Assembly (NCBI GenBank): GCA_947626355.1 | Contig: CANQRV010000002.1 | Span: 1 to 64,000 of the forward strand | Direction of reading: 5' to 3' | Source: an uncultured Muribaculaceae bacterium | GTDB taxonomy: Bacteria; Bacteroidota; Bacteroidia; Bacteroidales; Muribaculaceae | DNA: 64,000 bases | Shown: one piece after another, positions 1 to 64,000 of the stretch | Numbering within the stretch: the stretch's first letter is position 1 | Layout of the letters: each line of letters begins with the position of its first letter | Notes under the pieces: generated by a model | Told to the model about the DNA's origin: nothing | Databases searched by the model: none | The model's input: the letters and a program-made list of their open reading frames with translations, nothing else | Program-made: the position numbers and the translations under genes

Positions 1-28
1 AAAGCGGGAGAGTAGGTAATCGCCACCT
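1..28 (+). rRNA. rrf: 5S ribosomal RNA, 3' end (partial)
   Basis: The first bases, GCGGGAGAGTAGGTAATCGCC followed by ACC, match the conserved 3' part of bacterial 5S rRNA (E. coli has GCGAGAGTAGGGAACTGCC). The window therefore opens at the end of a ribosomal RNA operon read on the plus strand. It is followed within ten bases by a strong hairpin. The exact 3' end (26-30) is uncertain because the partner strand of helix I lies outside the window. Confidence 0.8.
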
Positions 29-36
29 TAAAAAGA

Positions 37-69
37 GAATCCCTTCGGGTCGCAAACCCGGAGGGATTC
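37..69 (+). terminator. Terminator of the rRNA operon
   Basis: A long hairpin, GAATCCCTTCGGGT / ACCCGGAGGGATTC around a CGCAA loop, sits directly behind the 5S end. The T-rich tail is weak (CATATTATAC). Its position makes it the likely end of the rRNA transcript. Confidence 0.7.
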
Positions 70-124
70 ATATTATACATGAAGTCAGACCTTATCACGC
101 CGATGGTGATCAGGTAATCTAATT

Positions 125-186
125 GCCGTCCCTACAGCACAATGAATGGTGCCTGACAGGCGGACGCTTTGAAAAGCGTCCCTACA
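125..186. repeat. REP-like palindromic repeat TGTAGGGACG type (R1), one full and one partial copy
   Basis: 159-186 is GGCGGACGCTTT GA AAAGCGTCC CTACA, a perfect hairpin with a constant CTACA flank (TGTAG on the other strand). 125-136 (GCCGTCCCTACA) is a second, partial copy of the same edge. The full element recurs at 11013-11040 and, inverted, at 31649-31676, always 28 bases long and always between genes. It behaves like a REP/MITE-type intergenic element; no transposase is present in the window. Confidence 0.7.
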
Positions 187-224
187 GATCCGTAAAGCAT
201 TTTATTATTGCAAGTATATGATAT

Positions 225-263
225 GCAATCAGGCGGGAGGCCATCAGCCTCCCGCCTGATTGC
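225..263 (-). terminator. Hairpin terminator behind the TonB receptor
   Basis: A perfect 17-bp stem, GCAATCAGGCGGGAGGC / GCCTCCCGCCTGATTGC, with a CATCA loop lies 18 bases past the stop codon of the receptor gene. It has no clear U-tract on the minus strand, so it may act mainly as a 3'-end stabiliser. Confidence 0.65.
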
Positions 264-281
264 AAAGGGCCAGCCTGCCTC

Positions 282-2693
282 TCAGAATTCCATGCTGAGC
301 CTTACATTAAACTGACGCCTGGTAAGATAATTCGGCACCGCATACTGGATATTGTTGACGTCTGTAACCCAGTAGTAGCTGCTGACGTTGGAGATATCGA
401 AGAGATTGAAGACATCCACTCCTATTACGATGCTTTTGAAATGACGCCAGAAATTATACGGTCTTACCCCATCGGTTGGCGCACCTACGAGCTGGTAGCT
501 CAGTCCTATGTCTACACGCTTATATGCCGGAGCGCGGAAATAGGCGTCGCTACGTTTTATTCTCGGTGGTGTCATCGTGAGTCCGTCGGAGAATACTCCG
601 CGCAGGCTGAACTTCAGCTTAGGAAATTTTGGGAAGTAATCGGTGAAATAAAGTCCCACGGAATAGCGCTGGTCGCTCGGCAGCGGCACTTTCTTGCCGT
701 CGAGTGTCTGCTGTGTCTTCATCAGAGAGAACGTCAGCCAGGAATCGCTTCCGGCTACGAACTGCCCGAAGAGCTTGAAGTCAAGACCCATCACGTATCC
801 CTTGCTGTCGTTGACACCCGAATAATTGATCTTGAGATTGTCATATTCGTATGAGATCAGATTTGCGAGATTCTTGTAATAGGCTTCGGCCGTGATCTTG
901 AAGGGACGGTTAATGGCCCGGAATGTATAATCTGTACCGAGAAGCACCTGTATGCTCCTCGGCGACTTGATATCCTTGTTAAGGAGGATGTAGGCGTTGT
1001 CGTGAGCGTCGATCTGCTCCTGGCGGTATTCCTTATAGAAAGGAGACTGGTAATAGAGTCCGGCCGCTATGCGGTAGTTCCATCGGTTGTATTCGATAGG
1101 GGAGATGGATAGATTGACTCGCGGCGAGGCGAGAAACTCCTTGTTGAAATCCCAGTAGGAGAGCCTGACACCGGCATTGATGGTCATGAATGCCTTCGAT
1201 GATTCCAGATAGATGGCGTCCTCGGCGTAGAAGGCGAAGCGGTTGGTCGATACATCCTGACGGGATGTGAGATTATATATGAGGTGTACGCCCTCCGGAG
1301 CCGTAGGCAGAGAATATCCGGCGCTGTCGCGCCATTCCCATTCGCGGGTGCGGTCGGTGAATTTCTCCCGCTGATACACGAGTCCGTAAGAGATGTGGTT
1401 GCTGCGGAAGGTCGTGGTGCCTTTCAGAAAGCCCTGGATCACGCTTGCCTTGAGGCGTGTGCGGGAGTGCTCCATATATTTCCCCACACCGAGCTGGCCG
1501 CCCACGGCGTCATCGCCCACGGTGCCGGCCTGGTCAAGCCAGTATTCACCGGAGATGTCGTAACTCACGAACTCGTTGGTGAGGAATCCCGACAGACCGA
1601 ACGAGAATGCCGTGGCCCTGTTGCGGCGGTAGTTGACGGAGAGTGAACCGAGATAGGTCTCGAACTTGTCTTTCTCCTCTCCGTCGAAATAGACCCTGAA
1701 GTGTTTGGTGTCTTCCGACGTCCCGAAACTGGTCTCGCGGTCTGCCGGCTTGAAGTTATAGTGGTTTACGGCTATGTTGCCGAGGAAATTCACGCTCCAG
1801 CGGTCGTTGGGTTTGAGCGTGATGTTGGTCTGGTAGTCGAGATATGACGGATCATACTCCCCCTTGGTGTCGAGCGAGGAGAGCAGGGAGTTGTTTTTCT
1901 TGTAGCGAAAGCCGTGGAGCTGCGAGAACTTGCCAGAATTCTGGCCGAGGGCGAGGCTACCGCCCATAAGGCTGAGCCCTACGGAGCCCTCGAATGCCTC
2001 CGGCTCGCGGTAGGTGATGTCGAGCGCAGACGACATCTTGTCGGCGTAGCGGGCCGGAAATCCACCCGACGAGAACTTGATGTTGCCCACCATGTCGGGA
2101 TTGATGATGCTGAGGCCCTCCTGCTGGCCGCTCCTCACGAGCTGTGGACGGTAGATCTCCACTCCGTTGATGTAGACGGAATTCTCGTCAAACGATCCGC
2201 CTCTGACGGAATACTGCGAGCTCATCTCGTTGCTGCTGTTGACGCCCGGCATCGTGGCGAGCATCGCCTCAACGCTGCCTCCCGACACGTCGGGCGACAG
2301 CTTGTAGCTCTCCGTGTCGAAGGTCTGCATGCCGTTGATGTTGTTGCGGAATCCCGTCACCTCCACCTCGGCGAGCTCCGTGTCTTCGGGATACATCCTG
2401 ACGTTGACGGTCAGTTCCCCCTGGGGCTTGATGAGCTTATGGTTGACGGTCTTGAAGCCGATGCAGCTGAATATGATGTCGATGGTGTCGCGGGGAGCCA
2501 CCGTCAGCTGATAGAGACCCTGAAGGTCGGTGTTGGTGCCGATCGCGGTGCCGGCTATCCTCACGGTGGCGAATTCCACCGGCTTGTCTTCGTTGTCGAT
2601 CACCTTGCCGCTGATCTTCACGTTCTGCCCCCAGATGGCGGCGAGCGGCATCAGAAGTGCCGCCAGTAGTATGTAAAAACGCTTCGTTTCCAT
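282..2693 (-). CDS. TonB-dependent outer-membrane receptor with CarboxypepD_reg-like domain
   Basis: An 803-residue outer-membrane transporter expected to take up a substrate with energy from TonB-ExbBD. The first ~22 residues form a signal peptide (ILLAALLMPLAAIWG). Residues ~25-105 are the carboxypeptidase-regulatory-like beta-sandwich of Bacteroidetes receptors (GKVIDNEDKPVEFATVRI). The plug follows (~115-225; ATMPGVNSSNEMSSQYSVRGGS), then a beta-barrel ending in the C-terminal aromatic motif NVRLSMEF. There is no SusD-like lipoprotein beside it, so it is not a classic polysaccharide-utilisation pair, and the substrate cannot be read from the sequence. The minus-strand neighbour upstream is a B3/B4-domain gene 60 bases away. 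A strong hairpin closes the gene at 225-263. Confidence 0.85.
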   Translation of the reverse strand: METKRFYILLAALLMPLAAIWGQNVKISGKVIDNEDKPVEFATVRIAGTAIGTNTDLQGLYQLTVAPRDTIDIIFSCIGFKTVNHKLIKPQGELTVNVRMYPEDTELAEVEVTGFRNNINGMQTFDTESYKLSPDVSGGSVEAMLATMPGVNSSNEMSSQYSVRGGSFDENSVYINGVEIYRPQLVRSGQQEGLSIINPDMVGNIKFSSGGFPARYADKMSSALDITYREPEAFEGSVGLSLMGGSLALGQNSGKFSQLHGFRYKKNNSLLSSLDTKGEYDPSYLDYQTNITLKPNDRWSVNFLGNIAVNHYNFKPADRETSFGTSEDTKHFRVYFDGEEKDKFETYLGSLSVNYRRNRATAFSFGLSGFLTNEFVSYDISGEYWLDQAGTVGDDAVGGQLGVGKYMEHSRTRLKASVIQGFLKGTTTFRSNHISYGLVYQREKFTDRTREWEWRDSAGYSLPTAPEGVHLIYNLTSRQDVSTNRFAFYAEDAIYLESSKAFMTINAGVRLSYWDFNKEFLASPRVNLSISPIEYNRWNYRIAAGLYYQSPFYKEYRQEQIDAHDNAYILLNKDIKSPRSIQVLLGTDYTFRAINRPFKITAEAYYKNLANLISYEYDNLKINYSGVNDSKGYVMGLDFKLFGQFVAGSDSWLTFSLMKTQQTLDGKKVPLPSDQRYSVGLYFTDYFPKFPKLKFSLRGVFSDGLTMTPPRIKRSDAYFRAPAYKRVDIGLSYQLVGAPTDGVRPYNFWRHFKSIVIGVDVFNLFDISNVSSYYWVTDVNNIQYAVPNYLTRRQFNVRLSMEF

Positions 2694-2753
2694 TGAAAAT
2701 AAAACGAGGCGCCGATATGGTTTATTATAAATGCGGCAGTGCCCTGGTAGGCG

Positions 2754-3431
2754 TCAACCGCACTCTATGACTCTGATCCTTATATCTTCCGTCTTGGAGC
2801 CGGCATATCTTTCGAGAAGGCGGATTATGAGGCTTATTGTCTCGTCGGCTGGTGTCTCTTCTTCATACATGTTCACGAGCATAAGCAGATGTCTGGTGTC
2901 GGAGGTGAGCTTGGTGCGTTCCTCATCACTTGTCGGCGTGCCGATGCCCCCTTTGCGGTCGGCATACACCGGCAGCCCGTCGATGTTGAGCGGTCCGCGC
3001 CCTATGGCCTCGAAACTGTCGTCAGTCCGACCGCGACGCAGAGTCAGCCTGTCGCCATCTATCTTGTCGGCGTCGAAGCCGCCGATGCTGTAGCCGGTGA
3101 GTATCGATATGAGGTTTATCACGTCGATCAGAGTAGTGGTGCGGTAGATACCCTTGCCGTTGACAAGCCTGCGGCACAGGGCTTCGGCCGACGGGCGGTA
3201 GCGGTTGGGGTCCTTGCCGAGTGCCTTGTAGGCGCGGCGCGTGCCTGCGATAGCCGGGCGCTTGTTGATCTGCTGTAGCTCATAGTTTGACGCTATAAGG
3301 CGCCCGGCTTCCTCTATCTCCTGCCAGAGCCCGTCGCTCGTCGTGCAGTTGCCAGCCGTGGCCTCGATCTGGATCACTCTCAGGCCCGGGGCCGCTTTCC
3401 TTATCTCGTCGCTGAATTCAATCTGTATCAT
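2754..3431 (-). CDS. B3/B4 (tRNA-editing-like) domain protein
   Basis: A ~225-residue soluble protein resembling free-standing B3/B4 domains related to the editing module of the phenylalanyl-tRNA synthetase beta chain. Typical segments are KRPAIAGTRRAYKALGKDPNRYRPSAEAL and the closing LTSDTRHLLMLVNMY. The ORF track starts 48 codons earlier, but that extension runs through the palindromic repeat at 3462-3494 and has a non-protein-like composition. I therefore start at the ATG before IQIEFSDEIRKAAPGL; an ATG seven codons upstream is an alternative. Proteins of this kind are thought to hydrolyse misacylated tRNA, but the substrate of this group is not established. No catalytic residue can be assigned here. 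Confidence 0.7.
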   Translation of the reverse strand: MIQIEFSDEIRKAAPGLRVIQIEATAGNCTTSDGLWQEIEEAGRLIASNYELQQINKRPAIAGTRRAYKALGKDPNRYRPSAEALCRRLVNGKGIYRTTTLIDVINLISILTGYSIGGFDADKIDGDRLTLRRGRTDDSFEAIGRGPLNIDGLPVYADRKGGIGTPTSDEERTKLTSDTRHLLMLVNMYEEETPADETISLIIRLLERYAGSKTEDIRIRVIECG

Positions 3432-3461
3432 TCCTGTCTTATAACGGCTCATGATGTTACT

Positions 3462-3494
3462 GGCTTGTAGGGACATGCCTCCGGCATGTTTCCC
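3462..3494. repeat. REP-like palindromic repeat TTGTAGGGACATGCC type (R2)
   Basis: GGCTTGTAGGGACATGCC TCC GGCATGTTTCCC: a 7-bp perfect hairpin core (ACATGCC/GGCATGT) with a constant left flank. The same element occurs at 38772-38804 and 51245-51274. It shares TGTAGGGAC with the R1 family but has a different palindrome. Confidence 0.7.
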
Positions 3495-3525
3495 CACTGT
3501 CCATTGCAATCGTTGATATATGACT

Positions 3526-3566
3526 CGGAGCCGGAAGGCTGTCGCTCTGGCAACTCTCCGGCTCCG
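3526..3566 (-). terminator. Hairpin behind ferritin
   Basis: CGGAGCCGG and CCGGCTCCG form a stem with a ~23-base loop, 30 bases past the ferritin stop. The T-run lies on the plus-strand side, where no gene reads in, so it may be bidirectional or a remnant. It overlaps only the spurious extension of the B3/B4 ORF. Confidence 0.45.
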
Positions 3567-3595
3567 TTTTTTCATTCACGCTGGTTGGGTCCGTC

Positions 3596-4108
3596 TTACT
3601 TGAAAAGCTGGGGCGCAACATATGTGCGGGATGCGAGCTGACGGTCGAGCTGGTAGATGCCGGAGCCGTCCTCTCCGATCAGCGTAAGGTCGTCGATGAT
3701 CTCCCGCACGTTTTCTTCTTCCTCCACCTGCTCTGCGATGAAGGTGTTGAGCATCTGGCGGGTGGCGAAGTCCTGTTCCTTCTCGGCCAGGGCATAGAGG
3801 TCGTGGATCAGGCGTGTCACGGCCATCTCATGCTCCAGGGTCTTTGCGAAAGCCTCCTGAAGGGTATCCCACTGCTGGGGCACGTCGTTGATGGCCTGAA
3901 GGCTCACGCGGCGGTTCTGGGCGTGGATATAGTCGACGAGGGCGAGGGCATGGGCCTGCTCCTCCTGAAACTGGATGCGAAACCAGTTGGCGGCGCCGCG
4001 GCGTCCCATGGTCTGGAAGTTGTTTGACATGGAGAGATAGAGATAAGCCGACCAGAATTCGGCGTTCACCTGCTTGTTGAGAGCAGCTGCCATTGCATCA
4101 CTAATCAT
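3596..4108 (-). CDS. ftnA: Ferritin (iron storage)
   Basis: A 170-residue cytoplasmic ferritin that oxidises Fe(II) and stores it in a 24-subunit shell. Four-helix-bundle segments with ferroxidase ligands are visible: NAEFWSAYLYLSMSNNF (helix A glutamate), QFQEEQAHALALVDYIHAQN (helix B Glu-Glu-x-x-His), LEHEMAVTRLIHDLYALA (helix C) and FIAEQVEEEENVREI (helix D). Length is normal. The ATG before ISDAMAAALNKQ is preferred; the ORF-track start adds 14 residues and would lie upstream of the promoter box at 4148-4155, so it could not be translated. A hairpin follows at 3526-3566. Confidence 0.93.
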   Translation of the reverse strand: MISDAMAAALNKQVNAEFWSAYLYLSMSNNFQTMGRRGAANWFRIQFQEEQAHALALVDYIHAQNRRVSLQAINDVPQQWDTLQEAFAKTLEHEMAVTRLIHDLYALAEKEQDFATRQMLNTFIAEQVEEEENVREIIDDLTLIGEDGSGIYQLDRQLASRTYVAPQLFK

Positions 4109-4147
4109 GATAGTGTAAATTAAATTTCGGTTTATGTTTTTACAGTG

Positions 4148-4155
4148 CAAATTTA
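4148..4155 (-). promoter_or_regulatory. -7 promoter box (TAAATTTG) of ferritin
   Basis: On the minus strand the sequence reads TAAATTTG, matching the Bacteroidetes sigma-ABfr -7 consensus TAnnTTTG, 39 bases before the ferritin ATG. Confidence 0.6.
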
Positions 4156-4252
4156 GTCATTTATGGCCGACGCACAAAATATTTGTACATTTTTAATGCC
4201 CGGACGTATCCCGCGGATGAAGCCGGTTATTGCTTTTTGCAAAAAGATTTTG

Positions 4253-4260
4253 TAATTTCG
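4253..4260 (+). promoter_or_regulatory. Probable -7 promoter box (TAATTTCG) of hisS
   Basis: TAATTTCG deviates by one base from TAnnTTTG and lies 39 bases before the hisS ATG; a TTTTTGC stretch about 20 bases upstream could serve as the -33 element. Confidence 0.5.
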
Positions 4261-4299
4261 CATCTGTTTTGACATCCGACAATAAATACTCTACATATA

Positions 4300-5670
4300 A
4301 TGGCCCAGAAACCTTCTATACCCAAAGGCACACGCGATTTCTCACCCGTGGAAATGGCTCGCCGCAACTATATCTTCGATACCATCAGGGACGCCTTCCG
4401 TCTCTTCGGATACCAGCAGATCGAGACCCCGGCAATGGAAAACCTCTCCACCCTGATGGGCAAATACGGCGAGGAGGGCGACAAGCTCCTCTTCAAGATC
4501 CTCAACTCCGGCGACTGCTTCAAGTCGACATGCGACCAGGAGCTTATCGAGCGCAACATTCCGCGCCTCACAGCCAAGATCTGCGAGAAGGGACTCCGCT
4601 ATGACCTCACGGTGCCATTCGCCCGCTTCGTCGTGCAGAACCGCAACGACCTCCAGATGCCTTTCAAGAGGTTTCAGATCCAGCCCGTATGGCGCGCCGA
4701 CCGCCCGCAGAAGGGACGCTACAGGGAGTTCTATCAGTGTGACGCCGACGTCGTGGGCTCCGACTCCCTCATCAACGAGATTGAGCTCCTCTCGCTCATC
4801 GATTATGTGATGGGCAGGTTCGGCATCCGTGTGGCCGTAAAGCTCAATAACCGCAAGGTGCTCTCCGGCGTCGCCGAGACCATAGGCGCCGCCGACAAGC
4901 TCATCGACATCACGGTGGCCATCGACAAGATCGATAAGATAGGCATCGACAACGTCAACGCAGAGCTCCGCGAGAAGGGTCTCGATGAGACCCAGATCGA
5001 ACGTCTCCGTCCGCTTCTCGAGCTTCAGGGCACCAACGACGAGAAGCTCGACGTGCTCGACAGCCTCTTCGCCGACAGCGAGACGGGTCGCAAAGGAGTG
5101 GAGGAGCTGCGCGAGGTGCTCGCAGGCATCGAAGCCATCGGCCACAAGTCGGCCATCGAGCTTGACGTCTCCCTCGCCCGCGGCCTCAACTACTATACCG
5201 GCACCATCATCGAGATCAAGGCCCTCGACGTGGAGATCGGAAGCATCACGGGCGGCGGCCGCTACGACAACCTAACCGGCGTCTTCGGCATGCCCGGCCT
5301 CTCTGGAGTGGGCATCTCGTTCGGCGCCGACAGGATCTACGACGTGCTCAACCAGCTTAACCTCTATCCGGAGGATGTCTCCTCCGCAGTCGATGTCATC
5401 TTCCTCAACCTCGGCAGCGCCGAGGTCATGCGCTCCCTCCAGCTCGCAGCCGCGCTGCGACGCGAGGGTGTCTCGGCAGAGGTCTATCCCGACCCCGTGA
5501 AGATGAAGAAGCAGCTCACCTACGCCAACACCAAGGGCATCCCTTATGTGGCCATCATCGGCGAGTCGGAGCTCGAGAAAGGCGTCGTGACGCTCAAGGA
5601 TATGGCCGGCGGCTGCCAGTGTGAGCTGACCCCCGACGCGCTTGTGGCCCAACTGAAAAAGCAGTGCTGA
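4300..5670 (+). CDS. hisS: Histidyl-tRNA synthetase
   Basis: A 456-residue class II aminoacyl-tRNA synthetase that charges tRNA-His. Motif 1 region near the N-terminus ([24 protein letters not shown]), motif 2 ([15 protein letters not shown]), the His-specific [18 protein letters not shown] and motif 3 ([15 protein letters not shown]) are all present. The anticodon-binding domain occupies the last ~95 residues ([14 protein letters not shown] to LVAQLKKQC). The N-terminal [24 protein letters not shown] is the usual HisS start. The next gene begins one base after the stop, so both are probably on one message. Confidence 0.97.
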
Positions 5671-5671
5671 C

Positions 5672-6883
5672 ATGGAAAAGATATCCAAGGAGTCGTTTCT
5701 GCTCCGCCAGCCCTCGTTTCCGAAGGTGTCGGCCACCGATCCTTACTACTATGACCTCGTCAACAGGCTGATGGAGGTGGCGGAGAAGCGCCGCCTCCTC
5801 TCCGGCTGGCCCGAGGCGGTGGTGCAGCGCGCCGCGCTCTGCGTCATCGGCTATTATCAGGACACCATCACCGACGCCGGTCTCTGGCATTCATTCATCG
5901 ATGAGTGCCGGCGCCGCTACGGCCGCTGGCTTCCGTTCTTTGAAGTGGCTGACGATTACATACCCTACGAGCTCAACCGCGAGGACGTGAGGTTTGTGGT
6001 GTGGTATGCCCTGGCGATGAACTATGAGAACCGCCGGATGCTCTACCCCCTCGACAAGGAGGTGATGGCTGCTGCCGACGCATGGCACGAGCTGCTCGAC
6101 AGCGTCTACGATGACGCTCCCACACCAGAGGACTACAATCTGGCGATCGCCTTCGACCTGCATGAGAAAACCGACCACAAGGCCATCTACGACTACGGCT
6201 ACTGGCTTTTCATGCACTCCTGGCTCATGGCTCCCGCCTTCGCACTCTCCATGGCCGAGCTCCTCAAGGGGATCGACCTCGACGATGAGTCGCAGGTGGG
6301 GGAGATCAACAAGCGCGTGGAGCAGGCCTTCATGGAAGACCCCACGGGTCCGCTGGCATATTATGTGGTGGAGTGGCTGAGCCTCATCATCGACCGAAAG
6401 CCCCTGCCGGAGCAGAAGCCGCAGGAAAGCGGCAACACCGCGCCGCATCCCTATTACGAGGGATTCATCAAGGCTACGGAAGGGGAGATACTGAAGTTTT
6501 TCGACAGGTATGACGACCTCAACGATTTCTTCATCAAGGCTCTTGGATGGGATCCCGCGCAGCGCCATCTCCAGCAGCTGGAGGGAAGCGATGACTTCGT
6601 GGTGATGATCAACAGGGAGAAAGGGATGCTCGTGGCCCACGATGTGGCCCGCTGCATCAAGGCTCCCATCAACCCTTACTACGACGAGGCATTCGCGCGT
6701 GAGCATGCCATCGATCTCTTCACCGTAAGGGGAGTGTGCCCGGCCGACCTGCTGACCTATTGCGCCTCGAAGGGATGGATTCCCGACGCCGCCTTCCCAG
6801 GCACCGACGACCGCTGGCTCGTGGCCGACAACTGGGACTTCATCGCCCGCTGCTACCTGCAGCAGTATTACCGGGGCGACTGA
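5672..6883 (+). CDS. Conserved hypothetical protein behind hisS
   Basis: A 403-residue protein I do not recognise with certainty. It has no signal peptide, no convincing membrane segment and no obvious nucleotide-binding motif, so it is probably cytoplasmic. It is rich in Trp, Tyr and acidic residues (LWHSFIDECRRRYGRWLPFFEVADDYIPYE; YGYWLFMHSWLMAPAFALSMAELLKG) and looks largely alpha-helical. The ATG lies one base after the hisS stop, so it is almost certainly co-transcribed with hisS. Its end overlaps the convergent glycosyltransferase gene by 16 bases. It may be a Bacteroidetes-only family; no function is claimed. Confidence 0.8.
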   Translation: MEKISKESFLLRQPSFPKVSATDPYYYDLVNRLMEVAEKRRLLSGWPEAVVQRAALCVIGYYQDTITDAGLWHSFIDECRRRYGRWLPFFEVADDYIPYELNREDVRFVVWYALAMNYENRRMLYPLDKEVMAAADAWHELLDSVYDDAPTPEDYNLAIAFDLHEKTDHKAIYDYGYWLFMHSWLMAPAFALSMAELLKGIDLDDESQVGEINKRVEQAFMEDPTGPLAYYVVEWLSLIIDRKPLPEQKPQESGNTAPHPYYEGFIKATEGEILKFFDRYDDLNDFFIKALGWDPAQRHLQQLEGSDDFVVMINREKGMLVAHDVARCIKAPINPYYDEAFAREHAIDLFTVRGVCPADLLTYCASKGWIPDAAFPGTDDRWLVADNWDFIARCYLQQYYRGD

Positions 6884-7611
6884 AACTTCTTTTTGCGAAA
6901 CATGCTCATCAGCTTCAGCTTTATGACGCCAAACATGGCCTCGCCGAAGATCGATGAGTTCATCTTGGATGTGCCGAGCTGCCTGTTGATGAATATGATG
7001 GGCAGCTCGGTGATCTTGAATCCCATCTTGTAGGCCTTGAACTTCATCTCGATCTGGAAGGCATACCCCTTGAACTCTATGCCGTCGAGGTCGATGGCCT
7101 CCAGCACACGGCGGCGGTAGCATACGAAGCCGGCTGTGGAGTCGCGGAGCTTCATGCCGGTGATGAGCCTGACGTATGCCGAGGCGAAATAAGACATCAG
7201 CACGCGCCCCATCGGCCAGTTCACCACATTCACGCCGGAGATGTAGCGCGAGCCGATGCAGAGGTCGGTGCCTTTGTCCTTGCATTCGTGATAGAGGCGC
7301 GTCAGGTCGGCGGGGTTGTGGGAGAAGTCGGCGTCCATCTCTATCACGTAGCCATAGTCTCTCTTGAGCGCCCACTTGAAGCCGTGGATGTAGGCCGTGC
7401 CGAGGCCGAGCTTGCCGGCGCGGCGTTCGAGATGGATGCGCCCCGGGTATTCCTTCATGAGTCGCTCCACGGCTTCCGCTGTGCCGTCGGGCGAGTTGTC
7501 GTCGATTACGAGCACATCGAAATTGTCGGGAAACTTCATCACCGTTTCCAGTATGTTGGAGATATTCTCTATCTCGTTGTAGGTGGGTATGATTACAAGT
7601 ACGTCGCTCAT
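6868..7611 (-). CDS. Polyprenol-monophosphomannose-synthase-like glycosyltransferase (GT2)
   Basis: A 247-residue GT-A-fold family 2 glycosyltransferase close in layout to dolichol/polyprenol-phosphate mannosyltransferase. Visible motifs: VIIPTYNEIENI (N-terminal nucleotide-binding strand), VIDDNSPDGTAEAV (residues ~36-48), EMDADFSHNP (metal-binding DxD-type) and the GSRYISGVNVVNWPMGR segment typical of DPM1. It should transfer a sugar from an NDP-sugar to a lipid phosphate at the inner membrane face. It has no C-terminal membrane helices, so it belongs to the short soluble class. The ATG before SDVLVIIPTYNE is chosen; the longer ORF start lies upstream of the -7 box at 7689-7696. Confidence 0.9.
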   Translation of the reverse strand: MSDVLVIIPTYNEIENISNILETVMKFPDNFDVLVIDDNSPDGTAEAVERLMKEYPGRIHLERRAGKLGLGTAYIHGFKWALKRDYGYVIEMDADFSHNPADLTRLYHECKDKGTDLCIGSRYISGVNVVNWPMGRVLMSYFASAYVRLITGMKLRDSTAGFVCYRRRVLEAIDLDGIEFKGYAFQIEMKFKAYKMGFKITELPIIFINRQLGTSKMNSSIFGEAMFGVIKLKLMSMFRKKKFQSPR

Positions 7612-7688
7612 TTTAATAATTCGGCTTAATATGCTTTGAAAATCAAGCTGATCAAGCTTGATTCCCGACGTTGGAGATAAACTCTCTG

Positions 7689-7696
7689 CAAAGTTA
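7689..7696 (-). promoter_or_regulatory. -7 promoter box (TAACTTTG) of the GT2 gene
   Basis: Minus strand TAACTTTGCA, the canonical Bacteroidetes -7 box, 77 bases before the chosen ATG. Confidence 0.65.
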
Positions 7697-7755
7697 ATAA
7701 AAAAACGCGGCACTATATGCCATCATAATCTGAATTCTCATCATGGCTTGCAGAT

Positions 7756-7794
7756 AAAAGGCCGGAGACTCTATATTCAAGTCTTCGGCCTTTT
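7756..7794 (-). terminator. Hairpin terminator behind the split LRR gene
   Basis: AAAAGGCCGGAGACT / AGTCTTCGGCCTTTT form a 15-bp stem with one mismatch and a 9-base loop. A-tract and T-tract on both sides make it a possible bidirectional terminator. It lies 24 bases past the stop of the LRR C-terminal frame. Confidence 0.75.
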
Positions 7795-7818
7795 ATGATT
7801 GAGAGATGTCGGGTTAGG

Positions 7819-8376
7819 TCAGTGCACAATTACTTTCCTGGAGCCGTTTTCGTCGTTGAGTATATAGAACCCTTTTCCCAGCTTCCGGATATCTGACTCT
7901 TTAAGACCGGATGCTTTTTTCACTCCATCTAACGTAAAGACATCAAACAGTCTGTCGTTTTCACCGGCATTCTCTATCCCTGCTCCTGGTATGTTGGCTA
8001 CGCGATAAGTGAAATCGGCCTCTACGGGATATTGGTAGATTCCTGTCGCCATATCAAAGAAATTATTGTCCAGAAACCGTTCAGACTCAATCTCCATATT
8101 GCAATGATTTGGATATCCGAAGTATTCCAAAAACAGATAACCATTATCAGGAGTGTTATCATTGATTTTGATATCATAGCCTCTTCCTACCAGAAATGGT
8201 GTGAATAGATTTATGGGTTCTCCGGTTTTTGTGAATAATACAGAGGAATTATCTGCCATTGCACAATGCTGCGCATAGCTGGAGGCAATCTCTGCATGTT
8301 CCGGAATGAATAACTCTTCGCCCGAGTAGAATACTTTATCATATTCTTCCTCGATATTGAAATCTATTCTTGACAT
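7819..8376 (-). pseudogene. C-terminal part of a frameshifted BspA-like LRR protein, T9SS-like tail
   Basis: This 185-codon frame is open from well before its ATG: upstream codons read KISEESYKEIFSPWIEDMSRIDFNIEEE, exactly where the neighbouring frame (8417-8896) stops. It is the continuation of that leucine-rich-repeat protein after a one-base shift at an A6 run (8429-8434 region). The last ~45 residues (FDVFTLDGVKKASGL, then LGKGFYILNDENGSRKVIVH) look like a type IX secretion sorting tail: a beta strand, a turn, GFYIL and a basic strand. The frame is otherwise intact, so the gene was broken recently, is read by slippage, or carries a sequencing error. Confidence 0.65.
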
Positions 8377-8416
8377 GTCTTCAATCCATGGACTGAAAAT
8401 CTCCTTATAGCTTTCT

Positions 8417-8896
8417 TCAGATATTTTTTGGGAATGATATGTTCTTTAGTGTCAGACCTTTGAAAGACGATGCGATGTCAAAAAATTCTGGACACGATGT
8501 CGATTTAAAAGCTATATTCTCAATCCCGGAGTCAGCAAAAGCATTATTCTGTATTAGTTCCAGAGAATCAGGAAGGGTGATTCCCTTTAATGAGATGCAC
8601 CCATAGAATGCATCGTTGCCGATATGTTTTATCGTTGAAGGCAGCTCTATGCCGGTTAGCCAGTAGTTGCAGTAGAATGCCTTGTCCAAAATATATTCAA
8701 CAGGAAGTGTTACACCGTTGTAATTTATACTCTCGGGGATGATGACAAAGTCGGGATTGCTTTCTTCAGATAGAGACATGACTTCGGCATGCTCATATTG
8801 AATACGATAGACTACACCATCGATCGCTTCCTCTGAAAAGGCATATACCGAAATCACCGATATGAGCGCCATCAATATAGATATGATTCTCTTCAT
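8417..8896 (-). pseudogene. N-terminal part of a frameshifted BspA-like leucine-rich-repeat protein
   Basis: A 159-residue frame with a clear signal peptide (MKRIISILMALISVISVYAF) followed by BspA/TpLRR-type repeats: LDKAFYCNYWLTGIELPSTIKHIGNDAFYGCISLKGITLPDSLELIQNNAFADSGIENIAF. BspA-like proteins are surface or secreted binding proteins common in gut Bacteroidales. The frame ends at SFPKNI-stop inside CCCAAAAAATATCTGA; removing one A restores SFPKISEESYKEIFSPW, a normal repeat ending, and joins it to the 7819-8376 frame. A +1 shift is needed; the CCCAAAA heptamer favours -1 and does not help. Confidence 0.65.
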
Positions 8897-8911
8897 GACT
8901 CACCTCCTTCT

Positions 8912-9193
8912 CTATCGAGTAACACCATATACCATGCAATTTCCGATATAAATCTTTTCGGTTCCGTGTGAATTGCTTTCGCTATCATCCCTATATGAAG
9001 GATTTTCGTCAAAAGCGGGGACTCTGGTCCCGCCGTTAAGTTGGCCCATGAAGTCATCGGCCACTTTAATCGCTGATAGAAAGGCTTTGCTTTCCTTTTG
9101 CGGCGAGACATCCTCATTTGATGGCATCTCCAGGTGCTCGCATGCTCCCAGAACGATACCAAGAATCAAATAGAAAAGGAGTCTTGATTTCAT
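8912..9193 (-). CDS. Small lipoprotein, possible C10-peptidase-propeptide-like
   Basis: A 93-residue protein with a lipoprotein signal (LLFYLILGIVLGAC, lipobox LGAC), so it should be lipidated and exported. After the lipobox, KAFLSAIKVADDFMGQLNGGTRVPAF faintly resembles the propeptide or Spi-type inhibitor of streptopain (C10) peptidases in Bacteroidales, but there is no peptidase domain. An overlapping frame (8893-9162) runs further to the next start; a frameshift near the C-terminus cannot be excluded. It lies 15 bases upstream of the LRR gene on the same strand and may share its message. The similarity is weak, so the function is left open. Confidence 0.55.
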   Translation of the reverse strand: MKSRLLFYLILGIVLGACEHLEMPSNEDVSPQKESKAFLSAIKVADDFMGQLNGGTRVPAFDENPSYRDDSESNSHGTEKIYIGNCMVYGVTR

Positions 9194-9338
9194 AATGCAA
9201 GATTTTAAATGTTAACGCCACAAATTTGATAAAAGTAAAGCATTGATGCAAGAAATTTTGCAAAAAAATTAAACGCTTGCGACAATAAGGCTATAATATA
9301 TTGATATTTAGCAGTATATATTAATATTGATATTTGTC

Positions 9339-10307
9339 TTATATGGATTGAGCCTTGATTTCCTGCTTTATTGCCCCTACTCTGATATTATGGCAGATAT
9401 CGTTTATATGCCTATATGTCTTCACGACGTAGGCGCAGGGGTGATACGACTCCTTGCTCTTGCGCAAGTCCTCGTCGCCCATGTCCTCCTCGCGGTTGAC
9501 ATATACAACCTCCGGATGGCTATTCTCTATATGCTGGGCCATGAACGACGCCAGCGCCTGATAGATGCCGCGGTATTCGATGTTTCCCTTCTCCACATGG
9601 GCGAAGAGTGTGTCGCCGATCACTTCGCCGAAGGTGTAGCCGGCAATCTCGCCGTCAATCTCTATCAGCAGCCCATCGAAACCATAGAGGTGATAATTCT
9701 CCAGAACCTTAATCGTCTCGTTGCCTTCGTAGTCGAGAAGCTCCGAGCCGGCATGTCGCTCCATGAAGCGCCTCGTGAAGTCGATGAGCCGTCCGCATTC
9801 TTCCGGCGTGATTGGCTTTACGGTGTAGTCGATGTTGTTGAGGAAATAGTTGAGGTGGTTGCGTTTCTTCTCCATCTTCTTGCCGGAGAAGTGGGTGAAC
9901 TGCTTCAGCTGGTAAAGGTATTCCTTCCATTCCTCGATCTCACTTCCGGCCTCGGCCGGGACGTCGCTGCAGTTGCGCTGCCGGCATTCCACGATGGCAC
10001 GTGGCTCTCCGCATACTCCGCAGTTACATAGTAGCGAGACGGCCCGTTCTCCCTTGCCGTCGCGTGGCGTCTCGTAATAGAGTGCCATGCCGGTGGCCGG
10101 ATCGATGCCGCGCATCAGCAGCGTGTCGTCGACCACGGCATACTGATACTTGAAATAGTCGGTCCACATCAGCACTCCTCCAATCGAATAGTCGCAGGAG
10201 CGTGAGCGGCCGCGGTTGAAGTAGCCGCGTAGTAGTGGTATGTCGTCGATGGTGATTTCCTTGAACTCAAGTCTTAGGGGAGTGGAATGCCCCTTGTCGC
10301 TTTCCAT
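9339..10307 (-). CDS. DUF2156 (GNAT-fold, LPG-synthase C-terminal-like) protein
   Basis: A 322-residue soluble protein matching the DUF2156 family, which shares the double GNAT fold of the lysyl-phosphatidylglycerol synthase C-terminus. Characteristic parts are YFNRGRSRSCDYSIGGVLMWTDYFKYQYAV near the N-terminus, HFSGKKMEKKRNHLNYFL in the middle, and IDGEIAGYTFGEVIGDTLFAHVEKGNIEYRGIYQALASFMAQHI, which resembles the acyl-CoA or aminoacyl-tRNA binding core. It closes with VNREEDMGDEDLRKSKESYHP. Members probably transfer an acyl or aminoacyl group, but the substrate of the soluble group is not known. It stands alone on its strand. Confidence 0.8.
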   Translation of the reverse strand: MESDKGHSTPLRLEFKEITIDDIPLLRGYFNRGRSRSCDYSIGGVLMWTDYFKYQYAVVDDTLLMRGIDPATGMALYYETPRDGKGERAVSLLCNCGVCGEPRAIVECRQRNCSDVPAEAGSEIEEWKEYLYQLKQFTHFSGKKMEKKRNHLNYFLNNIDYTVKPITPEECGRLIDFTRRFMERHAGSELLDYEGNETIKVLENYHLYGFDGLLIEIDGEIAGYTFGEVIGDTLFAHVEKGNIEYRGIYQALASFMAQHIENSHPEVVYVNREEDMGDEDLRKSKESYHPCAYVVKTYRHINDICHNIRVGAIKQEIKAQSI

Positions 10308-10493
10308 AATCTTTGATAGTTGGTTTGCATTCTCAACGGTTTCCCCCGCCGCTTAGTTTAATTTGTCCTGAATTTTTCAATTTGACGAAGTATTATCCGG
10401 CACATTGATGAACCTTTTCTGGTTGCCGGGCGTTGGTATATGATGCGGCGGCAGTGCGCCGCGTCATCAATCAGACATAAACACAGAATTAAT

Positions 10494-10991
10494 ATGGAAA
10501 CAGTATTCTTAAACGGCAACCCGATGCATCTCTGCGGTGAGCTTCCCAAGGTAGGAACCGAAGCTCCCGAATTCGCCCTCGTAGGTCGCGACCTCTCCGA
10601 TATCGCACTCCACGACTATCGCGGAAAACGTGTTGTGCTCAACATCTTCCCGAGCCTCGACACCGATGTATGCGCAGCCTCCGTGCGCCACTTCAACAAG
10701 GAGGCCTCAGAGCTCCCAGACACCGTAGTGCTCTGCGTCTCCAAAGACCTTCCCTTCGCTGCCGCACGTTTCTGCACTGTCAACGGCATTGACAACGTGG
10801 CCACAGCATCCGGATTCCGCTCCGACTTCGGCCGCAACTATGGCGTGGAGCTGGTTGACGGTCCGCTGCGCGGCCTCTATGCCCGAGCCCTCGTCGTGGT
10901 CGATAAAGACGGCAAGGTGATGGGCACATCGCTCTGCGACCAGATCACCGAGGAGCCCGACTACGAATTCGTGAAGAAGCTCCTCGCCTGA
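10494..10991 (+). CDS. tpx: Thiol peroxidase (atypical 2-Cys peroxiredoxin)
   Basis: A 165-residue Tpx that reduces hydroperoxides using thioredoxin. The peroxidatic cysteine is C60 in PSLDTDVCAASVRHFN and the resolving cysteine is C94 in ARFCTVNG, the Tpx arrangement. The N-terminal VFLNGNPMHLCGELPKVGTEAPEFALV is also typical. The ATG before ETVFLNGNP is used; the ORF-track start 18 codons upstream adds a non-conserved basic stretch. A 28-base R1 repeat and the 45-base hairpin repeat follow the gene. Confidence 0.95.
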   Translation: METVFLNGNPMHLCGELPKVGTEAPEFALVGRDLSDIALHDYRGKRVVLNIFPSLDTDVCAASVRHFNKEASELPDTVVLCVSKDLPFAAARFCTVNGIDNVATASGFRSDFGRNYGVELVDGPLRGLYARALVVVDKDGKVMGTSLCDQITEEPDYEFVKKLLA

Positions 10992-11012
10992 CGGCTTAGA
11001 CGGTTCCTGACG

Positions 11013-11040
11013 GGCGGACGTTTTGAAAAACGTCCCTACA
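11013..11040. repeat. R1 palindromic repeat
   Basis: GGCGGACGTTTT GA AAAACGTCC CTACA. Compared with 159-186 the stem carries a compensated change (GCTTT/AAAGC to GTTTT/AAAAC), so the hairpin is kept while the sequence drifts. It is preceded by CCTGACGG, also found in related form at 152-158. Confidence 0.7.
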
Positions 11041-11069
11041 GGCCGCTCAGGATTATGAGGAATATAATA

Positions 11070-11114
11070 GAGGCCGGATACCCGCAATGGATATCCGGCC
11101 TCTGCTGTTGGCTG
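11070..11114. repeat. 45-bp hairpin repeat, left copy (bidirectional terminator)
   Basis: GAGGCCGGATA / TATCCGGCCTC form a perfect 11-bp stem around CCCGCAATGGA, followed by TGCTGTTGGCTG. It lies between the convergent tpx and T9SS-tail genes and should terminate both. The identical 45 bases, loop and tail included, recur in the same orientation at 14434-14478. Confidence 0.8.
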
Positions 11115-11120
11115 GCTATT

Positions 11121-12818
11121 CTATCTTATCACTAACTTACGCCCGTTGCGGATGTATATGCCCGGAGCAATGAGGTCCGGATCCACCCTGCGTCCCTGAA
11201 GGTCATAGATGACGGAAGACTCAGCTCCGGAGGCTTCAACCTCTTCAACGCTGTTCGGACTCGAGATGCAATCAATGCCCGAGGCCCTTGTCTCGCCTCC
11301 TCCATCGTAGAAAAGCTGTATGCTGGCCTCAATTGCACTGGCTCTAGGTGGATAATAGATGCACCATTCGTCACCTTCCTGCAGGATATCCGCGCCCTGT
11401 GTATAAGAATCGCAGTTATAGTTGTATGGGATATCGCTGGTGACATACTCGTTTCCGTCCTCATCCTTCAGAGCCGCCTCGACCGGTATGCCGTCGTTGT
11501 AAAGGATACGGTAATAAAGCTTCGAGCTGTCCATCAGCATCCCCTCCTCGCTTATGTCCGACAGCATGTAGTATGATCTATATGCATAGTCTCCATCGAC
11601 CCACTTCGTTCCGGTGAATCTCGGGTTCACGGGTGTGAGAGGCACGTCCTGCCATGGAGATACCGCGGCATCTATGAATACGGACGGTTTGCTGAAACAC
11701 ATGTCGACAAGCGGCATGGAGACCGTCTGGTCGACGTCAGTGGCCTGATAGAATGCCGCGGAGGGATTGGACAGCGTCAGTTCTGTGGCGTCGTAGTCGA
11801 ACTTAAGATCATCTTCGACAGGGGTAAGCACGAGCTTCTTCTCGAATTTCTCCCCTTCCACGCTCCAGTCATACACGGCGAGGCGTTTCAATCCCGACCG
11901 TGATGACGACACGTCTCCACGGTGGAATACCGCCTTTCCTCCTTCCAGGGTGCCCTTAAGCCAGCCCCGGCCGCTGTCGGGGAATAGGTTCCTGACATAT
12001 ATAGAGTCGCCGTGCGTGGCCAATGTGACGAAACGACCCTGCGTCTGCGGGTAGCTGTTATTCCCAGCCAGCGAGCCATAGGCTCTGGAGAGAACCTGTG
12101 CACGGCTGAAGGAGGCGTCGGCCGGAGGTGCGTATATTGACTCCTCGACGGGCTCTATCTCCGTCCTGTACACCATATAGTTGTCCACTGGTTCGAGTCT
12201 GCCGTTTTCCGAGACTTTGAAGAATGCATACTTGTCATTGATCTCCATGAAGAAGTCATGTGGATAGTCTGCCGGAAGGGGATTGGCATCATCATAGCCT
12301 CCTTTGACGTGGCAAATAATGAACACTCCAAACGGTGGCTTAGTATGGTCTACAAGATCGCGATTCATCTGCGGGTCCAAATAATATCCACCATCACAGG
12401 TCTGACATAACTCTACAGGATGCATATATACAGGAGAACCGTCAGCAAGGGTCCCAATCTCAGTGTGTATTCTAAAAAGACGGTAGGGCTCTGAATAACC
12501 ATCATCAAGGGCAGTACGCGGCGTTACCCATAGAGGCTCAATGCCGCTCATCATTCCATTGAATGAAAAATCGATGTAATGATAGGAGGCGTAAATTTCG
12601 ATGTAGTCGGTGATAGTGAAATTAGACAGGGATCCATCGGGGTTGATTCTTACTGCCTGGCTGGTACGCTTGCAGAGATGGAACACGCAGCCAGGCGCGC
12701 CGTCGTTGCCTTCTCCCGGCGGGAGCGTGGCTCCCACTGTCGGAATCAAGGGAACGGCATGGCATCCAACAGCAATCGCCACCATGGCAATTGTCAGTAG
12801 TATCTTTATCATAAGCAA
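11121..12818 (-). CDS. Exported protein of unknown function with T9SS-like C-terminal tail
   Basis: A 565-residue protein with an N-terminal signal (IKILLTIAMVAIAVGCHAVP); the cysteine makes lipidation possible. The end, SSVIYDLQGRRVDPDLIAPGIYIRNGRKLVIR, closely fits the type A sorting signal of the type IX system (VYDLQGRRV, then GIYI, then a basic strand). The central part has regularly spaced aromatic and acidic strands (for example SFNGMMSGIEPLWVTPRTALDDGYSEPYRLFRI) suggesting beta-sandwich structure, but I do not recognise a family. It is divergent from the glycoside-hydrolase-like gene at 13042, with ~220 AT-rich bases between them, and lies inside the cassette bounded by the two 45-bp repeats. 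Confidence 0.75.
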   Translation of the reverse strand: MLMIKILLTIAMVAIAVGCHAVPLIPTVGATLPPGEGNDGAPGCVFHLCKRTSQAVRINPDGSLSNFTITDYIEIYASYHYIDFSFNGMMSGIEPLWVTPRTALDDGYSEPYRLFRIHTEIGTLADGSPVYMHPVELCQTCDGGYYLDPQMNRDLVDHTKPPFGVFIICHVKGGYDDANPLPADYPHDFFMEINDKYAFFKVSENGRLEPVDNYMVYRTEIEPVEESIYAPPADASFSRAQVLSRAYGSLAGNNSYPQTQGRFVTLATHGDSIYVRNLFPDSGRGWLKGTLEGGKAVFHRGDVSSSRSGLKRLAVYDWSVEGEKFEKKLVLTPVEDDLKFDYDATELTLSNPSAAFYQATDVDQTVSMPLVDMCFSKPSVFIDAAVSPWQDVPLTPVNPRFTGTKWVDGDYAYRSYYMLSDISEEGMLMDSSKLYYRILYNDGIPVEAALKDEDGNEYVTSDIPYNYNCDSYTQGADILQEGDEWCIYYPPRASAIEASIQLFYDGGGETRASGIDCISSPNSVEEVEASGAESSVIYDLQGRRVDPDLIAPGIYIRNGRKLVIR

Positions 12819-13041
12819 TTGTTTTATGAAATAATTTTCAAAAATAACACAAAGTTTGCAATCTATAGTCTTGGTGAATTTGTTTTATCATTAATTAACA
12901 AAATTATACAACTGTTTGTGTGAAATTAACATTCCTGATGGAGGATCGACCGGGTGGAATGGCTGAACTAAAGGAAATATTGTTTATACTGGCAAACCAT
13001 TTCATCATCATGTTTGTTTGTGATTGAAAAGCCTATATATA

Positions 13042-14406
13042 ATGGAACCCATTTATACAAACATCTATATCTCTCCTTCTCCAGGTATGTTTCCCATTAT
13101 TGCCTGGGGTGGATTCTGTATTGATCAGGAAAGGACAATCCGAGATGAATATGGTAATACCTCCGCGGAATTCAAGGCATTCTTGAAGAAGGAAATAGAC
13201 TATATCAAGGATATGGGATTCACGACAGCTCTTAGGCCGTTATGGGAATCCTTTGAATATGTGCAACCCTCTCTTGGAAAGTCCGGTCTCGGCATCATAG
13301 GACAGACTCCAGCTGACAAATTGGCATCAACTGAGGTGTTCTCTTCCTATATCGCAGGTTTTCTTAACTGCAACACCCTTAATGAGATCGTTGGATGGCT
13401 GATAGTCGACGAGCCGAAGTTCAATCAATTAGAGCTATGCAGGGATATTCAACAGATTCTGATCAAGAAGCTCTACAGACTTAAGTCAATGAATATATGG
13501 ATTAACTGCATATGTCAGGAAGACAGTAAGATAGAAGATAATAAAGAGGAAGAAGACAAAGGTTATACTGGCGGTTACAGCTATCCCGGATATCTTGACT
13601 ATATCCAGAAACTTCTCTCTCCTCAGGTCTGGAGTTTTGATCAATACCCCATACGCATTAAGGATAACGGGGATGTATTTGTACAGTCCGGCTATTTCAG
13701 GATTTTGAGATGTTACATGCTACAGTCAAAGAAAACAGGGCGTCCATTCTGGGCATTCTGTCAGTGTCTATGCATTCTGCGCTCGAAAAAAGGTGTGACA
13801 AATGGCATAACAACTCCTAAACCATCATATCCCTTAATGAGATTCGAGGCTTTCTGCTCACTTGCTTATGGGGCGCAGGGTCTTGAATACTGGAGCTTGA
13901 CAACAAGAGGAATGGTTGTAGAATCATCCGGACTTCCTCGTTTCGGAGATGCTCCACTTAATGAGAAGGGAGACATACATGACATGTCGATATATAATGC
14001 CATCAAGACGCTCAACTCCGAGATCAGGAAAGGACAGTCGATATTTCTTGGAGCGGTGCCGAAGAAAGTAAGGCACACAGGAGAAAAGACGTGGGAAGGT
14101 GTTGACTATTATCAGCCGGGAGAGAGTTTCGGACCGCTTCACAGCATGGTCACCACTTCTAAAGGAGCGATAGTGTCATGGCTCGTGAATGGCAGCGACA
14201 ACTATCTGCTGATAGTGAACCATGACCCCCTAAACTCGCAAGCCATTACACTCTATGTAGACAGTCTTACCACTATATGGAGAGTGTCTTTGACGAAGCA
14301 ACCGGACTTCAGTGTCTTCCATGAAGGAGATGAATCAAAACCGCCGCAGTCTGTCTTCATAAAGCAGACACTCGAGACTGGAGGTTACGTGTTGTTGAAA
14401 TGGTGA
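13042..14406 (+). CDS. Glycoside-hydrolase-like (clan GH-A type TIM barrel) protein, paralogue 1
   Basis: A 454-residue protein without a signal peptide. Features suggesting a TIM-barrel glycosidase with a C-terminal beta-sandwich are VGWLIVDEPKF (D123-E124-P125, comparable to the strand-4 acid/base of clan GH-A), PQVWSFDQYPI, GRPFWAFCQCL, RFEAFCSLAYGAQGLEYWSL and the terminal NYLLIVNHDPLNSQAITLYV, ending GGYVLLKW. The same chain of motifs occurs in 53070-54458 and 54477-55739. The ATG before EPIYTNIYISPSPG is chosen over a TTG six codons earlier; SPSPG aligns with SPTP in the paralogues. Base composition is AT-richer than the core genes, suggesting acquisition. The substrate is unknown and activity is inferred only from motifs. 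Confidence 0.65.
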   Translation: MEPIYTNIYISPSPGMFPIIAWGGFCIDQERTIRDEYGNTSAEFKAFLKKEIDYIKDMGFTTALRPLWESFEYVQPSLGKSGLGIIGQTPADKLASTEVFSSYIAGFLNCNTLNEIVGWLIVDEPKFNQLELCRDIQQILIKKLYRLKSMNIWINCICQEDSKIEDNKEEEDKGYTGGYSYPGYLDYIQKLLSPQVWSFDQYPIRIKDNGDVFVQSGYFRILRCYMLQSKKTGRPFWAFCQCLCILRSKKGVTNGITTPKPSYPLMRFEAFCSLAYGAQGLEYWSLTTRGMVVESSGLPRFGDAPLNEKGDIHDMSIYNAIKTLNSEIRKGQSIFLGAVPKKVRHTGEKTWEGVDYYQPGESFGPLHSMVTTSKGAIVSWLVNGSDNYLLIVNHDPLNSQAITLYVDSLTTIWRVSLTKQPDFSVFHEGDESKPPQSVFIKQTLETGGYVLLKW

Positions 14407-14433
14407 CAAACCTATAGAGTTGGAAATAATACG

Positions 14434-14478
14434 GAGGCCGGATACCCGCAATGGATATCCGGCCTCTGCTGTTGGCTG
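14434..14478. repeat. 45-bp hairpin repeat, right copy (bidirectional terminator)
   Basis: Identical over 45 bases to 11070-11114 and in the same orientation, between the convergent glycosidase-like gene and the tricorn-like protease gene. Together the two copies bound a 3.4-kb accessory segment as direct repeats. Confidence 0.8.
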
Positions 14479-14492
14479 ATGATTCTTTCAGT

Positions 14493-17400
14493 TTACTTGC
14501 TGTCGATCTCGCGGAGCAGCTCCTTGACGGCTGCGTCGAGCTGCGAGTCGATCCCCTTCACCACATCCTCAGGCTTGTTGGCCACCTTGATGTCGGGTTC
14601 CAGCTGCGTGTTCTCGAGGATCGTGCCGTCTTCAGTGCGGAAAGCTACCACAGGTACGCCGAAGATCATTGTCGGATCCTGAAGCGTGATCCAGTTGACG
14701 CTCGACATGGTGCCGGGCACCGGCATCCCGACGAGCTTGCCCATCTTCTTGTGCTTGTAGACCCACGGCGTGCCGTGGGCGTTGCTGTAGTTGGCCTCGC
14801 CGATCACCATGATGCTCGGCTTGTTCCAGCGGCGTGAAGGCATCTCCGACGACTTGCGGCCATGGATCTCCTGCGTCAGATAGCGGTCGCCGCTGAAGAG
14901 CACCTCGATATCCTCGTGGAGACGGCCGCCGCCGTTCCAGCGCGTGTCGATCACGATGCCCTCCTTATCCACATACTCGCCGAGCAGCTTGGCGTAGATG
15001 CGGCGGAAGCTCTCGTCGTCCATCGACTCGATATGCACGTAGCCCAGACGGCCGTTGGAGAGGCTGTCGACGGCCTTCTCGCGGCTCTTCACCCAGCGGT
15101 TGTAGAGCAGCCCGTTGGTGCGGCCGTTGGAGACGGGGAGGATCACCTCGTCCCATCTGGAGCCGGTGGCCGGATCGAGGATACCCACGAGCGTCTTCTT
15201 GCCCGTGATGCCGTTGAGGAGCTTCGAGGCATCGGCGCCGGCCTCGAGCCTGCTTCCGTTGATGCTCTCGATGATGTCGCCCTTCTTGAGGCGCGTGGTG
15301 GCGCGGTCGAACGGACCACCCGCGATGATCTCGTCTACCTTCATGCCGTCGCCGTCGTAGGTCATGTCGTAGAGCAGGCCGAGCGACGCCGTGGCCTCAT
15401 TGGCGCCGGGCCCGTAGTAGCGGCCGCCGGAGTGTGACACGTTCAGCTCGCCGAGCAGCTCGCTGAGCAGCGACGCGAAGTCATAGTTGTTGTTGATATG
15501 GGGGAGGAAGCGCCTGTAGTTGTCGACATACATATCCCAGTCGACAGGCATCTCCGGGAGGTAGAACCTCTCCCTTGCCTCGTTTCTCACATATTCGAGC
15601 ATCGCCTCGCGCTCCTTGGCAGGGTCGAGCTTCACCTTGCCCGAGATGTCGACGGGAGTCAGCTTCGAGGAGGAGGGTACGTATTTCTTCACCGTCGAGC
15701 CAACGAGATAGAGGTTGCCGTCATTGTCCTTGGTGATGGCGGCGGGGGAGGCGTCGAGCTTCTTGTCGAGCTCCACCTCGTCTTTACGCAGCTCCTTCTT
15801 CCAGAGGTCGTAGCCACCCTCGAAGGCCGAGAGGTAGTAGAGCGTCTCGCCGTCGTCGGAAAGGGCGTAGTCGGCGAGCTCCGACGAGTTGGGAGTGAGG
15901 CGCACCGTGCGCTCCTCGAGGCCCTCGCGGTCTATTGTTATTTCCTTGCTCTCCTCGGTCTCGGCCCTGGAGTCGTCTTTCTTCTTCTTTTTCTTGTCGG
16001 CCTTGTCCTTGTCGTCGGCGGCCTTCTTCTGCTCCTTTTCGACTTCCTTCAGCAGAGCGAAGTCCTCCTCGTTGAGGCGGAACTTATCGTAGGCGTCCTT
16101 GTTGAGGAAAGTCATCATCACGTCGCTCTGCGAACCCCATGATGCGTGGTTGCGCATGCCGTAGCGCTCGGAGGCGAAGATCACGGCGTTGCCGTCGGCG
16201 CTCCAGTGGGGATTCTGGTCGAAATAGCCGGTGCGCGTCACCGGTATCACCTCGGCGTCGGCCACACGGATGATGGAGATGTCGCTATAGGGCTCGTGGC
16301 TGGGATTCATCACCTCCACGGCTATCATTCGGCTGTCGGGGCTCCACTCCATATTAGTGCCGTCGGAGCGGTAGTTGCTCACGTGCTCGAGAAGCGGCTT
16401 CACTGCCTTGGTGTCGAGGTCCATCACCATGAGGTTGTTGCGGTCTTGCATGAAGGCCATCTTCTTGCCGTCGGGCGACACCATAGGATATGAGCGCTCC
16501 ACTCCGTCGGCCTTGAACACGGGCTCCTCGTTGACGAGGGTGGCGTTGGAGAAGTTGGGGTCATCCTTGCGTGCTATCGTTGCGTGGTAGATGTTGCTCC
16601 GGCCGTCGCGCAGCGAGGTGTAGTAGAGGCCGCGGCCATCCTTGTCCCAGCTCAGTCCATATTCCATGGCCGGCGTGTGGGTGATCTGCTTTGTCGACTT
16701 ATACTCGGTGGAGGTCACGAACACCTCGCCGCGGTTGATGAAGGCCACCTGCTTGCCGTCGGGCGACACGGCAGCCTCCGAAGCGCGGGAGAAGGGAATA
16801 TCGGAGGGCTCGTCGAGGTCATCGTCCACCACATCCACCTTCAGCTTATCGGCCTTCGCGCCGGGGCGCATGGTGTAGAGCTCGCCGTTGTAGGTGAAGG
16901 CCAGCAGGTCGTTGCCGCCGCGGCTGAGAAACCTCACGGGGTGGGTGGTGAAGTCGGTGAGCGCCTTCACGTTGCCCGGATTGTCGAGATTCATCGAATA
17001 GACGTTGAAGGAGCCGCCGTTGCGCTCGCTGAGGAAATAGACGGTCTTGCCGTCGGCTCCCACGGTCGGGTTGCGGTCCTCTCCGGCTATGTCGGTGAGG
17101 TTGGTATGATGGCCGGTATTGGCGTCGTATAGCCAGATGTCGCGGGTGATCGACGATGTGTGGTGTTTGCGCCACTTGTCTTCAAATCCCTTCTTGTCTT
17201 CATACACAAACGACCTGCCGTCGCCGAGATAGCTGACGCCGAGGGCCGGCGTGCCGAGGATCTGTGTCGGGCGGCCGCCTTCCACCGGTATGGAGTAGAG
17301 CTCCGACATGACGCCGAAGGGAGCCATCGCGCTCTTGGCAGGGTCCTGGATGGCCGCCGTGTAGACGATGTTTTTCCCGTCGGGAGTGAAAGCCTCGGGC

Positions 17401-17729
17401 GTGGCGCCGCGTGAGTCGAAGGTGACGCGGTGAGGCTGACCGCCGCGGGCGTCGACTGTATAGATAGAGCTGCCGCCGTTGCGGTCGGAAGCGTAGGCTA
17501 TGGTTCTGGAGTCGGGGCTCCATACAGGGGCCGACTCATAGGAGGGGCCGGAAGTGATGCGGCGTGCCTCGCCGCCACTGGAGTTCACTACATAGATGTC
17601 GCCCTTGTAGCCGAACGCGATCTCCCGCCCGTCGGGCGAGATCCTGACATCGCGGAGCCACAACGGCGAGATGGCGGAGACATTTGCTGCCGCCGCTGCC
17701 ATGGCAAGTGCCAGATAGATTCTCTTCAT
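14493..17729 (-). CDS. Tricorn-like protease: WD40/TolB-type propeller + PDZ + S41 peptidase
   Basis: A ~1078-residue exported serine protease. Signal peptide MKRIYLALAMAAAAANVSA; then two runs of beta-propeller repeats (SPDGREIAFGYKGDIYVV, SPDSRTIAYASDRNGGSSIYTV, SPDGKKMAFMQDRNNLMVMD); a lysine/aspartate-rich linker at ~560-592; a PDZ domain (~800-890; GPFDRATTRLKKGDIIESING); and an S41 core with VIDTRWNGGGRLHEDI and the probable nucleophile Ser ~982 in NYSNAHGTPW. The layout matches tricorn-type peptidases, which degrade peptides. The ORF track starts 58 codons earlier, but that stretch covers untranslated sequence up to the tRNA terminator, so the ATG before KRIYLALAM is used. Confidence 0.9.
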   Translation of the reverse strand: MKRIYLALAMAAAAANVSAISPLWLRDVRISPDGREIAFGYKGDIYVVNSSGGEARRITSGPSYESAPVWSPDSRTIAYASDRNGGSSIYTVDARGGQPHRVTFDSRGATPEAFTPDGKNIVYTAAIQDPAKSAMAPFGVMSELYSIPVEGGRPTQILGTPALGVSYLGDGRSFVYEDKKGFEDKWRKHHTSSITRDIWLYDANTGHHTNLTDIAGEDRNPTVGADGKTVYFLSERNGGSFNVYSMNLDNPGNVKALTDFTTHPVRFLSRGGNDLLAFTYNGELYTMRPGAKADKLKVDVVDDDLDEPSDIPFSRASEAAVSPDGKQVAFINRGEVFVTSTEYKSTKQITHTPAMEYGLSWDKDGRGLYYTSLRDGRSNIYHATIARKDDPNFSNATLVNEEPVFKADGVERSYPMVSPDGKKMAFMQDRNNLMVMDLDTKAVKPLLEHVSNYRSDGTNMEWSPDSRMIAVEVMNPSHEPYSDISIIRVADAEVIPVTRTGYFDQNPHWSADGNAVIFASERYGMRNHASWGSQSDVMMTFLNKDAYDKFRLNEEDFALLKEVEKEQKKAADDKDKADKKKKKKDDSRAETEESKEITIDREGLEERTVRLTPNSSELADYALSDDGETLYYLSAFEGGYDLWKKELRKDEVELDKKLDASPAAITKDNDGNLYLVGSTVKKYVPSSSKLTPVDISGKVKLDPAKEREAMLEYVRNEARERFYLPEMPVDWDMYVDNYRRFLPHINNNYDFASLLSELLGELNVSHSGGRYYGPGANEATASLGLLYDMTYDGDGMKVDEIIAGGPFDRATTRLKKGDIIESINGSRLEAGADASKLLNGITGKKTLVGILDPATGSRWDEVILPVSNGRTNGLLYNRWVKSREKAVDSLSNGRLGYVHIESMDDESFRRIYAKLLGEYVDKEGIVIDTRWNGGGRLHEDIEVLFSGDRYLTQEIHGRKSSEMPSRRWNKPSIMVIGEANYSNAHGTPWVYKHKKMGKLVGMPVPGTMSSVNWITLQDPTMIFGVPVVAFRTEDGTILENTQLEPDIKVANKPEDVVKGIDSQLDAAVKELLREIDSK

Positions 17730-17851
17730 GATATCGTGGTTAGAAATTTTGTGCGAATATAGCAAAATTTTTGCAGGAAACGGCCGATAAAGATGAATTA
17801 TATGCTTAAAAACCGAATTAAGGGGAAGGAAAGGGGAGTGGAGATATAGCA

Positions 17852-17880
17852 AAGGCGTCGCGTTGGGGACGCGACGCCTT
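17852..17880 (-). terminator. Terminator of the tRNA-Arg pair
   Basis: AAGGCGTCGCGT TGGGG ACGCGACGCCTT, a perfect 12-bp stem starting 4 bases past the 3' end of the second tRNA in transcription order. Confidence 0.8.
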
Positions 17881-17884
17881 CGAG

Positions 17885-17958
17885 TGACTCGTGCAGGATT
17901 CAAACCTGCAACCTTCTGATCCGTAGTCAGATGCTCTATTCAATTGAGCTAACGAGCC
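17885..17958 (-). tRNA. tRNA-Arg (anticodon ACG), promoter-distal copy
   Basis: A 74-base cloverleaf: acceptor GGCTCGT/ACGAGTC with discriminator A, D-arm GCTC-AATTGAATA-GAGC, anticodon arm TCTGA-CTACGGA-TCAGA (anticodon ACG), T-arm GCAGG-TTTGAAT-CCTGC. CCA is not encoded. The D-loop has G18-A19 and the T-loop has T56, instead of the usual G19 and C56. The internal 60 bases equal those of the copy at 17965-18038; only acceptor stem pairs 3:70 and 4:69 differ, with compensation. Confidence 0.93.
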
Positions 17959-17964
17959 TTCCAG

Positions 17965-18038
17965 TGATCCGTGCAGGATTCAAACCTGCAACCTTCTGAT
18001 CCGTAGTCAGATGCTCTATTCAATTGAGCTAACGGACC
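17965..18038 (-). tRNA. tRNA-Arg (anticodon ACG), promoter-proximal copy
   Basis: Same fold and anticodon ACG as the neighbour 6 bases away, with acceptor GGTCCGT/ACGGATC and discriminator A; CCA is not encoded. ACG, edited to ICG, would read the CGU, CGC and CGA codons. A -7 promoter box lies 27 bases upstream. Confidence 0.93.
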
Positions 18039-18064
18039 CTGAATTCGTTTCCGAATTGCGAGTG

Positions 18065-18072
18065 CAAAGTTA
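18065..18072 (-). promoter_or_regulatory. -7 promoter box (TAACTTTG) of the tRNA-Arg pair
   Basis: Minus strand TAACTTTGCACTC, 26 bases before the first tRNA. This gives the tRNAs their own promoter downstream of folB. Confidence 0.65.
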
Positions 18073-18115
18073 CGACTTTTTTTATTCCGGCAAAATATTT
18101 TTAAACAAATTTTTT

Positions 18116-18472
18116 TCAAAATTCGTATTCCACACCCGCGCTTCCTACGATTCCCGCTATCGGAGGGCTGATTTTCACTATCTTGACCGTTCCTTCGATT
18201 ATCTGCGGCCAACGGGCCATGAGACGTCCGGCAATCTCCATGGTCTTCGTCTCCAGAAGCTGTCCCTCCTCGGCCATCATCTTTTTTATCTCCTCATGGA
18301 GGTCGGCGTAGGAGATGGCGAGGCATTCCGCGGTGTCGCCCTGAATGGTCGGAGCGTCGATGGCGACGCTGACCGTGACGGAAAACTCATTTCCCACGGT
18401 CCTTTCCTGAGCGAAGACACCTATGCGGCTGTTGAAGCGGCAGTCGATGAGTGATATCCTCAGCTTTCCCAT
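18116..18472 (-). CDS. folB: Dihydroneopterin aldolase
   Basis: A 118-residue FolB that splits 7,8-dihydroneopterin to 6-hydroxymethyl-dihydropterin and glycolaldehyde in folate synthesis. The fold signature is intact: IGVFAQERTVGNEFSVTVSVAID, ISYADLHEEIKKMM, LLETKTMEIAGRLM and the lysine-bearing strand VKIVKISPPI. The gene begins 3 bases after the rpiB stop, so it is the last gene of the engB-gtrA-rpiB-folB run. The next folate step, HPPK (folK), is encoded separately at 46894. Confidence 0.93.
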   Translation of the reverse strand: MGKLRISLIDCRFNSRIGVFAQERTVGNEFSVTVSVAIDAPTIQGDTAECLAISYADLHEEIKKMMAEEGQLLETKTMEIAGRLMARWPQIIEGTVKIVKISPPIAGIVGSAGVEYEF

Positions 18473-18475
18473 AAC

Positions 18476-18952
18476 TCACACGGGAGCCACATCCGCGGTG
18501 TCGTAGCCGCAGCCGCAGCCGCTCTTGAGGGGCATCTTGTCGATGCGGCGCTGATGGCGTCCTCCCTCGAACTCCGCACCCAGATAGGCGTCGACGATCT
18601 TCCCGGCCTCATCGGTGCTGATGAATCGGCCGGGGAGCACGAGGAAATTGGCGTTGTTGTGCTGCTTGGCCAGCGCGCCGAGCTCGGGGAGCCAGCAGAG
18701 GGCTGCCCGGATGCCCTGATGCTTGTTGAGTGTCATCTGCATGCCGTTGCCGGAGCCACACATCGCTATGCCGAGGTCGCAGCGTCCGCTCTCCACAGCC
18801 TCGGCTGCCGGATGGGCGTAGTCGGCGTAGTCGCAGGAGTCGGCGCTGTTGCAGCCGAAGTCCTCCACCTCATGGCCTTTCTGCTCCAGATATTTCTTGA
18901 TCTCTTCCTTCATGGTGAAGGCCGCGTGGTCGCTTGCTATAGCTATTTTCAT
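18476..18952 (-). CDS. rpiB: Ribose-5-phosphate isomerase B
   Basis: A 158-residue RpiB/LacAB-family isomerase interconverting ribose 5-phosphate and ribulose 5-phosphate. Motifs: IASDHAAFTMKEEIKKYLEQKGHEVEDFG, DYADYAHPAAEAV, LGIAMCGSGNGMQMTLNKHQGIRAALCW (catalytic cysteine in AMCGSGNG) and NNANFLVLPGRF. The core ends at HQRRIDKM; the last ~18 residues (PLKSGCGCGYDTADVAPV) form a short cysteine-bearing tail of unknown meaning. Lies 19 bases behind gtrA. Confidence 0.95.
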   Translation of the reverse strand: MKIAIASDHAAFTMKEEIKKYLEQKGHEVEDFGCNSADSCDYADYAHPAAEAVESGRCDLGIAMCGSGNGMQMTLNKHQGIRAALCWLPELGALAKQHNNANFLVLPGRFISTDEAGKIVDAYLGAEFEGGRHQRRIDKMPLKSGCGCGYDTADVAPV

Positions 18953-18971
18953 GATATCGGTTGGTTTACGT

Positions 18972-19388
18972 TTAGTCTTTTCTCTTATTGAATATCTTGC
19001 TGGTGAAGGCGAACCTCACAAGGAAGTAGTTCACCGGTATGCATATCGCCAGCGCGGGCAGTAGGGCCAGCGTATTGCCCACGATTCCCTTGAAGATCGC
19101 CACGAGTCCGGTCTGGAGGCCCATGTTCACAAGATGGGAGAGCGTGAAGCCGAGCCCGTTCTTGGCGTTGGGGCGCGTATGGAAGGTGAAGTAGCTTGAA
19201 AGGAAATAATTGCAGATGAAGCTGATTGCGTAGCTGATCATGGTTGATGGCACCGCCGGCACCTTCACTGCCTCCACAAACACCACGTAGATGCCGTATT
19301 GAAGCACTGTGGCCACAAAGCCCACCATAGCGAACCGCATCACCTCCGCCAGCCTGCTGTTGCCTGTTATCAGTCTTTTAAGGTTCAT
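18972..19388 (-). CDS. GtrA-family membrane protein
   Basis: A 138-residue inner-membrane protein with four predicted helices ([79 protein letters not shown]). GtrA proteins are thought to help move lipid-linked sugars across the membrane for surface glycan modification. The start overlaps the end of engB by 11 bases. No glycosyltransferase is adjacent; the DPM1-like enzyme at 6868 is a possible functional partner only by inference. Confidence 0.85.
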
Positions 19389-20028
19389 TGTTATTGTCCT
19401 GGGTTTTCTCTTCCTCCCGGCATGCCTCGGCCACCGCGCGGTTGGTGGCCTCTATGTAGTCGAGCAGCTCGTCGCGTCCCTTGCGCGAGCTCGACGAGGT
19501 GACGAACACAGGCGGGAGCGCCTCCCACTCCTCCTCGAGCTTCTTCTTATAGTCAGCCACCATCTTGGCTCCGGCCGTGGCGCTGAGTTTGTCGGCCTTG
19601 GTGAAGACAATGGCGAAAGGCACTCCGTTCTCGCCGAGCCACGTTATGAACTCGAGGTCTATCTTCTGCGGAGCGTGGCGGATGTCGATCAGCACGAATA
19701 GCAGCGTCATCTGCTCGCGTCCGAGGATATACGACTTGATGAGGCGGCTGATCTCCTCGCGCTGCTTCTTGCCGCGCGCCGCGTAGCCGTAGCCCGGGAG
19801 GTCGACGATATACCATTCGCCTCCGTTGATGTTGAAATGATTGATAAGCAGCGTCTTGCCGGGCGTCTGGCTTGTCTTGGCCAGCCCTCTGACGCCTGTC
19901 AGCATATTGATAAGCGACGATTTGCCGACATTGCTTCGCCCTATGAAGGCGTATTCCGGCACTTTCGTGGACGGACATTTCCTCACGTCGACATTGCTTA
20001 TCTCGTAGTTGGCTCTCTTGATTTCCAT
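19378..20028 (-). CDS. engB: Ribosome-biogenesis GTPase EngB/YsxC
   Basis: A ~216-residue GTPase needed for 50S ribosome assembly. G1 GRSNVGKS (residues 30-37), G3 DLPGYGYA, G4 TKAD and G5-like SSSS are all present. The ORF track starts one codon earlier at a GTG; I prefer the ATG at 20028. The promoter box TAACTTTG (20034-20041) ends only five bases before this ATG, so the message should be nearly leaderless. First gene of the engB-gtrA-rpiB-folB run. Confidence 0.95.
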
Positions 20029-20033
20029 CACTG

Positions 20034-20041
20034 CAAAGTTA
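20034..20041 (-). promoter_or_regulatory. -7 promoter box (TAACTTTG) of engB, leaderless spacing
   Basis: Minus strand TAACTTTG-CAGTG-ATG. Transcription from this box should start at or within a base or two of the ATG. Confidence 0.7.
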
Positions 20042-20111
20042 ATAATTTATATTTAAAAAATTGATTTTTTACATATAAAACAATCTTTGCGGCGGAAATG
20101 CCGACATCGGG

Positions 20112-21500
20112 TCAGGGCTCCGATCCGAAAAAGAGGGCGTGTATCAGTCCTAATGCCTTCTCCATGTCGTCGAGGCTCACCACGAATGTCATCGTGGTCT
20201 CCGAGCTGCCGGCCGAATAAGCCTTGGGGGTGATTCCGTTGCGCAGCAGCGTGTTGATGATGCGCGCCGCGGCCCTCAGCTCTGACTTTATATGCTCGCC
20301 CACAACGGCTATCGTGGCGAGACCTGTCTCGAGGCCGATGTCGCTGATCTCTCCCGTGGAGAGCTCGGGAGCGAACTCCTGACGCAGCGCCTCCACGGTG
20401 GCCTGGGCATCGCTTTGTCCTACGGCGAAGGAGAAGCGCGGCTGGCGAGGGTCGTCATATTCCGGCTGCGCCACGAGATAGACGCTGATGCCCTTTCTCG
20501 CCAGGGCGTTGAAGGTGCGTGTGTTGATCTTCGCCACATTGCCCGCAGCTTTGCCGCTGAGTGTGGCCATACATGTGTTCTTGAGCGAGGAGACCCCTTT
20601 CACCGGGCCGGAGTCATGCCCCACATTGTCGGAGATAAGCGTGCCGGGTGCCTTGCTGTTGAAGGTGTTGAGAATCCTGATGGGGATGTTCTTGTGGAAT
20701 ACCGGGTAGATGGTGGGGGGATAGATCACCTTGGCGCCGAAGCTGCAGAGCTCCATGCTCTCCACAAACGACATCTCGGGGATGATGCGGGCCTGCGGGA
20801 TGATGCGCGGGTCGGAAGTCATGAAGCCGTCGACGTCGGTCCATATCTCGAGGCTGTCGGCGTCGAGCGCCGCGGCTATGAGGGCGGCCGTGAAGTCGCT
20901 GCCTCCGCGCCCGAGGTTGGTGATCTCGCCGCTGTCGCGGTCGGTGGATATGAAACCGCCGGCTATCGCCACGCGCTCTGTCATCCCGGCGAATTCCTTC
21001 CGTATGAGCTCCGTGGTGAGCGCCGAGTCGGCGATGTTCTTGCCAAACCATTTTTCCGTCTTCACGAAATCGGGGGAGTAGTGGAGCCGGGCGCCGGGTA
21101 TCATGTCGGCGACAATCACCGACGACATCCTCTCGCCGAAGCTCACCACATTGTCGAGGGTCTTCTCCGAGGCCTCGCCGAGCAGGTAGATGCCGTCGTA
21201 GAGTCGCCGCAGGTCGGCGAGCAGCGAGCCCACCCTCTCCCGGGTCGACTGACGGACACCGGCGACTACCACCTCTTCTATTATATTGTAGTGGCGCGCC
21301 TCGATGGCGTCCATCTCGACCGAATATTCCTTTTTGCCTCCGGCGGCGAGCGACGCGGTGGCCAGCAGGCGGTCGGTAAGGCCGCCGAGGGCCGACACCA
21401 CCACGATGCAGCCTGGCTCGAGGGAGCCCACTATTTCCTTCACGTTTCTAAGGCTGGCGGCCGTGCCTACTGAGGTGCCGCCGAATTTCAACACTTTCAT
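20112..21500 (-). CDS. lysC: Aspartokinase (monofunctional)
   Basis: A 462-residue aspartate kinase catalysing the first step of lysine, threonine and methionine synthesis. The kinase domain starts MKVLKFGGTSVG and contains SFGERMSSVIVAD, GFISTDRDSGEITNLGRGGSDFTAALIAAALDADSLEIWTDVDGFMTSDPR and SFGAKVIYPPTI. Two ACT domains follow from ~residue 310 (KNTCMATLSGKAAGN to LIHALFFGS), indicating feedback control by an amino acid. There is no homoserine dehydrogenase fusion. A -7 box lies only 8 bases before the ATG. Confidence 0.95.
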   Translation of the reverse strand: MKVLKFGGTSVGTAASLRNVKEIVGSLEPGCIVVVSALGGLTDRLLATASLAAGGKKEYSVEMDAIEARHYNIIEEVVVAGVRQSTRERVGSLLADLRRLYDGIYLLGEASEKTLDNVVSFGERMSSVIVADMIPGARLHYSPDFVKTEKWFGKNIADSALTTELIRKEFAGMTERVAIAGGFISTDRDSGEITNLGRGGSDFTAALIAAALDADSLEIWTDVDGFMTSDPRIIPQARIIPEMSFVESMELCSFGAKVIYPPTIYPVFHKNIPIRILNTFNSKAPGTLISDNVGHDSGPVKGVSSLKNTCMATLSGKAAGNVAKINTRTFNALARKGISVYLVAQPEYDDPRQPRFSFAVGQSDAQATVEALRQEFAPELSTGEISDIGLETGLATIAVVGEHIKSELRAAARIINTLLRNGITPKAYSAGSSETTMTFVVSLDDMEKALGLIHALFFGSEP

Positions 21501-21508
21501 ACAAGCTG

Positions 21509-21516
21509 CAAAGTTA
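21509..21516 (-). promoter_or_regulatory. -7 promoter box (TAACTTTG) of lysC
   Basis: Minus strand TAACTTTG-CAGCTTGT-ATG: eight bases to the start codon, so the untranslated leader would be only a few bases and leaves no room for a leader-peptide or riboswitch control. Confidence 0.7.
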
Positions 21517-21591
21517 ATAACTGTAAATGAATCTGCAATTGCACATCCTTTTTTTTTATCGACAATTGTTTCTCCGACGGATTTTTTTGCT

Positions 21592-21599
21592 TAATTTTG
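21592..21599 (+). promoter_or_regulatory. -7 promoter box (TAATTTTG) of yqgE
   Basis: TAATTTTG with a TTG about 20 bases upstream (in CAATTGTTTC) as -33 element; 28 bases before the ATG. Confidence 0.6.
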
Positions 21600-21627
21600 T
21601 TATTATTTCATCAATGCTTATACTATC

Positions 21628-22227
21628 ATGGATATCGACGCTTTCCTTTACGGCAACTCTTCGGTTGAGCCCAATCCGCTGCGCGGCCAGTTGCTCGTGG
21701 CCGAGCCGATGCTCTCGGGCGATGTGTTCGAGCGCGCGGTGGTGGTAATGCTTGATGTCGACAGGCAGCTCGGGCATCTCGGCCTGGTGCTCAATAAGCC
21801 CCTCAACACCACCCTCCGGGAGCTCGCTCCCTCCTGGAGCCCCGACGTGCATCTTCCCGTGTTCTGCGGAGGTCCCGTCGATCTCCAGCGCCTCTTCGTG
21901 CTCCACACTCTCGGCGACGTCATAAAGGGGGCCTCGAAAGTGACCGACGGCCTTTATGTGGGCGGCGACCTTCACTCGATCATGGACTATGTGGAATATG
22001 ACGGCGACGTGGAGGGGAAGATGAGGTTCTTCCTCGGTTACAGCGGATGGTCGAAAGACCAGCTCCAGTCGGAGATCATCCGCCACAGCTGGGCCGTGGA
22101 TTCCGCTCCCGACTATTCCACTCTCCTCACCGGCTATGGCGAGGGATACTGGCGCCGCGAGGTGACCCGTCTGGGTGAGAACTACCGCAGCTGGCTCTCC
22201 GTGCCCTCCGATCCGGCGCTCAACTGA
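21628..22227 (+). CDS. YqgE/AlgH family protein
   Basis: A 199-residue member of the YqgE/AlgH (DUF179) family: GQLLVAEPMLSGDVFERAVVVMLD, LGLVLNKPLNTTLREL, FCGGPVDLQRLFVLHTLG and RFFLGYSGWSKDQLQSEI are the family blocks. The biochemical role is not established; it is soluble and widespread. Its 3' end overlaps the convergent acetyltransferase gene by 46 bases. Confidence 0.92.
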   Translation: MDIDAFLYGNSSVEPNPLRGQLLVAEPMLSGDVFERAVVVMLDVDRQLGHLGLVLNKPLNTTLRELAPSWSPDVHLPVFCGGPVDLQRLFVLHTLGDVIKGASKVTDGLYVGGDLHSIMDYVEYDGDVEGKMRFFLGYSGWSKDQLQSEIIRHSWAVDSAPDYSTLLTGYGEGYWRREVTRLGENYRSWLSVPSDPALN

Positions 22228-22772
22228 CCGCTGTCGCCGCGCAGCATCCGCTGCACCACCACCACATCCTCCATACCCGCCGATGTGCGCTGCCATGCGC
22301 GCATCATTCCCGCCTCTCGGTAGCCGCAGCCGGCAAACAGCCGTCGGCTCACGGCGTTCGACACCCTGATGCGTGCCGCCACGCTCGTCAGCCCGAGGCG
22401 TCGCGACGCGTAGCCCGTAAGCAGCTCCACCACTCTTCGGCCGATGCCTCTCCCGCGCATACGGGGGAGGATATACACCGCCGCGTAGGCGTTCATGTTT
22501 CGGCGTGATATGCCGTAGAGGTCGGCGATACCCGCCGGCTCGCCGCTCTCCGTGTCTATGGCGATCAGCCTCAGCTGTCCGTCGGCGAAAGGGTCGGCCC
22601 TGTAGCTGCGCGCGTATTCCTCGAGGGTATGCATGGAGTAGGGGGCTACGGTGTCGCCGTCGTCCCATGCCTCGGCATCGTTCTCCACCTCATAGAGCAG
22701 GGCCGCGTCGCCCGGCTCCAGGGCCCGCAGGGCGAGTTTCCTTATGTCGTTTGCCCGGTGATTACATTCCAT
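22182..22772 (-). CDS. GNAT-family N-acetyltransferase
   Basis: A 196-residue acetyltransferase of the RimJ/RimL-like group: [19 protein letters not shown] at the start, [26 protein letters not shown] (acetyl-CoA loop R-G-R-G-I-G) and [23 protein letters not shown]-like motif D region. The substrate is unknown. The last ~20 residues are low-complexity and overlap yqgE. Its start overlaps the recR stop by 11 bases, so it is the second gene of a recR-GNAT operon. Confidence 0.85.
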
Positions 22773-23391
22773 CGCTTATCGTGTCTGAGAAAAGCACCCT
22801 GTCCTGTATCGAGCGGCCGAGGGTCAGCTCGTCGGCATATTCCAGCTCGTTGCCCATGCTCAGACCGCGGGCAAGCATCGTGATCTTCACAGGATAGGCC
22901 TTCAGGCGCCGGTAGATGTAATAGTTGGTGGTGTCGCCCTCGATTGTGGGGCTCAGGGCGAGGATCACCTCGTTGATGTCGCCGGCAGCCACCCTCTCCA
23001 CGAGCGAGTCGATAGCCAGGTCGCCCGGGCCTATGCCCTCGATGGGGGAGATGAGGCCGCCCAGCACGTGATAGCGCCCGCGGTGGCTGTGGGTGGACTC
23101 TATCGTGATCACGTCCTTCACGTTCTCCACCACGCAGATCGTGGCGCTGTCGCGGCGTGTGTCGGAGCAGATGGCACATGTCTCGACGTCGCTGATGTTG
23201 TGGCAGACGCGGCAATAGCGGATGTCGCGTCTCATCTCGATGATGGCGTTGCCAAGCGCCTCAGCCTCCGTGGCGTCGCGACGCAGAAGGTGGAGGGCCA
23301 GACGAAGCGCCGTCTTGCGTCCGATGCCCGGCAGTTTCGATAGTTCGGTCACCGCATTCTCCAGAAGCGGCGAGTTATATTGCTCTTGCAT
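22762..23391 (-). CDS. recR: Recombination mediator RecR
   Basis: A 209-residue RecR acting with RecO/RecF to load RecA on gapped DNA. It has the N-terminal helix-hairpin-helix ([17 protein letters not shown]), a C4 zinc finger (C60, C63, C72, C75), a Toprim domain ([32 protein letters not shown]) and a C-terminal [23 protein letters not shown]. The ATG sits 4 bases after a TAACTTTG box. Confidence 0.97.
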
Positions 23392-23395
23392 GGTG

Positions 23396-23403
23396 CAAAG
23401 TTA
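23396..23403 (-). promoter_or_regulatory. -7 promoter box (TAACTTTG) of recR, leaderless spacing
   Basis: Minus strand TAACTTTG-CACC-ATG; the transcript should start at or next to the initiation codon. Confidence 0.7.
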
Positions 23404-23484
23404 GCTATTTACTCCCTATCCGCAAAATTCCCTGCATCCGGCCGTGATGGCCCCCTTCAGCTTTGACCATATCGGGATTTTGAT

Positions 23485-23492
23485 TACTTTTG
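23485..23492 (+). promoter_or_regulatory. -7 promoter box (TACTTTTG) of ruvA-sprA
   Basis: TACTTTTG with TTTG (23462-23465) about 20 bases upstream as -33 element; 26 bases before the ruvA ATG. Confidence 0.65.
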
Positions 23493-23518
23493 CAGCGTAA
23501 TTCACACCGACAACCGTT

Positions 23519-24106
23519 ATGATCTACTATATCTCGGGCAAAATCGCCGAGCTCACACCCACCTATTGCGTGATAGACTGCGGAGGGATAGGGTATGATA
23601 TCAACATCACCCTCATCGACTACAGCACCCTCAATTCCGGAGCGGCCGGCTCCGCGAAGCTCTTTATCCACGAGAGCATACGCGAGGACGCCCATCTGCT
23701 CTACGGATTCCTCACCGAGACGGAGCGCGAGCTCTTCCGCCTGCTTATAGGAGTGAGTGGCGTAGGCCCCAACACCGCCCGGCTAATCCTCTCCGCCCTC
23801 ACCGCCGACCAGCTCCGCGGGGCCATCGCCTCCGGCAACGACTCCGCCCTAAAGGCCGTGAAGGGGGTCGGTGTCAAGACCGCGCAAAGAATAATTGTAG
23901 ACCTGAAGGATAAAATAAAAGATGATGCAGGAGCGTTTATTTCAAGTGCTCCTGTGGCCGGCGAGGCCTACGACGACGCCCTGGCTGCCCTGGTGATGCT
24001 CGGCTTCACCCAGCAGCAGAGCCAGAAGGCGCTGAAGAAGCTTTTCGCCTCCGACCCGGCCATGAGCACGGAAAAGGCCATTAAAGAGGCCCTGAAGTTG
24101 CTCTGA
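23519..24106 (+). CDS. ruvA: Holliday junction branch-migration protein RuvA
   Basis: A 195-residue RuvA that binds four-way junctions and recruits RuvB. OB-fold domain I ([30 protein letters not shown]), tandem helix-hairpin-helix motifs ([38 protein letters not shown]) and the C-terminal domain III ([22 protein letters not shown]) are in order. The stop is followed immediately by the sprA ATG (TGAATG), so the two share a message. Confidence 0.97.
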
Positions 24107-27100
24107 ATGAACTGCCTGCGCGATCTCGCCACATATCTCGGACTCAAGCGGCTGCCGGTCACCACGGCGGTGGTTCTTTTCGTGGCCTGCTGTCTGGCGC
24201 TCGCCGTCACGGCGCAGCAACAACAGAACTCTCGGCTCAAGCCTCCGCCACCTCCATTCACACCCGACATCAATCCGGCCGCCGGCCTTCCCGACAGCCT
24301 CGCCCTTCCGGCTCCGGTGGCGCCTACGCTTCCCACTGAGTATGACGATTATGTGGGGCGCGAGTACGCGGCCGACCTCTCCGACCCCTCCAACATCAAG
24401 ACGGAGATCGTCTACGATCCCGCCACCAAGCTCTACTATATCCACACCAGGCTCGGCGACAACGACATCCTCACTCCCTATACGCTCACCCCAGAGCAGT
24501 ATAACGAGATGATGACGCGCCGCGAGATGTTCGGATATTTCCAGCAGCGCAACGCGGAGAGCTTCCTTCAGAAAGACAAGGAGCCGTTCAACATCCTCGA
24601 CATGAATTTCTCGCTCGGCCCTCTCGAGAAGGTATTCGGCCCCGGCGGCGTGCGTCTCACCACGCAGGGCTCCATCCAGGTGTCGATGGGCATCAAGAGC
24701 AACAAGACCGACAACCCCGCGTTGTCGCTAAAGTCGCGTCGCAAGACCTTCTTCGATTTCGACCAGAAGATACAGGCCACCATCGCAGCCTCCGTCGGCG
24801 ACAAGATGAAGTTCAACATGACCTACAACACCGACGCGACGTTCGATTTCGACTCCAAGAACCTCAAACTCAACTATGAGGGGAAGGAAGACGAGATCAT
24901 CAAGAACATCGAGGCCGGTAATGTGAGCATGACCACCGGCTCCAGTCTGATACGCGGCGGTACGAGCCTCTTCGGTATCAAGACGAAACTCCAGTTCGGC
25001 AAGCTTACACTCACCGGGCTCGTGAGCCAGCAGAACAGCGAGTCGAAGACCGTCAATACCCAGGGCGGCGTCCAGACCACCAAATACAGCATCAAGGCCG
25101 ACAACTACGACGCGAACCGCCACTTCTTCCTCGCACAGTATTTCTACGACAACTACGACCAGTTCGCATCCCGCCTCCCGCATGTCTCATCGGGCATCAA
25201 CATCACGCGCATCGAGGTGTGGATCACCAACAAGAACAGCCGCTTCGAGGAAGCCCGAAACTTCGTCGGATTCATGGACCTCGGTGAGAATACCCGTCTC
25301 GCCAATGATTTCTGGGTGCCCGACATGTCGACTGCCGTGCCCTCCAACCAGAGCAACAACCTGCTCAGCGTGATAAAGAACGATTATCCAGGCGCCCGTG
25401 AGATCAGTCAGGTCACGCAGGTGCTCGCTCCGCTCCAGGCCTACGGCATCACAGGCGGTCGCGACTATGAGAAGGTGGAGAGCGCAAGGCTTCTGAAATC
25501 GTCGGAATATACCCTCAATTCCACTCTCGGATACATATCCCTCAAACAGGCCCTCAACACCGACGAGGTGCTTGCCGTGGCATACGAATACACCTACAAC
25601 GGCCGCGTCTATCAGGTGGGCGAGTTCTCCAGCGACATCTCCAACACCTCGCAGAGCCTCTACCTCAAGATGCTCCGCTCCACCACCGTGGCTCCAGAGC
25701 TCCCGATGTGGAAGCTGATGATGAAAAACGTCTACTCCCTCGGCGCCTACCAGCTCCAGAAGAAGAATTTCAAGCTCAATATCAAGTATCTGAGCGACAC
25801 CACCGGCACCGAGATCACTTATCTCCCCATAGGCGAGATCGCCAACCAGCCCCTGCTCCAGGTGATGAACCTCGACCGCCTTGACTCCAACCAGGAATCC
25901 AATCCCGACGGATTCTTCGATTATGTGGAGGGATACACCGTGCAGCCTTCCAACGCCAAGATCATCTTCCCGGTGGCTGAGCCTTTCGGCGCGTGGCTCG
26001 AGCGTAAGATCGGCAATCCGGAGCTCGCAGCGCAATACGTATATAAGGAGCTCTACGACTCGACGCTGGTGGTCGCCCGGCAGTTTGCCGACAAGAACAA
26101 GTATTCGCTCAGCGGCGAATACCAGGCGTCGAACGGCGCCACCATACGCCTCAACGCCATGAACGTGCCCCGCGGATCGGTAGTGGTCACCGCCGGCGGC
26201 GTCGTTCTCACCGAGAACAGCGACTATACCGTAGACTACAGCATGGGTATAGTCACCATTACCAACCAGAGCATCATAGACTCCGGCACAAACGTCAGCG
26301 TAACCCTTGAAAACCAGTCGATGTTCAGCATGCAGCGCAAGACGCTGCTCGGCCTCGACGCCCAATACCGATTCAACAAGGATTTCACCCTTGGCGGTAC
26401 TATCCTGAATTTCTCCGAAAAGGCCCTTACCGAGAAGGTGAGCATCGGCGACGAGGTGATCAACAACACCATGTGGGGCCTCAACCTCAGCTACAACAAG
26501 GAGTTCATGTGGCTCACCAACCTCATCAACAAGGTGCCCACCATCAACGCCACGGCTCCCTCGGCGTTCCGCGTCAACGCTGAGTTCGCTCAGCTCGTGC
26601 CCCATAAGCAGAAGACCGGCTCCAACAAGGGCTCATCATATATCGACGACTTCGAGAACACGCAGATCGGCCTCGACCTGCGTTCCCCATACTCGTGGTT
26701 TCTCGCCTCCACTCCCTACGATCCCGGCAGCGACCCGATGTTCCCGGAGGCGTCGCTTTCTAACAACGTCGACTACGGCAAGAACCGTGCCCTGCTCAAC
26801 TGGTACTACATCGACCGCATGTTCACCCAGAAGAACTCCTCGCTCCTTCCCGGCTACCTCAAGAACGACCTCGAGCAGCTCTCCAATCCTTACGTCAGGG
26901 AAGTCACCGTCAATGAGATCTATCCCGGCCGCGACATCAATTACGGCGAGGCAAACTATATACAGACCCTCAACCTCTCCTTCTATCCCAAGGAGCGCGG
27001 CCCTTACAACCTCGACGCCGACAATATCGACGACCAGGGAAATCTCCTCTATCCAGAGAAGCGCTGGGGGGGCATTATGCGAAAGCTCGACAACACCAAT

Positions 27101-30100
27101 TTCGAGACATCGAATGTGGAATACCTCCAGTTCTGGCTCCTCGACCCCTTCCTCGACGAGAAGAATCCAAACCGCGAGGGGGGCGATCTCTACATCAATT
27201 TCGGCGAGATCAGCGAGGACGTCCTCAAGGACGGCATGAAAAGCTATGAGAACGGTCTGCCTGTCGACGGCGACAACCAGTTCATATCAACTACGGTGTG
27301 GGGACGCGTCTCCACGCAGAACTCGCTGACCTACGCTTTCGAGAACACTCCCGACGCACGCCTGCTTCAGGACGTCGGCCTCGACGGACTCCCCGACGAG
27401 TCGGAGTTCGAGTTCGACTCATATAAGGACTATCTCGACCGGCTGCGCGCGAAGCTCCCGGCCTCAACCATCGAGACAATGCAGGCAGACCCGTTCTCGC
27501 CGATGAACGACCCTGCCGGCGACGACTACCATTTCTTCCGCAGCAACTACTACGACGACATCCGCGCCTCGATCCTCGACCGCTACAAGAGATATAACGG
27601 CGTGGAGGGCAACTCCCTCTCTCCCGACCAGAGCTCCAACCCCTATTACCAGTCGGCGCGCAGCGTCCCCGACGTGGAGGACGTCAATCAGGACAACACC
27701 CTCAATGAATACGAGAGGTATTTCGAGTATAAGGTCTCCATCCGCCCCGAAGACCTGGTGGTCGGCAAGAACCACATCACCGACGTGCAGATCTCAAACC
27801 AGCGCACGCGCGACGGCAAGTCGATAGAGGTGAGATGGTACCAGTTCAAGATTCCCCTGACCCAGCCCGACCGCGTCGTCGGCAACATCCGCGACTTCTC
27901 CACCATCCGCTTCGCGCGTATGTTCATGACCGGATTCAAGGAGACAACCCACCTTCGTTTCGCATCGCTCGAGCTCATGAGAGGGGAGTGGCGCGACTAT
28001 AAGTTCAATCTTAACAGCCGCAACGACTCACCCGCGGAGGGCGAGCTCGACATGTCGGTGGTCAATATCGAGGAGAACGACCAGCGCGAACCCGTCAACT
28101 ACGTGCTCCCTCCGGGCGTCGACCGTATCCAGGACCCCGGCCAGAGTCAGGCCACCCAGCTCAACGAGCAGTCGCTCTCCCTCAAGGTCACCGGTCTCCA
28201 GCCCGGAGACGCAAGAGGCATCTATAAGAACACGCAGCTCGACCTGCGCATATACCGACGTCTCCAGATGTGGGTACATGCCGAGGCCCTCATCGACAAC
28301 ATCACCAACACACGCAACGGAGACCTCGCGCTCTTCGTGCGTCTCGGCTCCGATGTGAAAAACAATTATTACGAGTACGAGATACCCCTCGACCTCACTC
28401 CGCCGTCGAACGACTACAATAACTTCAACAGCGCCGACCGTGCGAAGGTATGGCCTATCAACAATTTCCTCAACGTGCCCTTCGAGGTCTTCACCGACCT
28501 GAAGACAGAGCGCAACCGCGCAAAGAGCGAGGGTGCCGACGGCGTGGGCTACGGTGTGCTCTATTCCCATCTCGACCCCGACAACGACCGCAACACGGTC
28601 TCCGTGCTCGGCAACCCAAGTCTCAGCGACGTCAGGGTGATGCTTATCGGTATCCGAAATAAGTCGAACTCCGTGAAAGACGGCACCATCTGGGTCAACG
28701 AGCTTAAGGTGACCGAATTCAATGAGGACGGCGGATGGGCGCTCAAGACCAACATGAACCTCTCGGTCAGTGACCTGGCCATGGTCAACTTCACATACAA
28801 CAAGGAGACCGCCGGTTTCGGCGGCGTCGACCAGGGACTCTCGCAGCGCCGACTCGACGACTACGAGCAATACAACCTCGCGGTGCAGGGCGATGTGGGC
28901 AAGCTCCTCCCCGAAAAGGCACAGCTGCAGGCCCCCGTCTACTACTCGCTCTCGAAAGACAAGGTGACACCCAAATACAACCCGCTCGACCAGGACATCC
29001 TCCTCAAGGATGCCCTCGACGCCGCAGTGACCAAACACGAGAAAGACTCAATCAAGAGCTTCGCGCTCACCACCAAGCGCGTGGAGAGTTTCTCGGTATC
29101 AGGCCTCCGCTTCAATGTAAAGAGCAAGAATCCGATGCCATGGGATCCGGCCAACTTCACCGTCTCATTCTCTTTCAACAAGCAGAAGGACGTCGATCCT
29201 ACTACCGAATATGAGGTCACCAACGACTATCGTGGCAGCTTCCAGTATTCCTACAGCCCTTATGTCAAGGGCTGGAAGCCGTTCTCCTTCATAAAGGGTA
29301 AGGGGAAGACCGCGAAGTGGCTCCGCGACTGGGAGCTAAACTGGCTCTTCAACAACCTCACTTTCTACACCAGCATGACCCGCTACTACTATGAGCAGCA
29401 GACACGCAGCGAGGTCGACATGAATTTCCAGCTCCCCGTGCAGGTCAGCAAGAATTTCCTCTGGGACCGCCAGCTCAGCCTCACATGGAATTTCACCCAG
29501 TCGCTCAACTTCTCCTTCTCAAGCAACACTACTGCAAGAATCGAGGAGACGGTCGGCGCCGTCAACAAGCGTCTGTTCCCCGACAAATACCGCGACTGGA
29601 AGGATACCGTATGGTCGAGCATCAAGGGGCTCGGCACCCCCTGGAACTACAATCAGACGTTTACCGGTTCCTACCGCGCCCCCTTCAACAAGATAGCATT
29701 CCTCGACTACCTGACCGCCAACGTGACCTACAATTCCACCTACAAGTGGGACAAGGGCGCCACCGTCGACGGCCTCTATCTCGGCAACAGCATCCAGAAT
29801 CAGTCGACCTGGAACGCCGACGGTCGCCTCAATTTCGAGACACTGTTCAATAAGTCGAAATATCTCCAGGAGATCAACAAGCGCTTTTCCTCCTCGCAGA
29901 AGGGTAACCCGCGAAACCAGGGGCGCAATAAGGACAACACCCCGAAGACTCCCAAGAGGAACGAGCCGAAGAAATACGAGCGCGCGATGTATCTGAGCAT
30001 GGACACAACCACCACCATCCGACACAATATGCGCACCCGCAAGCTGAAGATATCCGCCACCCTCGACGACGGCACTCCCTATGTGCTCAAGACGAAGATC

Positions 30101-31624
30101 AAGGACGACAACAACATCGAGATCCTCAACCGAGACAGTGTGCTCGTGAAGATCCTTATCCGCGAGCAGTCGAAGAAGGAGAGCCGCAATTTCGCCAGCG
30201 AGCTGGCCGCGTATTCGCTCCGCTTCCTCATGATGCCGCGCACCCTGTCCATCCGCTGGCGCAACAGCCATTCGCTCAACCTCCCGCAGTTCTCGCCCAA
30301 TATCGGCGATGTCTTCGGACAGTCCACCAAGTATGGTCCCATGTCGCCGGGTCTCGACTTCGCGTTCGGCTTCTTCGACGAGAGCTACGTCAACAAGGCC
30401 CTCGACCGGGGCTGGCTCATCACCAACTCCGAGCAGACCTCGCCGGCTATCTGGAACCAGGGCCAGGAGTTCAACTTCGAGCTCACACTCGAGCCGATCC
30501 GGGGACTGAAGGTGACGCTCACCTCCAACCTCACCGACAACAAGACGCGTCAGATGCAGTTTATGTTTGCCGGCATGCCTACGTCGCATTCCGGATCATA
30601 TACCCGCACCCACATAGCGCTCGCCTCGGCCCTCAAGGGCAGCAACGCGGAAGACGGCTACAGCTCGGAGGCTTTCAGCAAGTTCCTTTCCTACATACCC
30701 GTCATCGCCGAGAGGGTGCAGGGGCAGTATGACGGAATGTCATATCCCACCACCGGCTTCATGGAGGGCAACGCTCTCGGCGGCACTCCTTTCAATCCCC
30801 AGAACGGTGTCGTTTCCTCTACGAGCAGCGACGTGCTGATTCCGGCCTTCATCGCCGCCTACAGCGGCTACGACCCCCATAAGGTGACTCTCCAGCATTT
30901 CCCGGGTCTCGAATCGATGCGCCCCAACTGGAAGGTGACCTACGACGGTTTCCTCCAGATGGGCAACATGAGCAAATGGTTCAAGGCGTTCACCCTCAAC
31001 CACGCCTATCAGTGCACCTACTCTATCGGTTCTTATTCGAGCTACATGAACTGGGTGAGCGTCGGCGGTGACCTCGGCTTCATCCAGAACGAGCTCACCC
31101 AGATGCCGGTGCCGTCGTCGCCCTTCAACATCTCCTCTGTGGCCATCACCGAGAAATTCGCGCCGCTGATCGGAGTGACATTCACGCTCCACAACGACAT
31201 GACGTTCAATGCCGAATACCGCGATGCACGCACCCTGAACCTCAACTCCTCGGCCGGTCAGATTGTGGAGACCACCAGCAAGCAGTTCTCCATAGGCGCC
31301 GGCTACAAGATCGCCAATTTCAACAAGATCATAAAGATCGGCAGCCAGCAGGGCAACACCAACAATGACCTCTCGATCAATCTCGATGTGGCGCTCAGCA
31401 ACAACCAGAGCCTGATCCGCAAGATCGAGACAGCCTACACCCAGGCCACTCAGGGCACGAAGACCTTTTCAATCAATTTCATGGCCAGCTATCAGATGAG
31501 CCGCCGTCTCACGGTATCGGCCTTCTTCGACCATCAGGTCAACACGCCGCTCGTCTCCAACGCCTCCTATCCGACCTCCAACTCCAACTACGGCATCGCC
31601 TTCAACCTCTCCCTCGCCCGCTGA
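24107..31624 (+). CDS. sprA: T9SS outer-membrane translocon protein SprA/Sov
   Basis: A 2505-residue outer-membrane protein, the giant single-chain beta-barrel that forms the protein-conducting pore of the type IX secretion system. A signal segment (TTAVVLFVACCLALAVTA) is followed by a proline-rich stretch and Sov/SprA-type blocks (YNTDATFDFDSKNLKLNYEGKEDEIIKNIEAGNVSMTTGSSLIRG; FRVNAEFAQLVPHKQKTGSNKGSSYIDDFENTQIGLDL; YLQFWLLDPFLDEKNPN). Full length and uninterrupted. It lies directly behind ruvA, an arrangement known from other Bacteroidetes. It would export the proteins with sorting tails at 7819, 11121 and 51328. The other T9SS genes (porV, gldKLMN, porT) are not in the window. Confidence 0.96.
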   Translation: MNCLRDLATYLGLKRLPVTTAVVLFVACCLALAVTAQQQQNSRLKPPPPPFTPDINPAAGLPDSLALPAPVAPTLPTEYDDYVGREYAADLSDPSNIKTEIVYDPATKLYYIHTRLGDNDILTPYTLTPEQYNEMMTRREMFGYFQQRNAESFLQKDKEPFNILDMNFSLGPLEKVFGPGGVRLTTQGSIQVSMGIKSNKTDNPALSLKSRRKTFFDFDQKIQATIAASVGDKMKFNMTYNTDATFDFDSKNLKLNYEGKEDEIIKNIEAGNVSMTTGSSLIRGGTSLFGIKTKLQFGKLTLTGLVSQQNSESKTVNTQGGVQTTKYSIKADNYDANRHFFLAQYFYDNYDQFASRLPHVSSGINITRIEVWITNKNSRFEEARNFVGFMDLGENTRLANDFWVPDMSTAVPSNQSNNLLSVIKNDYPGAREISQVTQVLAPLQAYGITGGRDYEKVESARLLKSSEYTLNSTLGYISLKQALNTDEVLAVAYEYTYNGRVYQVGEFSSDISNTSQSLYLKMLRSTTVAPELPMWKLMMKNVYSLGAYQLQKKNFKLNIKYLSDTTGTEITYLPIGEIANQPLLQVMNLDRLDSNQESNPDGFFDYVEGYTVQPSNAKIIFPVAEPFGAWLERKIGNPELAAQYVYKELYDSTLVVARQFADKNKYSLSGEYQASNGATIRLNAMNVPRGSVVVTAGGVVLTENSDYTVDYSMGIVTITNQSIIDSGTNVSVTLENQSMFSMQRKTLLGLDAQYRFNKDFTLGGTILNFSEKALTEKVSIGDEVINNTMWGLNLSYNKEFMWLTNLINKVPTINATAPSAFRVNAEFAQLVPHKQKTGSNKGSSYIDDFENTQIGLDLRSPYSWFLASTPYDPGSDPMFPEASLSNNVDYGKNRALLNWYYIDRMFTQKNSSLLPGYLKNDLEQLSNPYVREVTVNEIYPGRDINYGEANYIQTLNLSFYPKERGPYNLDADNIDDQGNLLYPEKRWGGIMRKLDNTNFETSNVEYLQFWLLDPFLDEKNPNREGGDLYINFGEISEDVLKDGMKSYENGLPVDGDNQFISTTVWGRVSTQNSLTYAFENTPDARLLQDVGLDGLPDESEFEFDSYKDYLDRLRAKLPASTIETMQADPFSPMNDPAGDDYHFFRSNYYDDIRASILDRYKRYNGVEGNSLSPDQSSNPYYQSARSVPDVEDVNQDNTLNEYERYFEYKVSIRPEDLVVGKNHITDVQISNQRTRDGKSIEVRWYQFKIPLTQPDRVVGNIRDFSTIRFARMFMTGFKETTHLRFASLELMRGEWRDYKFNLNSRNDSPAEGELDMSVVNIEENDQREPVNYVLPPGVDRIQDPGQSQATQLNEQSLSLKVTGLQPGDARGIYKNTQLDLRIYRRLQMWVHAEALIDNITNTRNGDLALFVRLGSDVKNNYYEYEIPLDLTPPSNDYNNFNSADRAKVWPINNFLNVPFEVFTDLKTERNRAKSEGADGVGYGVLYSHLDPDNDRNTVSVLGNPSLSDVRVMLIGIRNKSNSVKDGTIWVNELKVTEFNEDGGWALKTNMNLSVSDLAMVNFTYNKETAGFGGVDQGLSQRRLDDYEQYNLAVQGDVGKLLPEKAQLQAPVYYSLSKDKVTPKYNPLDQDILLKDALDAAVTKHEKDSIKSFALTTKRVESFSVSGLRFNVKSKNPMPWDPANFTVSFSFNKQKDVDPTTEYEVTNDYRGSFQYSYSPYVKGWKPFSFIKGKGKTAKWLRDWELNWLFNNLTFYTSMTRYYYEQQTRSEVDMNFQLPVQVSKNFLWDRQLSLTWNFTQSLNFSFSSNTTARIEETVGAVNKRLFPDKYRDWKDTVWSSIKGLGTPWNYNQTFTGSYRAPFNKIAFLDYLTANVTYNSTYKWDKGATVDGLYLGNSIQNQSTWNADGRLNFETLFNKSKYLQEINKRFSSSQKGNPRNQGRNKDNTPKTPKRNEPKKYERAMYLSMDTTTTIRHNMRTRKLKISATLDDGTPYVLKTKIKDDNNIEILNRDSVLVKILIREQSKKESRNFASELAAYSLRFLMMPRTLSIRWRNSHSLNLPQFSPNIGDVFGQSTKYGPMSPGLDFAFGFFDESYVNKALDRGWLITNSEQTSPAIWNQGQEFNFELTLEPIRGLKVTLTSNLTDNKTRQMQFMFAGMPTSHSGSYTRTHIALASALKGSNAEDGYSSEAFSKFLSYIPVIAERVQGQYDGMSYPTTGFMEGNALGGTPFNPQNGVVSSTSSDVLIPAFIAAYSGYDPHKVTLQHFPGLESMRPNWKVTYDGFLQMGNMSKWFKAFTLNHAYQCTYSIGSYSSYMNWVSVGGDLGFIQNELTQMPVPSSPFNISSVAITEKFAPLIGVTFTLHNDMTFNAEYRDARTLNLNSSAGQIVETTSKQFSIGAGYKIANFNKIIKIGSQQGNTNNDLSINLDVALSNNQSLIRKIETAYTQATQGTKTFSINFMASYQMSRRLTVSAFFDHQVNTPLVSNASYPTSNSNYGIAFNLSLAR

Positions 31625-31648
31625 CGCAAGGTGTTAATAATCAATTAA

Positions 31649-31676
31649 TGTAGGGACGCTTTTCAAAGCGTCCGCC
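31649..31676. repeat. R1 palindromic repeat, inverted copy
   Basis: TGTAGGGACGCTTTTCAAAGCGTCCGCC, the reverse complement of the 159-186 copy. It lies behind sprA, between convergent genes. Confidence 0.7.
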
Positions 31677-31702
31677 CGGCGAAAACTATCTATGGGATAT
31701 AG

Positions 31703-31732
31703 GAAAGCGGTTGACTATCATCAACCGCTTTC
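31703..31732. terminator. Bidirectional hairpin between sprA and the Omp28-like remnant
   Basis: GAAAGCGGTTGA CTATCA TCAACCGCTTTC: a perfect 12-bp stem between converging genes, with A/T-rich sides. Confidence 0.7.
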
Positions 31733-31756
31733 TCATAGGTATCTGATATTGGCAGC

Positions 31757-32428
31757 TCAATGCATGATTTTCATCGACCTCTCGCCGATTCTGACGATGA
31801 GCATTCCATTCATATAGCCGATTTCATGGCGTGATATGCCGACCGAAGCATATCCGGAATAGATCATTCGTCCGTCAGCCGTATAAACCTCGACAGCGGC
31901 ACAATTCTCAGACTCAACGAACAGCTCTCCTCCTTCAATCCATGCGCGTAAATTATTATAGGCCATGACGTCGCTGACTGCTGTCAGGTCGCGGTTGTAG
32001 TCCGTAGCCTTGACTTGCTGCGCTGCTACAACGGAGCCGTCTCCGGCATTCAGAAGCACCACCGTAACGGCTGTCTCATTGATATCCTGCACTCCGAATC
32101 CGTCATATTCCGTCTGCATCGGCATAGCGAAAGTGATAGCCTCCGATATGGCTTTGCCGTCGCTCCAGTCCTCCGGCAGCTTGTAGCCGTCGCCGTAGAA
32201 GTCGGGATATACACCCATGCCGACATGGTCAAACGCGCGGTCGGTAGGCGACACTTTCGTGTCGGGATACTCACACCAGAATTTCATGTAGGGCCACCAG
32301 GATGCGTCGGCGTTCTTCAGGAATTCCTCTTCAGTAGTACCGCTGTAGTAGTCTGACTGGAACCATTTCCTTGACGTCCCTGTCAGGTTGTCGGCGCTGA
32401 GGATTACGCAGGCATTGAGCTCAGATAT
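31757..32428 (-). pseudogene. C-terminal remnant of an Omp28-like, T9SS-tailed surface protein
   Basis: The ORF track shows 176 residues from an internal ATG, but the frame is open further upstream to 32428, reading ISELNACVILSADNLTGTSRKWFQSDYYSGTTEE before two in-frame TGA codons. The content (VILSADNLTGT, NETAVTVVLLNAGDGSVVAAQQVKA) resembles the C-terminal half of Omp28-related proteins; the last ~40 residues (AAVEVYTADGRMIYSG, then MNGMLIVRIGERSMKIMH) look like a type IX sorting tail. No start codon, signal peptide or N-terminal domain remains. Its 5' edge overlaps the end of the truncated lipoprotein gene at 32404-32679, which points to a deletion joining two genes. Confidence 0.65.
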
Positions 32429-32679
32429 TCATCATTGTCTGAGATATCGGCCAGATGAAGCATGACACCCCTGAGGGAGTCAGACTTCCTGAAGTCTTTT
32501 CTCATTGAGGCGGTCTTCGCTTCACTGAAGAGAGAGCGCATAGTCGCCACGTTGTCGCCTGAGGTGTTGCTGTGGTCATGACTGCATGCTGCGGCGGTTA
32601 TAAGGGTGACAATCGCCGGCAGTATACTGGATATGATTGACGTCAGGTTGTGTTTGGTTCGGTATCGTTTTATGGCCAT
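32404..32679 (-). pseudogene. Truncated lipoprotein, N-terminal fragment
   Basis: From the ATG at 32679 this gives 91 residues: a long signal (SSILPAIVTLITAAAC, lipobox AAAC) and a helical, basic/acidic stretch, ATMRSLFSEAKTASMRKDFRKSDSLRGVMLHLADISDNDEYLSS, which could be the first TPR-type helices of a sensor like the one at 61862. It ends abruptly in SSMPA-stop exactly where the Omp28-like fragment begins in another frame. The ORF-track start at 33018 is spurious because it reads through the thioredoxin-like gene. A short intact lipoprotein is the alternative. Confidence 0.5.
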
Positions 32680-32815
32680 GACAGCCACAAAGGTAACACT
32701 TTTTTGCTGCATGACGGCAATAGATGACAAAAATAATATGGGCATTCTGTGGCCAGTCCATGAAAAAGCCGCCGGCTGCGGGCCGGCGGCTTGCGTCAGA
32801 CACTGTCTGAGTCTA

Positions 32816-33280
32816 TCATATGAGATGGAGAGTCGATTTGTCGGGGTTGACGGCCTGAAGGCGTCCGTAACTGTCGATGAGGAAGCTTCTGCATCCCGAC
32901 GCTGTCTGGTAGTCGGCCAGAGCGTCCTTGCGGATGTCTTCACTGTAATAGGCCTTTCCATTGTCGATGCCGTCGATCGCCATGATCTCGCGGGCCAGAT
33001 CGCTGTCGGCATCCACACATATCGCCACGAAATTCAGCCGTCCGCCGGAAGCGGCGGCAAGGTCGGAATACTCTTTATTGCGCAGACGTGAGGCCGCATC
33101 CTGCGCCGACCAGAAATTGATGATGGTTGGAAAGTCAGTTTTGCTCGGGAGAGTCGATTTGTCGCTTAGCCTTATTGCCGGGACGCTGTCGCCGGGCTCC
33201 ATGGAGCCGCTGAAGAGAGGTGTAGACGAGGAGAGAAACAGCATCGCTGCAAGTGCCAGGAAAAAACTTTTGAATTTCAC
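32816..33280 (-). CDS. Thioredoxin-like (TlpA-fold) exported protein lacking CxxC
   Basis: A 154-residue protein with a signal peptide (MKFKSFFLALAAMLFLSSSTPLFSG) and a TlpA/AhpC-like fold: GDSVPAIRLSDKSTLPSKTDFPTIINFWSAQDAASRLRNKEYSDLAA, then RLNFVAICVDAD and GCRSFLIDSYGRLQAVNPD. At the active-site position, normally WCxxC, it has WSAQDAAS, so no dithiol chemistry is possible there. Two remaining cysteines (AICVDAD, SGCRSF) are not in redox positions. It may be a binding or scaffold protein of the cell envelope. It stands alone on the minus strand. Confidence 0.65.
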   Translation of the reverse strand: MKFKSFFLALAAMLFLSSSTPLFSGSMEPGDSVPAIRLSDKSTLPSKTDFPTIINFWSAQDAASRLRNKEYSDLAAASGGRLNFVAICVDADSDLAREIMAIDGIDNGKAYYSEDIRKDALADYQTASGCRSFLIDSYGRLQAVNPDKSTLHLI

Positions 33281-33605
33281 AATTTATTAAATTAGTTACA
33301 CAATAGCCGCCAGACCTTCCCTCGGGAAGGCGATTCATGATTGAACGCGGCGTTAATTAACTCTGGCCCGGAGACTACGGAAGGATGTCTCCGTCATCAG
33401 CATGATGGTCAGGCATGAATCCGCACGGATTCATAAATGCCCATACGTATATATAACGCCGTTGGGGGGCGGATAGTTTATAAAAGATGTTTTTTAACAT
33501 ATTTCTGGCGTGATCAGCGCCCTCCGGGCTTCAACGTTAAAAAGCGGCCCCGCGTCGAGCTTGTCGACGCGGGGCCTGTGGATGGTTGAGTTATGAAACC
33601 TGTGC
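33281..33605. other. Intergenic stretch between clpB and the thioredoxin-like gene
   Basis: No ORF or RNA gene is supported. It contains two short perfect inverted repeats, CCTTCCC-TC-GGGAAGG near 33315-33330 and ATGAATCCG-CA-CGGATTCAT at 33415-33434, and at the right end the clpB terminator. The remainder presumably holds the promoter of the thioredoxin-like gene, but I cannot point to a clear -7 box. Confidence 0.5.
33546..33576 (-). terminator. clpB terminator
   Basis: GGCCCCGCGTCGA GCTTG TCGACGCGGGGCC, a perfect 13-bp stem 30 bases past the clpB stop; the minus-strand side continues GCTTTTTAACG, giving a U-run. Confidence 0.85.
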
Positions 33606-36203
<2,598 letters not shown>

Positions 36204-36349
36204 ATATAGGATTTTTGGTTGTTTGCTCCTTTTGATTTTTAAAATATTAACAATTGTGGCGCAATTTGGTTGAAAATATCCCGCATTTATAACAATCCCG
36301 CCTCTTCGGGAGTTACTATTACAGAACCCAAATCAATTAATGTTATAAT

Positions 36350-36850
36350 ATGAAGACATTTGCTTATTCAGGAGTAATCCTCGCGACCCTCTGTCTGGCC
36401 TCTTGCGGAGGCGGGGGAGAGAAGAAAGAAGCCAGGGCTGTCGACGACGACGCGTTCTACGCCACACAGCCCGTGCGCAGCGGCATCTACCGCGCTGTCG
36501 ATTTCGACATCGCCGGCGGCAAGGAGGAGCGGAAGGGGCATTTCGACGGCCGCGTCATGATGGCGCTCAGCCCCGAGCAGTCAGGTATGTATATATATGA
36601 AAACGGCAACCGAGTGAAGCTCGACTACAGCATCATGCTCTCAGCGCCGTTTGCCAAGACTGACAGCGTCTACTCCACGACCGACGCGAAAGGGCGTCCC
36701 GTCACCATCTCCACCGACAGCACTGTCTACGTGCTCGCATTCGAGAAGGGCAAGGAGACCATACGCATCGGCTTCGAGTCCAAGCCTATGTCTACCACCT
36801 CAGCTTCCGATATGTGGACGAAAATCAGCGACCGCCTTTCAAAAAAATGA
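36350..36850 (+). CDS. Hypothetical lipoprotein
   Basis: A 166-residue exported lipoprotein: signal VILATLCLASCGGGG with lipobox LASC. The mature part (RSGIYRAVDFDIAGGKEERKGHFDGRVMMALSPEQSGMYIYENGNRVKLDY) reads as a small beta-rich domain with a conserved-looking FDGR segment, but I do not recognise the family. It stands alone between clpB (divergent) and the ROK kinase, which has its own promoter. Confidence 0.75.
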   Translation: MKTFAYSGVILATLCLASCGGGGEKKEARAVDDDAFYATQPVRSGIYRAVDFDIAGGKEERKGHFDGRVMMALSPEQSGMYIYENGNRVKLDYSIMLSAPFAKTDSVYSTTDAKGRPVTISTDSTVYVLAFEKGKETIRIGFESKPMSTTSASDMWTKISDRLSKK

Positions 36851-36890
36851 TTTTGCGGCCGTTTTAGGTTGTTTTCTTAAAAATAAATCT

Positions 36891-36898
36891 TAACTTTG
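36891..36898 (+). promoter_or_regulatory. -7 promoter box (TAACTTTG) of the ROK kinase
   Basis: TAACTTTGCA with a TTG (36869-36871) about 19 bases upstream; the leader to the ATG is ~78 bases, longer than for most genes here. Confidence 0.7.
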
Positions 36899-36980
36899 CA
36901 ATATGATGTCATGCCAGCTGTGTCATGACGTCGCTTCTGTGAGATTTATGTTTTACAACAGTATATAAATTTTTCGTTCT

Positions 36981-38015
36981 ATGAGCAAACCATACGTAGT
37001 TGGTATCGACATCGGCGGCACCAACACTGTGTTCGGCATTGTCGACGCGCGCGGCCATATAGTGGCCAGCGATTCCATAAAGACAGCCAAACACGCGATT
37101 TTCGACGATTATATCGAGGATCTCCGCGTAAACCTCGACAGGCTGCTGAAGGCCAACGACGCTGAAGACAAGATCAAAGGCATAGGCATCGGAGCCCCCA
37201 ACGGCAATTACTATACCGGCGAGATTCTCAATCCGCCAAACCTCCCCTGGGGCCCGGTGATTCCTCTGGCCGAGAAGGTAAGCAAGGCGTTCAACGGCAT
37301 TCCCGTGGCCGTCACCAACGACGCCAACGCCGCCGCCCTTGGCGAGATGACATACGGCGCCGCACGCGGTATGAAGGACTTCATCATGATCACCCTCGGC
37401 ACGGGTGTCGGCTCCGGCATCGTCATCAACGGTCAGCTCGTATATGGTCATGACGGTTTCGCCGGTGAGCTCGGACACGTCATCATGAAGCGCAACAACG
37501 GCCGTATCTGCGGCTGCGGACGCACGGGTTGCCTCGAGGCTTACTGCTCCGCTACCGGAGTGGCACGCACGGCAAGGGAATTCCTTGAGGTGAGGTCGGA
37601 GCCATCCACGCTCCGCAACCTCCAGATCGAGGACATCACATCCAAGGACGTCTACGAGGCTGCTGTGGCAGGTGACAAGATGGCTAAGGAGATCTTCGAC
37701 TACACGGCCAAGATCCTCGCCCAGGCGTTCGCCGATATGGTGGCTTTCTCGAGCCCCCAGGCCATAATCCTCTTCGGCGGTCTCGCCCGAAGCGGCGACC
37801 TTCTGCTCAAGCCTCTCCGTGAGGAATTCGAGAAGCAGCTCATGCCTATCTTCCGCGGCAAGACGAAGATCATCCTCTCCGAGCTCAAGGAGAGCGACGC
37901 CGCTGTGCTCGGCGCCTCCGCCCTCGGCTGGGAAGCGAAATATAAATATGAGGTGCCCTCTTTCGACAGGTCTCTCCCGATAGATCCGGCTCCCGCCGAA
38001 AGGCCCGAAGCCTGA
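36981..38015 (+). CDS. ROK-family sugar kinase (glucokinase-like)
   Basis: A 344-residue ROK kinase probably phosphorylating glucose or a related hexose. ATP-binding phosphate-1 motif DIGGTNTVFGIVD, sugar-binding GIGAPNGNY and VAVTNDANAAALGEMTYGAARGMKDFIMITLGTGVGSGIVING, the E-x-G-H motif (FAGELGHVIM) and the ROK zinc site CGCGRTGCLEAYCSATG are all present. There is no N-terminal helix-turn-helix, so it is the kinase and not the repressor subclass. Followed by a strong terminator. Confidence 0.93.
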   Translation: MSKPYVVGIDIGGTNTVFGIVDARGHIVASDSIKTAKHAIFDDYIEDLRVNLDRLLKANDAEDKIKGIGIGAPNGNYYTGEILNPPNLPWGPVIPLAEKVSKAFNGIPVAVTNDANAAALGEMTYGAARGMKDFIMITLGTGVGSGIVINGQLVYGHDGFAGELGHVIMKRNNGRICGCGRTGCLEAYCSATGVARTAREFLEVRSEPSTLRNLQIEDITSKDVYEAAVAGDKMAKEIFDYTAKILAQAFADMVAFSSPQAIILFGGLARSGDLLLKPLREEFEKQLMPIFRGKTKIILSELKESDAAVLGASALGWEAKYKYEVPSFDRSLPIDPAPAERPEA

Positions 38016-38030
38016 CCCCGATTGATATAG

Positions 38031-38066
38031 GATTTATAAGATTTATAAGACTTATAAAATTTACAA
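38031..38066. repeat. Four tandem 9-bp units (GATTTATAA)
   Basis: GATTTATAA GATTTATAA GACTTATAA AATTTACAA lies directly behind the kinase gene: two exact and two diverged copies, AT-rich, before the terminator. Confidence 0.7.
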
Positions 38067-38070
38067 TACT

Positions 38071-38106
38071 GAAGGAGGCCCCGGACATCAGCCCGGGGCC
38101 TCCTTC
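38071..38106. terminator. Bidirectional terminator between the ROK kinase and maf
   Basis: GAAGGAGGCCCCGG / CCGGGGCCTCCTTC form a 14-bp perfect stem between converging genes. Confidence 0.8.
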
Positions 38107-38136
38107 ACCCTTCACCCTTCACTCTTGCGCGAAGCG

Positions 38137-38718
38137 CTAAAACATCTTCAGCTCCTCGTAGAGCCTGTGGATAGGCAGCCCCATCACGTTGTAGAAGCTT
38201 CCTTCTATCGACTCCACGGCTACACACCCTATCCATTCCTGGATGCCGTAGGCTCCGGCCTTGTCGAGCGGCGAATAGTTCTGCACGTAATAGCGGGCCT
38301 CCTCTTCCGAGAATGCCGCGAAGGTCACTTTCGTCACCGTAGTGAACGATGTGCGCCGGTCGCTGGTGGTGATGGTCACTCCCGTGGCTACCTCGTGGGT
38401 CTTTCCGGCCAGGCTCATCAGCATCTCCACTGCCTCCTTGTCGTCGTGTGGCTTTCCCAGTATACGTCCTTCGCTCACCACCACCGTGTCGGCGGTGATG
38501 AAGAGCTCGTTGCCCGTGATGTGGCGCTGATATACGTCGGCTTTCTCCGACGATATATACTGTGCCACCTCCAGCGGCGGGATGTCGTCGGGATAATCTT
38601 CCCTGATTCCACCTATTGTGACCACATGAAACGGTATGCGGAGCTTCTGGAGGAGCTCGCGCCTGCGTGGCGATTTGCTCGCCAGCAGAATCTTGTATTT
38701 CTCGAGATTGTCAAGCAT
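38137..38718 (-). CDS. maf: Maf-family nucleotide pyrophosphatase
   Basis: A 193-residue Maf protein, predicted to hydrolyse non-canonical or excess dTTP/UTP to the monophosphate. Motifs: ILLASKSPRRRELLQKL, FITADTVVVSEGRILGKPHDDKEAVEMLMSLAGKTHEVATGV, YSPLDKAGAYGIQEW and NVMGLPIHRLYEEL. Length is normal. It is the last gene of the minus run with kdsC-like, Rossmann and ATP-grasp genes, separated from kdsC by 108 bases that contain an R2 repeat. Confidence 0.95.
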   Translation of the reverse strand: MLDNLEKYKILLASKSPRRRELLQKLRIPFHVVTIGGIREDYPDDIPPLEVAQYISSEKADVYQRHITGNELFITADTVVVSEGRILGKPHDDKEAVEMLMSLAGKTHEVATGVTITTSDRRTSFTTVTKVTFAAFSEEEARYYVQNYSPLDKAGAYGIQEWIGCVAVESIEGSFYNVMGLPIHRLYEELKMF

Positions 38719-38771
38719 TTCTCCAATTATTTAATATGACTGTCGCATAATACACATTACATTAATATCAT

Positions 38772-38804
38772 GGCTTGTAGGGACATGCCTTCGGCATGTT
38801 TCCC
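38772..38804. repeat. R2 palindromic repeat
   Basis: GGCTTGTAGGGACATGCC TTC GGCATGTTTCCC, one base different from the copy at 3462-3494, located in the maf/kdsC gap. Confidence 0.7.
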
Positions 38805-38826
38805 TGCCGCCGTCGGTTAAGTCCTT

Positions 38827-39351
38827 TCACCAGCCGAACGACTTCGCGTCGCGCATCCAGAGCCCGGCTGCCTTGAGCGTCTGCTCTATTAGGTCGCGCA
38901 CACAGCCGTATCCTCCGCCGCACGGCGACACGTATCTGGCTGTCTGCTTCACCTCCCATGCCGCGTCGTGAGGCGCGCAGGGGAGTGCCACATGCCGCAT
39001 GGCCTGCAGGTCGGGTATGTCGTCGCCCATATAGGCCACCTCTTCCGGCCTCAGTCCGTTGTCGGCCATCCACTGTTCGAGTATCGGCAGTTTGTGGGCC
39101 GCGCCCTGGAAGATGTCGGTGATGCCCAGGGCTGAGAAGCGTTTCTCCACAGCCACGGTCCTGCCGCCGGTGATTATGGCTATCCTGTAGCCCAGCTTCA
39201 CGGCGAGCTGAAGTGCGTAGCCGTCCTTGATGTTCACCATCCGCATGGGCTGTCCCTCATTGTCCATCGGTATGGTGGAGGGGGAGAGCACTCCGTCTAC
39301 GTCGAAGGCGAATGCCTTGATTTTGGTAAGGTCGTAGTCTATTGAGCTCAT
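38827..39351 (-). CDS. kdsC: HAD phosphatase, KdsC-like (KDO 8-phosphate phosphatase)
   Basis: A 174-residue C0-type HAD hydrolase, the KdsC size and layout: nucleophile motif FAFDVDGVLS, IITGGRTVAVEKRFSALGI (motif II region), ILEQWMADNGLRPEEVAYMGDDIPDLQAM (motif III/IV) and the C-terminal GGYGCVRDLIEQTLKAAG that closes the neighbouring active site in the tetramer. It should release KDO from KDO-8-phosphate for lipid A/LPS core synthesis. The ATG at 39351 overlaps the preceding stop by four bases (ATGA). The longer ORF-track frame starting at 39969 is a shadow of the upstream gene. Confidence 0.85.
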   Translation of the reverse strand: MSSIDYDLTKIKAFAFDVDGVLSPSTIPMDNEGQPMRMVNIKDGYALQLAVKLGYRIAIITGGRTVAVEKRFSALGITDIFQGAAHKLPILEQWMADNGLRPEEVAYMGDDIPDLQAMRHVALPCAPHDAAWEVKQTARYVSPCGGGYGCVRDLIEQTLKAAGLWMRDAKSFGW

Positions 39352-40094
39352 TGTCTGTTGTGTGTTTCTTTGTCGTTTTGTGTGTTGTCGCTGATGGCGA
39401 TGATCGAGTCGGTCAGTAGTCCGTAGATCTCCTTCATGCGTCCACTGTCGGCCAATGCCTCGAGGTGCGCGTTGATGGTCTTGGTGTCTCTGCGTGCGGC
39501 CGGTCCGGTCTGGGCCTTGGCGGGAGTCGTCTTCCGCAGCTTGCCCACTGTCTCGCCGATCAGCGGGAGCAGTACGCTGATGTCGTAGCCCTTCTCTCGC
39601 AGCAGCGAGTCGGCGAGCGTGTAAAGGTGGTTGGTGAAGTTGCAGGCCATCACCGAAGCTATGTGCAGCTGCTTCCTTGCGTCGGAATCGGCCCGGTGTA
39701 CTGTCGGCGACACCAAGGCCGCTATTCCCGACAGGGCCTCGGCAGTCGGCTCGCTGTCGCCCTCTATGAAGAAGGGTATAGAGGTGTAGTCGATCTCTAC
39801 GTCGCGGCTGAAGGTCTGTAGCGGATAGAACACTCCGCGATGCTCGAACAATCCGAGTGCCTCCATCGGCGTGCTTCCTGATGTATGGGCCACGATGCCG
39901 TTGAAGCCTGTGGCATGCAGGGCTTTCGCCACATCGGCGATAGCGTTGTCGGATACGCATATCAGGCATGCCTCCGCCTCCAGCGGCAGACCTTCGAGCG
40001 TGTGGGGATTCACTATCGCCACATCAGCATGGCTGTGGAGCGCTTTGCCGAGATGTGTGGCCACGTTGCCGCGTCCTATGATTGCTATTTTCAT
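39348..40094 (-). CDS. Rossmann-fold DUF2520 protein (NADP-oxidoreductase-like)
   Basis: A 248-residue protein with an N-terminal dinucleotide-binding fold (MKIAIIGRGNVATHLGKAL) and segments of the Rossmann-like/DUF2520 family: CVSDNAIADVAKAL, VAHTSGSTPMEALGLFEHRGVFYPLQTFS and, in the C-terminal helical half, LHIASVMACNFTNHLYTLADSLL. It resembles pyrroline-5-carboxylate reductase and ketopantoate reductase architecture, but no substrate is known. It overlaps both neighbours by four bases (ATGA), so the three genes are translationally coupled. Confidence 0.85.
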   Translation of the reverse strand: MKIAIIGRGNVATHLGKALHSHADVAIVNPHTLEGLPLEAEACLICVSDNAIADVAKALHATGFNGIVAHTSGSTPMEALGLFEHRGVFYPLQTFSRDVEIDYTSIPFFIEGDSEPTAEALSGIAALVSPTVHRADSDARKQLHIASVMACNFTNHLYTLADSLLREKGYDISVLLPLIGETVGKLRKTTPAKAQTGPAARRDTKTINAHLEALADSGRMKEIYGLLTDSIIAISDNTQNDKETHNRQ

Positions 40095-41077
40095 GTCCTT
40101 AAGCGTTTTCTATCGGTTTTCATGCATGTCGCCATCCCCATGGTCATACGGAAGTTGATCTCGAAGCATGGGTGTATCTGCCCGGCCGTGGTGACGGCCA
40201 TGTCGATGCCGCATGGCCCGTAATATCTTCCGAGCGCTATCTTTGTGAGTGCCCTCCTCTGGGCCTCCACCGTTCTGTAGAGAGGGTAGTCGGTCTTGCT
40301 CCCGATCATCTTTATCAGTTCCTCCTGTGGCAGCTCGATGTTGCCGGCATAACGCCCTCTGCCTGTGATGTGGAAGCAGGAAAAGCCTATAAACGAGACC
40401 TTATTCCTTCCTATCTCCCATTCCGTAGCGATGTCGAGGGCACGCTCCACGTTTTTCTCACCCATCACGCTACCCTGACGCCTGATTATGCCGCGGGCCC
40501 ACTGCACGGTCTGTTCTCGGGTGAGCCCGGCGGTAGGGTAGACGCCTCGTCCGCTTGAGCTCCAGGGTGCCTTCAGCCAGCATGCCGGGTGCGACTCAGT
40601 GTAGGCCACGGCTTCTTCGGCGGAGTGCAGCTCCTGCGGCAGCTCGAAGCCCTCGGGCATCTCGATCATCTTCGCCATCTCTCTGAGGAAAGCGATGGTG
40701 GTGCGCCTGTGGGAAAGGGTGCGTAGCGCGCTGATACTCTCTTCCGAGGGGAGCAGCGACTCATCGACGCCCACGCTGAGGAGCGTATGGCGCAGGGTGC
40801 GGTTCCATCCCCAGGGCCTTATCCTCATCCCCGGACACATACACGAAGCCACATATCGGATATCGGCCACCATGACTCCCGGTGGTGCCATGAGTGCGAG
40901 TTCATGCGCGTTGCCGTCGAGAGCCGCCACTACATCTCCGGGCTCGGCGTAGGCGAAAGGGATATGGGCCAGCTCCCTGCGCATCGCCGTGATCTTGGCC
41001 GTCGGCGTGTAGCTCACGGAGTCGGCGGCCAGCGCGTAGTCGGTGTCCGGGTTGAATATGTGGAGGGTCGGGGTCAT
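40091..41077 (-). CDS. ATP-grasp-like protein of unknown function
   Basis: A 328-residue protein with marks of the ATP-grasp fold: ACWLKAPWSSSGRGVYPTAG (nucleotide lysine and glycine-rich loop, residues ~165-185), VMGEKNVERALDIATEWEIG, and GPCGIDMAVTTAGQIHPCFEINFRMTMG near the C-terminus (acidic/Asn metal site E-x-N-x-R). Such enzymes ligate a carboxylate to an amine or thiol using ATP. The N-terminal HIFNPDTDYALAADSVSYTPTAKITAMRRELAHIP is unlike known members I can recall. The ATG at 41077 is used; the ORF-track start would run through the rpoZ terminator and gene. Its stop overlaps the DUF2520 start. Confidence 0.65.
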   Translation of the reverse strand: MTPTLHIFNPDTDYALAADSVSYTPTAKITAMRRELAHIPFAYAEPGDVVAALDGNAHELALMAPPGVMVADIRYVASCMCPGMRIRPWGWNRTLRHTLLSVGVDESLLPSEESISALRTLSHRRTTIAFLREMAKMIEMPEGFELPQELHSAEEAVAYTESHPACWLKAPWSSSGRGVYPTAGLTREQTVQWARGIIRRQGSVMGEKNVERALDIATEWEIGRNKVSFIGFSCFHITGRGRYAGNIELPQEELIKMIGSKTDYPLYRTVEAQRRALTKIALGRYYGPCGIDMAVTTAGQIHPCFEINFRMTMGMATCMKTDRKRLRT

Positions 41078-41107
41078 AGCGGGACGGGGATATATCCGGA
41101 AGCGGAT

Positions 41108-41131
41108 AAAAAAAGCCGGAGAGACTCCGGC
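41108..41131 (-). terminator. Rho-independent terminator of rpoZ
   Basis: On the minus strand GCCGGAG TCT CTCCGGC followed by TTTTTTT, an ideal intrinsic terminator 23 bases past the rpoZ stop and 31 bases before the ATP-grasp-like gene. Confidence 0.85.
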
Positions 41132-41154
41132 GCGGTGGAATTGATTCGGCTGCC

Positions 41155-41490
41155 TCAGTCGTCGAGACGGTCGCGCTCCTTGGTGGGATTCGAGAAATAG
41201 AGCTTGTGCTCGATATATTCCTGAGTGGCGATCAGCGTGGGCTTCGGGAGCTTCTCGTAGAAGCGGGAAATCTCTATCTGCTCGCGGTTTTCCGATACTT
41301 CCTCGAGGTTGTCGGTAGAAGCGAATTCCTGAAGCTTTTTCTCGAGTTCCTTCTTCATCTCGAGCGCTATCTGGTTGGCGCGCTTGCCGATGATGCATAC
41401 GGTCTCATAGACGTTGCCCGTCTGCTCGGTCATGGCGTTCATGTCGCGGGTGACGGTGTTGAGGGGAGCGTTGGTTTTCTTGTAGTCCAT
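41155..41490 (-). CDS. rpoZ: RNA polymerase omega subunit, Bacteroidetes type
   Basis: A 111-residue protein of the Bacteroidetes omega/Rpb6-like family: MDYKKTNAPLNTVTRDMNAM, VYETVCIIGKRANQIALEMKKELEKKLQEFAS (the Rpb6/omega helix with ANQI) and ENREQIEISRFYEKLPKPTLIATQEYIEHKLYF. It stabilises the beta' subunit during polymerase assembly. It sits 51 bases behind bamD and ends in its own terminator. Confidence 0.9.
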   Translation of the reverse strand: MDYKKTNAPLNTVTRDMNAMTEQTGNVYETVCIIGKRANQIALEMKKELEKKLQEFASTDNLEEVSENREQIEISRFYEKLPKPTLIATQEYIEHKLYFSNPTKERDRLDD

Positions 41491-41541
41491 AATTCGGTGA
41501 TTATGCTTTATGGGTTATCGGTTTCTTGTTGGGTGCCCTTG

Positions 41542-42342
41542 TCAGTCCTGCACGTGCTTGCGGGCGATGTTGTAGATGTTGTCGGCTTCCTTGCGGTTTT
41601 TTGTGTCGGGATAGTTGTTGATAAACGAGAAATACTCGTCGACCACCTCCCGGTATCGGTCTGCCTGACGCTCGGCGATGCTCTGCCGGGCCTCCTGGAA
41701 TTTGGATTTGAGTATCAGCAGCTCGAAGTCCTCGCGGTATTTGGAATAGGGGTAGTTTTTGAGGGCGTTCTGGGCTGTTATGATAGCCGACTGGTAGTTG
41801 TTGCCGCGGAAGTTGCCGAGGTTGTAGTATAGCTGGGAGTTCTGAAGCTCCTTCAGCGTCAGCTTGTCCTGCATCTCGAATATGGCGTTCTGTGCGATGG
41901 AGACGCGGTCGCTGTCGGGGAAGTAGTCGAGAAAACCCTGGAGCTCCTCGATGGCCTTCACCGTCATGCTCTGGTCGAGCTGAGGGTCGGGGGAGTCGAG
42001 ATAGTAGCCGTAGCCAGAATAGAAGCGGGCGAGCTCGGCATAGCGCCCTTTCGGATAGCGCGAGTAGTAGGTCTTGAAGTTGACCCCCGAGTTCATGTAG
42101 TCTTTGTTTTCAAAATACGACATGCCGAGGAGGAAGAGGGCTTCCTCCCCTTTGGGGCCGCCGCGAAGGGGCACTATGAGGTCGCTCAGCACTGTGGCTG
42201 CCTGGGTGAACTTACGCTGGTCGAAGGCTCGCTTCGCATAGTCGAATTTATAATCAACGTCGCGGCTCTTCAACACCTTGTTGTATTCGCCGCATGAGCA
42301 CATCAGCGCTAAGACGGGTATGAGCAATAGATATTTGTACAT
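41542..42342 (-). CDS. bamD: Outer-membrane assembly lipoprotein BamD
   Basis: A 266-residue lipoprotein (signal YKYLLLIPVLALMCSC, acylated cysteine C17) with TPR-type repeats: YDYAKRAFDQRKFTQAATVLSDLI, GEEALFLLGMSYFENKDYMNSGVNFKTYYSRYPKGRYAELARFYSGYGYY and AIITAQNALKNYPYSKYREDFELLIL. This is the Bacteroidetes BamD (YfiO) layout, part of the beta-barrel assembly complex. The ATG before YKYLLLIP is used; the ORF-track start 12 codons upstream lies in the leader. A TAACTTTG box lies 24 bases upstream, back-to-back with that of the PASTA gene. Confidence 0.92.
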   Translation of the reverse strand: MYKYLLLIPVLALMCSCGEYNKVLKSRDVDYKFDYAKRAFDQRKFTQAATVLSDLIVPLRGGPKGEEALFLLGMSYFENKDYMNSGVNFKTYYSRYPKGRYAELARFYSGYGYYLDSPDPQLDQSMTVKAIEELQGFLDYFPDSDRVSIAQNAIFEMQDKLTLKELQNSQLYYNLGNFRGNNYQSAIITAQNALKNYPYSKYREDFELLILKSKFQEARQSIAERQADRYREVVDEYFSFINNYPDTKNRKEADNIYNIARKHVQD

Positions 42343-42366
42343 CGATCCGATTCTCGCTTTGAATTG

Positions 42367-42374
42367 CAAAGTTA
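42367..42374 (-). promoter_or_regulatory. -7 promoter box (TAACTTTG) of bamD-rpoZ
   Basis: Minus strand TAACTTTGCAATTC, 24 bases before the bamD ATG. Confidence 0.65.
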
Positions 42375-42419
42375 GCAATTATTTTCCAATTTTTGGCCAT
42401 GTATTATGATTTTTTTAGC

Positions 42420-42427
42420 TAACTTTG
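42420..42427 (+). promoter_or_regulatory. -7 promoter box (TAACTTTG) of the PASTA-rluD pair
   Basis: TAACTTTG ends at 42427, and the TTG start in the ORF track (42425) lies inside it. This box decides that translation begins downstream, at the GTG 42479. Confidence 0.65.
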
Positions 42428-42478
42428 AAGCTTGAATCTGAAAAGCGATTTTTTAACCCACTTAAATATCATCTTAAG

Positions 42479-43228
42479 GTGGCACAAAGAAACTCATCAA
42501 ACCACTCTGCCATACGCAATTTGCTCTCCTCGCATCCTATCCTGGCCAATATCGTGATCATAATTCTGGTCGCGGTGCTCGGCCTCTGCATTGTATATTT
42601 CTCCATCGCCATCTTCACGCGCCACGGACAGTCGCGAACGCTACCCGGCGTGGAGAACATGAGCTACACACAGGCCATAGAGCTGCTCCACTCGAAGGGA
42701 TTCCGCGTCGACATCCGCGACTCCCTCTTCCGCGACGACATCAAGCCCGGTTTCGTCATCGAGCAGTTCCCAAAGGCCAATTCCATCGTGAAGCCGGGGC
42801 GCAAGGTGTTCCTCTATATCAATGCGGTCCATCCCAAGGAGGTGGTGGTCGATCCCGACAACCATCCGGCCGAGGACGCCCTCCGCAGCTATTCCTTCCG
42901 CCAGGGGCTCGCGCGCCTCGAGGAGCTTGGCTTCAAGAACATCCGCATCGTGCGTGTGCTCGGCGACCACGACCGTATAGTGAAGGTGACTGCCAACGGC
43001 CGCACGGTGAAGAAGACGCAGAAGGTGCCTGTCAACGCCGCAATAGTGGTGGAGGTCTGCGACGGGCGGCTTGAGGCCGTAAGGGAGTCGCTCCAGATCG
43101 AGGAATACCGCCAATATGTGGATGAATACGACTATGCGGCCGACTCCATCGATGATTATGTCAATCCGGTGCCGGTATCCGACGACGAGGAGACCGGAGA
43201 GGAAGAGGAGGTGACGTTTATACAGTGA
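42479..43228 (+). CDS. Single-pass membrane protein with PASTA domains
   Basis: A ~249-residue protein: basic N-terminus, one membrane helix (ANIVIIILVAVLGLCIVYFSIAIF), then PASTA repeats in the periplasm (TLPGVENMSYTQAIELLHSKGFRVDIRD, PGFVIEQFPKANSIVKPGRKVFLYINA; AEDALRSYSFRQGLARLEELGFKNIRIVRV) and an acidic C-terminal tail. PASTA domains bind muropeptides or peptidoglycan; there is no kinase domain. The start is the GTG at 42479 because the ORF-track TTG lies inside the promoter box. The stop overlaps the GTG of the next gene (GTGA), so it is coupled with the pseudouridine synthase. Confidence 0.82.
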   Translation: MAQRNSSNHSAIRNLLSSHPILANIVIIILVAVLGLCIVYFSIAIFTRHGQSRTLPGVENMSYTQAIELLHSKGFRVDIRDSLFRDDIKPGFVIEQFPKANSIVKPGRKVFLYINAVHPKEVVVDPDNHPAEDALRSYSFRQGLARLEELGFKNIRIVRVLGDHDRIVKVTANGRTVKKTQKVPVNAAIVVEVCDGRLEAVRESLQIEEYRQYVDEYDYAADSIDDYVNPVPVSDDEETGEEEEVTFIQ

Positions 43229-44337
43229 GCGGAATGGAGACGACCGACAGACAGACCGACAGGCTCACGGAGCCTGTCGACGACCCCTGGGCAAGGGATG
43301 GATTCACAGAGATCGAGTCGCCGATCGTGGAGGTGGAGGGGCGCGAGATGTATGAGCACTTCCGCTTCGTGGCCGACAAGGGGCAGCAGCTCCTCCGCGT
43401 CGACAAGTTTCTCGTCGACCGCCTCATCAAGACCTCGCGCAACCGCATCCAGCAGGCGGCCGAGGCGGGATGCATCGTGGTCAACGGCAAGCCCGTGAAG
43501 TCGAGCTATAAGGTGAAGCCCGATGACGTGGTGACGGTGGTGATGGACCGCCCGCGCTACGAGTTCGAGATCCTCGCGGAGGATATCCCTCTTGATATAG
43601 TGTATGAGGACGACGACGTGCTGGTGGTCAACAAGCCCGCCGGCCTTGTGGTGCATCCCGCCACCGGCAACCGCCACGGCACTCTCGTCAACGCCCTCGC
43701 GTATTATTTCCGCAACAACCCCGACTACGACGTCAACGACCCGCGCCTCGGGCTCATCCACCGCATCGACAAGGATACCTCCGGTCTACTCGTCATCGCC
43801 AAGACCCCGGAGGCAAAGACCGACCTGAGCCTCCAGTTCTTCAACAAGACCACGCGCCGTGAGTATGTAGCCGTGATATGGGGAGAGTTTCCCGAGCCGG
43901 AGGGCACCATCACCGGCAATATCACGCGCAATCCGAAGGACCGTCTCCAGATGATGGTGTCGCCCGATCCCGAGGTGGGCAAGCACGCCGTCACCCACTA
44001 CCGCCAGATCGAGTCGTTCGGATACGTCAGCGTGGTGAAGTGTGTGCTCGAGACAGGACGCACCCATCAGATCCGCGTCCACATGCTCAGCAAGGGGCAT
44101 CCTCTCTTCAATGACGCCCGCTATGGTGGCGACCGAATCCTCAAGGGGCTCCGCACCGCCTCCTACACCAGGTTTATCGACAATTGCTTCGAGGTCTGTC
44201 CCCGCCAGGCCCTCCACGCCAGAACGCTCGGATTCGTGCATCCGCGCACCGGGCAGCAGATGGATTTCGAGTGTCCTATCCCCGACGACATGACCAATCT
44301 CATCGAGCGCTGGCGCCGCTATAAGGGCGCGGAGTGA
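43225..44337 (+). CDS. rluD: RluA/RluD-family 23S rRNA pseudouridine synthase
   Basis: A 367-370-residue enzyme that isomerises uridines in large-subunit rRNA. An S4 RNA-binding domain (LRVDKFLVDRLIKTSRNRIQQAAEAGCIVVNGKPVKSSYKVKPDD) precedes the catalytic domain with HRIDKDTSGLLVIAKT (nucleophile D182), TRREYVAVIWGEF and ETGRTHQIRVHMLSKGHPLFNDARYGG. Translation may start at the GTG overlapping the previous stop or at the ATG three codons later. The exact target uridine cannot be told from the sequence; RluD is the usual match. Confidence 0.93.
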   Translation: MSGMETTDRQTDRLTEPVDDPWARDGFTEIESPIVEVEGREMYEHFRFVADKGQQLLRVDKFLVDRLIKTSRNRIQQAAEAGCIVVNGKPVKSSYKVKPDDVVTVVMDRPRYEFEILAEDIPLDIVYEDDDVLVVNKPAGLVVHPATGNRHGTLVNALAYYFRNNPDYDVNDPRLGLIHRIDKDTSGLLVIAKTPEAKTDLSLQFFNKTTRREYVAVIWGEFPEPEGTITGNITRNPKDRLQMMVSPDPEVGKHAVTHYRQIESFGYVSVVKCVLETGRTHQIRVHMLSKGHPLFNDARYGGDRILKGLRTASYTRFIDNCFEVCPRQALHARTLGFVHPRTGQQMDFECPIPDDMTNLIERWRRYKGAE

Positions 44338-44345
44338 CGTTATGT

Positions 44346-44365
44346 CACCCTCTGCGGGTGTTTTT
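44346..44365 (+). terminator. Weak terminator behind rluD
   Basis: CACCC-TCTGC-GGGTG followed by TTTTT, 9 bases past the stop; only a five-pair stem. Confidence 0.45.
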
Positions 44366-44399
44366 CCGGTTTTCACGCTTGAGTTACGGATTTATTTGT

Positions 44400-44407
44400 T
44401 AACTTTG
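44400..44407 (+). promoter_or_regulatory. -7 promoter box (TAACTTTG) of the acyltransferase gene
   Basis: TAACTTTGCAG with a TTG (44379-44381) about 18 bases upstream; 58 bases before the ATG. Confidence 0.7.
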
Positions 44408-44465
44408 CAGAAGAGGTCGGCTCCCTATGCCGTCTTTCCATTTTTTTTGCCCATTTTAGATCTAT

Positions 44466-45644
44466 ATGGCCATGAGTCGTCAAGAATATGATTTCAGTGA
44501 CATAGCTCCTTACGATGACGCTGTGTTTCATCAGAAGATGCAGCAGCTCGTCAAGGAGCCGGGTTTTCTGCACGCCGTCAACTACACGATGCCGAAGGAC
44601 GATGTCCCGGCCCTTATCGACGAGCTGTTGAAAATCAACAATAAGTATGACCTGCAGCATCAGGTGATGTATCCCTTCCTCGAGATGCTCGCCAAGACCA
44701 CCACTGCAGGAATCACCCTCGGCGGCATCAAGTATCTCAACCCGTCGCTCAACTACACGTTTATCACCAACCACCGCGACATAGTGCTCGACGCCTCATT
44801 CCTCAATCTCTCCTTCCTGCGCCGCAATCTCCCTACCTCAGAGGTGGCCATAGGCAACAATCTCCTTATCTACGACTGGATCGCCGATCTCGTGAGGCTC
44901 AACAAGAGCTTTATCGTGAAGCGCAACACCGGCTTGCGCGAGGGCCTCGAGGCGGCCAAGAAGCTCTCGGCCTATATCCACCATTCCATCCTCGAGAAGC
45001 ATGAGTCGATATGGATCGCACAGCGGGAGGGGCGCGCGAAAGACAGCAGCGACCACACCCAGGAGTCGCTCGTCAAGATGCTCGCCATCGCCGGCGAGGG
45101 CCCCTTCATGGAGCGCCTCAAGGAAATCAACCTCATGCCGGTGTCGATTTCCTATGAATATGACCCCAACGACTATCTCAAGGCCCGCGAGTTCCTGCTC
45201 CGCCGCCGCAATCCGGAGTTCAAGAAGTCGCAGCGCGACGACCTGTTCTCGATGGAGACCGGCCTGCTCCGCTTCAAGGGGAAGGTGCATTTCCAGCTCA
45301 CGCCCCGCATCAACACTAAGATCGACATGGTCGGCGACTTCTCCGACAAGAACATGTCGGCACGCGTGGTGGGTGCCATCATCGACCAGGCCCTCCACCG
45401 CAGCTACGAGATCTTCACCATCAACTATGTGGCCTTCGACCTGCTTCATCATACGGAGCGCTTCGCCCGCAAATACACACTCGACCAGCGTCTCGAGGTG
45501 GAGAACTACCTCAACGCCCAGCTCGACAAGGTCGACGTGGAGTATATCTCCACCGAGGAGCGCGAATTCATGATGGAGAAGATGCTTGTGATGTATTCCA
45601 ATCCCTTGAAAAACAAGCTCCGCACAATTCTGGGCGGAGAATGA
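44466..45644 (+). CDS. Glycerolipid acyltransferase-like protein (PlsC/PlsB superfamily)
   Basis: A 392-residue protein with acyltransferase motifs: NYTFITNHRDIVLDASFLN (residues ~97-114) for the catalytic block, FIVKRNTGLREGLEAAKKLSAYI for the second block and SIWIAQREGRAKDSSD for the phosphate-binding E-G-R block, followed by INLMPVSISYEYDP. The first block reads H103 with D109 five residues apart; D105 is closer, so neither has the usual H-x4-D spacing. No membrane helix is evident. It probably acylates a glycerophosphate or a lipid, but the substrate is open. It has its own promoter and is followed by the phosphoesterase gene at 37 bases. Confidence 0.75.
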   Translation: MAMSRQEYDFSDIAPYDDAVFHQKMQQLVKEPGFLHAVNYTMPKDDVPALIDELLKINNKYDLQHQVMYPFLEMLAKTTTAGITLGGIKYLNPSLNYTFITNHRDIVLDASFLNLSFLRRNLPTSEVAIGNNLLIYDWIADLVRLNKSFIVKRNTGLREGLEAAKKLSAYIHHSILEKHESIWIAQREGRAKDSSDHTQESLVKMLAIAGEGPFMERLKEINLMPVSISYEYDPNDYLKAREFLLRRRNPEFKKSQRDDLFSMETGLLRFKGKVHFQLTPRINTKIDMVGDFSDKNMSARVVGAIIDQALHRSYEIFTINYVAFDLLHHTERFARKYTLDQRLEVENYLNAQLDKVDVEYISTEEREFMMEKMLVMYSNPLKNKLRTILGGE

Positions 45645-45680
45645 TGCTTAATATCTGCAATCTCTTAAATATCCGTAGTC

Positions 45681-46892
45681 ATGAGGGTTCCTGTCGTGAT
45701 GATAGTGGTCATCCTGGTCTACAGTCTTATAGTAGACCTCTATATCTGGAATGATATCAGGAAATACAGCCCGAGCCGGCTATGGAGCCGTCTCTACGCC
45801 GGCTTCTCGGTGGCCTGCTGGATCTTCCTCGTAGTGTCGCTGCTGATGCCGCGCCGCAATTCCTCTTCCGATACGCTGACGGTGATGTGGATGCTCTATT
45901 CCTACCTCACCCTCTATGTGCCCAAGCTCCTATATGTGTTGTCGTCGCTCATCGGACGGCTGTTCTCGTTGCGGCGGCGTCGCCGCAACCGAGGTGTCGT
46001 GGTCGGGGTGGTGCTCTCGCTGCTCGTCTTCGCGGCGATGTGGTGGGGCGCGCTCGGTGGCCGCTGGCGCATCGACGTCAATGAGGTCGATGTCTATTCC
46101 GCACGGCTGCCGCAGACGTTCGACGGCTACCGAATAGCTCAGATCAGCGACCTCCATGTAGGCACATGGGGAGAGGAAACCCGCTTTATCGCGCAGCTCG
46201 TCGATTCTGTTAATGCCCTCAGGCCCGATGTCGTCTTCTTTACCGGAGATATCGTCAACTGCTCCTCCGACGAGCTCGTGCCCTTCGTGAAGGAACTCAG
46301 CCGTCTGAAGGCTCCCGACGGCGTCTGGTCGATTCTCGGCAATCATGACTACGGCGACTACCTTGACTGGCCCACACCAAAGCATAAGGAGGCGAATCTA
46401 CAGCGCCTCAAGGATATGCAGCGCGACATGGGATGGCGTCTGCTCAACAACGAGCACACGTTCCTGAGCCGTGGATCAGACTCGATCGCACTCATCGGCG
46501 TGGAGAACTGGGGCGAGCCCCCCTTCCATCAGTACGGCCGAATCAGGGATGCTTACGCGGCTCCCGCAGGTGACATCAATGATTCACGCTACAAGATACT
46601 GCTCACCCATAATCCCGAGCACTGGAATCAGGAGATATCGCGCATCAGCAATATCGACCTCTCCCTTTCCGGCCATACCCATGCCATGCAGATGATGGTG
46701 GGCGCCGGAGGCTGGAAATGGTCGCCCGCGGCATGGAGGTATGAGCAGTGGGGAGGCCTCTATTCCCGCCAGGCTTCCGACGGCAGTCCGGTGCAGCTCT
46801 ATGTCAACATCGGCGCCGGGGAGGTGGGGATGCCTTTCCGCATAGGAGCCGACCCCGAGATCACCCTCATCACTCTCAGAAAGGCGAGATGA
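45681..46892 (+). CDS. Membrane-anchored metallophosphoesterase (YkuE-like)
   Basis: A 403-residue protein with four hydrophobic segments in the first ~130 residues (VVMIVVILVYSLIVDLYIW; LYAGFSVACWIFLVVSLLM; MLYSYLTLYVPKLLYVLSSLI; GVVVGVVLSLLVFAAMWWGAL) and a calcineurin-type catalytic domain: ISDLHVG, VFFTGDIVN, SILGNHDYGDY, LLTHNPE and LSLSGHTHAMQM, all five metal-binding blocks. Related proteins act on UDP-linked or phospholipid substrates at the membrane; the substrate here is unknown. The folK gene starts two bases after its stop. Confidence 0.88.
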   Translation: MRVPVVMIVVILVYSLIVDLYIWNDIRKYSPSRLWSRLYAGFSVACWIFLVVSLLMPRRNSSSDTLTVMWMLYSYLTLYVPKLLYVLSSLIGRLFSLRRRRRNRGVVVGVVLSLLVFAAMWWGALGGRWRIDVNEVDVYSARLPQTFDGYRIAQISDLHVGTWGEETRFIAQLVDSVNALRPDVVFFTGDIVNCSSDELVPFVKELSRLKAPDGVWSILGNHDYGDYLDWPTPKHKEANLQRLKDMQRDMGWRLLNNEHTFLSRGSDSIALIGVENWGEPPFHQYGRIRDAYAAPAGDINDSRYKILLTHNPEHWNQEISRISNIDLSLSGHTHAMQMMVGAGGWKWSPAAWRYEQWGGLYSRQASDGSPVQLYVNIGAGEVGMPFRIGADPEITLITLRKAR

Positions 46893-46893
46893 C

Positions 46894-47319
46894 ATGGCGC
46901 TGATGGTTTTGGGTCTCGGCAGCAACTGTGGCGACCGCCGCGCCAGCGTGGAGGCGGCCTTGCGCTGGCTTTCAACAGTGCTCTCCGGCATGCAGGCGAG
47001 TCCCCTTTACGAGACACCCCCTGTGCGCACTCCCTCGCATCCCTCCGGCTGGAGTTCCGATTATGTCAATTGCGTGGCTGCCGGCGATTACGACGGCACT
47101 TGCCATGAGCTCCAGCTTCTCGCCAAGGAGTATGAACGCAGCCACGGCCGCGACATGGAGTGCCGCAGGGCAGGCAGGGTGCCTATCGATATAGATGTGG
47201 TGGTGGCCGGCGGGGAAGTGCTGAGGCCATTCGACTATTCGGCCTCCTTCTTCCGCATCGGTCTGGAGGGTCTGGAGGCCAGCGGCCTCCTCCTCTGTCA
47301 GGATCTCGAGGCGCGGTAA
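46894..47319 (+). CDS. folK: HPPK, 6-hydroxymethyl-7,8-dihydropterin pyrophosphokinase
   Basis: A 141-residue HPPK catalysing pyrophosphate transfer to 6-hydroxymethyl-dihydropterin in folate synthesis. GLGSNCGDRRASVEAAL, SPLYETPPV, DYVNCVAAG and GRVPIDIDVVVAGGEVL (the D-x-D magnesium site) are present. It is at the short end of the family; the usual H-P-x-hydrophobic-x-x-R-x-F segment after the metal site is replaced by SASFFRIGLEGLEASG, so the C-terminal helix is divergent. Its last 22 bases overlap the convergent lptG-like gene. Confidence 0.85.
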   Translation: MALMVLGLGSNCGDRRASVEAALRWLSTVLSGMQASPLYETPPVRTPSHPSGWSSDYVNCVAAGDYDGTCHELQLLAKEYERSHGRDMECRRAGRVPIDIDVVVAGGEVLRPFDYSASFFRIGLEGLEASGLLLCQDLEAR

Positions 47320-48506
47320 TAGAGCAGCAGTCCGATGATAAGGTATAGCACGTTGGGTATCTCCATCGCCACGAAGGGTGAGGTGAGTCCCGACACGGCG
47401 AATGAGCTCGCCACTGTGGAAAAGAGGATGTAGCTGAAGCTCAGTCCCAGGCCGATGCCGATGTTGAGTCCCATACCCCCTTTTACCTTCCTCGACGACA
47501 GCGACACGCCGATGAGCGTCAGGATGAAGGCCGCGGCCGTGGCCGCATAGCGGCGCTCCTTCTCGATCTCGAAGTTCTTGATGTTGGCCACTCCACGCAT
47601 CTTCTGGCGCTCGATATATTCCGAGAGCTGAGGCGTGGTCATGGTCTGCTCGTCGTTTTTCGATATGATGAAGTCGCGTGGCTCGATGGTGATGATGGTG
47701 TCGAGCTTGCTCCCCTTGGTGATCTTCTCGTTCATCCCGTTGAAGTCGCGGGTCATGTAGTCGCTGAGCACCCAGTGGTATTTCTTCAGCGTGTCGTATC
47801 TCGCCGTGGCGGCCGTGGTGCGCGACACGAGGGCCTTGCCGTCGAATTTGTCGAGCGAGAAGCGGTAGCCCGTCTTGGAGTTGTTGTCGAAGCGCCCTAT
47901 GTAGGCCACTACTCCCGGGCTCGCCATCAGCTGGATGTTGACGCCCGACTCCACCTTGCGGTTCTTGATGTATTTGTTGGTGTAGTTGATGCGGTTGACG
48001 TTGGTCGGCGGTATGATGTAGTTGCTCAGCGCGAAGGTCATGGCGGCGATGATGGCCGCGCCTATCATGTAGGGGCGCACCATGCGTGAGAGGCTCACGC
48101 CGCTCGAGAGGATGGCGATGATCTCCGAGTTGCCTGCCATCTTCGAGGTGAAGAAGATCACCGAGATGAAGACGAAGAGGGGTGAGAGCTGGTTGGCGAA
48201 ATAGGGGAGGAAGGAGGCGAAATAGTCAAACAGCGTCTCTTTCAGCGGAGCCGCCAGGAATGCGTTGAGCTTCTCGGTGATGTCAAACATCGCTATGACG
48301 GCGAGGAAGAGCATCGTGGCCAGGAAATACGTGCCGAGAAACTTCTTGAGGATGTATATGTCGAGTATCTTCAGGCGCATCCGCCCGGAATATTCCCTTT
48401 TGCGGAATATCCTCTTCAGGGCGTTGCCTGTGGTGAAGAGCCCCTTTTTCAGCGGCCAGAGCAGCCGGCGCAGTCTGCGCTTCTTCCTTTTCTTCTGCTG
48501 TGTCAT
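47298..48506 (-). CDS. lptG: LptF/LptG-family permease of LPS export
   Basis: A 402-residue YjgP/YjgQ-family permease: transmembrane helices in LKKFLGTYFLATMLFLAVIAMFDITEKL, YFASFLPYFANQLSPLFVFISVIFFTSKMAGNSEIIAILSSGVSLSRMVRPYMIGAAIIAAMTFAL and three at the C-terminus, with a periplasmic beta-jellyroll between. It moves lipopolysaccharide from the inner membrane together with LptB. A lysine/arginine-rich cytoplasmic extension of ~35 residues precedes the first helix. The ATG at 48506 overlaps the tgt stop (ATGA) and is preferred over the start 13 codons earlier. LptF and LptG cannot be told apart from sequence alone. Confidence 0.88.
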   Translation of the reverse strand: MTQQKKRKKRRLRRLLWPLKKGLFTTGNALKRIFRKREYSGRMRLKILDIYILKKFLGTYFLATMLFLAVIAMFDITEKLNAFLAAPLKETLFDYFASFLPYFANQLSPLFVFISVIFFTSKMAGNSEIIAILSSGVSLSRMVRPYMIGAAIIAAMTFALSNYIIPPTNVNRINYTNKYIKNRKVESGVNIQLMASPGVVAYIGRFDNNSKTGYRFSLDKFDGKALVSRTTAATARYDTLKKYHWVLSDYMTRDFNGMNEKITKGSKLDTIITIEPRDFIISKNDEQTMTTPQLSEYIERQKMRGVANIKNFEIEKERRYAATAAAFILTLIGVSLSSRKVKGGMGLNIGIGLGLSFSYILFSTVASSFAVSGLTSPFVAMEIPNVLYLIIGLLLYYRASRS

Positions 48507-49633
48507 AGCCGGCGTGTCACTTCTTCCGTCATCTGTCGTTTCCATTCGGCGAAATCGCCCGTGATGATATGCTGGCGCGCCTCATTCACGAGCCAGAGGT
48601 AGAAGGCGAGGTTGTGAATCGACGCTATCTGCATGGCGAGAAGCTCGCTGCTCACGAAAAGATGGCGCACGTAGGCCCGGGAGTATGCCTGGTCGACCCA
48701 CGACGTGCCGTAGGGGTCGAGAGGCGAGAAGTCGTCGGCCCATTTCAGGTTGCGCATGTTCATGATGCCGTGGCGGGTGAAGATCATGCCGTTGCGCCCG
48801 TTGCGCGTCGGCATCACGCAGTCCATCATGTCCACTCCGCGGTCGATGGCCTCGAGGATGTTGGCGGGGGTGCCCACGCCCATCAGGTAACGCGGTCTGT
48901 CGGGCGGCAGGATCTCGTTGACCACCTCTATCATCTCATACATCTTCTCGGTGGGTTCACCCACGGCCAGGCCGCCGATGGCGTTGCCGTCGGCGCCGAG
49001 GTCGGCCACATGCTTCGCGGCCTCCCTCCGGAGATCGGGATAGACGCATCCCTGCACGATCGGGAAGTAGGCCTGGCTGTAGCCGTAATGACCCTCCGTC
49101 TCTTTATAGCGCTTCCAGCCCCTGTCGAGCCAGCGCTGCGTGAGTCCTAATGATTTCTTCGCATAATCGTAGTCGGCGGTGCCGGGGGCGCATTCGTCGA
49201 GCGCCATCATGATGTCGGCGCCGATCACACGCTGGATGTCGACGACTCCCTCCGGGGTGAAGAGATGCTTGCTGCCGTCGATGTGGCTGCGGAAATAGAC
49301 CCCCTCCTCCTTCAGCTTGCGGTTGGCGGAGAGGGAGAACACCTGGAAGCCCCCGGAGTCGGTGAGGATCGGACGGTCCCAGCCGTTGAATTTATGCAGT
49401 CCGCCGGCTTTGCCGAGGATCTCGAGGCCGGGCCTCAGATACAGGTGGTAGGTGTTGCCGAGTATTATTTTGGCGTCTATGTCGTCGCGCAGCTCCGAGA
49501 AATGCACTCCTTTCACGCTTCCCACGGTGCCCACGGGCATGAAGATGGGGGTCGGGATCACGCCGTGGTCGGTGGTGATCTCGCCTGCACGCGCGGCTGT
49601 GCCCGGCGCTGTAGCCTCTGTTATGAATTCCAT
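48503..49633 (-). CDS. tgt: Queuine tRNA-ribosyltransferase
   Basis: A 376-residue TGT that inserts preQ1 at position 34 of tRNAs with GUN anticodons. Catalytic blocks: TPIFMPVGTVGSVKGV, ILGNTYHLYLRPG, ILTDSGGFQVFSLS, DIMMALDECAPG, GGLAVGEP, YLMGVGTPANILEAIDRGVDMMDCVMPTRNGRNG. The zinc-binding loop, usually C-x-C-x-x-C before YSRAYLRHL, reads DPYGTSWVDQAYSRAYVRHL without any cysteine. The ATG lies ~60 bases behind a TAACTTTG box; the stop is coupled to lptG. Confidence 0.94.
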   Translation of the reverse strand: MEFITEATAPGTAARAGEITTDHGVIPTPIFMPVGTVGSVKGVHFSELRDDIDAKIILGNTYHLYLRPGLEILGKAGGLHKFNGWDRPILTDSGGFQVFSLSANRKLKEEGVYFRSHIDGSKHLFTPEGVVDIQRVIGADIMMALDECAPGTADYDYAKKSLGLTQRWLDRGWKRYKETEGHYGYSQAYFPIVQGCVYPDLRREAAKHVADLGADGNAIGGLAVGEPTEKMYEMIEVVNEILPPDRPRYLMGVGTPANILEAIDRGVDMMDCVMPTRNGRNGMIFTRHGIMNMRNLKWADDFSPLDPYGTSWVDQAYSRAYVRHLFVSSELLAMQIASIHNLAFYLWLVNEARQHIITGDFAEWKRQMTEEVTRRL

Positions 49634-49693
49634 TTAGGGTTGATGGTCGGTTCTTGATGGGTGGCGGAGGCGGCCTCGGCCGCTTTCGCCCTG

Positions 49694-49701
49694 CAAAGTT
49701 A
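49694..49701 (-). promoter_or_regulatory. -7 promoter box (TAACTTTG) of tgt-lptG
   Basis: Minus strand TAACTTTGCAGG, 60 bases before the tgt ATG. Confidence 0.65.
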
Positions 49702-49764
49702 GCGCAATATGTCAATATTCGCAAATCATCGCCCCTCTCTGTTGGCGGTGTCGCCTTATTTTGC

Positions 49765-49772
49765 TATTTTTG
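49765..49772 (+). promoter_or_regulatory. -7 promoter box (TATTTTTG) of the aminopeptidase gene
   Basis: TATTTTTG with TTGGCGG (49742) about 20 bases upstream as -33 element; 25 bases before the ATG. Confidence 0.6.
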
Positions 49773-49797
49773 TGCTTTAGATTTTAACAATGTTTAT

Positions 49798-51171
49798 ATG
49801 TTTTCCAGAGAAACCTACATGCAGCGCCGCGCCGAGCTCAAGCGTCGGGTCGGCAGCGGGCTGATACTCCTCCTCGGCAACGACGAGGTGGGCATGAACT
49901 ATGCCGACAATACCTATCATTTCCGTCAGGATTCCTCTTTCCTGTATTATTTCGGTCTTTCCTACGCCGGGCTCAATGCGGTGATCGACGTCGATAATGA
50001 CGAGGACATTATTTTCGGCGACGAGCTGTCCATCGACTCCATCGTGTGGATGGGCAATCAGCCTACGCTCCGCGAGAAGGCCCAGGCTGTCGGTGTCACC
50101 AAGACCCTTCCCGCCGACACCCTCCGCGGGTATCTAGACAAGGCACGCGCCTCGAAGCGCGTTGTCCACTATCTGCCTCCCTATCGTGGCGACCACAGCG
50201 TGGCGCTCTGGCGCCTCCTTGATGTGGCGCCGGGTACGGCCGCTCCCTCCATCCCCCTCATCAAGGGAATCGTGGCCATGCGCAACGTCAAGACTCCGGA
50301 GGAGATCGCGGAGATCGAGAAGGCATGCGACGTGACGGCCGACATGCATATCGCCGCCATAAAGGCTCTTCGCCCGGGAATGCACGAGTATGAGATGCGC
50401 TCCATCATCGAGGCCACGGCGAAGAGCGCCGGGTGCGAGCTCTCCTTCCCGATCATCGCCACCACCCACGGCCAGACGCTCCACAACCATACCTACACGC
50501 ATCTGGTGAATCCCGGCGATATGCTCCTCATCGACGCCGGGGCCGAGACGCCGATGGGATATGCGGGCGACATGTCGTCGACCATCTGCGCCTCGAAGAC
50601 GTTCACGCCCCGCCAGAAGTCGGTCTACGATATCCAGGTGGCCTCGCATCTCGCTGCTGTCGACGCGCTGCGTCCCGGCGTGCCGTTCAAGGATGTCTAC
50701 GAGCTTTCGGCCCGCGTCATCTGCGAGGGCCTTAAGGACCTCGGAGTGATGAAGGGTAATCCCGCCGATGCTGTGGAGGCCGGAGCCCATGCTATGTTCT
50801 TCCCCTGTGGCCTCGGACACATGATGGGTCTCGACGTACACGACATGGAGAACCTCGGCGAGGTGTGGGTAGGCTACGACGGGCAGCCGAAGAGCACTCA
50901 GTTCGGCCGCAAGTCGCTCCGTCTGGCGCGTCCGCTGGAGCCGGGGTTCGTGCTCACCATCGAGCCGGGCATCTATTTCATTCCGGAGCTCATCGACTAC
51001 TGGGGAGCCGACCGCAGGTTTGCCGACTTCATCAACTACGACGAGTTGGAGAAGTGGCGCGACTTCACTGGCATCCGCAATGAGGAGGACTATCTCATCA
51101 CCCCCGACGGCGCCCGCCGTCTCGGCAAGAAGATTCCCCTCACTACCGAAGAGGTGGAAGCCCTCCGCTGA
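49798..51171 (+). CDS. pepP: Xaa-Pro aminopeptidase (M24B)
   Basis: A 457-residue metallopeptidase removing N-terminal residues before proline. N-terminal creatinase-type domain (METYMQRRAELKRRV-like start, FRQDSSFLYYFGLSYAGLNAVID), then the pita-bread fold with the five dinuclear metal ligands in LIDAGAETPMGYAGDMSSTICA (Asp, Asp), FPCGLGHMMGLDVHD (His), LTIEPGIYFIP (Glu) and a final glutamate near RNEEDYLITPDG. The ORF track adds 48 residues upstream of the promoter box, which cannot be translated; the ATG before FSRETYMQRR is used. A very long hairpin follows. Confidence 0.93.
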   Translation: MFSRETYMQRRAELKRRVGSGLILLLGNDEVGMNYADNTYHFRQDSSFLYYFGLSYAGLNAVIDVDNDEDIIFGDELSIDSIVWMGNQPTLREKAQAVGVTKTLPADTLRGYLDKARASKRVVHYLPPYRGDHSVALWRLLDVAPGTAAPSIPLIKGIVAMRNVKTPEEIAEIEKACDVTADMHIAAIKALRPGMHEYEMRSIIEATAKSAGCELSFPIIATTHGQTLHNHTYTHLVNPGDMLLIDAGAETPMGYAGDMSSTICASKTFTPRQKSVYDIQVASHLAAVDALRPGVPFKDVYELSARVICEGLKDLGVMKGNPADAVEAGAHAMFFPCGLGHMMGLDVHDMENLGEVWVGYDGQPKSTQFGRKSLRLARPLEPGFVLTIEPGIYFIPELIDYWGADRRFADFINYDELEKWRDFTGIRNEEDYLITPDGARRLGKKIPLTTEEVEALR

Positions 51172-51178
51172 TTCCCAT

Positions 51179-51233
51179 AAATCCAACATACAGAAGGGTG
51201 CGGCCTCACCGCGCCCTTCTGTATGTTGGATTT
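51179..51233 (+). terminator. Long hairpin terminator behind pepP
   Basis: AAATCCAACATACAGAAGGG / CCCTTCTGTATGTTGGATTT, a 20-bp perfect stem with the inner TGCGGCCTCACCGCG adding four more pairs. No long T-run. Confidence 0.8.
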
Positions 51234-51244
51234 ATGATGATATC

Positions 51245-51274
51245 GGCTTGTAGGGACATGCCTCCGGCATGTTT
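51245..51274. repeat. R2 palindromic repeat
   Basis: GGCTTGTAGGGACATGCC TCC GGCATGTTT, between pepP and the BspA-like gene; third copy of the R2 family in the window. Confidence 0.7.
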
Positions 51275-51327
51275 ATGTTGCAGTCTTTGTATGATATACA
51301 GATTGATGCTGTCAGGAACCTCGCCGT

Positions 51328-53073
51328 TTAGATGCTGATTTTTTCCGTCTTGCCGGAAGCCGTCATGATGATGTATATCCCGGAAGGCAGAGCCCTCCTC
51401 AACTCTCCGTAAGCTATTGCGTCAGCAGCAATCGTTCCCTGCACGGTATATACAATGCATCGCTCATCCGAGGCTATCTGTCCATCGTCGGGCATCTCGT
51501 CAACCCCATCCTCGGTAAGGTCCTCCACAATGGGACCGACCTTCGCCCACAGGCTGTTCCGGTAGGCTTCTCCGCAACCCCGCATCACATGCACCGTAAT
51601 CTGCCCGAGCCTGTCAGGACAATAGTCTGATTCGCCAAGGCCGAGCGGATAGTTGTCATCGAGTTCCGGCGGCCTCTTGCGCAGCATGTACATGTCGCTA
51701 AGCGACGAGCATCCCCTGAATGCCTGGTAGATGACCCATGTGTCCTTCTTGACGGTGACACTCCGGAGATTGTCGCAACCGCGGAACACGTTATCGTCGA
51801 GCATCGTGATGCCGAGCGGAAGCGTTACCTCAAGCAGACTGTCGCAGTCCTCGAATGCGTTGGGTTCTATGGTCTTTACTCCATCTGGAATATCGATATA
51901 CCTCATCTCCGCGTTTGAAAAGGCATCCTCGCAGATTCTCGTTATATGCGGCTGGATATGGAACGTCTCGGCCCGGGCGCCATAAAACCATTTCTTCCCG
52001 ATTTTGGTTATATGCTCCGGCAATATCACATCCATGAGCCCGGTGGATTCCGCGAAATATCCCTCTCCGGTATCTTGCATTGATTTCGGAATCACGATAG
52101 GAGTGAAGCAAGTCAGTCCATAAAATACGTAACCTGTGAGGTATGTATCATCTGGAAGCACTATTTCATCCAGATGCAATCCGTTAAAGGCACATCCCCC
52201 AATGGATTGTAGCGATGAAGGAAAGTTTATATGGGTCAGTGAAGAGTACCTGAAGGCACCATCACGTATACCAAGCACACCTTCGGGAACATCGAAATGG
52301 GATCCGGACTTGTTCTGCGGATATAGTACCAACCAATCCAAACAGTCATTTTCGATATTATGAAAATATAGTACATCGTCGACTGCTCCATAAGTTATGT
52401 TTTCCGGATGCACCGTTATTGAGGTGAGCTCTGGAAGGTAGGAGCTGGTTAAATGTCCCAGACTATATATTGTTGATGGGATGTAAAGCGTTGTGATGGG
52501 CGCTCCGTCAAAATCATCGGAACTGGTTACACGTCTCACTCCCTCCGGAATAACGAAATTCGTTTCCTGTTTATTCTTGGGATAGAGCTGCAGGCAATAG
52601 AGTGCGCCGTCATCATCAAGTGTATAGAGGACGCCGTCGACCGACCGGAACTTTCTGTTTTCAGGATCCACTGTTATTGATTTGAGCCGGGGCATCCATG
52701 AACTGACCAGCTCACCCAGTTTTTCTATTGTAGCAGGAATGGACAGTGAGGCGATTGGCTCGTCTTCCAGCGAGTAGAGTAGCTGGCGGCACCCTCCAGA
52801 ATAAAATGCCAGATCCTTGATCTCTGTAACCTCATAAATCTCCCCCTCATATTCCACTGACGGAGGTATCACCAAGTCATAGTCCTCCGGGTAATGGGTC
52901 CCATCCAGATAGAATCTGGATATGAAATGCGCCTCATTATCCGATGTCAGCTCATACCAGCTGTCGCCGATCTCGACTAAGATGTCTTCTTCCGCGCATG
53001 TCGTTTGAGGGGATATTATGGCAGCTATGACGATTGTCAGCCATCCTGTCTGTCTCAACATATTGACTTTCAT
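51328..53073 (-). CDS. BspA-like leucine-rich-repeat surface protein with T9SS-like tail
   Basis: A 581-residue protein with a signal peptide (TGWLTIVIAAIISPQTTCA) and 8-10 TpLRR/BspA repeats: LSIPATIEKLGELVSSWMPRLKSITVDPENRKF, TTLYIPSTIYSLGHLTSSYLPELTSITVHPENITY, AFRYSSLTHINFPSSLQSIGGCAFNGLHLDEIVLP, AFEDCDSLLEVTLPLGITMLDDNVFRGCDNLRSVTV. The end, LPSGIYIIMTASGKTEKISI, resembles a type IX sorting tail. Such proteins bind host or bacterial surfaces. The ATG overlaps the upstream stop by four bases, so it is the last gene of an operon with the two glycoside-hydrolase-like genes. An intact relative of the frameshifted gene at 7819-8896. Confidence 0.8.
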   Translation of the reverse strand: MKVNMLRQTGWLTIVIAAIISPQTTCAEEDILVEIGDSWYELTSDNEAHFISRFYLDGTHYPEDYDLVIPPSVEYEGEIYEVTEIKDLAFYSGGCRQLLYSLEDEPIASLSIPATIEKLGELVSSWMPRLKSITVDPENRKFRSVDGVLYTLDDDGALYCLQLYPKNKQETNFVIPEGVRRVTSSDDFDGAPITTLYIPSTIYSLGHLTSSYLPELTSITVHPENITYGAVDDVLYFHNIENDCLDWLVLYPQNKSGSHFDVPEGVLGIRDGAFRYSSLTHINFPSSLQSIGGCAFNGLHLDEIVLPDDTYLTGYVFYGLTCFTPIVIPKSMQDTGEGYFAESTGLMDVILPEHITKIGKKWFYGARAETFHIQPHITRICEDAFSNAEMRYIDIPDGVKTIEPNAFEDCDSLLEVTLPLGITMLDDNVFRGCDNLRSVTVKKDTWVIYQAFRGCSSLSDMYMLRKRPPELDDNYPLGLGESDYCPDRLGQITVHVMRGCGEAYRNSLWAKVGPIVEDLTEDGVDEMPDDGQIASDERCIVYTVQGTIAADAIAYGELRRALPSGIYIIMTASGKTEKISI

Positions 53074-54458
53074 GATACCTCTCCTATAAATTCATAAATC
53101 AGATAGCCGCCCGGAATGAGCTGCCTCTGGATTGTCTGAGTATTGATCTGTTTCTCCTTACAATGCTCGCCGTGGGAATTGGTCGGCGTAAGCTCGTAGA
53201 TGACTAAATCCGGCTTAAATGTGATTTTCAAGAACTGATAGCTCTCTATTTTGTGGCTGACGATGATCATGTAGTTGTGCCCGTTTGTTCGGAGCTGCGT
53301 CACTAATGCCCTGCCACCTACACCCATAATGCTTTGAATTGCCCCTATGCCATTTTTCCCGAGAACGGGTCCCCCGTAATTCTGCCCGACCTGTGCCCAC
53401 TTTATCAGTTTGGAATTGACGAACACCTTGCTGTATTGTTTAATCTCATAGTTGACCTCTCTGGCGAAATACCATGCAGGCATCCTGGTTCCGTATTTGT
53501 CTACGAGAGCAGAGGTATTGACCTCTGATGTTTCGTTATGCTGCTGCATATAGTTCCAGTAGGCTATACCCTGTGCTCCGAATGCAAGTGCGGAGAACGC
53601 CTCGAACCGGATATATGGCTCCAGGGCGGCGGGATAAAGCGTGTCGCCGCTGATGAACTCCATACTTTGCACGTAAGCCCAGAATACTCCGTGGGTGGCC
53701 GTTGCGCGCTCTTGAAATATGTTTAGGTCTTCGTAGAATGTCTGATATAAGACAGAGAGCTTGCAGTTGTCATCTACATTGCACTTATTGTTGATGAGGC
53801 ATGACTTCTGGGTCACCGGATAGAGGTCGTAAGACCATAGGTTGGGCTTGAAGTTGTTCTGGAATAAATCCAGATAATCCTGATAGGGATTATATTCTGT
53901 TTTCTCACCCTTGGTTCCCACGAGGTTAACTTGGATAGGCCTTTTCTGCCCGTCGGTCTTTAAGAGATTATATAGGTTGACGAGGCAGAAGGATGAGCTG
54001 TCACTTGGTTTTTCGAGTTGGGAATACGTTGGCTCATCCTTCAGATACCATCCCTTTATGGCATTTGAGTTGTTCTTTTTAATTATGCCATCTTTATTTA
54101 CATAGGTTTTGGGAATACTGAAGAATTCAAAGAAGTCTTTCGCGTCCTTCATTCCGGTTTGGTCATTGCCCGAAGGAAGGTCAAAATAATAACAGCCGAC
54201 AATGATACTTATATTACTATTGGCTGCATAGCCGAGAGAAGTGGCTGTCGCATCTTTCTGCTCAATTGAAGTATGGCCTCCATATAGGTGTGCCGCGTTG
54301 AAGTTGCATTCCTTAAGTTGCACGAAAGTCTGTTTGGGAACGGTTACACTTGGATGAAGTCCATTCACGATGCCTAACGCAACAATGGTAATCTCATCCG
54401 GGGTCGGCGATTTATAAGGATTGGCGGCTGTCGGTGAATTGAGCGGTTTTGTTTCCAT
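53070..54458 (-). CDS. Glycoside-hydrolase-like protein, paralogue 2
   Basis: A 462-residue relative of the 13042 gene. There is no signal peptide; an N-terminal ANPYKSPTPDEITIVALG is shared with paralogue 3. TIM-barrel marks are IKGWYLKDEPTYSQL (D141-E142-P143, putative acid/base glutamate), PNLWSYDLYPVT, HGVFWAYVQSMEF, IRFEAFSALAFGAQGIAYWNY; the C-terminal sandwich has NYMIIVSHKIESYQF and ends GGYLIYEF. The middle contains a cysteine cluster (SCLINNKCNVDDNCK) absent from the others. It starts 18 bases behind paralogue 3 and is coupled to the BspA-like gene. AT-rich. The substrate is unknown. Confidence 0.65.
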   Translation of the reverse strand: METKPLNSPTAANPYKSPTPDEITIVALGIVNGLHPSVTVPKQTFVQLKECNFNAAHLYGGHTSIEQKDATATSLGYAANSNISIIVGCYYFDLPSGNDQTGMKDAKDFFEFFSIPKTYVNKDGIIKKNNSNAIKGWYLKDEPTYSQLEKPSDSSSFCLVNLYNLLKTDGQKRPIQVNLVGTKGEKTEYNPYQDYLDLFQNNFKPNLWSYDLYPVTQKSCLINNKCNVDDNCKLSVLYQTFYEDLNIFQERATATHGVFWAYVQSMEFISGDTLYPAALEPYIRFEAFSALAFGAQGIAYWNYMQQHNETSEVNTSALVDKYGTRMPAWYFAREVNYEIKQYSKVFVNSKLIKWAQVGQNYGGPVLGKNGIGAIQSIMGVGGRALVTQLRTNGHNYMIIVSHKIESYQFLKITFKPDLVIYELTPTNSHGEHCKEKQINTQTIQRQLIPGGYLIYEFIGEVS

Positions 54459-54476
54459 ATATCTTTGTTTTTATTC

Positions 54477-55739
54477 TTAGTCCCATCTGTATATGATATA
54501 GCCTCCTGCCGGAAGCGTGACGTTTAGCGTGAGGGGAGTCTCCGTGGGTATGGCCGGTGATGGATACGGTGTCTCCGTCAGGTCCTTTAGCTGGTAGATG
54601 CACCAGTACCGGCTGAAGTTTAGCGTCATGGCTTGTGATGCCGTAACGCTATGGTTCACTATCACGAGATAGTTCTTTCCATCATTGTTGATATGTGATA
54701 TGAGCACACCTGGGTCTTCTGACTGGATGTTCATTAGGGGGCCGAAGGACTCTGATCCGGAAATCCAGCATGTCATCGGCAACTTGTTCTTGCCGGTGTG
54801 TCTGCATGCGACGAGGCGACATCCCGCGAAGATGAAATTATATGACGCGATTTCGCGGTTGACCGTCTGCGCGTAGTTCCACAAACCGGTTTTCGCGCCT
54901 TCCGCTGTCACAAGGCCCTCAGTCTTGTCGGAGTCAGGCCGGTAACGCCAGTAGACGATTCCTTGAGCACCGTAGGCCAACGCGGAAAAAGCCTCGAACC
55001 GTATCATGGCTTCGGTTATGCGGGAGTCGACGGTTGCGAGTCCCGACGGACTGACCGACCTGATGTATGACCACAAAGGCACGTTGGTGTACCGCGACAT
55101 GAAAGAGAACGTCTCGAGACCTCTATAGAAGTTGGCATACCTTGTGGAAGGTGATTGCGCGGCATCAACGAATGAAAAATATCTATACGGCCAGAACGAC
55201 GGATTCAGACTGTTCTGAAAGTCCTTGATATATTGGCTGTAATCATCATTCTCTGGTATGCCGATAAATTCCTGGAGCGGTGTAAGACCTGTAAATACGG
55301 GATGGACTGCCTTAATGATTTCATTATTCTTAGGTGTGTCGGTATCGCGTATTATGGTGACGAGATCATGGAATGTGCTTCCGGCCTTAACCTCGGGCCA
55401 GCTTACAGTATCTTTGAGTAGCCATCCGCCGAGTCCGTCAAGACCTTTGTTATCTCCGACGAACTCTTCACATTGAGCCGATTGTGTTAGACGGGGATTG
55501 CCGACAAAGGGATGTATGCCTTTGCTGTTGCAGTTGGTAAGCAGCGTGGCGAGTGAATTTCCTTCGGTATTTATCAACGCAGAGTTGAATCCGCAGTCGT
55601 GCAGTTCCGTCAGCACCTGTAGAGAGGGTGCTGTCGTGCCTTGATTCGGATACATAGCCGCAATGGTGATTCTCCCCGGAGTAGGCGAGTTGTAGAGGGG
55701 ATTGGCCGGTGTGGGAACGTTATGAGTGTCTGTCGCCAT
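54477..55739 (-). CDS. Glycoside-hydrolase-like protein, paralogue 3 (probable inactive member)
   Basis: A 420-residue relative of the genes at 53070 and 13042, with the same skeleton: NPLYNSPTPGRITIAAM, then IRFEAFSALAYGAQGIVYWRY, a C-terminal NYLVIVNHSVTASQAMTL and the ending PAGGYIIYRWD. Where the paralogues have KDEP/VDEP it has GWLLKDTVSW, so the putative acid/base glutamate is a threonine; where they have W-S-Y/F-D-x-Y-P it has WPYRYFSFV, losing the aspartate too. This suggests a pseudo-enzyme or a changed chemistry. There is no signal peptide. First gene of the three-gene operon; ~175 AT-rich bases without a recognisable gene separate it from sbcC. Confidence 0.65.
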   Translation of the reverse strand: MATDTHNVPTPANPLYNSPTPGRITIAAMYPNQGTTAPSLQVLTELHDCGFNSALINTEGNSLATLLTNCNSKGIHPFVGNPRLTQSAQCEEFVGDNKGLDGLGGWLLKDTVSWPEVKAGSTFHDLVTIIRDTDTPKNNEIIKAVHPVFTGLTPLQEFIGIPENDDYSQYIKDFQNSLNPSFWPYRYFSFVDAAQSPSTRYANFYRGLETFSFMSRYTNVPLWSYIRSVSPSGLATVDSRITEAMIRFEAFSALAYGAQGIVYWRYRPDSDKTEGLVTAEGAKTGLWNYAQTVNREIASYNFIFAGCRLVACRHTGKNKLPMTCWISGSESFGPLMNIQSEDPGVLISHINNDGKNYLVIVNHSVTASQAMTLNFSRYWCIYQLKDLTETPYPSPAIPTETPLTLNVTLPAGGYIIYRWD

Positions 55740-55915
55740 AATTTTTCTATTAAATCATACAATTATCAATTCGTTGTCAAATATAATGCGATTGAATGAA
55801 ATATGCAATATATTTAATACTATTTAACCAATATACTGATATGCTTGATGATATTTGTAATCATTAACATTTATTCATATTCGGACACATCGCTATTATT
55901 TGGCATTAGACGGCT

Positions 55916-58900
55916 TTACTGTGGATCGGGATAGGTGAGGGTCGAGGCGCCGTTGTAGCCCGTTTTCTTCACGATCAGCTGCACCGGGATGTCTTCACGT
56001 AGCTGCTGGATGTGGCTGATGATTCCCACACGCCGTCCTGACTGACGGTGCAGGCTCCGCAACGTGTCCACGGCCTGCGATAACGCCCGGCCACTCAGAC
56101 TGCCGAACCCCTCGTCGATAAACAGTGTGTCGCACCGGCACAGCCCCGCGATGTCGCTGAGCGCCAACGCCAATGCCAGCGACACAAGGAAGGTCTCTCC
56201 GCCCGAGATGGTGTTGGCCGTACGCTCCAGACCTCCCATGTCGTTGTCGATCACCGATATCACGAACGTTCCCGGCTTCACCTTCAGCGTGTAGCGCCCG
56301 ATCAGGGAGTCCATGTAGCGGTTGGCATGACGGATGAGGTCCTGCAGAATCCGACTCAACGCTATGTTGCTGAACCGTTTGCCTGTCGCGTCGCCGAGCA
56401 GCGCGCAGAGCGGTTCCCATCTGTCGGCCTCCGCTTTCGCCTTATCCCATGCTGTTTTCTTTTCCGTCACGGCAGTATCGTTTTTCTTCTGCGTCTCCAA
56501 CCTCTCCTTGATCGCGCCGGCCTCACACAGCAGCTCCTCCTTCTTCCTGCCGAGCGCGGCGAGCCTCTCGTTGAGGGCTTCAAGGGCAGGTGGATTGTCG
56601 GCATCGACTTCCTCCGGCTTCGCCTTGATGACGTCTTCGAGACGCCGTCGGGCGTTGTCGAGATTGGCTTTTCTTCCGGCAAGCTCTTTCTTTATGTCGT
56701 CGACAATCTTTTGAAGCTTTATTACTTCACCGTCGGGCAGCTTTGCCATATCCGCGATATGGTCGAGTGTATATTCCGGATTCTTCGACAGATAATCTGC
56801 AAGCCACTTGCCGAGCTCGCGGCTCTCCGCCTCGCTTCTGTCAAGCATCTGGAGATTACCCATCAATTCGCCGGTGAGATTAGTAAGATTCCTGACGCTA
56901 CCCGTTGTAGGTCTGGCAGCAGGTGTCAGCGCCATCCATTGCGGCATCAGCGAAAGCAATCCTTTCAGTTCCTCGCGCCTCTTCTCCTTTTCCTGCCGCA
57001 TCTCATCGAGACCTCGTCTGTGGCTGTCGAGTGATTCCTTCAGCTTGCGATAATCCTCGATTCTCTCCCGGAGCTCGTCGATAAATCCTGCGGTCCGGCT
57101 TCGAGGGTCGTTCTGCCAGATGGCAGTATCGCCAAGCGTGTTCTCTACCTCGGTGAGGGCATTCTCGATATTGGCGGCATCGACACCTTTCCCGGCGGCG
57201 AGCGATTCAACCTCCGCCGATGCCTTTTCGAGCATCGACTTCGCGTTCACTTCCTCTGCCTTGAGTTTTTCAAGAGCTTTTGTCTCTTTCCGGAGCTTCC
57301 TGCGCTCATCATCTAGGTCTTTGGCTGTTTTCTCTCCGGCGGCTATGCCGCTTTCAGTCTTGCCGAGTTCTTCCTTTATGCCTGCAAGGAGTCGGGCGAT
57401 CTCAGGAAGCAACCCGCTGTAATCCTGATCGGCCGGCAGCTGTGAGATAAATGCTCCCAGCTCTTTTCCCGCTTTCTCTTTCGCTTCGTCTGTTTCACGC
57501 GCGGCCTTGTCAAGACGTTTCGCGGATTCCTGCTTCTGCTTTTCGAGAGCCTCTCTTTCACTTTTTAGCTTGGCCAGCGAGGCTACCGCCTCGTCTTTCT
57601 CCTTCTGCGCCGCGGCAAGTTGCTCTTTGTCATGCCGGAGCCTTTCGTTGAGACGCTGCTCCAGCGGATCGACATCGGTCACTATATGGCCGCACACCGG
57701 GCAGGTGTCTCCCTCATGCAGCGATGCACGTAGTATCTTCACGTCCGTGCTCGTGGCCCGCAGTGAATAGTCGTAATGCTCCTGTGCCATTTCGAGTCGC
57801 CCTGTCTTCTCTTTCATCAGAAGTTCGGCTCCCATTATCAAGGTCTCCGACTCGGTCAGCTTAATGTCGAGTCCGATTATCGTCTCCCGTAGCTCGGCGG
57901 CGCTTTTCTCTCCCTTGATGACGTTGTCGGCAAGCACCTTGACCCTCTCAAGAGAGGCTATGGCTCCCAGCTGACGGTCTTTCTTCTTGCGGAGCGTTTC
58001 GAGCCCCGACCCCTTCAGTTTCTCTTCCAGACCTGCAACGCTCTCCTCCAGCGCCGCAACCCCTTTCTGCTTCACGTCTACGCTCTCTATGGATCTCTGA
58101 TGCTGCGGCCGGAGTGTCTCCTCTATAATTTTATTGGTGGCGGCGATTCGCTTCTCCTTGTCGTCAATCGCTTTCCGCCATTGTTCCACGTTGCGCAGCG
58201 AGGTGATCATGGCGTCACCTCTGTCGTAGATCTCAATCCTTTCCTTATGAGTGTCGCTTTGCCGTTGCAGTTCTGCCACCGTTCCCGTTTCCTTCTCTAT
58301 CCTGTCTAAGAGACCGGCATATAGGGCGAGGTTTTTCCGCATGTCATCTTCCAGACCCGCGATGGCATGACGTGCTTTCCCGGCTTCTTCTTCAGCGGCT
58401 TCTTTCCGGCGCCAGGCTCTCTGCGCCTCACCGGTACGGTTGCGGTCGTCGAGTATCTTCATGGCGTCGGCGAAGTCATCCGACCGGCTCCTTTCAAGAG
58501 TGGCGGCATATTCGGCCTGCGCTTTCCTAAGGCTCTCCTCGCTGTCAGCTTTGGCTTTCATCCAATCGGTGGCGTGGTTGACCGAAGCAGTCTCTTTGTC
58601 GATTGCTTTGGCTTTTCTTCCGATCTCCTCACCATGAGAGATGAGCGCCGCCGTCTCCTCGGGCGAGAGGGTATTGGTGGAGGCCTCCTCGTATTCCCGG
58701 TGCCGTCTCTCCGCTTCGTTCCTCAGGGCAGCGGTACGCTCGTAGATGCGGCGCCCTATTGTCGCGAATTTCTCGACGCCGGTGATTTTCTTCAGCAGGT
58801 CGGCCTTCTCGTCGCCCCTGCTCTGGAGGAAGGCGGCGAATTTCCCCTGCGAGAGCATGGTGGTGCGGGTGAACTGTGCGAAATCCAGTCCCACGAGCTG

Positions 58901-59350
58901 CTGCACTTTCTCCATGATCTCCTTGTCGGAGGTCAGGGTGATGCCGCTCTCCTCGTCGCGCAGATGCCACACCTTTTTCTGAAACTTCCCGTTGGGGCGC
59001 CTGTATGCCCTCTGCACGCTCCAGCTGGCGGTGTAGCGCCGCGCTCCGGCCTCGAATTCAAGCGCTGCATGGCAGAATCCGGTGCCGCGACGCATCAGGC
59101 GGCAAGGGTCGCTGAGCGCTATGGAGTCTGGCATATCGTCACGCGCCTGGGTGCGGTCGGCCGACGCCTCGATGCGCGGGGTGGTGCCGTAGAGGGCGAG
59201 GCAGATGGCGTCGAGGATGGTCGACTTGCCGGAGCCCGTCTCGCCGCTGATCAGGAAGATGTCGGTGTCGCCGAGCATCGGGTCGGTGAAGTCGACGGTG
59301 ACGTTCTCGAATGAGGCGATGTTTTCTATCTCGAGTCTTAGCAGTCGCAT
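55916..59350 (-). CDS. sbcC: Exonuclease SbcC (Rad50-type ATPase)
   Basis: A 1144-residue SMC-like ATPase that with SbcD trims DNA hairpins and blocked ends. N-terminal Walker A GETGSGKSTILDAICLALYG, two long coiled-coil arms, the zinc hook GDTCPVCGHIV (~residue 548), the ABC signature region NTISGGETFLVSLALALALSDIAGL and Walker B DTLFIDEGFGSLSG near the C-terminus. Length is normal. Starts 15 bases behind sbcD. Several plus-strand ORFs over this gene are shadows. Confidence 0.97.
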   Translation of the reverse strand: MRLLRLEIENIASFENVTVDFTDPMLGDTDIFLISGETGSGKSTILDAICLALYGTTPRIEASADRTQARDDMPDSIALSDPCRLMRRGTGFCHAALEFEAGARRYTASWSVQRAYRRPNGKFQKKVWHLRDEESGITLTSDKEIMEKVQQLVGLDFAQFTRTTMLSQGKFAAFLQSRGDEKADLLKKITGVEKFATIGRRIYERTAALRNEAERRHREYEEASTNTLSPEETAALISHGEEIGRKAKAIDKETASVNHATDWMKAKADSEESLRKAQAEYAATLERSRSDDFADAMKILDDRNRTGEAQRAWRRKEAAEEEAGKARHAIAGLEDDMRKNLALYAGLLDRIEKETGTVAELQRQSDTHKERIEIYDRGDAMITSLRNVEQWRKAIDDKEKRIAATNKIIEETLRPQHQRSIESVDVKQKGVAALEESVAGLEEKLKGSGLETLRKKKDRQLGAIASLERVKVLADNVIKGEKSAAELRETIIGLDIKLTESETLIMGAELLMKEKTGRLEMAQEHYDYSLRATSTDVKILRASLHEGDTCPVCGHIVTDVDPLEQRLNERLRHDKEQLAAAQKEKDEAVASLAKLKSEREALEKQKQESAKRLDKAARETDEAKEKAGKELGAFISQLPADQDYSGLLPEIARLLAGIKEELGKTESGIAAGEKTAKDLDDERRKLRKETKALEKLKAEEVNAKSMLEKASAEVESLAAGKGVDAANIENALTEVENTLGDTAIWQNDPRSRTAGFIDELRERIEDYRKLKESLDSHRRGLDEMRQEKEKRREELKGLLSLMPQWMALTPAARPTTGSVRNLTNLTGELMGNLQMLDRSEAESRELGKWLADYLSKNPEYTLDHIADMAKLPDGEVIKLQKIVDDIKKELAGRKANLDNARRRLEDVIKAKPEEVDADNPPALEALNERLAALGRKKEELLCEAGAIKERLETQKKNDTAVTEKKTAWDKAKAEADRWEPLCALLGDATGKRFSNIALSRILQDLIRHANRYMDSLIGRYTLKVKPGTFVISVIDNDMGGLERTANTISGGETFLVSLALALALSDIAGLCRCDTLFIDEGFGSLSGRALSQAVDTLRSLHRQSGRRVGIISHIQQLREDIPVQLIVKKTGYNGASTLTYPDPQ

Positions 59351-59365
59351 GTCTTTATTAAGGGT

Positions 59366-60589
59366 TTAGAGGTTGTCGGTTTCTTCCATTATCTCTTCGA
59401 GGAGTGCTGCCATACCGTCGGTCCAGGGCTTATCCTGGGAGATGGCATAGCTTTTTGCCAGGTCGAGAGGCGACACCTCCCGCAGCTCCTCCACTGTCAT
59501 GATATCCTCGTCAGCCACCTTCCTGTCGGTGGCTTTCCTCACTATGTTGACCTTGCAGAAGCGCAGGCCGGCGTCGGAGCATATCTTCTCGGCCTGCTGC
59601 TGGAAGTCGGTCGTCACGGGGTTCTCCGGGTCGTATGCTATGTTGAGCCGGATATAGGTGCCGAAGGGGAGGGGGGCGGCGTTGTCGGCGGCGTTGCCCT
59701 CTATCGCTTCCTGAAGCTGAATGAGCGCTTCGGAGGGGGAGACTCCGGAGCGGCCGCCGATGGTGGCAAGGGGGATTGCGGGGGAGATGGTGACGGTCGT
59801 GATCTGTGGCTCGGCGCCGCGATGCTTTATCTCCACTATGCTCACGGAGTGCTCGTAAGCCTCGTCGAAGCTCACGGCGAGGGGAGTGCCGCAGTAGCGT
59901 GCTGTGGTTCCGTTGCCGCCGTGCATGGTCTGGTGGCGGTGTATGTGTCCGAGCGCCATATAGTCGTAGCCGCTGCCGAGGGTGTCGAGACCCACGCAGT
60001 CGATGCCTCCGACGGTCGTCTCGCCGGCGTTGCTGTGGCCGGTGGTGTCGGCGGAGGCCACGCTGAGGTGCGCCATCACCACGAGGGGCAGCCCGTCGTC
60101 GTGCGAGTCGCGCGTATGGGCGATCGCGAGAGGAAAGAAGTCGTCGGGGAGGTTGCGGCTGTGGGCGAATGGCAGGGCGAGTATGTGTCCCTTCCCTTCG
60201 ATGGTGAATGTCACGGCGTCGGCCATCTCGCCGGGGTCGCCGGCGCAGCCGCCGTGGAGGCTCCCTATGGTCTCGATGCCGAGGCGCGACATCAGTGGGG
60301 CATGGGCCTCGTGGCGCGACGGGCTGTCGTGGTTGCCGGCCGTGAGTATCATCAGCATGTCGCGCCCTCCTGCCTCGCGCATCTCCACGAGTGCCTCCGA
60401 CAGCATCGTCTGGGCTGCCGCCGAGGGTGTGGAGGTGTCGAAGACGTCGCCGCTCACAAGCAGTGCGTCGGGGTGCTCTTCGCTTATGATTCGTGCTATG
60501 TCGCTGAGCATCTCCTTCTGCTCGGGGAGGCGGTCCCAGCCCATAAATGTCTGGCCTATGTGCCAGTCGGATGTGTGGAGTATCTTCAT
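59366..60589 (-). CDS. sbcD: Nuclease SbcD (Mre11-type)
   Basis: A 407-residue metallophosphoesterase nuclease: ILHTSDWHIGQTFMGWDRLPEQ, LLVSGDVFDTSTPS, ILTAGNHDSPSRHEA, VVMAHLSVA and YMALGHIHRHQTMHGGNGTTARYCGTPLAVSFDE are the Mre11 phosphoesterase blocks, followed by the capping and SbcC-binding C-terminus. First gene of the sbcDC pair. Confidence 0.97.
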   Translation of the reverse strand: MKILHTSDWHIGQTFMGWDRLPEQKEMLSDIARIISEEHPDALLVSGDVFDTSTPSAAAQTMLSEALVEMREAGGRDMLMILTAGNHDSPSRHEAHAPLMSRLGIETIGSLHGGCAGDPGEMADAVTFTIEGKGHILALPFAHSRNLPDDFFPLAIAHTRDSHDDGLPLVVMAHLSVASADTTGHSNAGETTVGGIDCVGLDTLGSGYDYMALGHIHRHQTMHGGNGTTARYCGTPLAVSFDEAYEHSVSIVEIKHRGAEPQITTVTISPAIPLATIGGRSGVSPSEALIQLQEAIEGNAADNAAPLPFGTYIRLNIAYDPENPVTTDFQQQAEKICSDAGLRFCKVNIVRKATDRKVADEDIMTVEELREVSPLDLAKSYAISQDKPWTDGMAALLEEIMEETDNL

Positions 60590-60694
60590 CTGATATATAT
60601 ATATTCCGGGATTCCAAAATTACGAATTATATCCGAGTTGAGTGAAATGTATTTGTTAAATTAATGCAAATTTGTTTCGCAACTTTATTTTACT

Positions 60695-60702
60695 TACTTT
60701 TG
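60695..60702 (+). promoter_or_regulatory. -7 promoter box (TACTTTTG) of the Sel1-repeat gene
   Basis: TACTTTTGCA with TTTG (60671-60674) about 20 bases upstream; 23 bases before the ATG. Confidence 0.65.
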
Positions 60703-60725
60703 CATCAGATAAAAACAATAACGAC

Positions 60726-61733
60726 ATGAACGTATCCAGAACACTCACGGTCTTTCTATTGGCCGCCGGCTTCGCCTTTACAAGCTTTGCCCAGCAGACT
60801 TATATCATCAACTCGCTCAGGTATTCGCCGGAGCTCGAGAAGTATGCCGAGAACGGCAACGCCACGGCCCAGAACAATCTTGGCGTCGTCTATCAGAAGG
60901 GGAGCGGCGTGGAGGCCGACCTCGGAAAGGCCATCTATTGGTTTACCAAGGGAGCCGAGGGTGGCAACGACAAGGCGATGGTCAATCTCGGCGCCGCATA
61001 TTTGAAGGGAACGGGTGTCGACCAGAACATTCCCGAGGCCGTCAGGCTCTTCGAGAAGGCGGCGCTCCAGATGAACCAGGGCGCTTTCTATAATCTCGCC
61101 CTTCTATACAGGGAGGGGCTTGGGGTCGAGAAGAATCCGGAGACGGCTTTCCGGTATGCCCTGAAGGCCGCTGACGCCGATGAGGTCAGCGAGAGATTCG
61201 ATGAGGATGCCCTCTTTAATAAGGAGGATAAGGATGTCAGCGGGTCAGCCCAGTTCATGGTGTCTTCCTTCTACCATAACGGCTTCGGCACGTCGCCCGA
61301 CATGGAGAAGTCGGTGCAGTATCTCAGGCGTGCGGCCGAGAACGACCATCCGGTGGCGGCATACATCATGGGCAATTTCTGCGAGAACGGCACGGGCGTC
61401 GAGAAGAGCCTGTTTATGTCCGAACGCTTCTACCGCAAAGCAGCCGACAACGGTTTTCCGTTGGCCTCATATCTGCTGGGCAGCCGCTACGCCACAGGCG
61501 ATGTGTTTAAGAAGAATGTGGAGGATGCCGTGAAATATCTCACGCTCGCGGCGGCCGACGGCGCGAAGGTCCCGCCGATGGTCAAGGCCGACGCACTGCT
61601 CAGACTCGCCGATCTCCTTGATGCCACCGGTTCTACGTCGGATGCCAAGAAGGCGGAGTCCTACCGCTCCGAGGCCTCGAAGCTCCCGGCTCCCGACCCT
61701 GCCCAGATCAGTCAGATCCTCAACGACATTTAA
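60726..61733 (+). CDS. Exported Sel1-repeat (TPR-like) protein
   Basis: A 335-residue protein with a signal peptide (TLTVFLLAAGFAFTSFA) and six to seven Sel1-like repeats: AQNNLGVVYQKGSGVEADLGKAIYWFTKGAEGG, AMVNLGAAYLKGTGVDQNIPEAVRLFEKAA, AFYNLALLYREGLGVEKNPETAFRYALKAA, AQFMVSSFYHNGFGTSPDMEKSVQYLRRAA, AAYIMGNFCENGTGVEKSLFMSERFYRKAA, ASYLLGSRYATGDVFKKNVEDAVKYLTLAA. The longer linker between the third and fourth repeats (DADEVSERFDEDALFNKEDKDVSG) breaks the regular spacing. It is probably a periplasmic scaffold or binding protein. The ATG before NVSRTL is used because the ORF-track start lies upstream of the promoter box. Confidence 0.85.
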   Translation: MNVSRTLTVFLLAAGFAFTSFAQQTYIINSLRYSPELEKYAENGNATAQNNLGVVYQKGSGVEADLGKAIYWFTKGAEGGNDKAMVNLGAAYLKGTGVDQNIPEAVRLFEKAALQMNQGAFYNLALLYREGLGVEKNPETAFRYALKAADADEVSERFDEDALFNKEDKDVSGSAQFMVSSFYHNGFGTSPDMEKSVQYLRRAAENDHPVAAYIMGNFCENGTGVEKSLFMSERFYRKAADNGFPLASYLLGSRYATGDVFKKNVEDAVKYLTLAAADGAKVPPMVKADALLRLADLLDATGSTSDAKKAESYRSEASKLPAPDPAQISQILNDI

Positions 61734-61777
61734 GTTTCCACGTTCTCTCCAGGGATAGTGGGCAGATAATATGCAAT

Positions 61778-61816
61778 CTAATGCAACGGCGGTTACTGTA
61801 ACCGCCGTTGCATTAG
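61778..61816. terminator. Bidirectional hairpin terminator
   Basis: CTAATGCAACGGCGGTTA CTG TAACCGCCGTTGCATTAG, a perfect 18-bp stem between the converging Sel1 and TPR/HTH genes. Confidence 0.8.
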
Positions 61817-61861
61817 TCTGTATTTCTCTGATAGTTCATTGGCTGTGGATGCTTCAGAAAT

Positions 61862-63547
61862 CTATAGCAGTCGCAGCAGGCAAACGAGGCTCTTCGTGTC
61901 GAGCTCCTCGCAAAACAGCTTCTTCCCAAGTTGCCGGCAACGCTTCGACACCGTCGACTTCGCCTTGCCCATCAATGCGGCTATGTTGCTCACTCCGAGT
62001 CCACAGCGCAGCAGCAACGCTATCCTGTAGTCCGTCTGGTCCGTCTTTCCGTCTGACAGCATCATTAGATTGGCCTTGAAATTACCCGACTCTTCCAGGA
62101 CTACCCTCTCCATGTCGTCCCACACAGAGTCGCAGTAGTTGATGATTCTTCCGTTTTTCAGAATCTCCTGTATCCTGTCGCTGACGCCCGACTTGAAGTA
62201 TGCCTGGGGTGATACTGGCGTATCCTTGAGACACTTGTTGACGCTTTTCAGCTCGTCGAGCAGGCGTCTCCGCATGCTTCCGACATTGTCGGGAGGAGGC
62301 AAGAGCAAAATATCCTTTTTCCGAGGCTGGCTCTCCACATTCTCACAGTCGTGCTCCGCAGTGGGACAGTCGCAGTCCAGCTGATGGGTTGTCTTGAGCT
62401 CCATCAGCCAGCAGAGCACCATCTGCATGCGCATCATCTTCTGCTTCTGGAGATACATCCTGACCAGGAAACAGATCAATCCCCCCGCGAATATGGCGGA
62501 GACCAGCACAAGCAGCCGGGACATGCCGTTTCTTTCCCTTTCCGCCTTCTCCCTCCCGCGCTCATGAAGGGTGTAGTTGTACATGGAGTTCTGGATTGCG
62601 GTCTGCTGCCCCTCGTGCGCGTCGATATATGAGTCGACGGTGGATTTATATTCATCCAGCAGTCGGCCCATCGAATCATTGGGGATATACCGCTTGAGCT
62701 CCGGAGTCAGCAGCATTCTGTATCCTATACGTTTGTTGTCGGGAATGTCGCTCGATGCAAGTTCGCTGGCATAGATATATGCGGTGTCGTATATGCCGGC
62801 CCGGTGGTAGGTCTCCGAGGCGATGGCGAGATATACGTTGCGGAAGTCGGGGATGACCTCGTCCGCTATCTGACGGATGATTGTTAATGCGGAATCGACC
62901 TTACCCTTGTCAAGCTTCACCGAGGCGAGATAGACCTGTATGTCGGCCGCGTCGTTGGCCGATATCCGTGACGCCCATTCATGCGCCTTACGGTAGGCGT
63001 CTTCGGCTTCATCATTATTACCGAGTTTCTGCATGGCGTCTCCGAGCATAAGATGGTCGTATGCCAGGTTGAAAATGTCTTTTAGCAGGGAGTCCACACT
63101 CAGCGACTGCCGTATATAAGGTATGGACTGGGAGTGCATGCGCAGCGAGTTGAGCAGTCGCCCGGTCTGGCTGAGGATATGCGATCTTAGTTCCATGCTG
63201 TGTTCGTCACCTTGGGTCTCGTCAAGCGCCGCCTGATAGTATTTCAACGCCGTGGGGTAGTCGCCGAGGTCGCTATAGACGCGCCCTCCATAATAAAGGG
63301 CCTCGGTATAATGAGGGTTTCCCTTGTTGCTGTCGTAATATTCGAGGCAGCTTTTTATCAGGCTGTCGGATGTATGCAGGATATACGCCTTGTCGCGCGC
63401 CTTCACTGTCAGTAGCTCGAGGTAATGGCGGTCAGCCTCGGAGAGGTCGTAGATGTCAATCTTCTCAAGCTCTCTTAGAGCCGAGTCCGGGGAATCGGAG
63501 ACAGTCGATGCTATCCTGTTCAATGCCGGCGACTCATTCCCCCGCAC
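61862..63547 (-). CDS. TPR sensor with membrane helix and C-terminal HTH, frameshifted start
   Basis: A 561-codon frame: TPR-type repeats over the first ~300 residues (PHYTEALYYGGRVYSDLGDYPTALKYYQAAL; YDHLMLGDAMQKLGNNDEAEDAYRKAHEWA), a membrane helix (LLVLVSAIFAGGLICFLVRMYL, ~345-366), a linker, and a LuxR-like HTH near the end (DYRIALLLRCGLGVSNIAALMGKAKSTVSKRCRQLGKKLF). It fits Bacteroidales TPR regulators whose periplasmic part senses and cytoplasmic part binds DNA. The frame has only a GTG start and no signal. Upstream, another frame from the ATG at 63611 encodes LKRIIYFPILAVMLAVTLCRCAGE-stop; removing one G from a G5 run joins it to GNESPALNR. The true gene is therefore probably 61862-63611 with a shift at the G tract. 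Confidence 0.75.
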   Translation of the reverse strand: MRGNESPALNRIASTVSDSPDSALRELEKIDIYDLSEADRHYLELLTVKARDKAYILHTSDSLIKSCLEYYDSNKGNPHYTEALYYGGRVYSDLGDYPTALKYYQAALDETQGDEHSMELRSHILSQTGRLLNSLRMHSQSIPYIRQSLSVDSLLKDIFNLAYDHLMLGDAMQKLGNNDEAEDAYRKAHEWASRISANDAADIQVYLASVKLDKGKVDSALTIIRQIADEVIPDFRNVYLAIASETYHRAGIYDTAYIYASELASSDIPDNKRIGYRMLLTPELKRYIPNDSMGRLLDEYKSTVDSYIDAHEGQQTAIQNSMYNYTLHERGREKAERERNGMSRLLVLVSAIFAGGLICFLVRMYLQKQKMMRMQMVLCWLMELKTTHQLDCDCPTAEHDCENVESQPRKKDILLLPPPDNVGSMRRRLLDELKSVNKCLKDTPVSPQAYFKSGVSDRIQEILKNGRIINYCDSVWDDMERVVLEESGNFKANLMMLSDGKTDQTDYRIALLLRCGLGVSNIAALMGKAKSTVSKRCRQLGKKLFCEELDTKSLVCLLRLL

Positions 63548-63712
63548 ATCTGCAGAGCGTTACCGCCAGCATGACGGCCAGTATTGGAAAATAGATTATC
63601 CTTTTAAGCATAGCGACCGCAAATCTACAAAATAATATCGATTCTTCAAAATCTTCAATGCGGAATATTATTGGAAGAATGACATCTTGACAGATGTATT
63701 ATCCGAAAAAGC

Positions 63713-63739
63713 GCGTCCCCGACGCGGAGGCCGGGACGC
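63713..63739 (-). terminator. Hairpin behind the serpin gene
   Basis: GCGTCCC and GGGACGC form a 7-bp stem (inner CGACGCGGAGGCC), 34 bases past the serpin stop. Confidence 0.55.
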
Positions 63740-63772
63740 ATCTGCCGAGGAGAAGACTTAGTAAGGAAGTGG

Positions 63773-64000
63773 TTAGAGCTTCGCCACGCGGCCCATCAGG
63801 AGGATTGTACCTGTCGATGTCTCGCGGATCATGAATCGGAACGGACGGTTGAAAGTGATCTCAACCGGCTTTACTTCCTCGCCGTCCCATCCTATCATTT
63901 CGCCCGCCGTTCCGGCGGCTGCACGCGAGCCTTTCTCGTCGACGTAGATCCTGGCGGCATGCACTATGCGGCCCAGCGTAGTGCCACCGTCCTCAAGCAT
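63773..64000 (-). CDS. Serpin, C-terminal part (runs off the window)
   Basis: The last 75 residues of a serpin. HAARIYVDEKGSRAAAGTA is the end of strand s5A and the hinge of the reactive-centre loop, with small residues at the P15-P9 positions as in inhibitory serpins; GEMIGWDGEEVKPVEITFNRPFRFMIRETSTGTILLMGRV is the s1C/s4B-s5B end (F-N-R-P-F, then G-x-I-L-x-M-G-x-V). The N-terminal part lies beyond position 64000. It probably inhibits host or neighbouring serine proteases; the P1 residue cannot be fixed without the full alignment. Confidence 0.88.
   Translation of the reverse strand: MLEDGGTTLGRIVHAARIYVDEKGSRAAAGTAGEMIGWDGEEVKPVEITFNRPFRFMIRETSTGTILLMGRVAKL

Follow-up and report, generated by a model that had tools for sequence, protein, structure and literature searches.

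Why would genes for glycosidase-like proteins without recognisable signal peptides lie beside, and in one case overlap, the gene of an exported protein? The question is raised by a 64,000-nucleotide stretch of DNA from an uncultured Muribaculaceae bacterium (positions 1 to 64,000 of contig CANQRV010000002.1; hereafter the window). A preliminary description, made from the letters of this stretch, had proposed that three such genes form one family, that they are paired twice independently with exported proteins carrying T9SS-like tails, and that the arrangement might be a surface-modification or glycan-use module. The genes concerned are listed in Table 1.

Table 1. Features of the window that bear on the pairing
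Feature	Coordinates	Strand	Remarks
Gene A, leaderless GH-like paralogue, predicted pseudoenzyme	54477..55739	-	Opens the cassette; Asp-Glu motif lost
Gene B, leaderless, GH-like, predicted catalytic type	53070..54458	-	GWYLKDEPT (D141, E142) and WSYDLYP intact
Overlap of B stop and LRR start	53070..53073	-	4 nt, ATGA
LRR partner, exported BspA-type LRR_5 protein	51328..53073	-	Signal peptide; T9SS-like C-terminal end GIYIIMTASGKTEKISI; PF13306, E 6e-41
Gene C, more distant leaderless family member	13042..14406	+	DEP kept; divergent from exported neighbour
Exported neighbour of gene C	11121..12818	-	Signal peptide or lipoprotein-like start; T9SS-like end APGIYIRNGRKLVIR; divergent from gene C
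SprA/Sov, T9SS outer-membrane translocon	24107..31624	+	2505 aa; TIGR04189, 2680 bits

Genes A, B and C are homologous, with pairwise identities of 25-27%, and have in common an S-P-T/S-P motif, the segment RFEAF.SLAYGAQG and a GGY end. The shared skeleton described earlier holds for B and C; A departs from it, with GWLLKDTVS in place of GWxxxDEP and WPYRYFS in place of WSYDxYP. When every possible start was scored with a simple hydrophobicity rule, all three proteins lacked a signal peptide, in agreement with the preliminary description. An additional TTG start lies upstream of gene C, at 13024. Hidden upstream signal peptides were also rejected for the leaderless members in general, since scoring of all in-frame starts revealed none.

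NCBIfam searches of A, B and C returned nothing useful and no family name. The best sequence-profile relative of the family was PF02449 (GH42), matched at E<0.001 by 13 of 33 members. Two window proteins fell below the Pfam cut-off for this profile (18.2 and 15.5 versus 21 bits), and gene C had no PF02449 match. A profile search of the PDB recovered a GH42 chain (5xb7, E 6e-8) and matched no PslG or GH39 chain. Family members are 420-460 aa long, compared to 640-720 aa in the matched GH42 chains.

Structure prediction bore out the earlier call of a TIM barrel in the two proteins that we modelled. AlphaFold2 confidently folded both B (pLDDT 90.9, pTM 0.92) and A (pLDDT 88.1, pTM 0.90) as a (beta/alpha)8 barrel followed by a C-terminal beta-sandwich. 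Foldseek matched them to barrel glycosidases of clan GH-A type and others, namely GH30, GH164, GH5, GH42 and GH39 structures (E 1e-11 to 1e-7, TM 0.4-0.6, ~10% identity); those of B were GH30, GH164, GH5 and GH42. The top PDB match of A was PslG (9g17, E 1.4e-11), a GH39 member of clan GH-A that has the same barrel plus beta-sandwich; at ~10% identity this is a match of fold only.

The predicted active site is unusual. The acid/base Glu, which in clan GH-A lies at the end of strand 4 in an NEP-like motif, is found as DEP in B and C and is absent in A, and the DEP of B aligned by profile to the NEP acid/base motif of the GH5 mannanase 3ziz. The family's RFEAF.SLAYGAQG.YW corresponds to the final barrel segment of GH42, but the GH42 acid/base motif is replaced by DEP. 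The nucleophile Glu of clan GH-A lies on strand 7; at its apparent position, placed by motif comparison with GH42 rather than on superposed structures, B and C have Gln (PFW/VFWAxxQ). The same presumed position is Gln in distant relatives too and varies in other members; in a PslG-type enzyme a Glu would be expected there. With its Asp-Glu pair and an apparently absent nucleophile, the family could be a new one among the glycoside hydrolases.

The surroundings of the window's family genes do not resemble those of a glycan-use system. Their flanks hold housekeeping genes (sbcCD, aminopeptidase P, TGT, LptF/G, a tricorn-like protease and a redoxin). A polysaccharide utilisation locus was rejected for the window, as these flanks have no SusC/SusD pair or sugar transporter; because no sugar transporter flanks the genes, the glycan-use function suggested earlier is unlikely. 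The module may have a surface-modification role. At the cassette insertion site, after sbcC, four relatives carry unrelated genes, and no empty site was readable. The claim that the pairing arose twice independently in the window was not supported either. Gene C belongs to another subfamily and diverges from its neighbour, a protein of no Pfam or NCBIfam family, making that case much weaker than the one of A, B and the LRR partner; both tails are motif-based. Elsewhere in the window, an LRR_5 match broken by TGA spans short ORFs at 7819-9193 (-), next to a small lipoprotein-like ORF; this is probably a decayed BspA-type gene.

Examination of related contigs revealed that the pairing is far beyond a coincidence of one window, and that the recurring unit is A-B-LRR, a co-inherited cassette. 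In the window's genome (G000; 3.09 Mb, 148 contigs, 16 family-matching places, some of them broken), the order degenerate A, intact B, LRR occurs in the window (55739-51328) and on contigs C71 and C39, and decayed versions are present on contigs C1 and C88. The ATGA overlap between B and LRR, already noted for the window, is present in all three intact units and suggests translational coupling. We rejected a fusion of B and LRR by frameshift, which would set the LRR signal peptide mid-protein. Identities among the three units are of similar size for A (50-62%), B (57-65%) and LRR (52-62%), which points to co-divergence. The LRR proteins of cassettes resemble one another (34-66%, with high scores) more closely than they do the other LRR_5 proteins of the genome, where about half of the LRR_5 genes have no family neighbour. 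A-B pairs or B-LRR units were also found in six further genomes (G006, G009, G011, G016, G079 and G099) in varying order, with LRR genes between or before A and B in G009 and G006. A B-LRR unit in another genus (L153) shows this overlap as well, with a tail that is almost identical, and in G068 single leaderless members lie beside a tailed protein five times. On contig C1, a GH36 alpha-galactosidase (L036:13025-15229) adjoins the decayed cassette, which is double. A description of such a cassette was not found in the literature searched, which covered few subscription papers.

Nearly all partners are BspA-type LRR_5 proteins. The window's partner scored 139.7 bits against PF13306 (cut-off 27.7), and the cassette partners of its genome (E 1e-33 to 1e-52) are ordinary members of that family; we know of no described BspA protein that is coupled to a leaderless GH-like pair. 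Exceptions include the neighbour of gene C, for which no Pfam or NCBIfam family matched, L041:1702, L066:2730, L074:3726 (Big_2 only) and a CotH protein in G016. In that genome, the neighbour of one A-B pair (L045:11120-12654) is a CotH-type kinase whose T9SS-like tail is separated. The export signal of the window's partner is an N-terminal hydrophobic stretch recognised heuristically. Its T9SS-like tail, and that of the neighbour of gene C, come from a regular expression, with no match of either protein to PF18962 or TIGR04183; among the partners tested, TIGR04183 was matched by L041:1702 only. Since SprA is encoded in the window, a T9SS export route exists in this organism; PorU is encoded elsewhere in the genome. 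The ORF directly before the SprA gene (23519-24106) is RuvA-like by eye.

We asked how the leaderless state relates to the neighbour by scoring the nearest non-family gene of leaderless members of at least 240 aa (n=46) and of signal-peptide-bearing members (n=31). Simple rules, a heuristic for signal peptides and a regular expression for T9SS tails, served in place of SignalP and a curated CTD model. An exported neighbour with a T9SS-like tail was present for 36 of the 46 leaderless members, while only 4 of the 31 members with signal peptides had one (Fisher p ~1e-8, uncorrected for kinship); such a tail occurred in 4 of 146 background genes. Of the ten leaderless members without such a neighbour, several are at the end of a contig. 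Across nine genomes with both kinds of member, the Mantel-Haenszel odds ratio was ~22. Phylogenetically independent contrasts all pointed in the same direction (3.6 to 0 on average) and were too few for significance (p 0.125). In 34 of 45 cases the partner shared the strand of the family gene, 25 times on its downstream side; the other 11 partners were on the opposite strand. The repeated pairing proposed from the window stands for leaderless members, with mostly BspA-like partners, but does not extend to members with signal peptides. Roughly nine genomes of the genus show it, as does one from another genus. Leaderless members were also more acidic (p 6e-5); they were slightly richer in Cys, a difference that was not significant (p 0.09).

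A second regularity concerns the pairs themselves. Each of the 14 complete tandem pairs combines a copy in which the Asp-Glu pair is intact with a degenerate one, as does a 15th pair (G016-1); in four of the 14, the LRR gene lies between the copies or contig context splits the pair. The naive chance of one intact copy per pair is 4e-4, uncorrected for kinship. Outside the pairs, the Asp-Glu pair is kept in 32/32 signal-peptide members and 13/14 unpaired leaderless members. Its loss occurred at least three times in a quick tree and at least four times in a careful one. Ten A proteins group in a single clade (95/96), within which two subclades pair with B1 (100/98) and B2 (100/100), respectively; gene C groups with L041_208 (100/99). 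B2-type members (L052:8573-10366, L050:108-1958 and L112:7590-9284) have Cys-rich N-terminal extensions of ~50-85 aa before the barrel, possibly metal-binding.

The family was present in 29 of 111 genomes of the genus and, at a stricter threshold, in 28 of 397 genomes of a wider sample of Muribaculaceae. Gene calls came from a home-made model, and the assemblies are fragmented and mostly metagenome bins; in the contig search, a single-protein query gave no matches and an alignment query did. Named relatives are mainly from Muribaculaceae assemblies, with distant ones in Paenibacillus, Tyzzerella, Planctomycetes, Verrucomicrobia and Armatimonadetes. DEP, S(Y)DHY and (I)VQA motifs are common to L125 and L128-L144, from Planctomycetes, Verrucomicrobia, Armatimonadetes and Paenibacillus. 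Together with the window proteins, these relatives make up what is, by sequence, a widespread and unnamed glycoside-hydrolase-like family.

The signal-peptide members are frequently part of exopolysaccharide loci, together with genes for Wzz-type kinases, flippases, glycosyltransferases and Glf (UDP-galactopyranose mutase). Because of this setting, the export signal was probably lost: the family would descend from exported glycosidases of exopolysaccharide loci whose signal peptide disappeared repeatedly. This is the simplest history; the careful tree contains at least nine changes of signal-peptide state, a count that leaves their direction unproven. The B1 proteins group with L037, one signal-peptide member of the same genome. 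In sister genera, the same GH domain is part of exported proteins of 900 aa with a T9SS-like tail (L123, L154-L157, L160 and L161, from other Muribaculaceae genera). At L123:1530-9848 and L154:2400-10703, in another Muribaculaceae genus, three such fusions lie in tandem beside parA/parB-like genes.

These fusions tie the domain to T9SS surface display, and with the probable export of ancestral members they fit a reading in which A and B still work outside. The two proteins would leave the cell non-classically, by lysis or in vesicles, and the LRR protein would be the anchor or receptor that replaces the T9SS tail of the sister genera. Repeated loss of the signal peptide is odd for a protein needed outside, and the N-termini carry no visible alternative export signal. 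We consider this reading unlikely.

The resemblance of A to PslG raises another explanation. Intracellular polysaccharide processing has been proposed for PslG (PMC9075953). A and B could likewise process or sense an exopolysaccharide or lipid-linked glycan inside the cell, with the co-regulated LRR protein binding or organising the same polysaccharide at the surface. The signal-peptide relatives share the exopolysaccharide-locus setting of PslG, and the G016 pairs lie, by eye, near capsule-type genes. The leaderless members, unlike PslG-type enzymes, lie beside LRR surface proteins with no EPS operon: the window cassette, and others by eye, are among housekeeping and not polysaccharide genes. 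As the coupling to LRR would also go unexplained, this reading is improbable.

Alternatively, the signal-less copies could be remnants in decay, carried along passively in variable islands of surface-protein genes. Some cassettes are indeed decayed, with several members frameshifted or truncated, and the distribution within the genus is patchy. Yet where dS was measurable, though near saturation, dN/dS was ~0.14-0.24 for A, B and LRR, indicating that all three are under purifying selection. With intact ORFs, the DEP of B preserved, a recurring gene order and overlap, and an enzyme/pseudoenzyme composition in every complete pair, a non-adaptive origin is very unlikely. Antagonism or self-protection units (effector, immunity protein and adhesin), to which multi-copy, fast-diverging and patchy cassettes with pseudogenes might point, are scarcely credible, since we saw no toxin domain, secretion-system genes or polymorphic toxin layout, and all copies have the GH-like barrel.

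We tentatively favor a model, possible rather than probable, in which a cytosolic enzyme/pseudoenzyme pair helps make or modify the partner surface protein. A and B, having no recognisable export signals, would remain cytosolic and work together as a hetero-complex. Degenerate A would recognise or hold the partner or a glycan, and intact B, if active, would trim or transfer a sugar. Before the cognate LRR protein is exported through Sec and then the T9SS, their action would prepare, modify or protect it. We favor this helper role because the unit recurs, leaderless and signal-peptide members differ so strongly in their neighbours (also within genomes), and all 14 pairs are intact/degenerate. 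It is further suggested by the A subclades that track B1 and B2, purifying selection, the overlap in three cassettes, the mutual closeness of the LRRs and the acidity of the leaderless members.

There are also precedents for such a helper role. Streptococcal and lactobacillar serine-rich-repeat adhesins are encoded with the transferase GtfA and its partner GtfB, which chaperones the adhesin (PMC6973325), and Asp1-3 are intracellular partners of GspB (PMC5578698). As proposed here for A and B, these systems place a cytosolic carbohydrate-active enzyme and a chaperone-like partner beside a surface adhesin gene. The resemblance is one of logic, and we claim no homology: the known systems are Gram-positive, use glycosyltransferases rather than hydrolase folds and export by accessory Sec.

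Several observations count against the helper role. The cassette contains no glycosyltransferase, SecA2 or other export part. The exported, T9SS-tailed GH fusions of sister genera imply a surface role for the domain. Decayed cassettes, the variable order in G009 and G006, the opposite-strand partners and the small number of independent contrasts also weigh against it. To our knowledge, protein O-glycosylation in Bacteroidetes is periplasmic. It is doubtful that the cassettes represent the full form of the model, an undescribed Gram-negative system for surface-protein maturation. In that form, exported glycosidases from EPS loci would have been recruited repeatedly as an enzyme with a glycosidase fold and its pseudoenzyme twin, both cytosolic, to act on a specific BspA-type T9SS cargo ahead of export.

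The family offers a testable case in which an export signal was apparently lost repeatedly in step with the gain of a surface-protein neighbour, and in which enzyme/pseudoenzyme twins have arisen several times. We know of no cytosolic preparation of surface adhesins in Bacteroidota; if the pair does act on its partner, the cassettes would be an example. Extending from Muribaculaceae to Planctomycetes, this unnamed family is itself a candidate for a new family of glycoside hydrolases.
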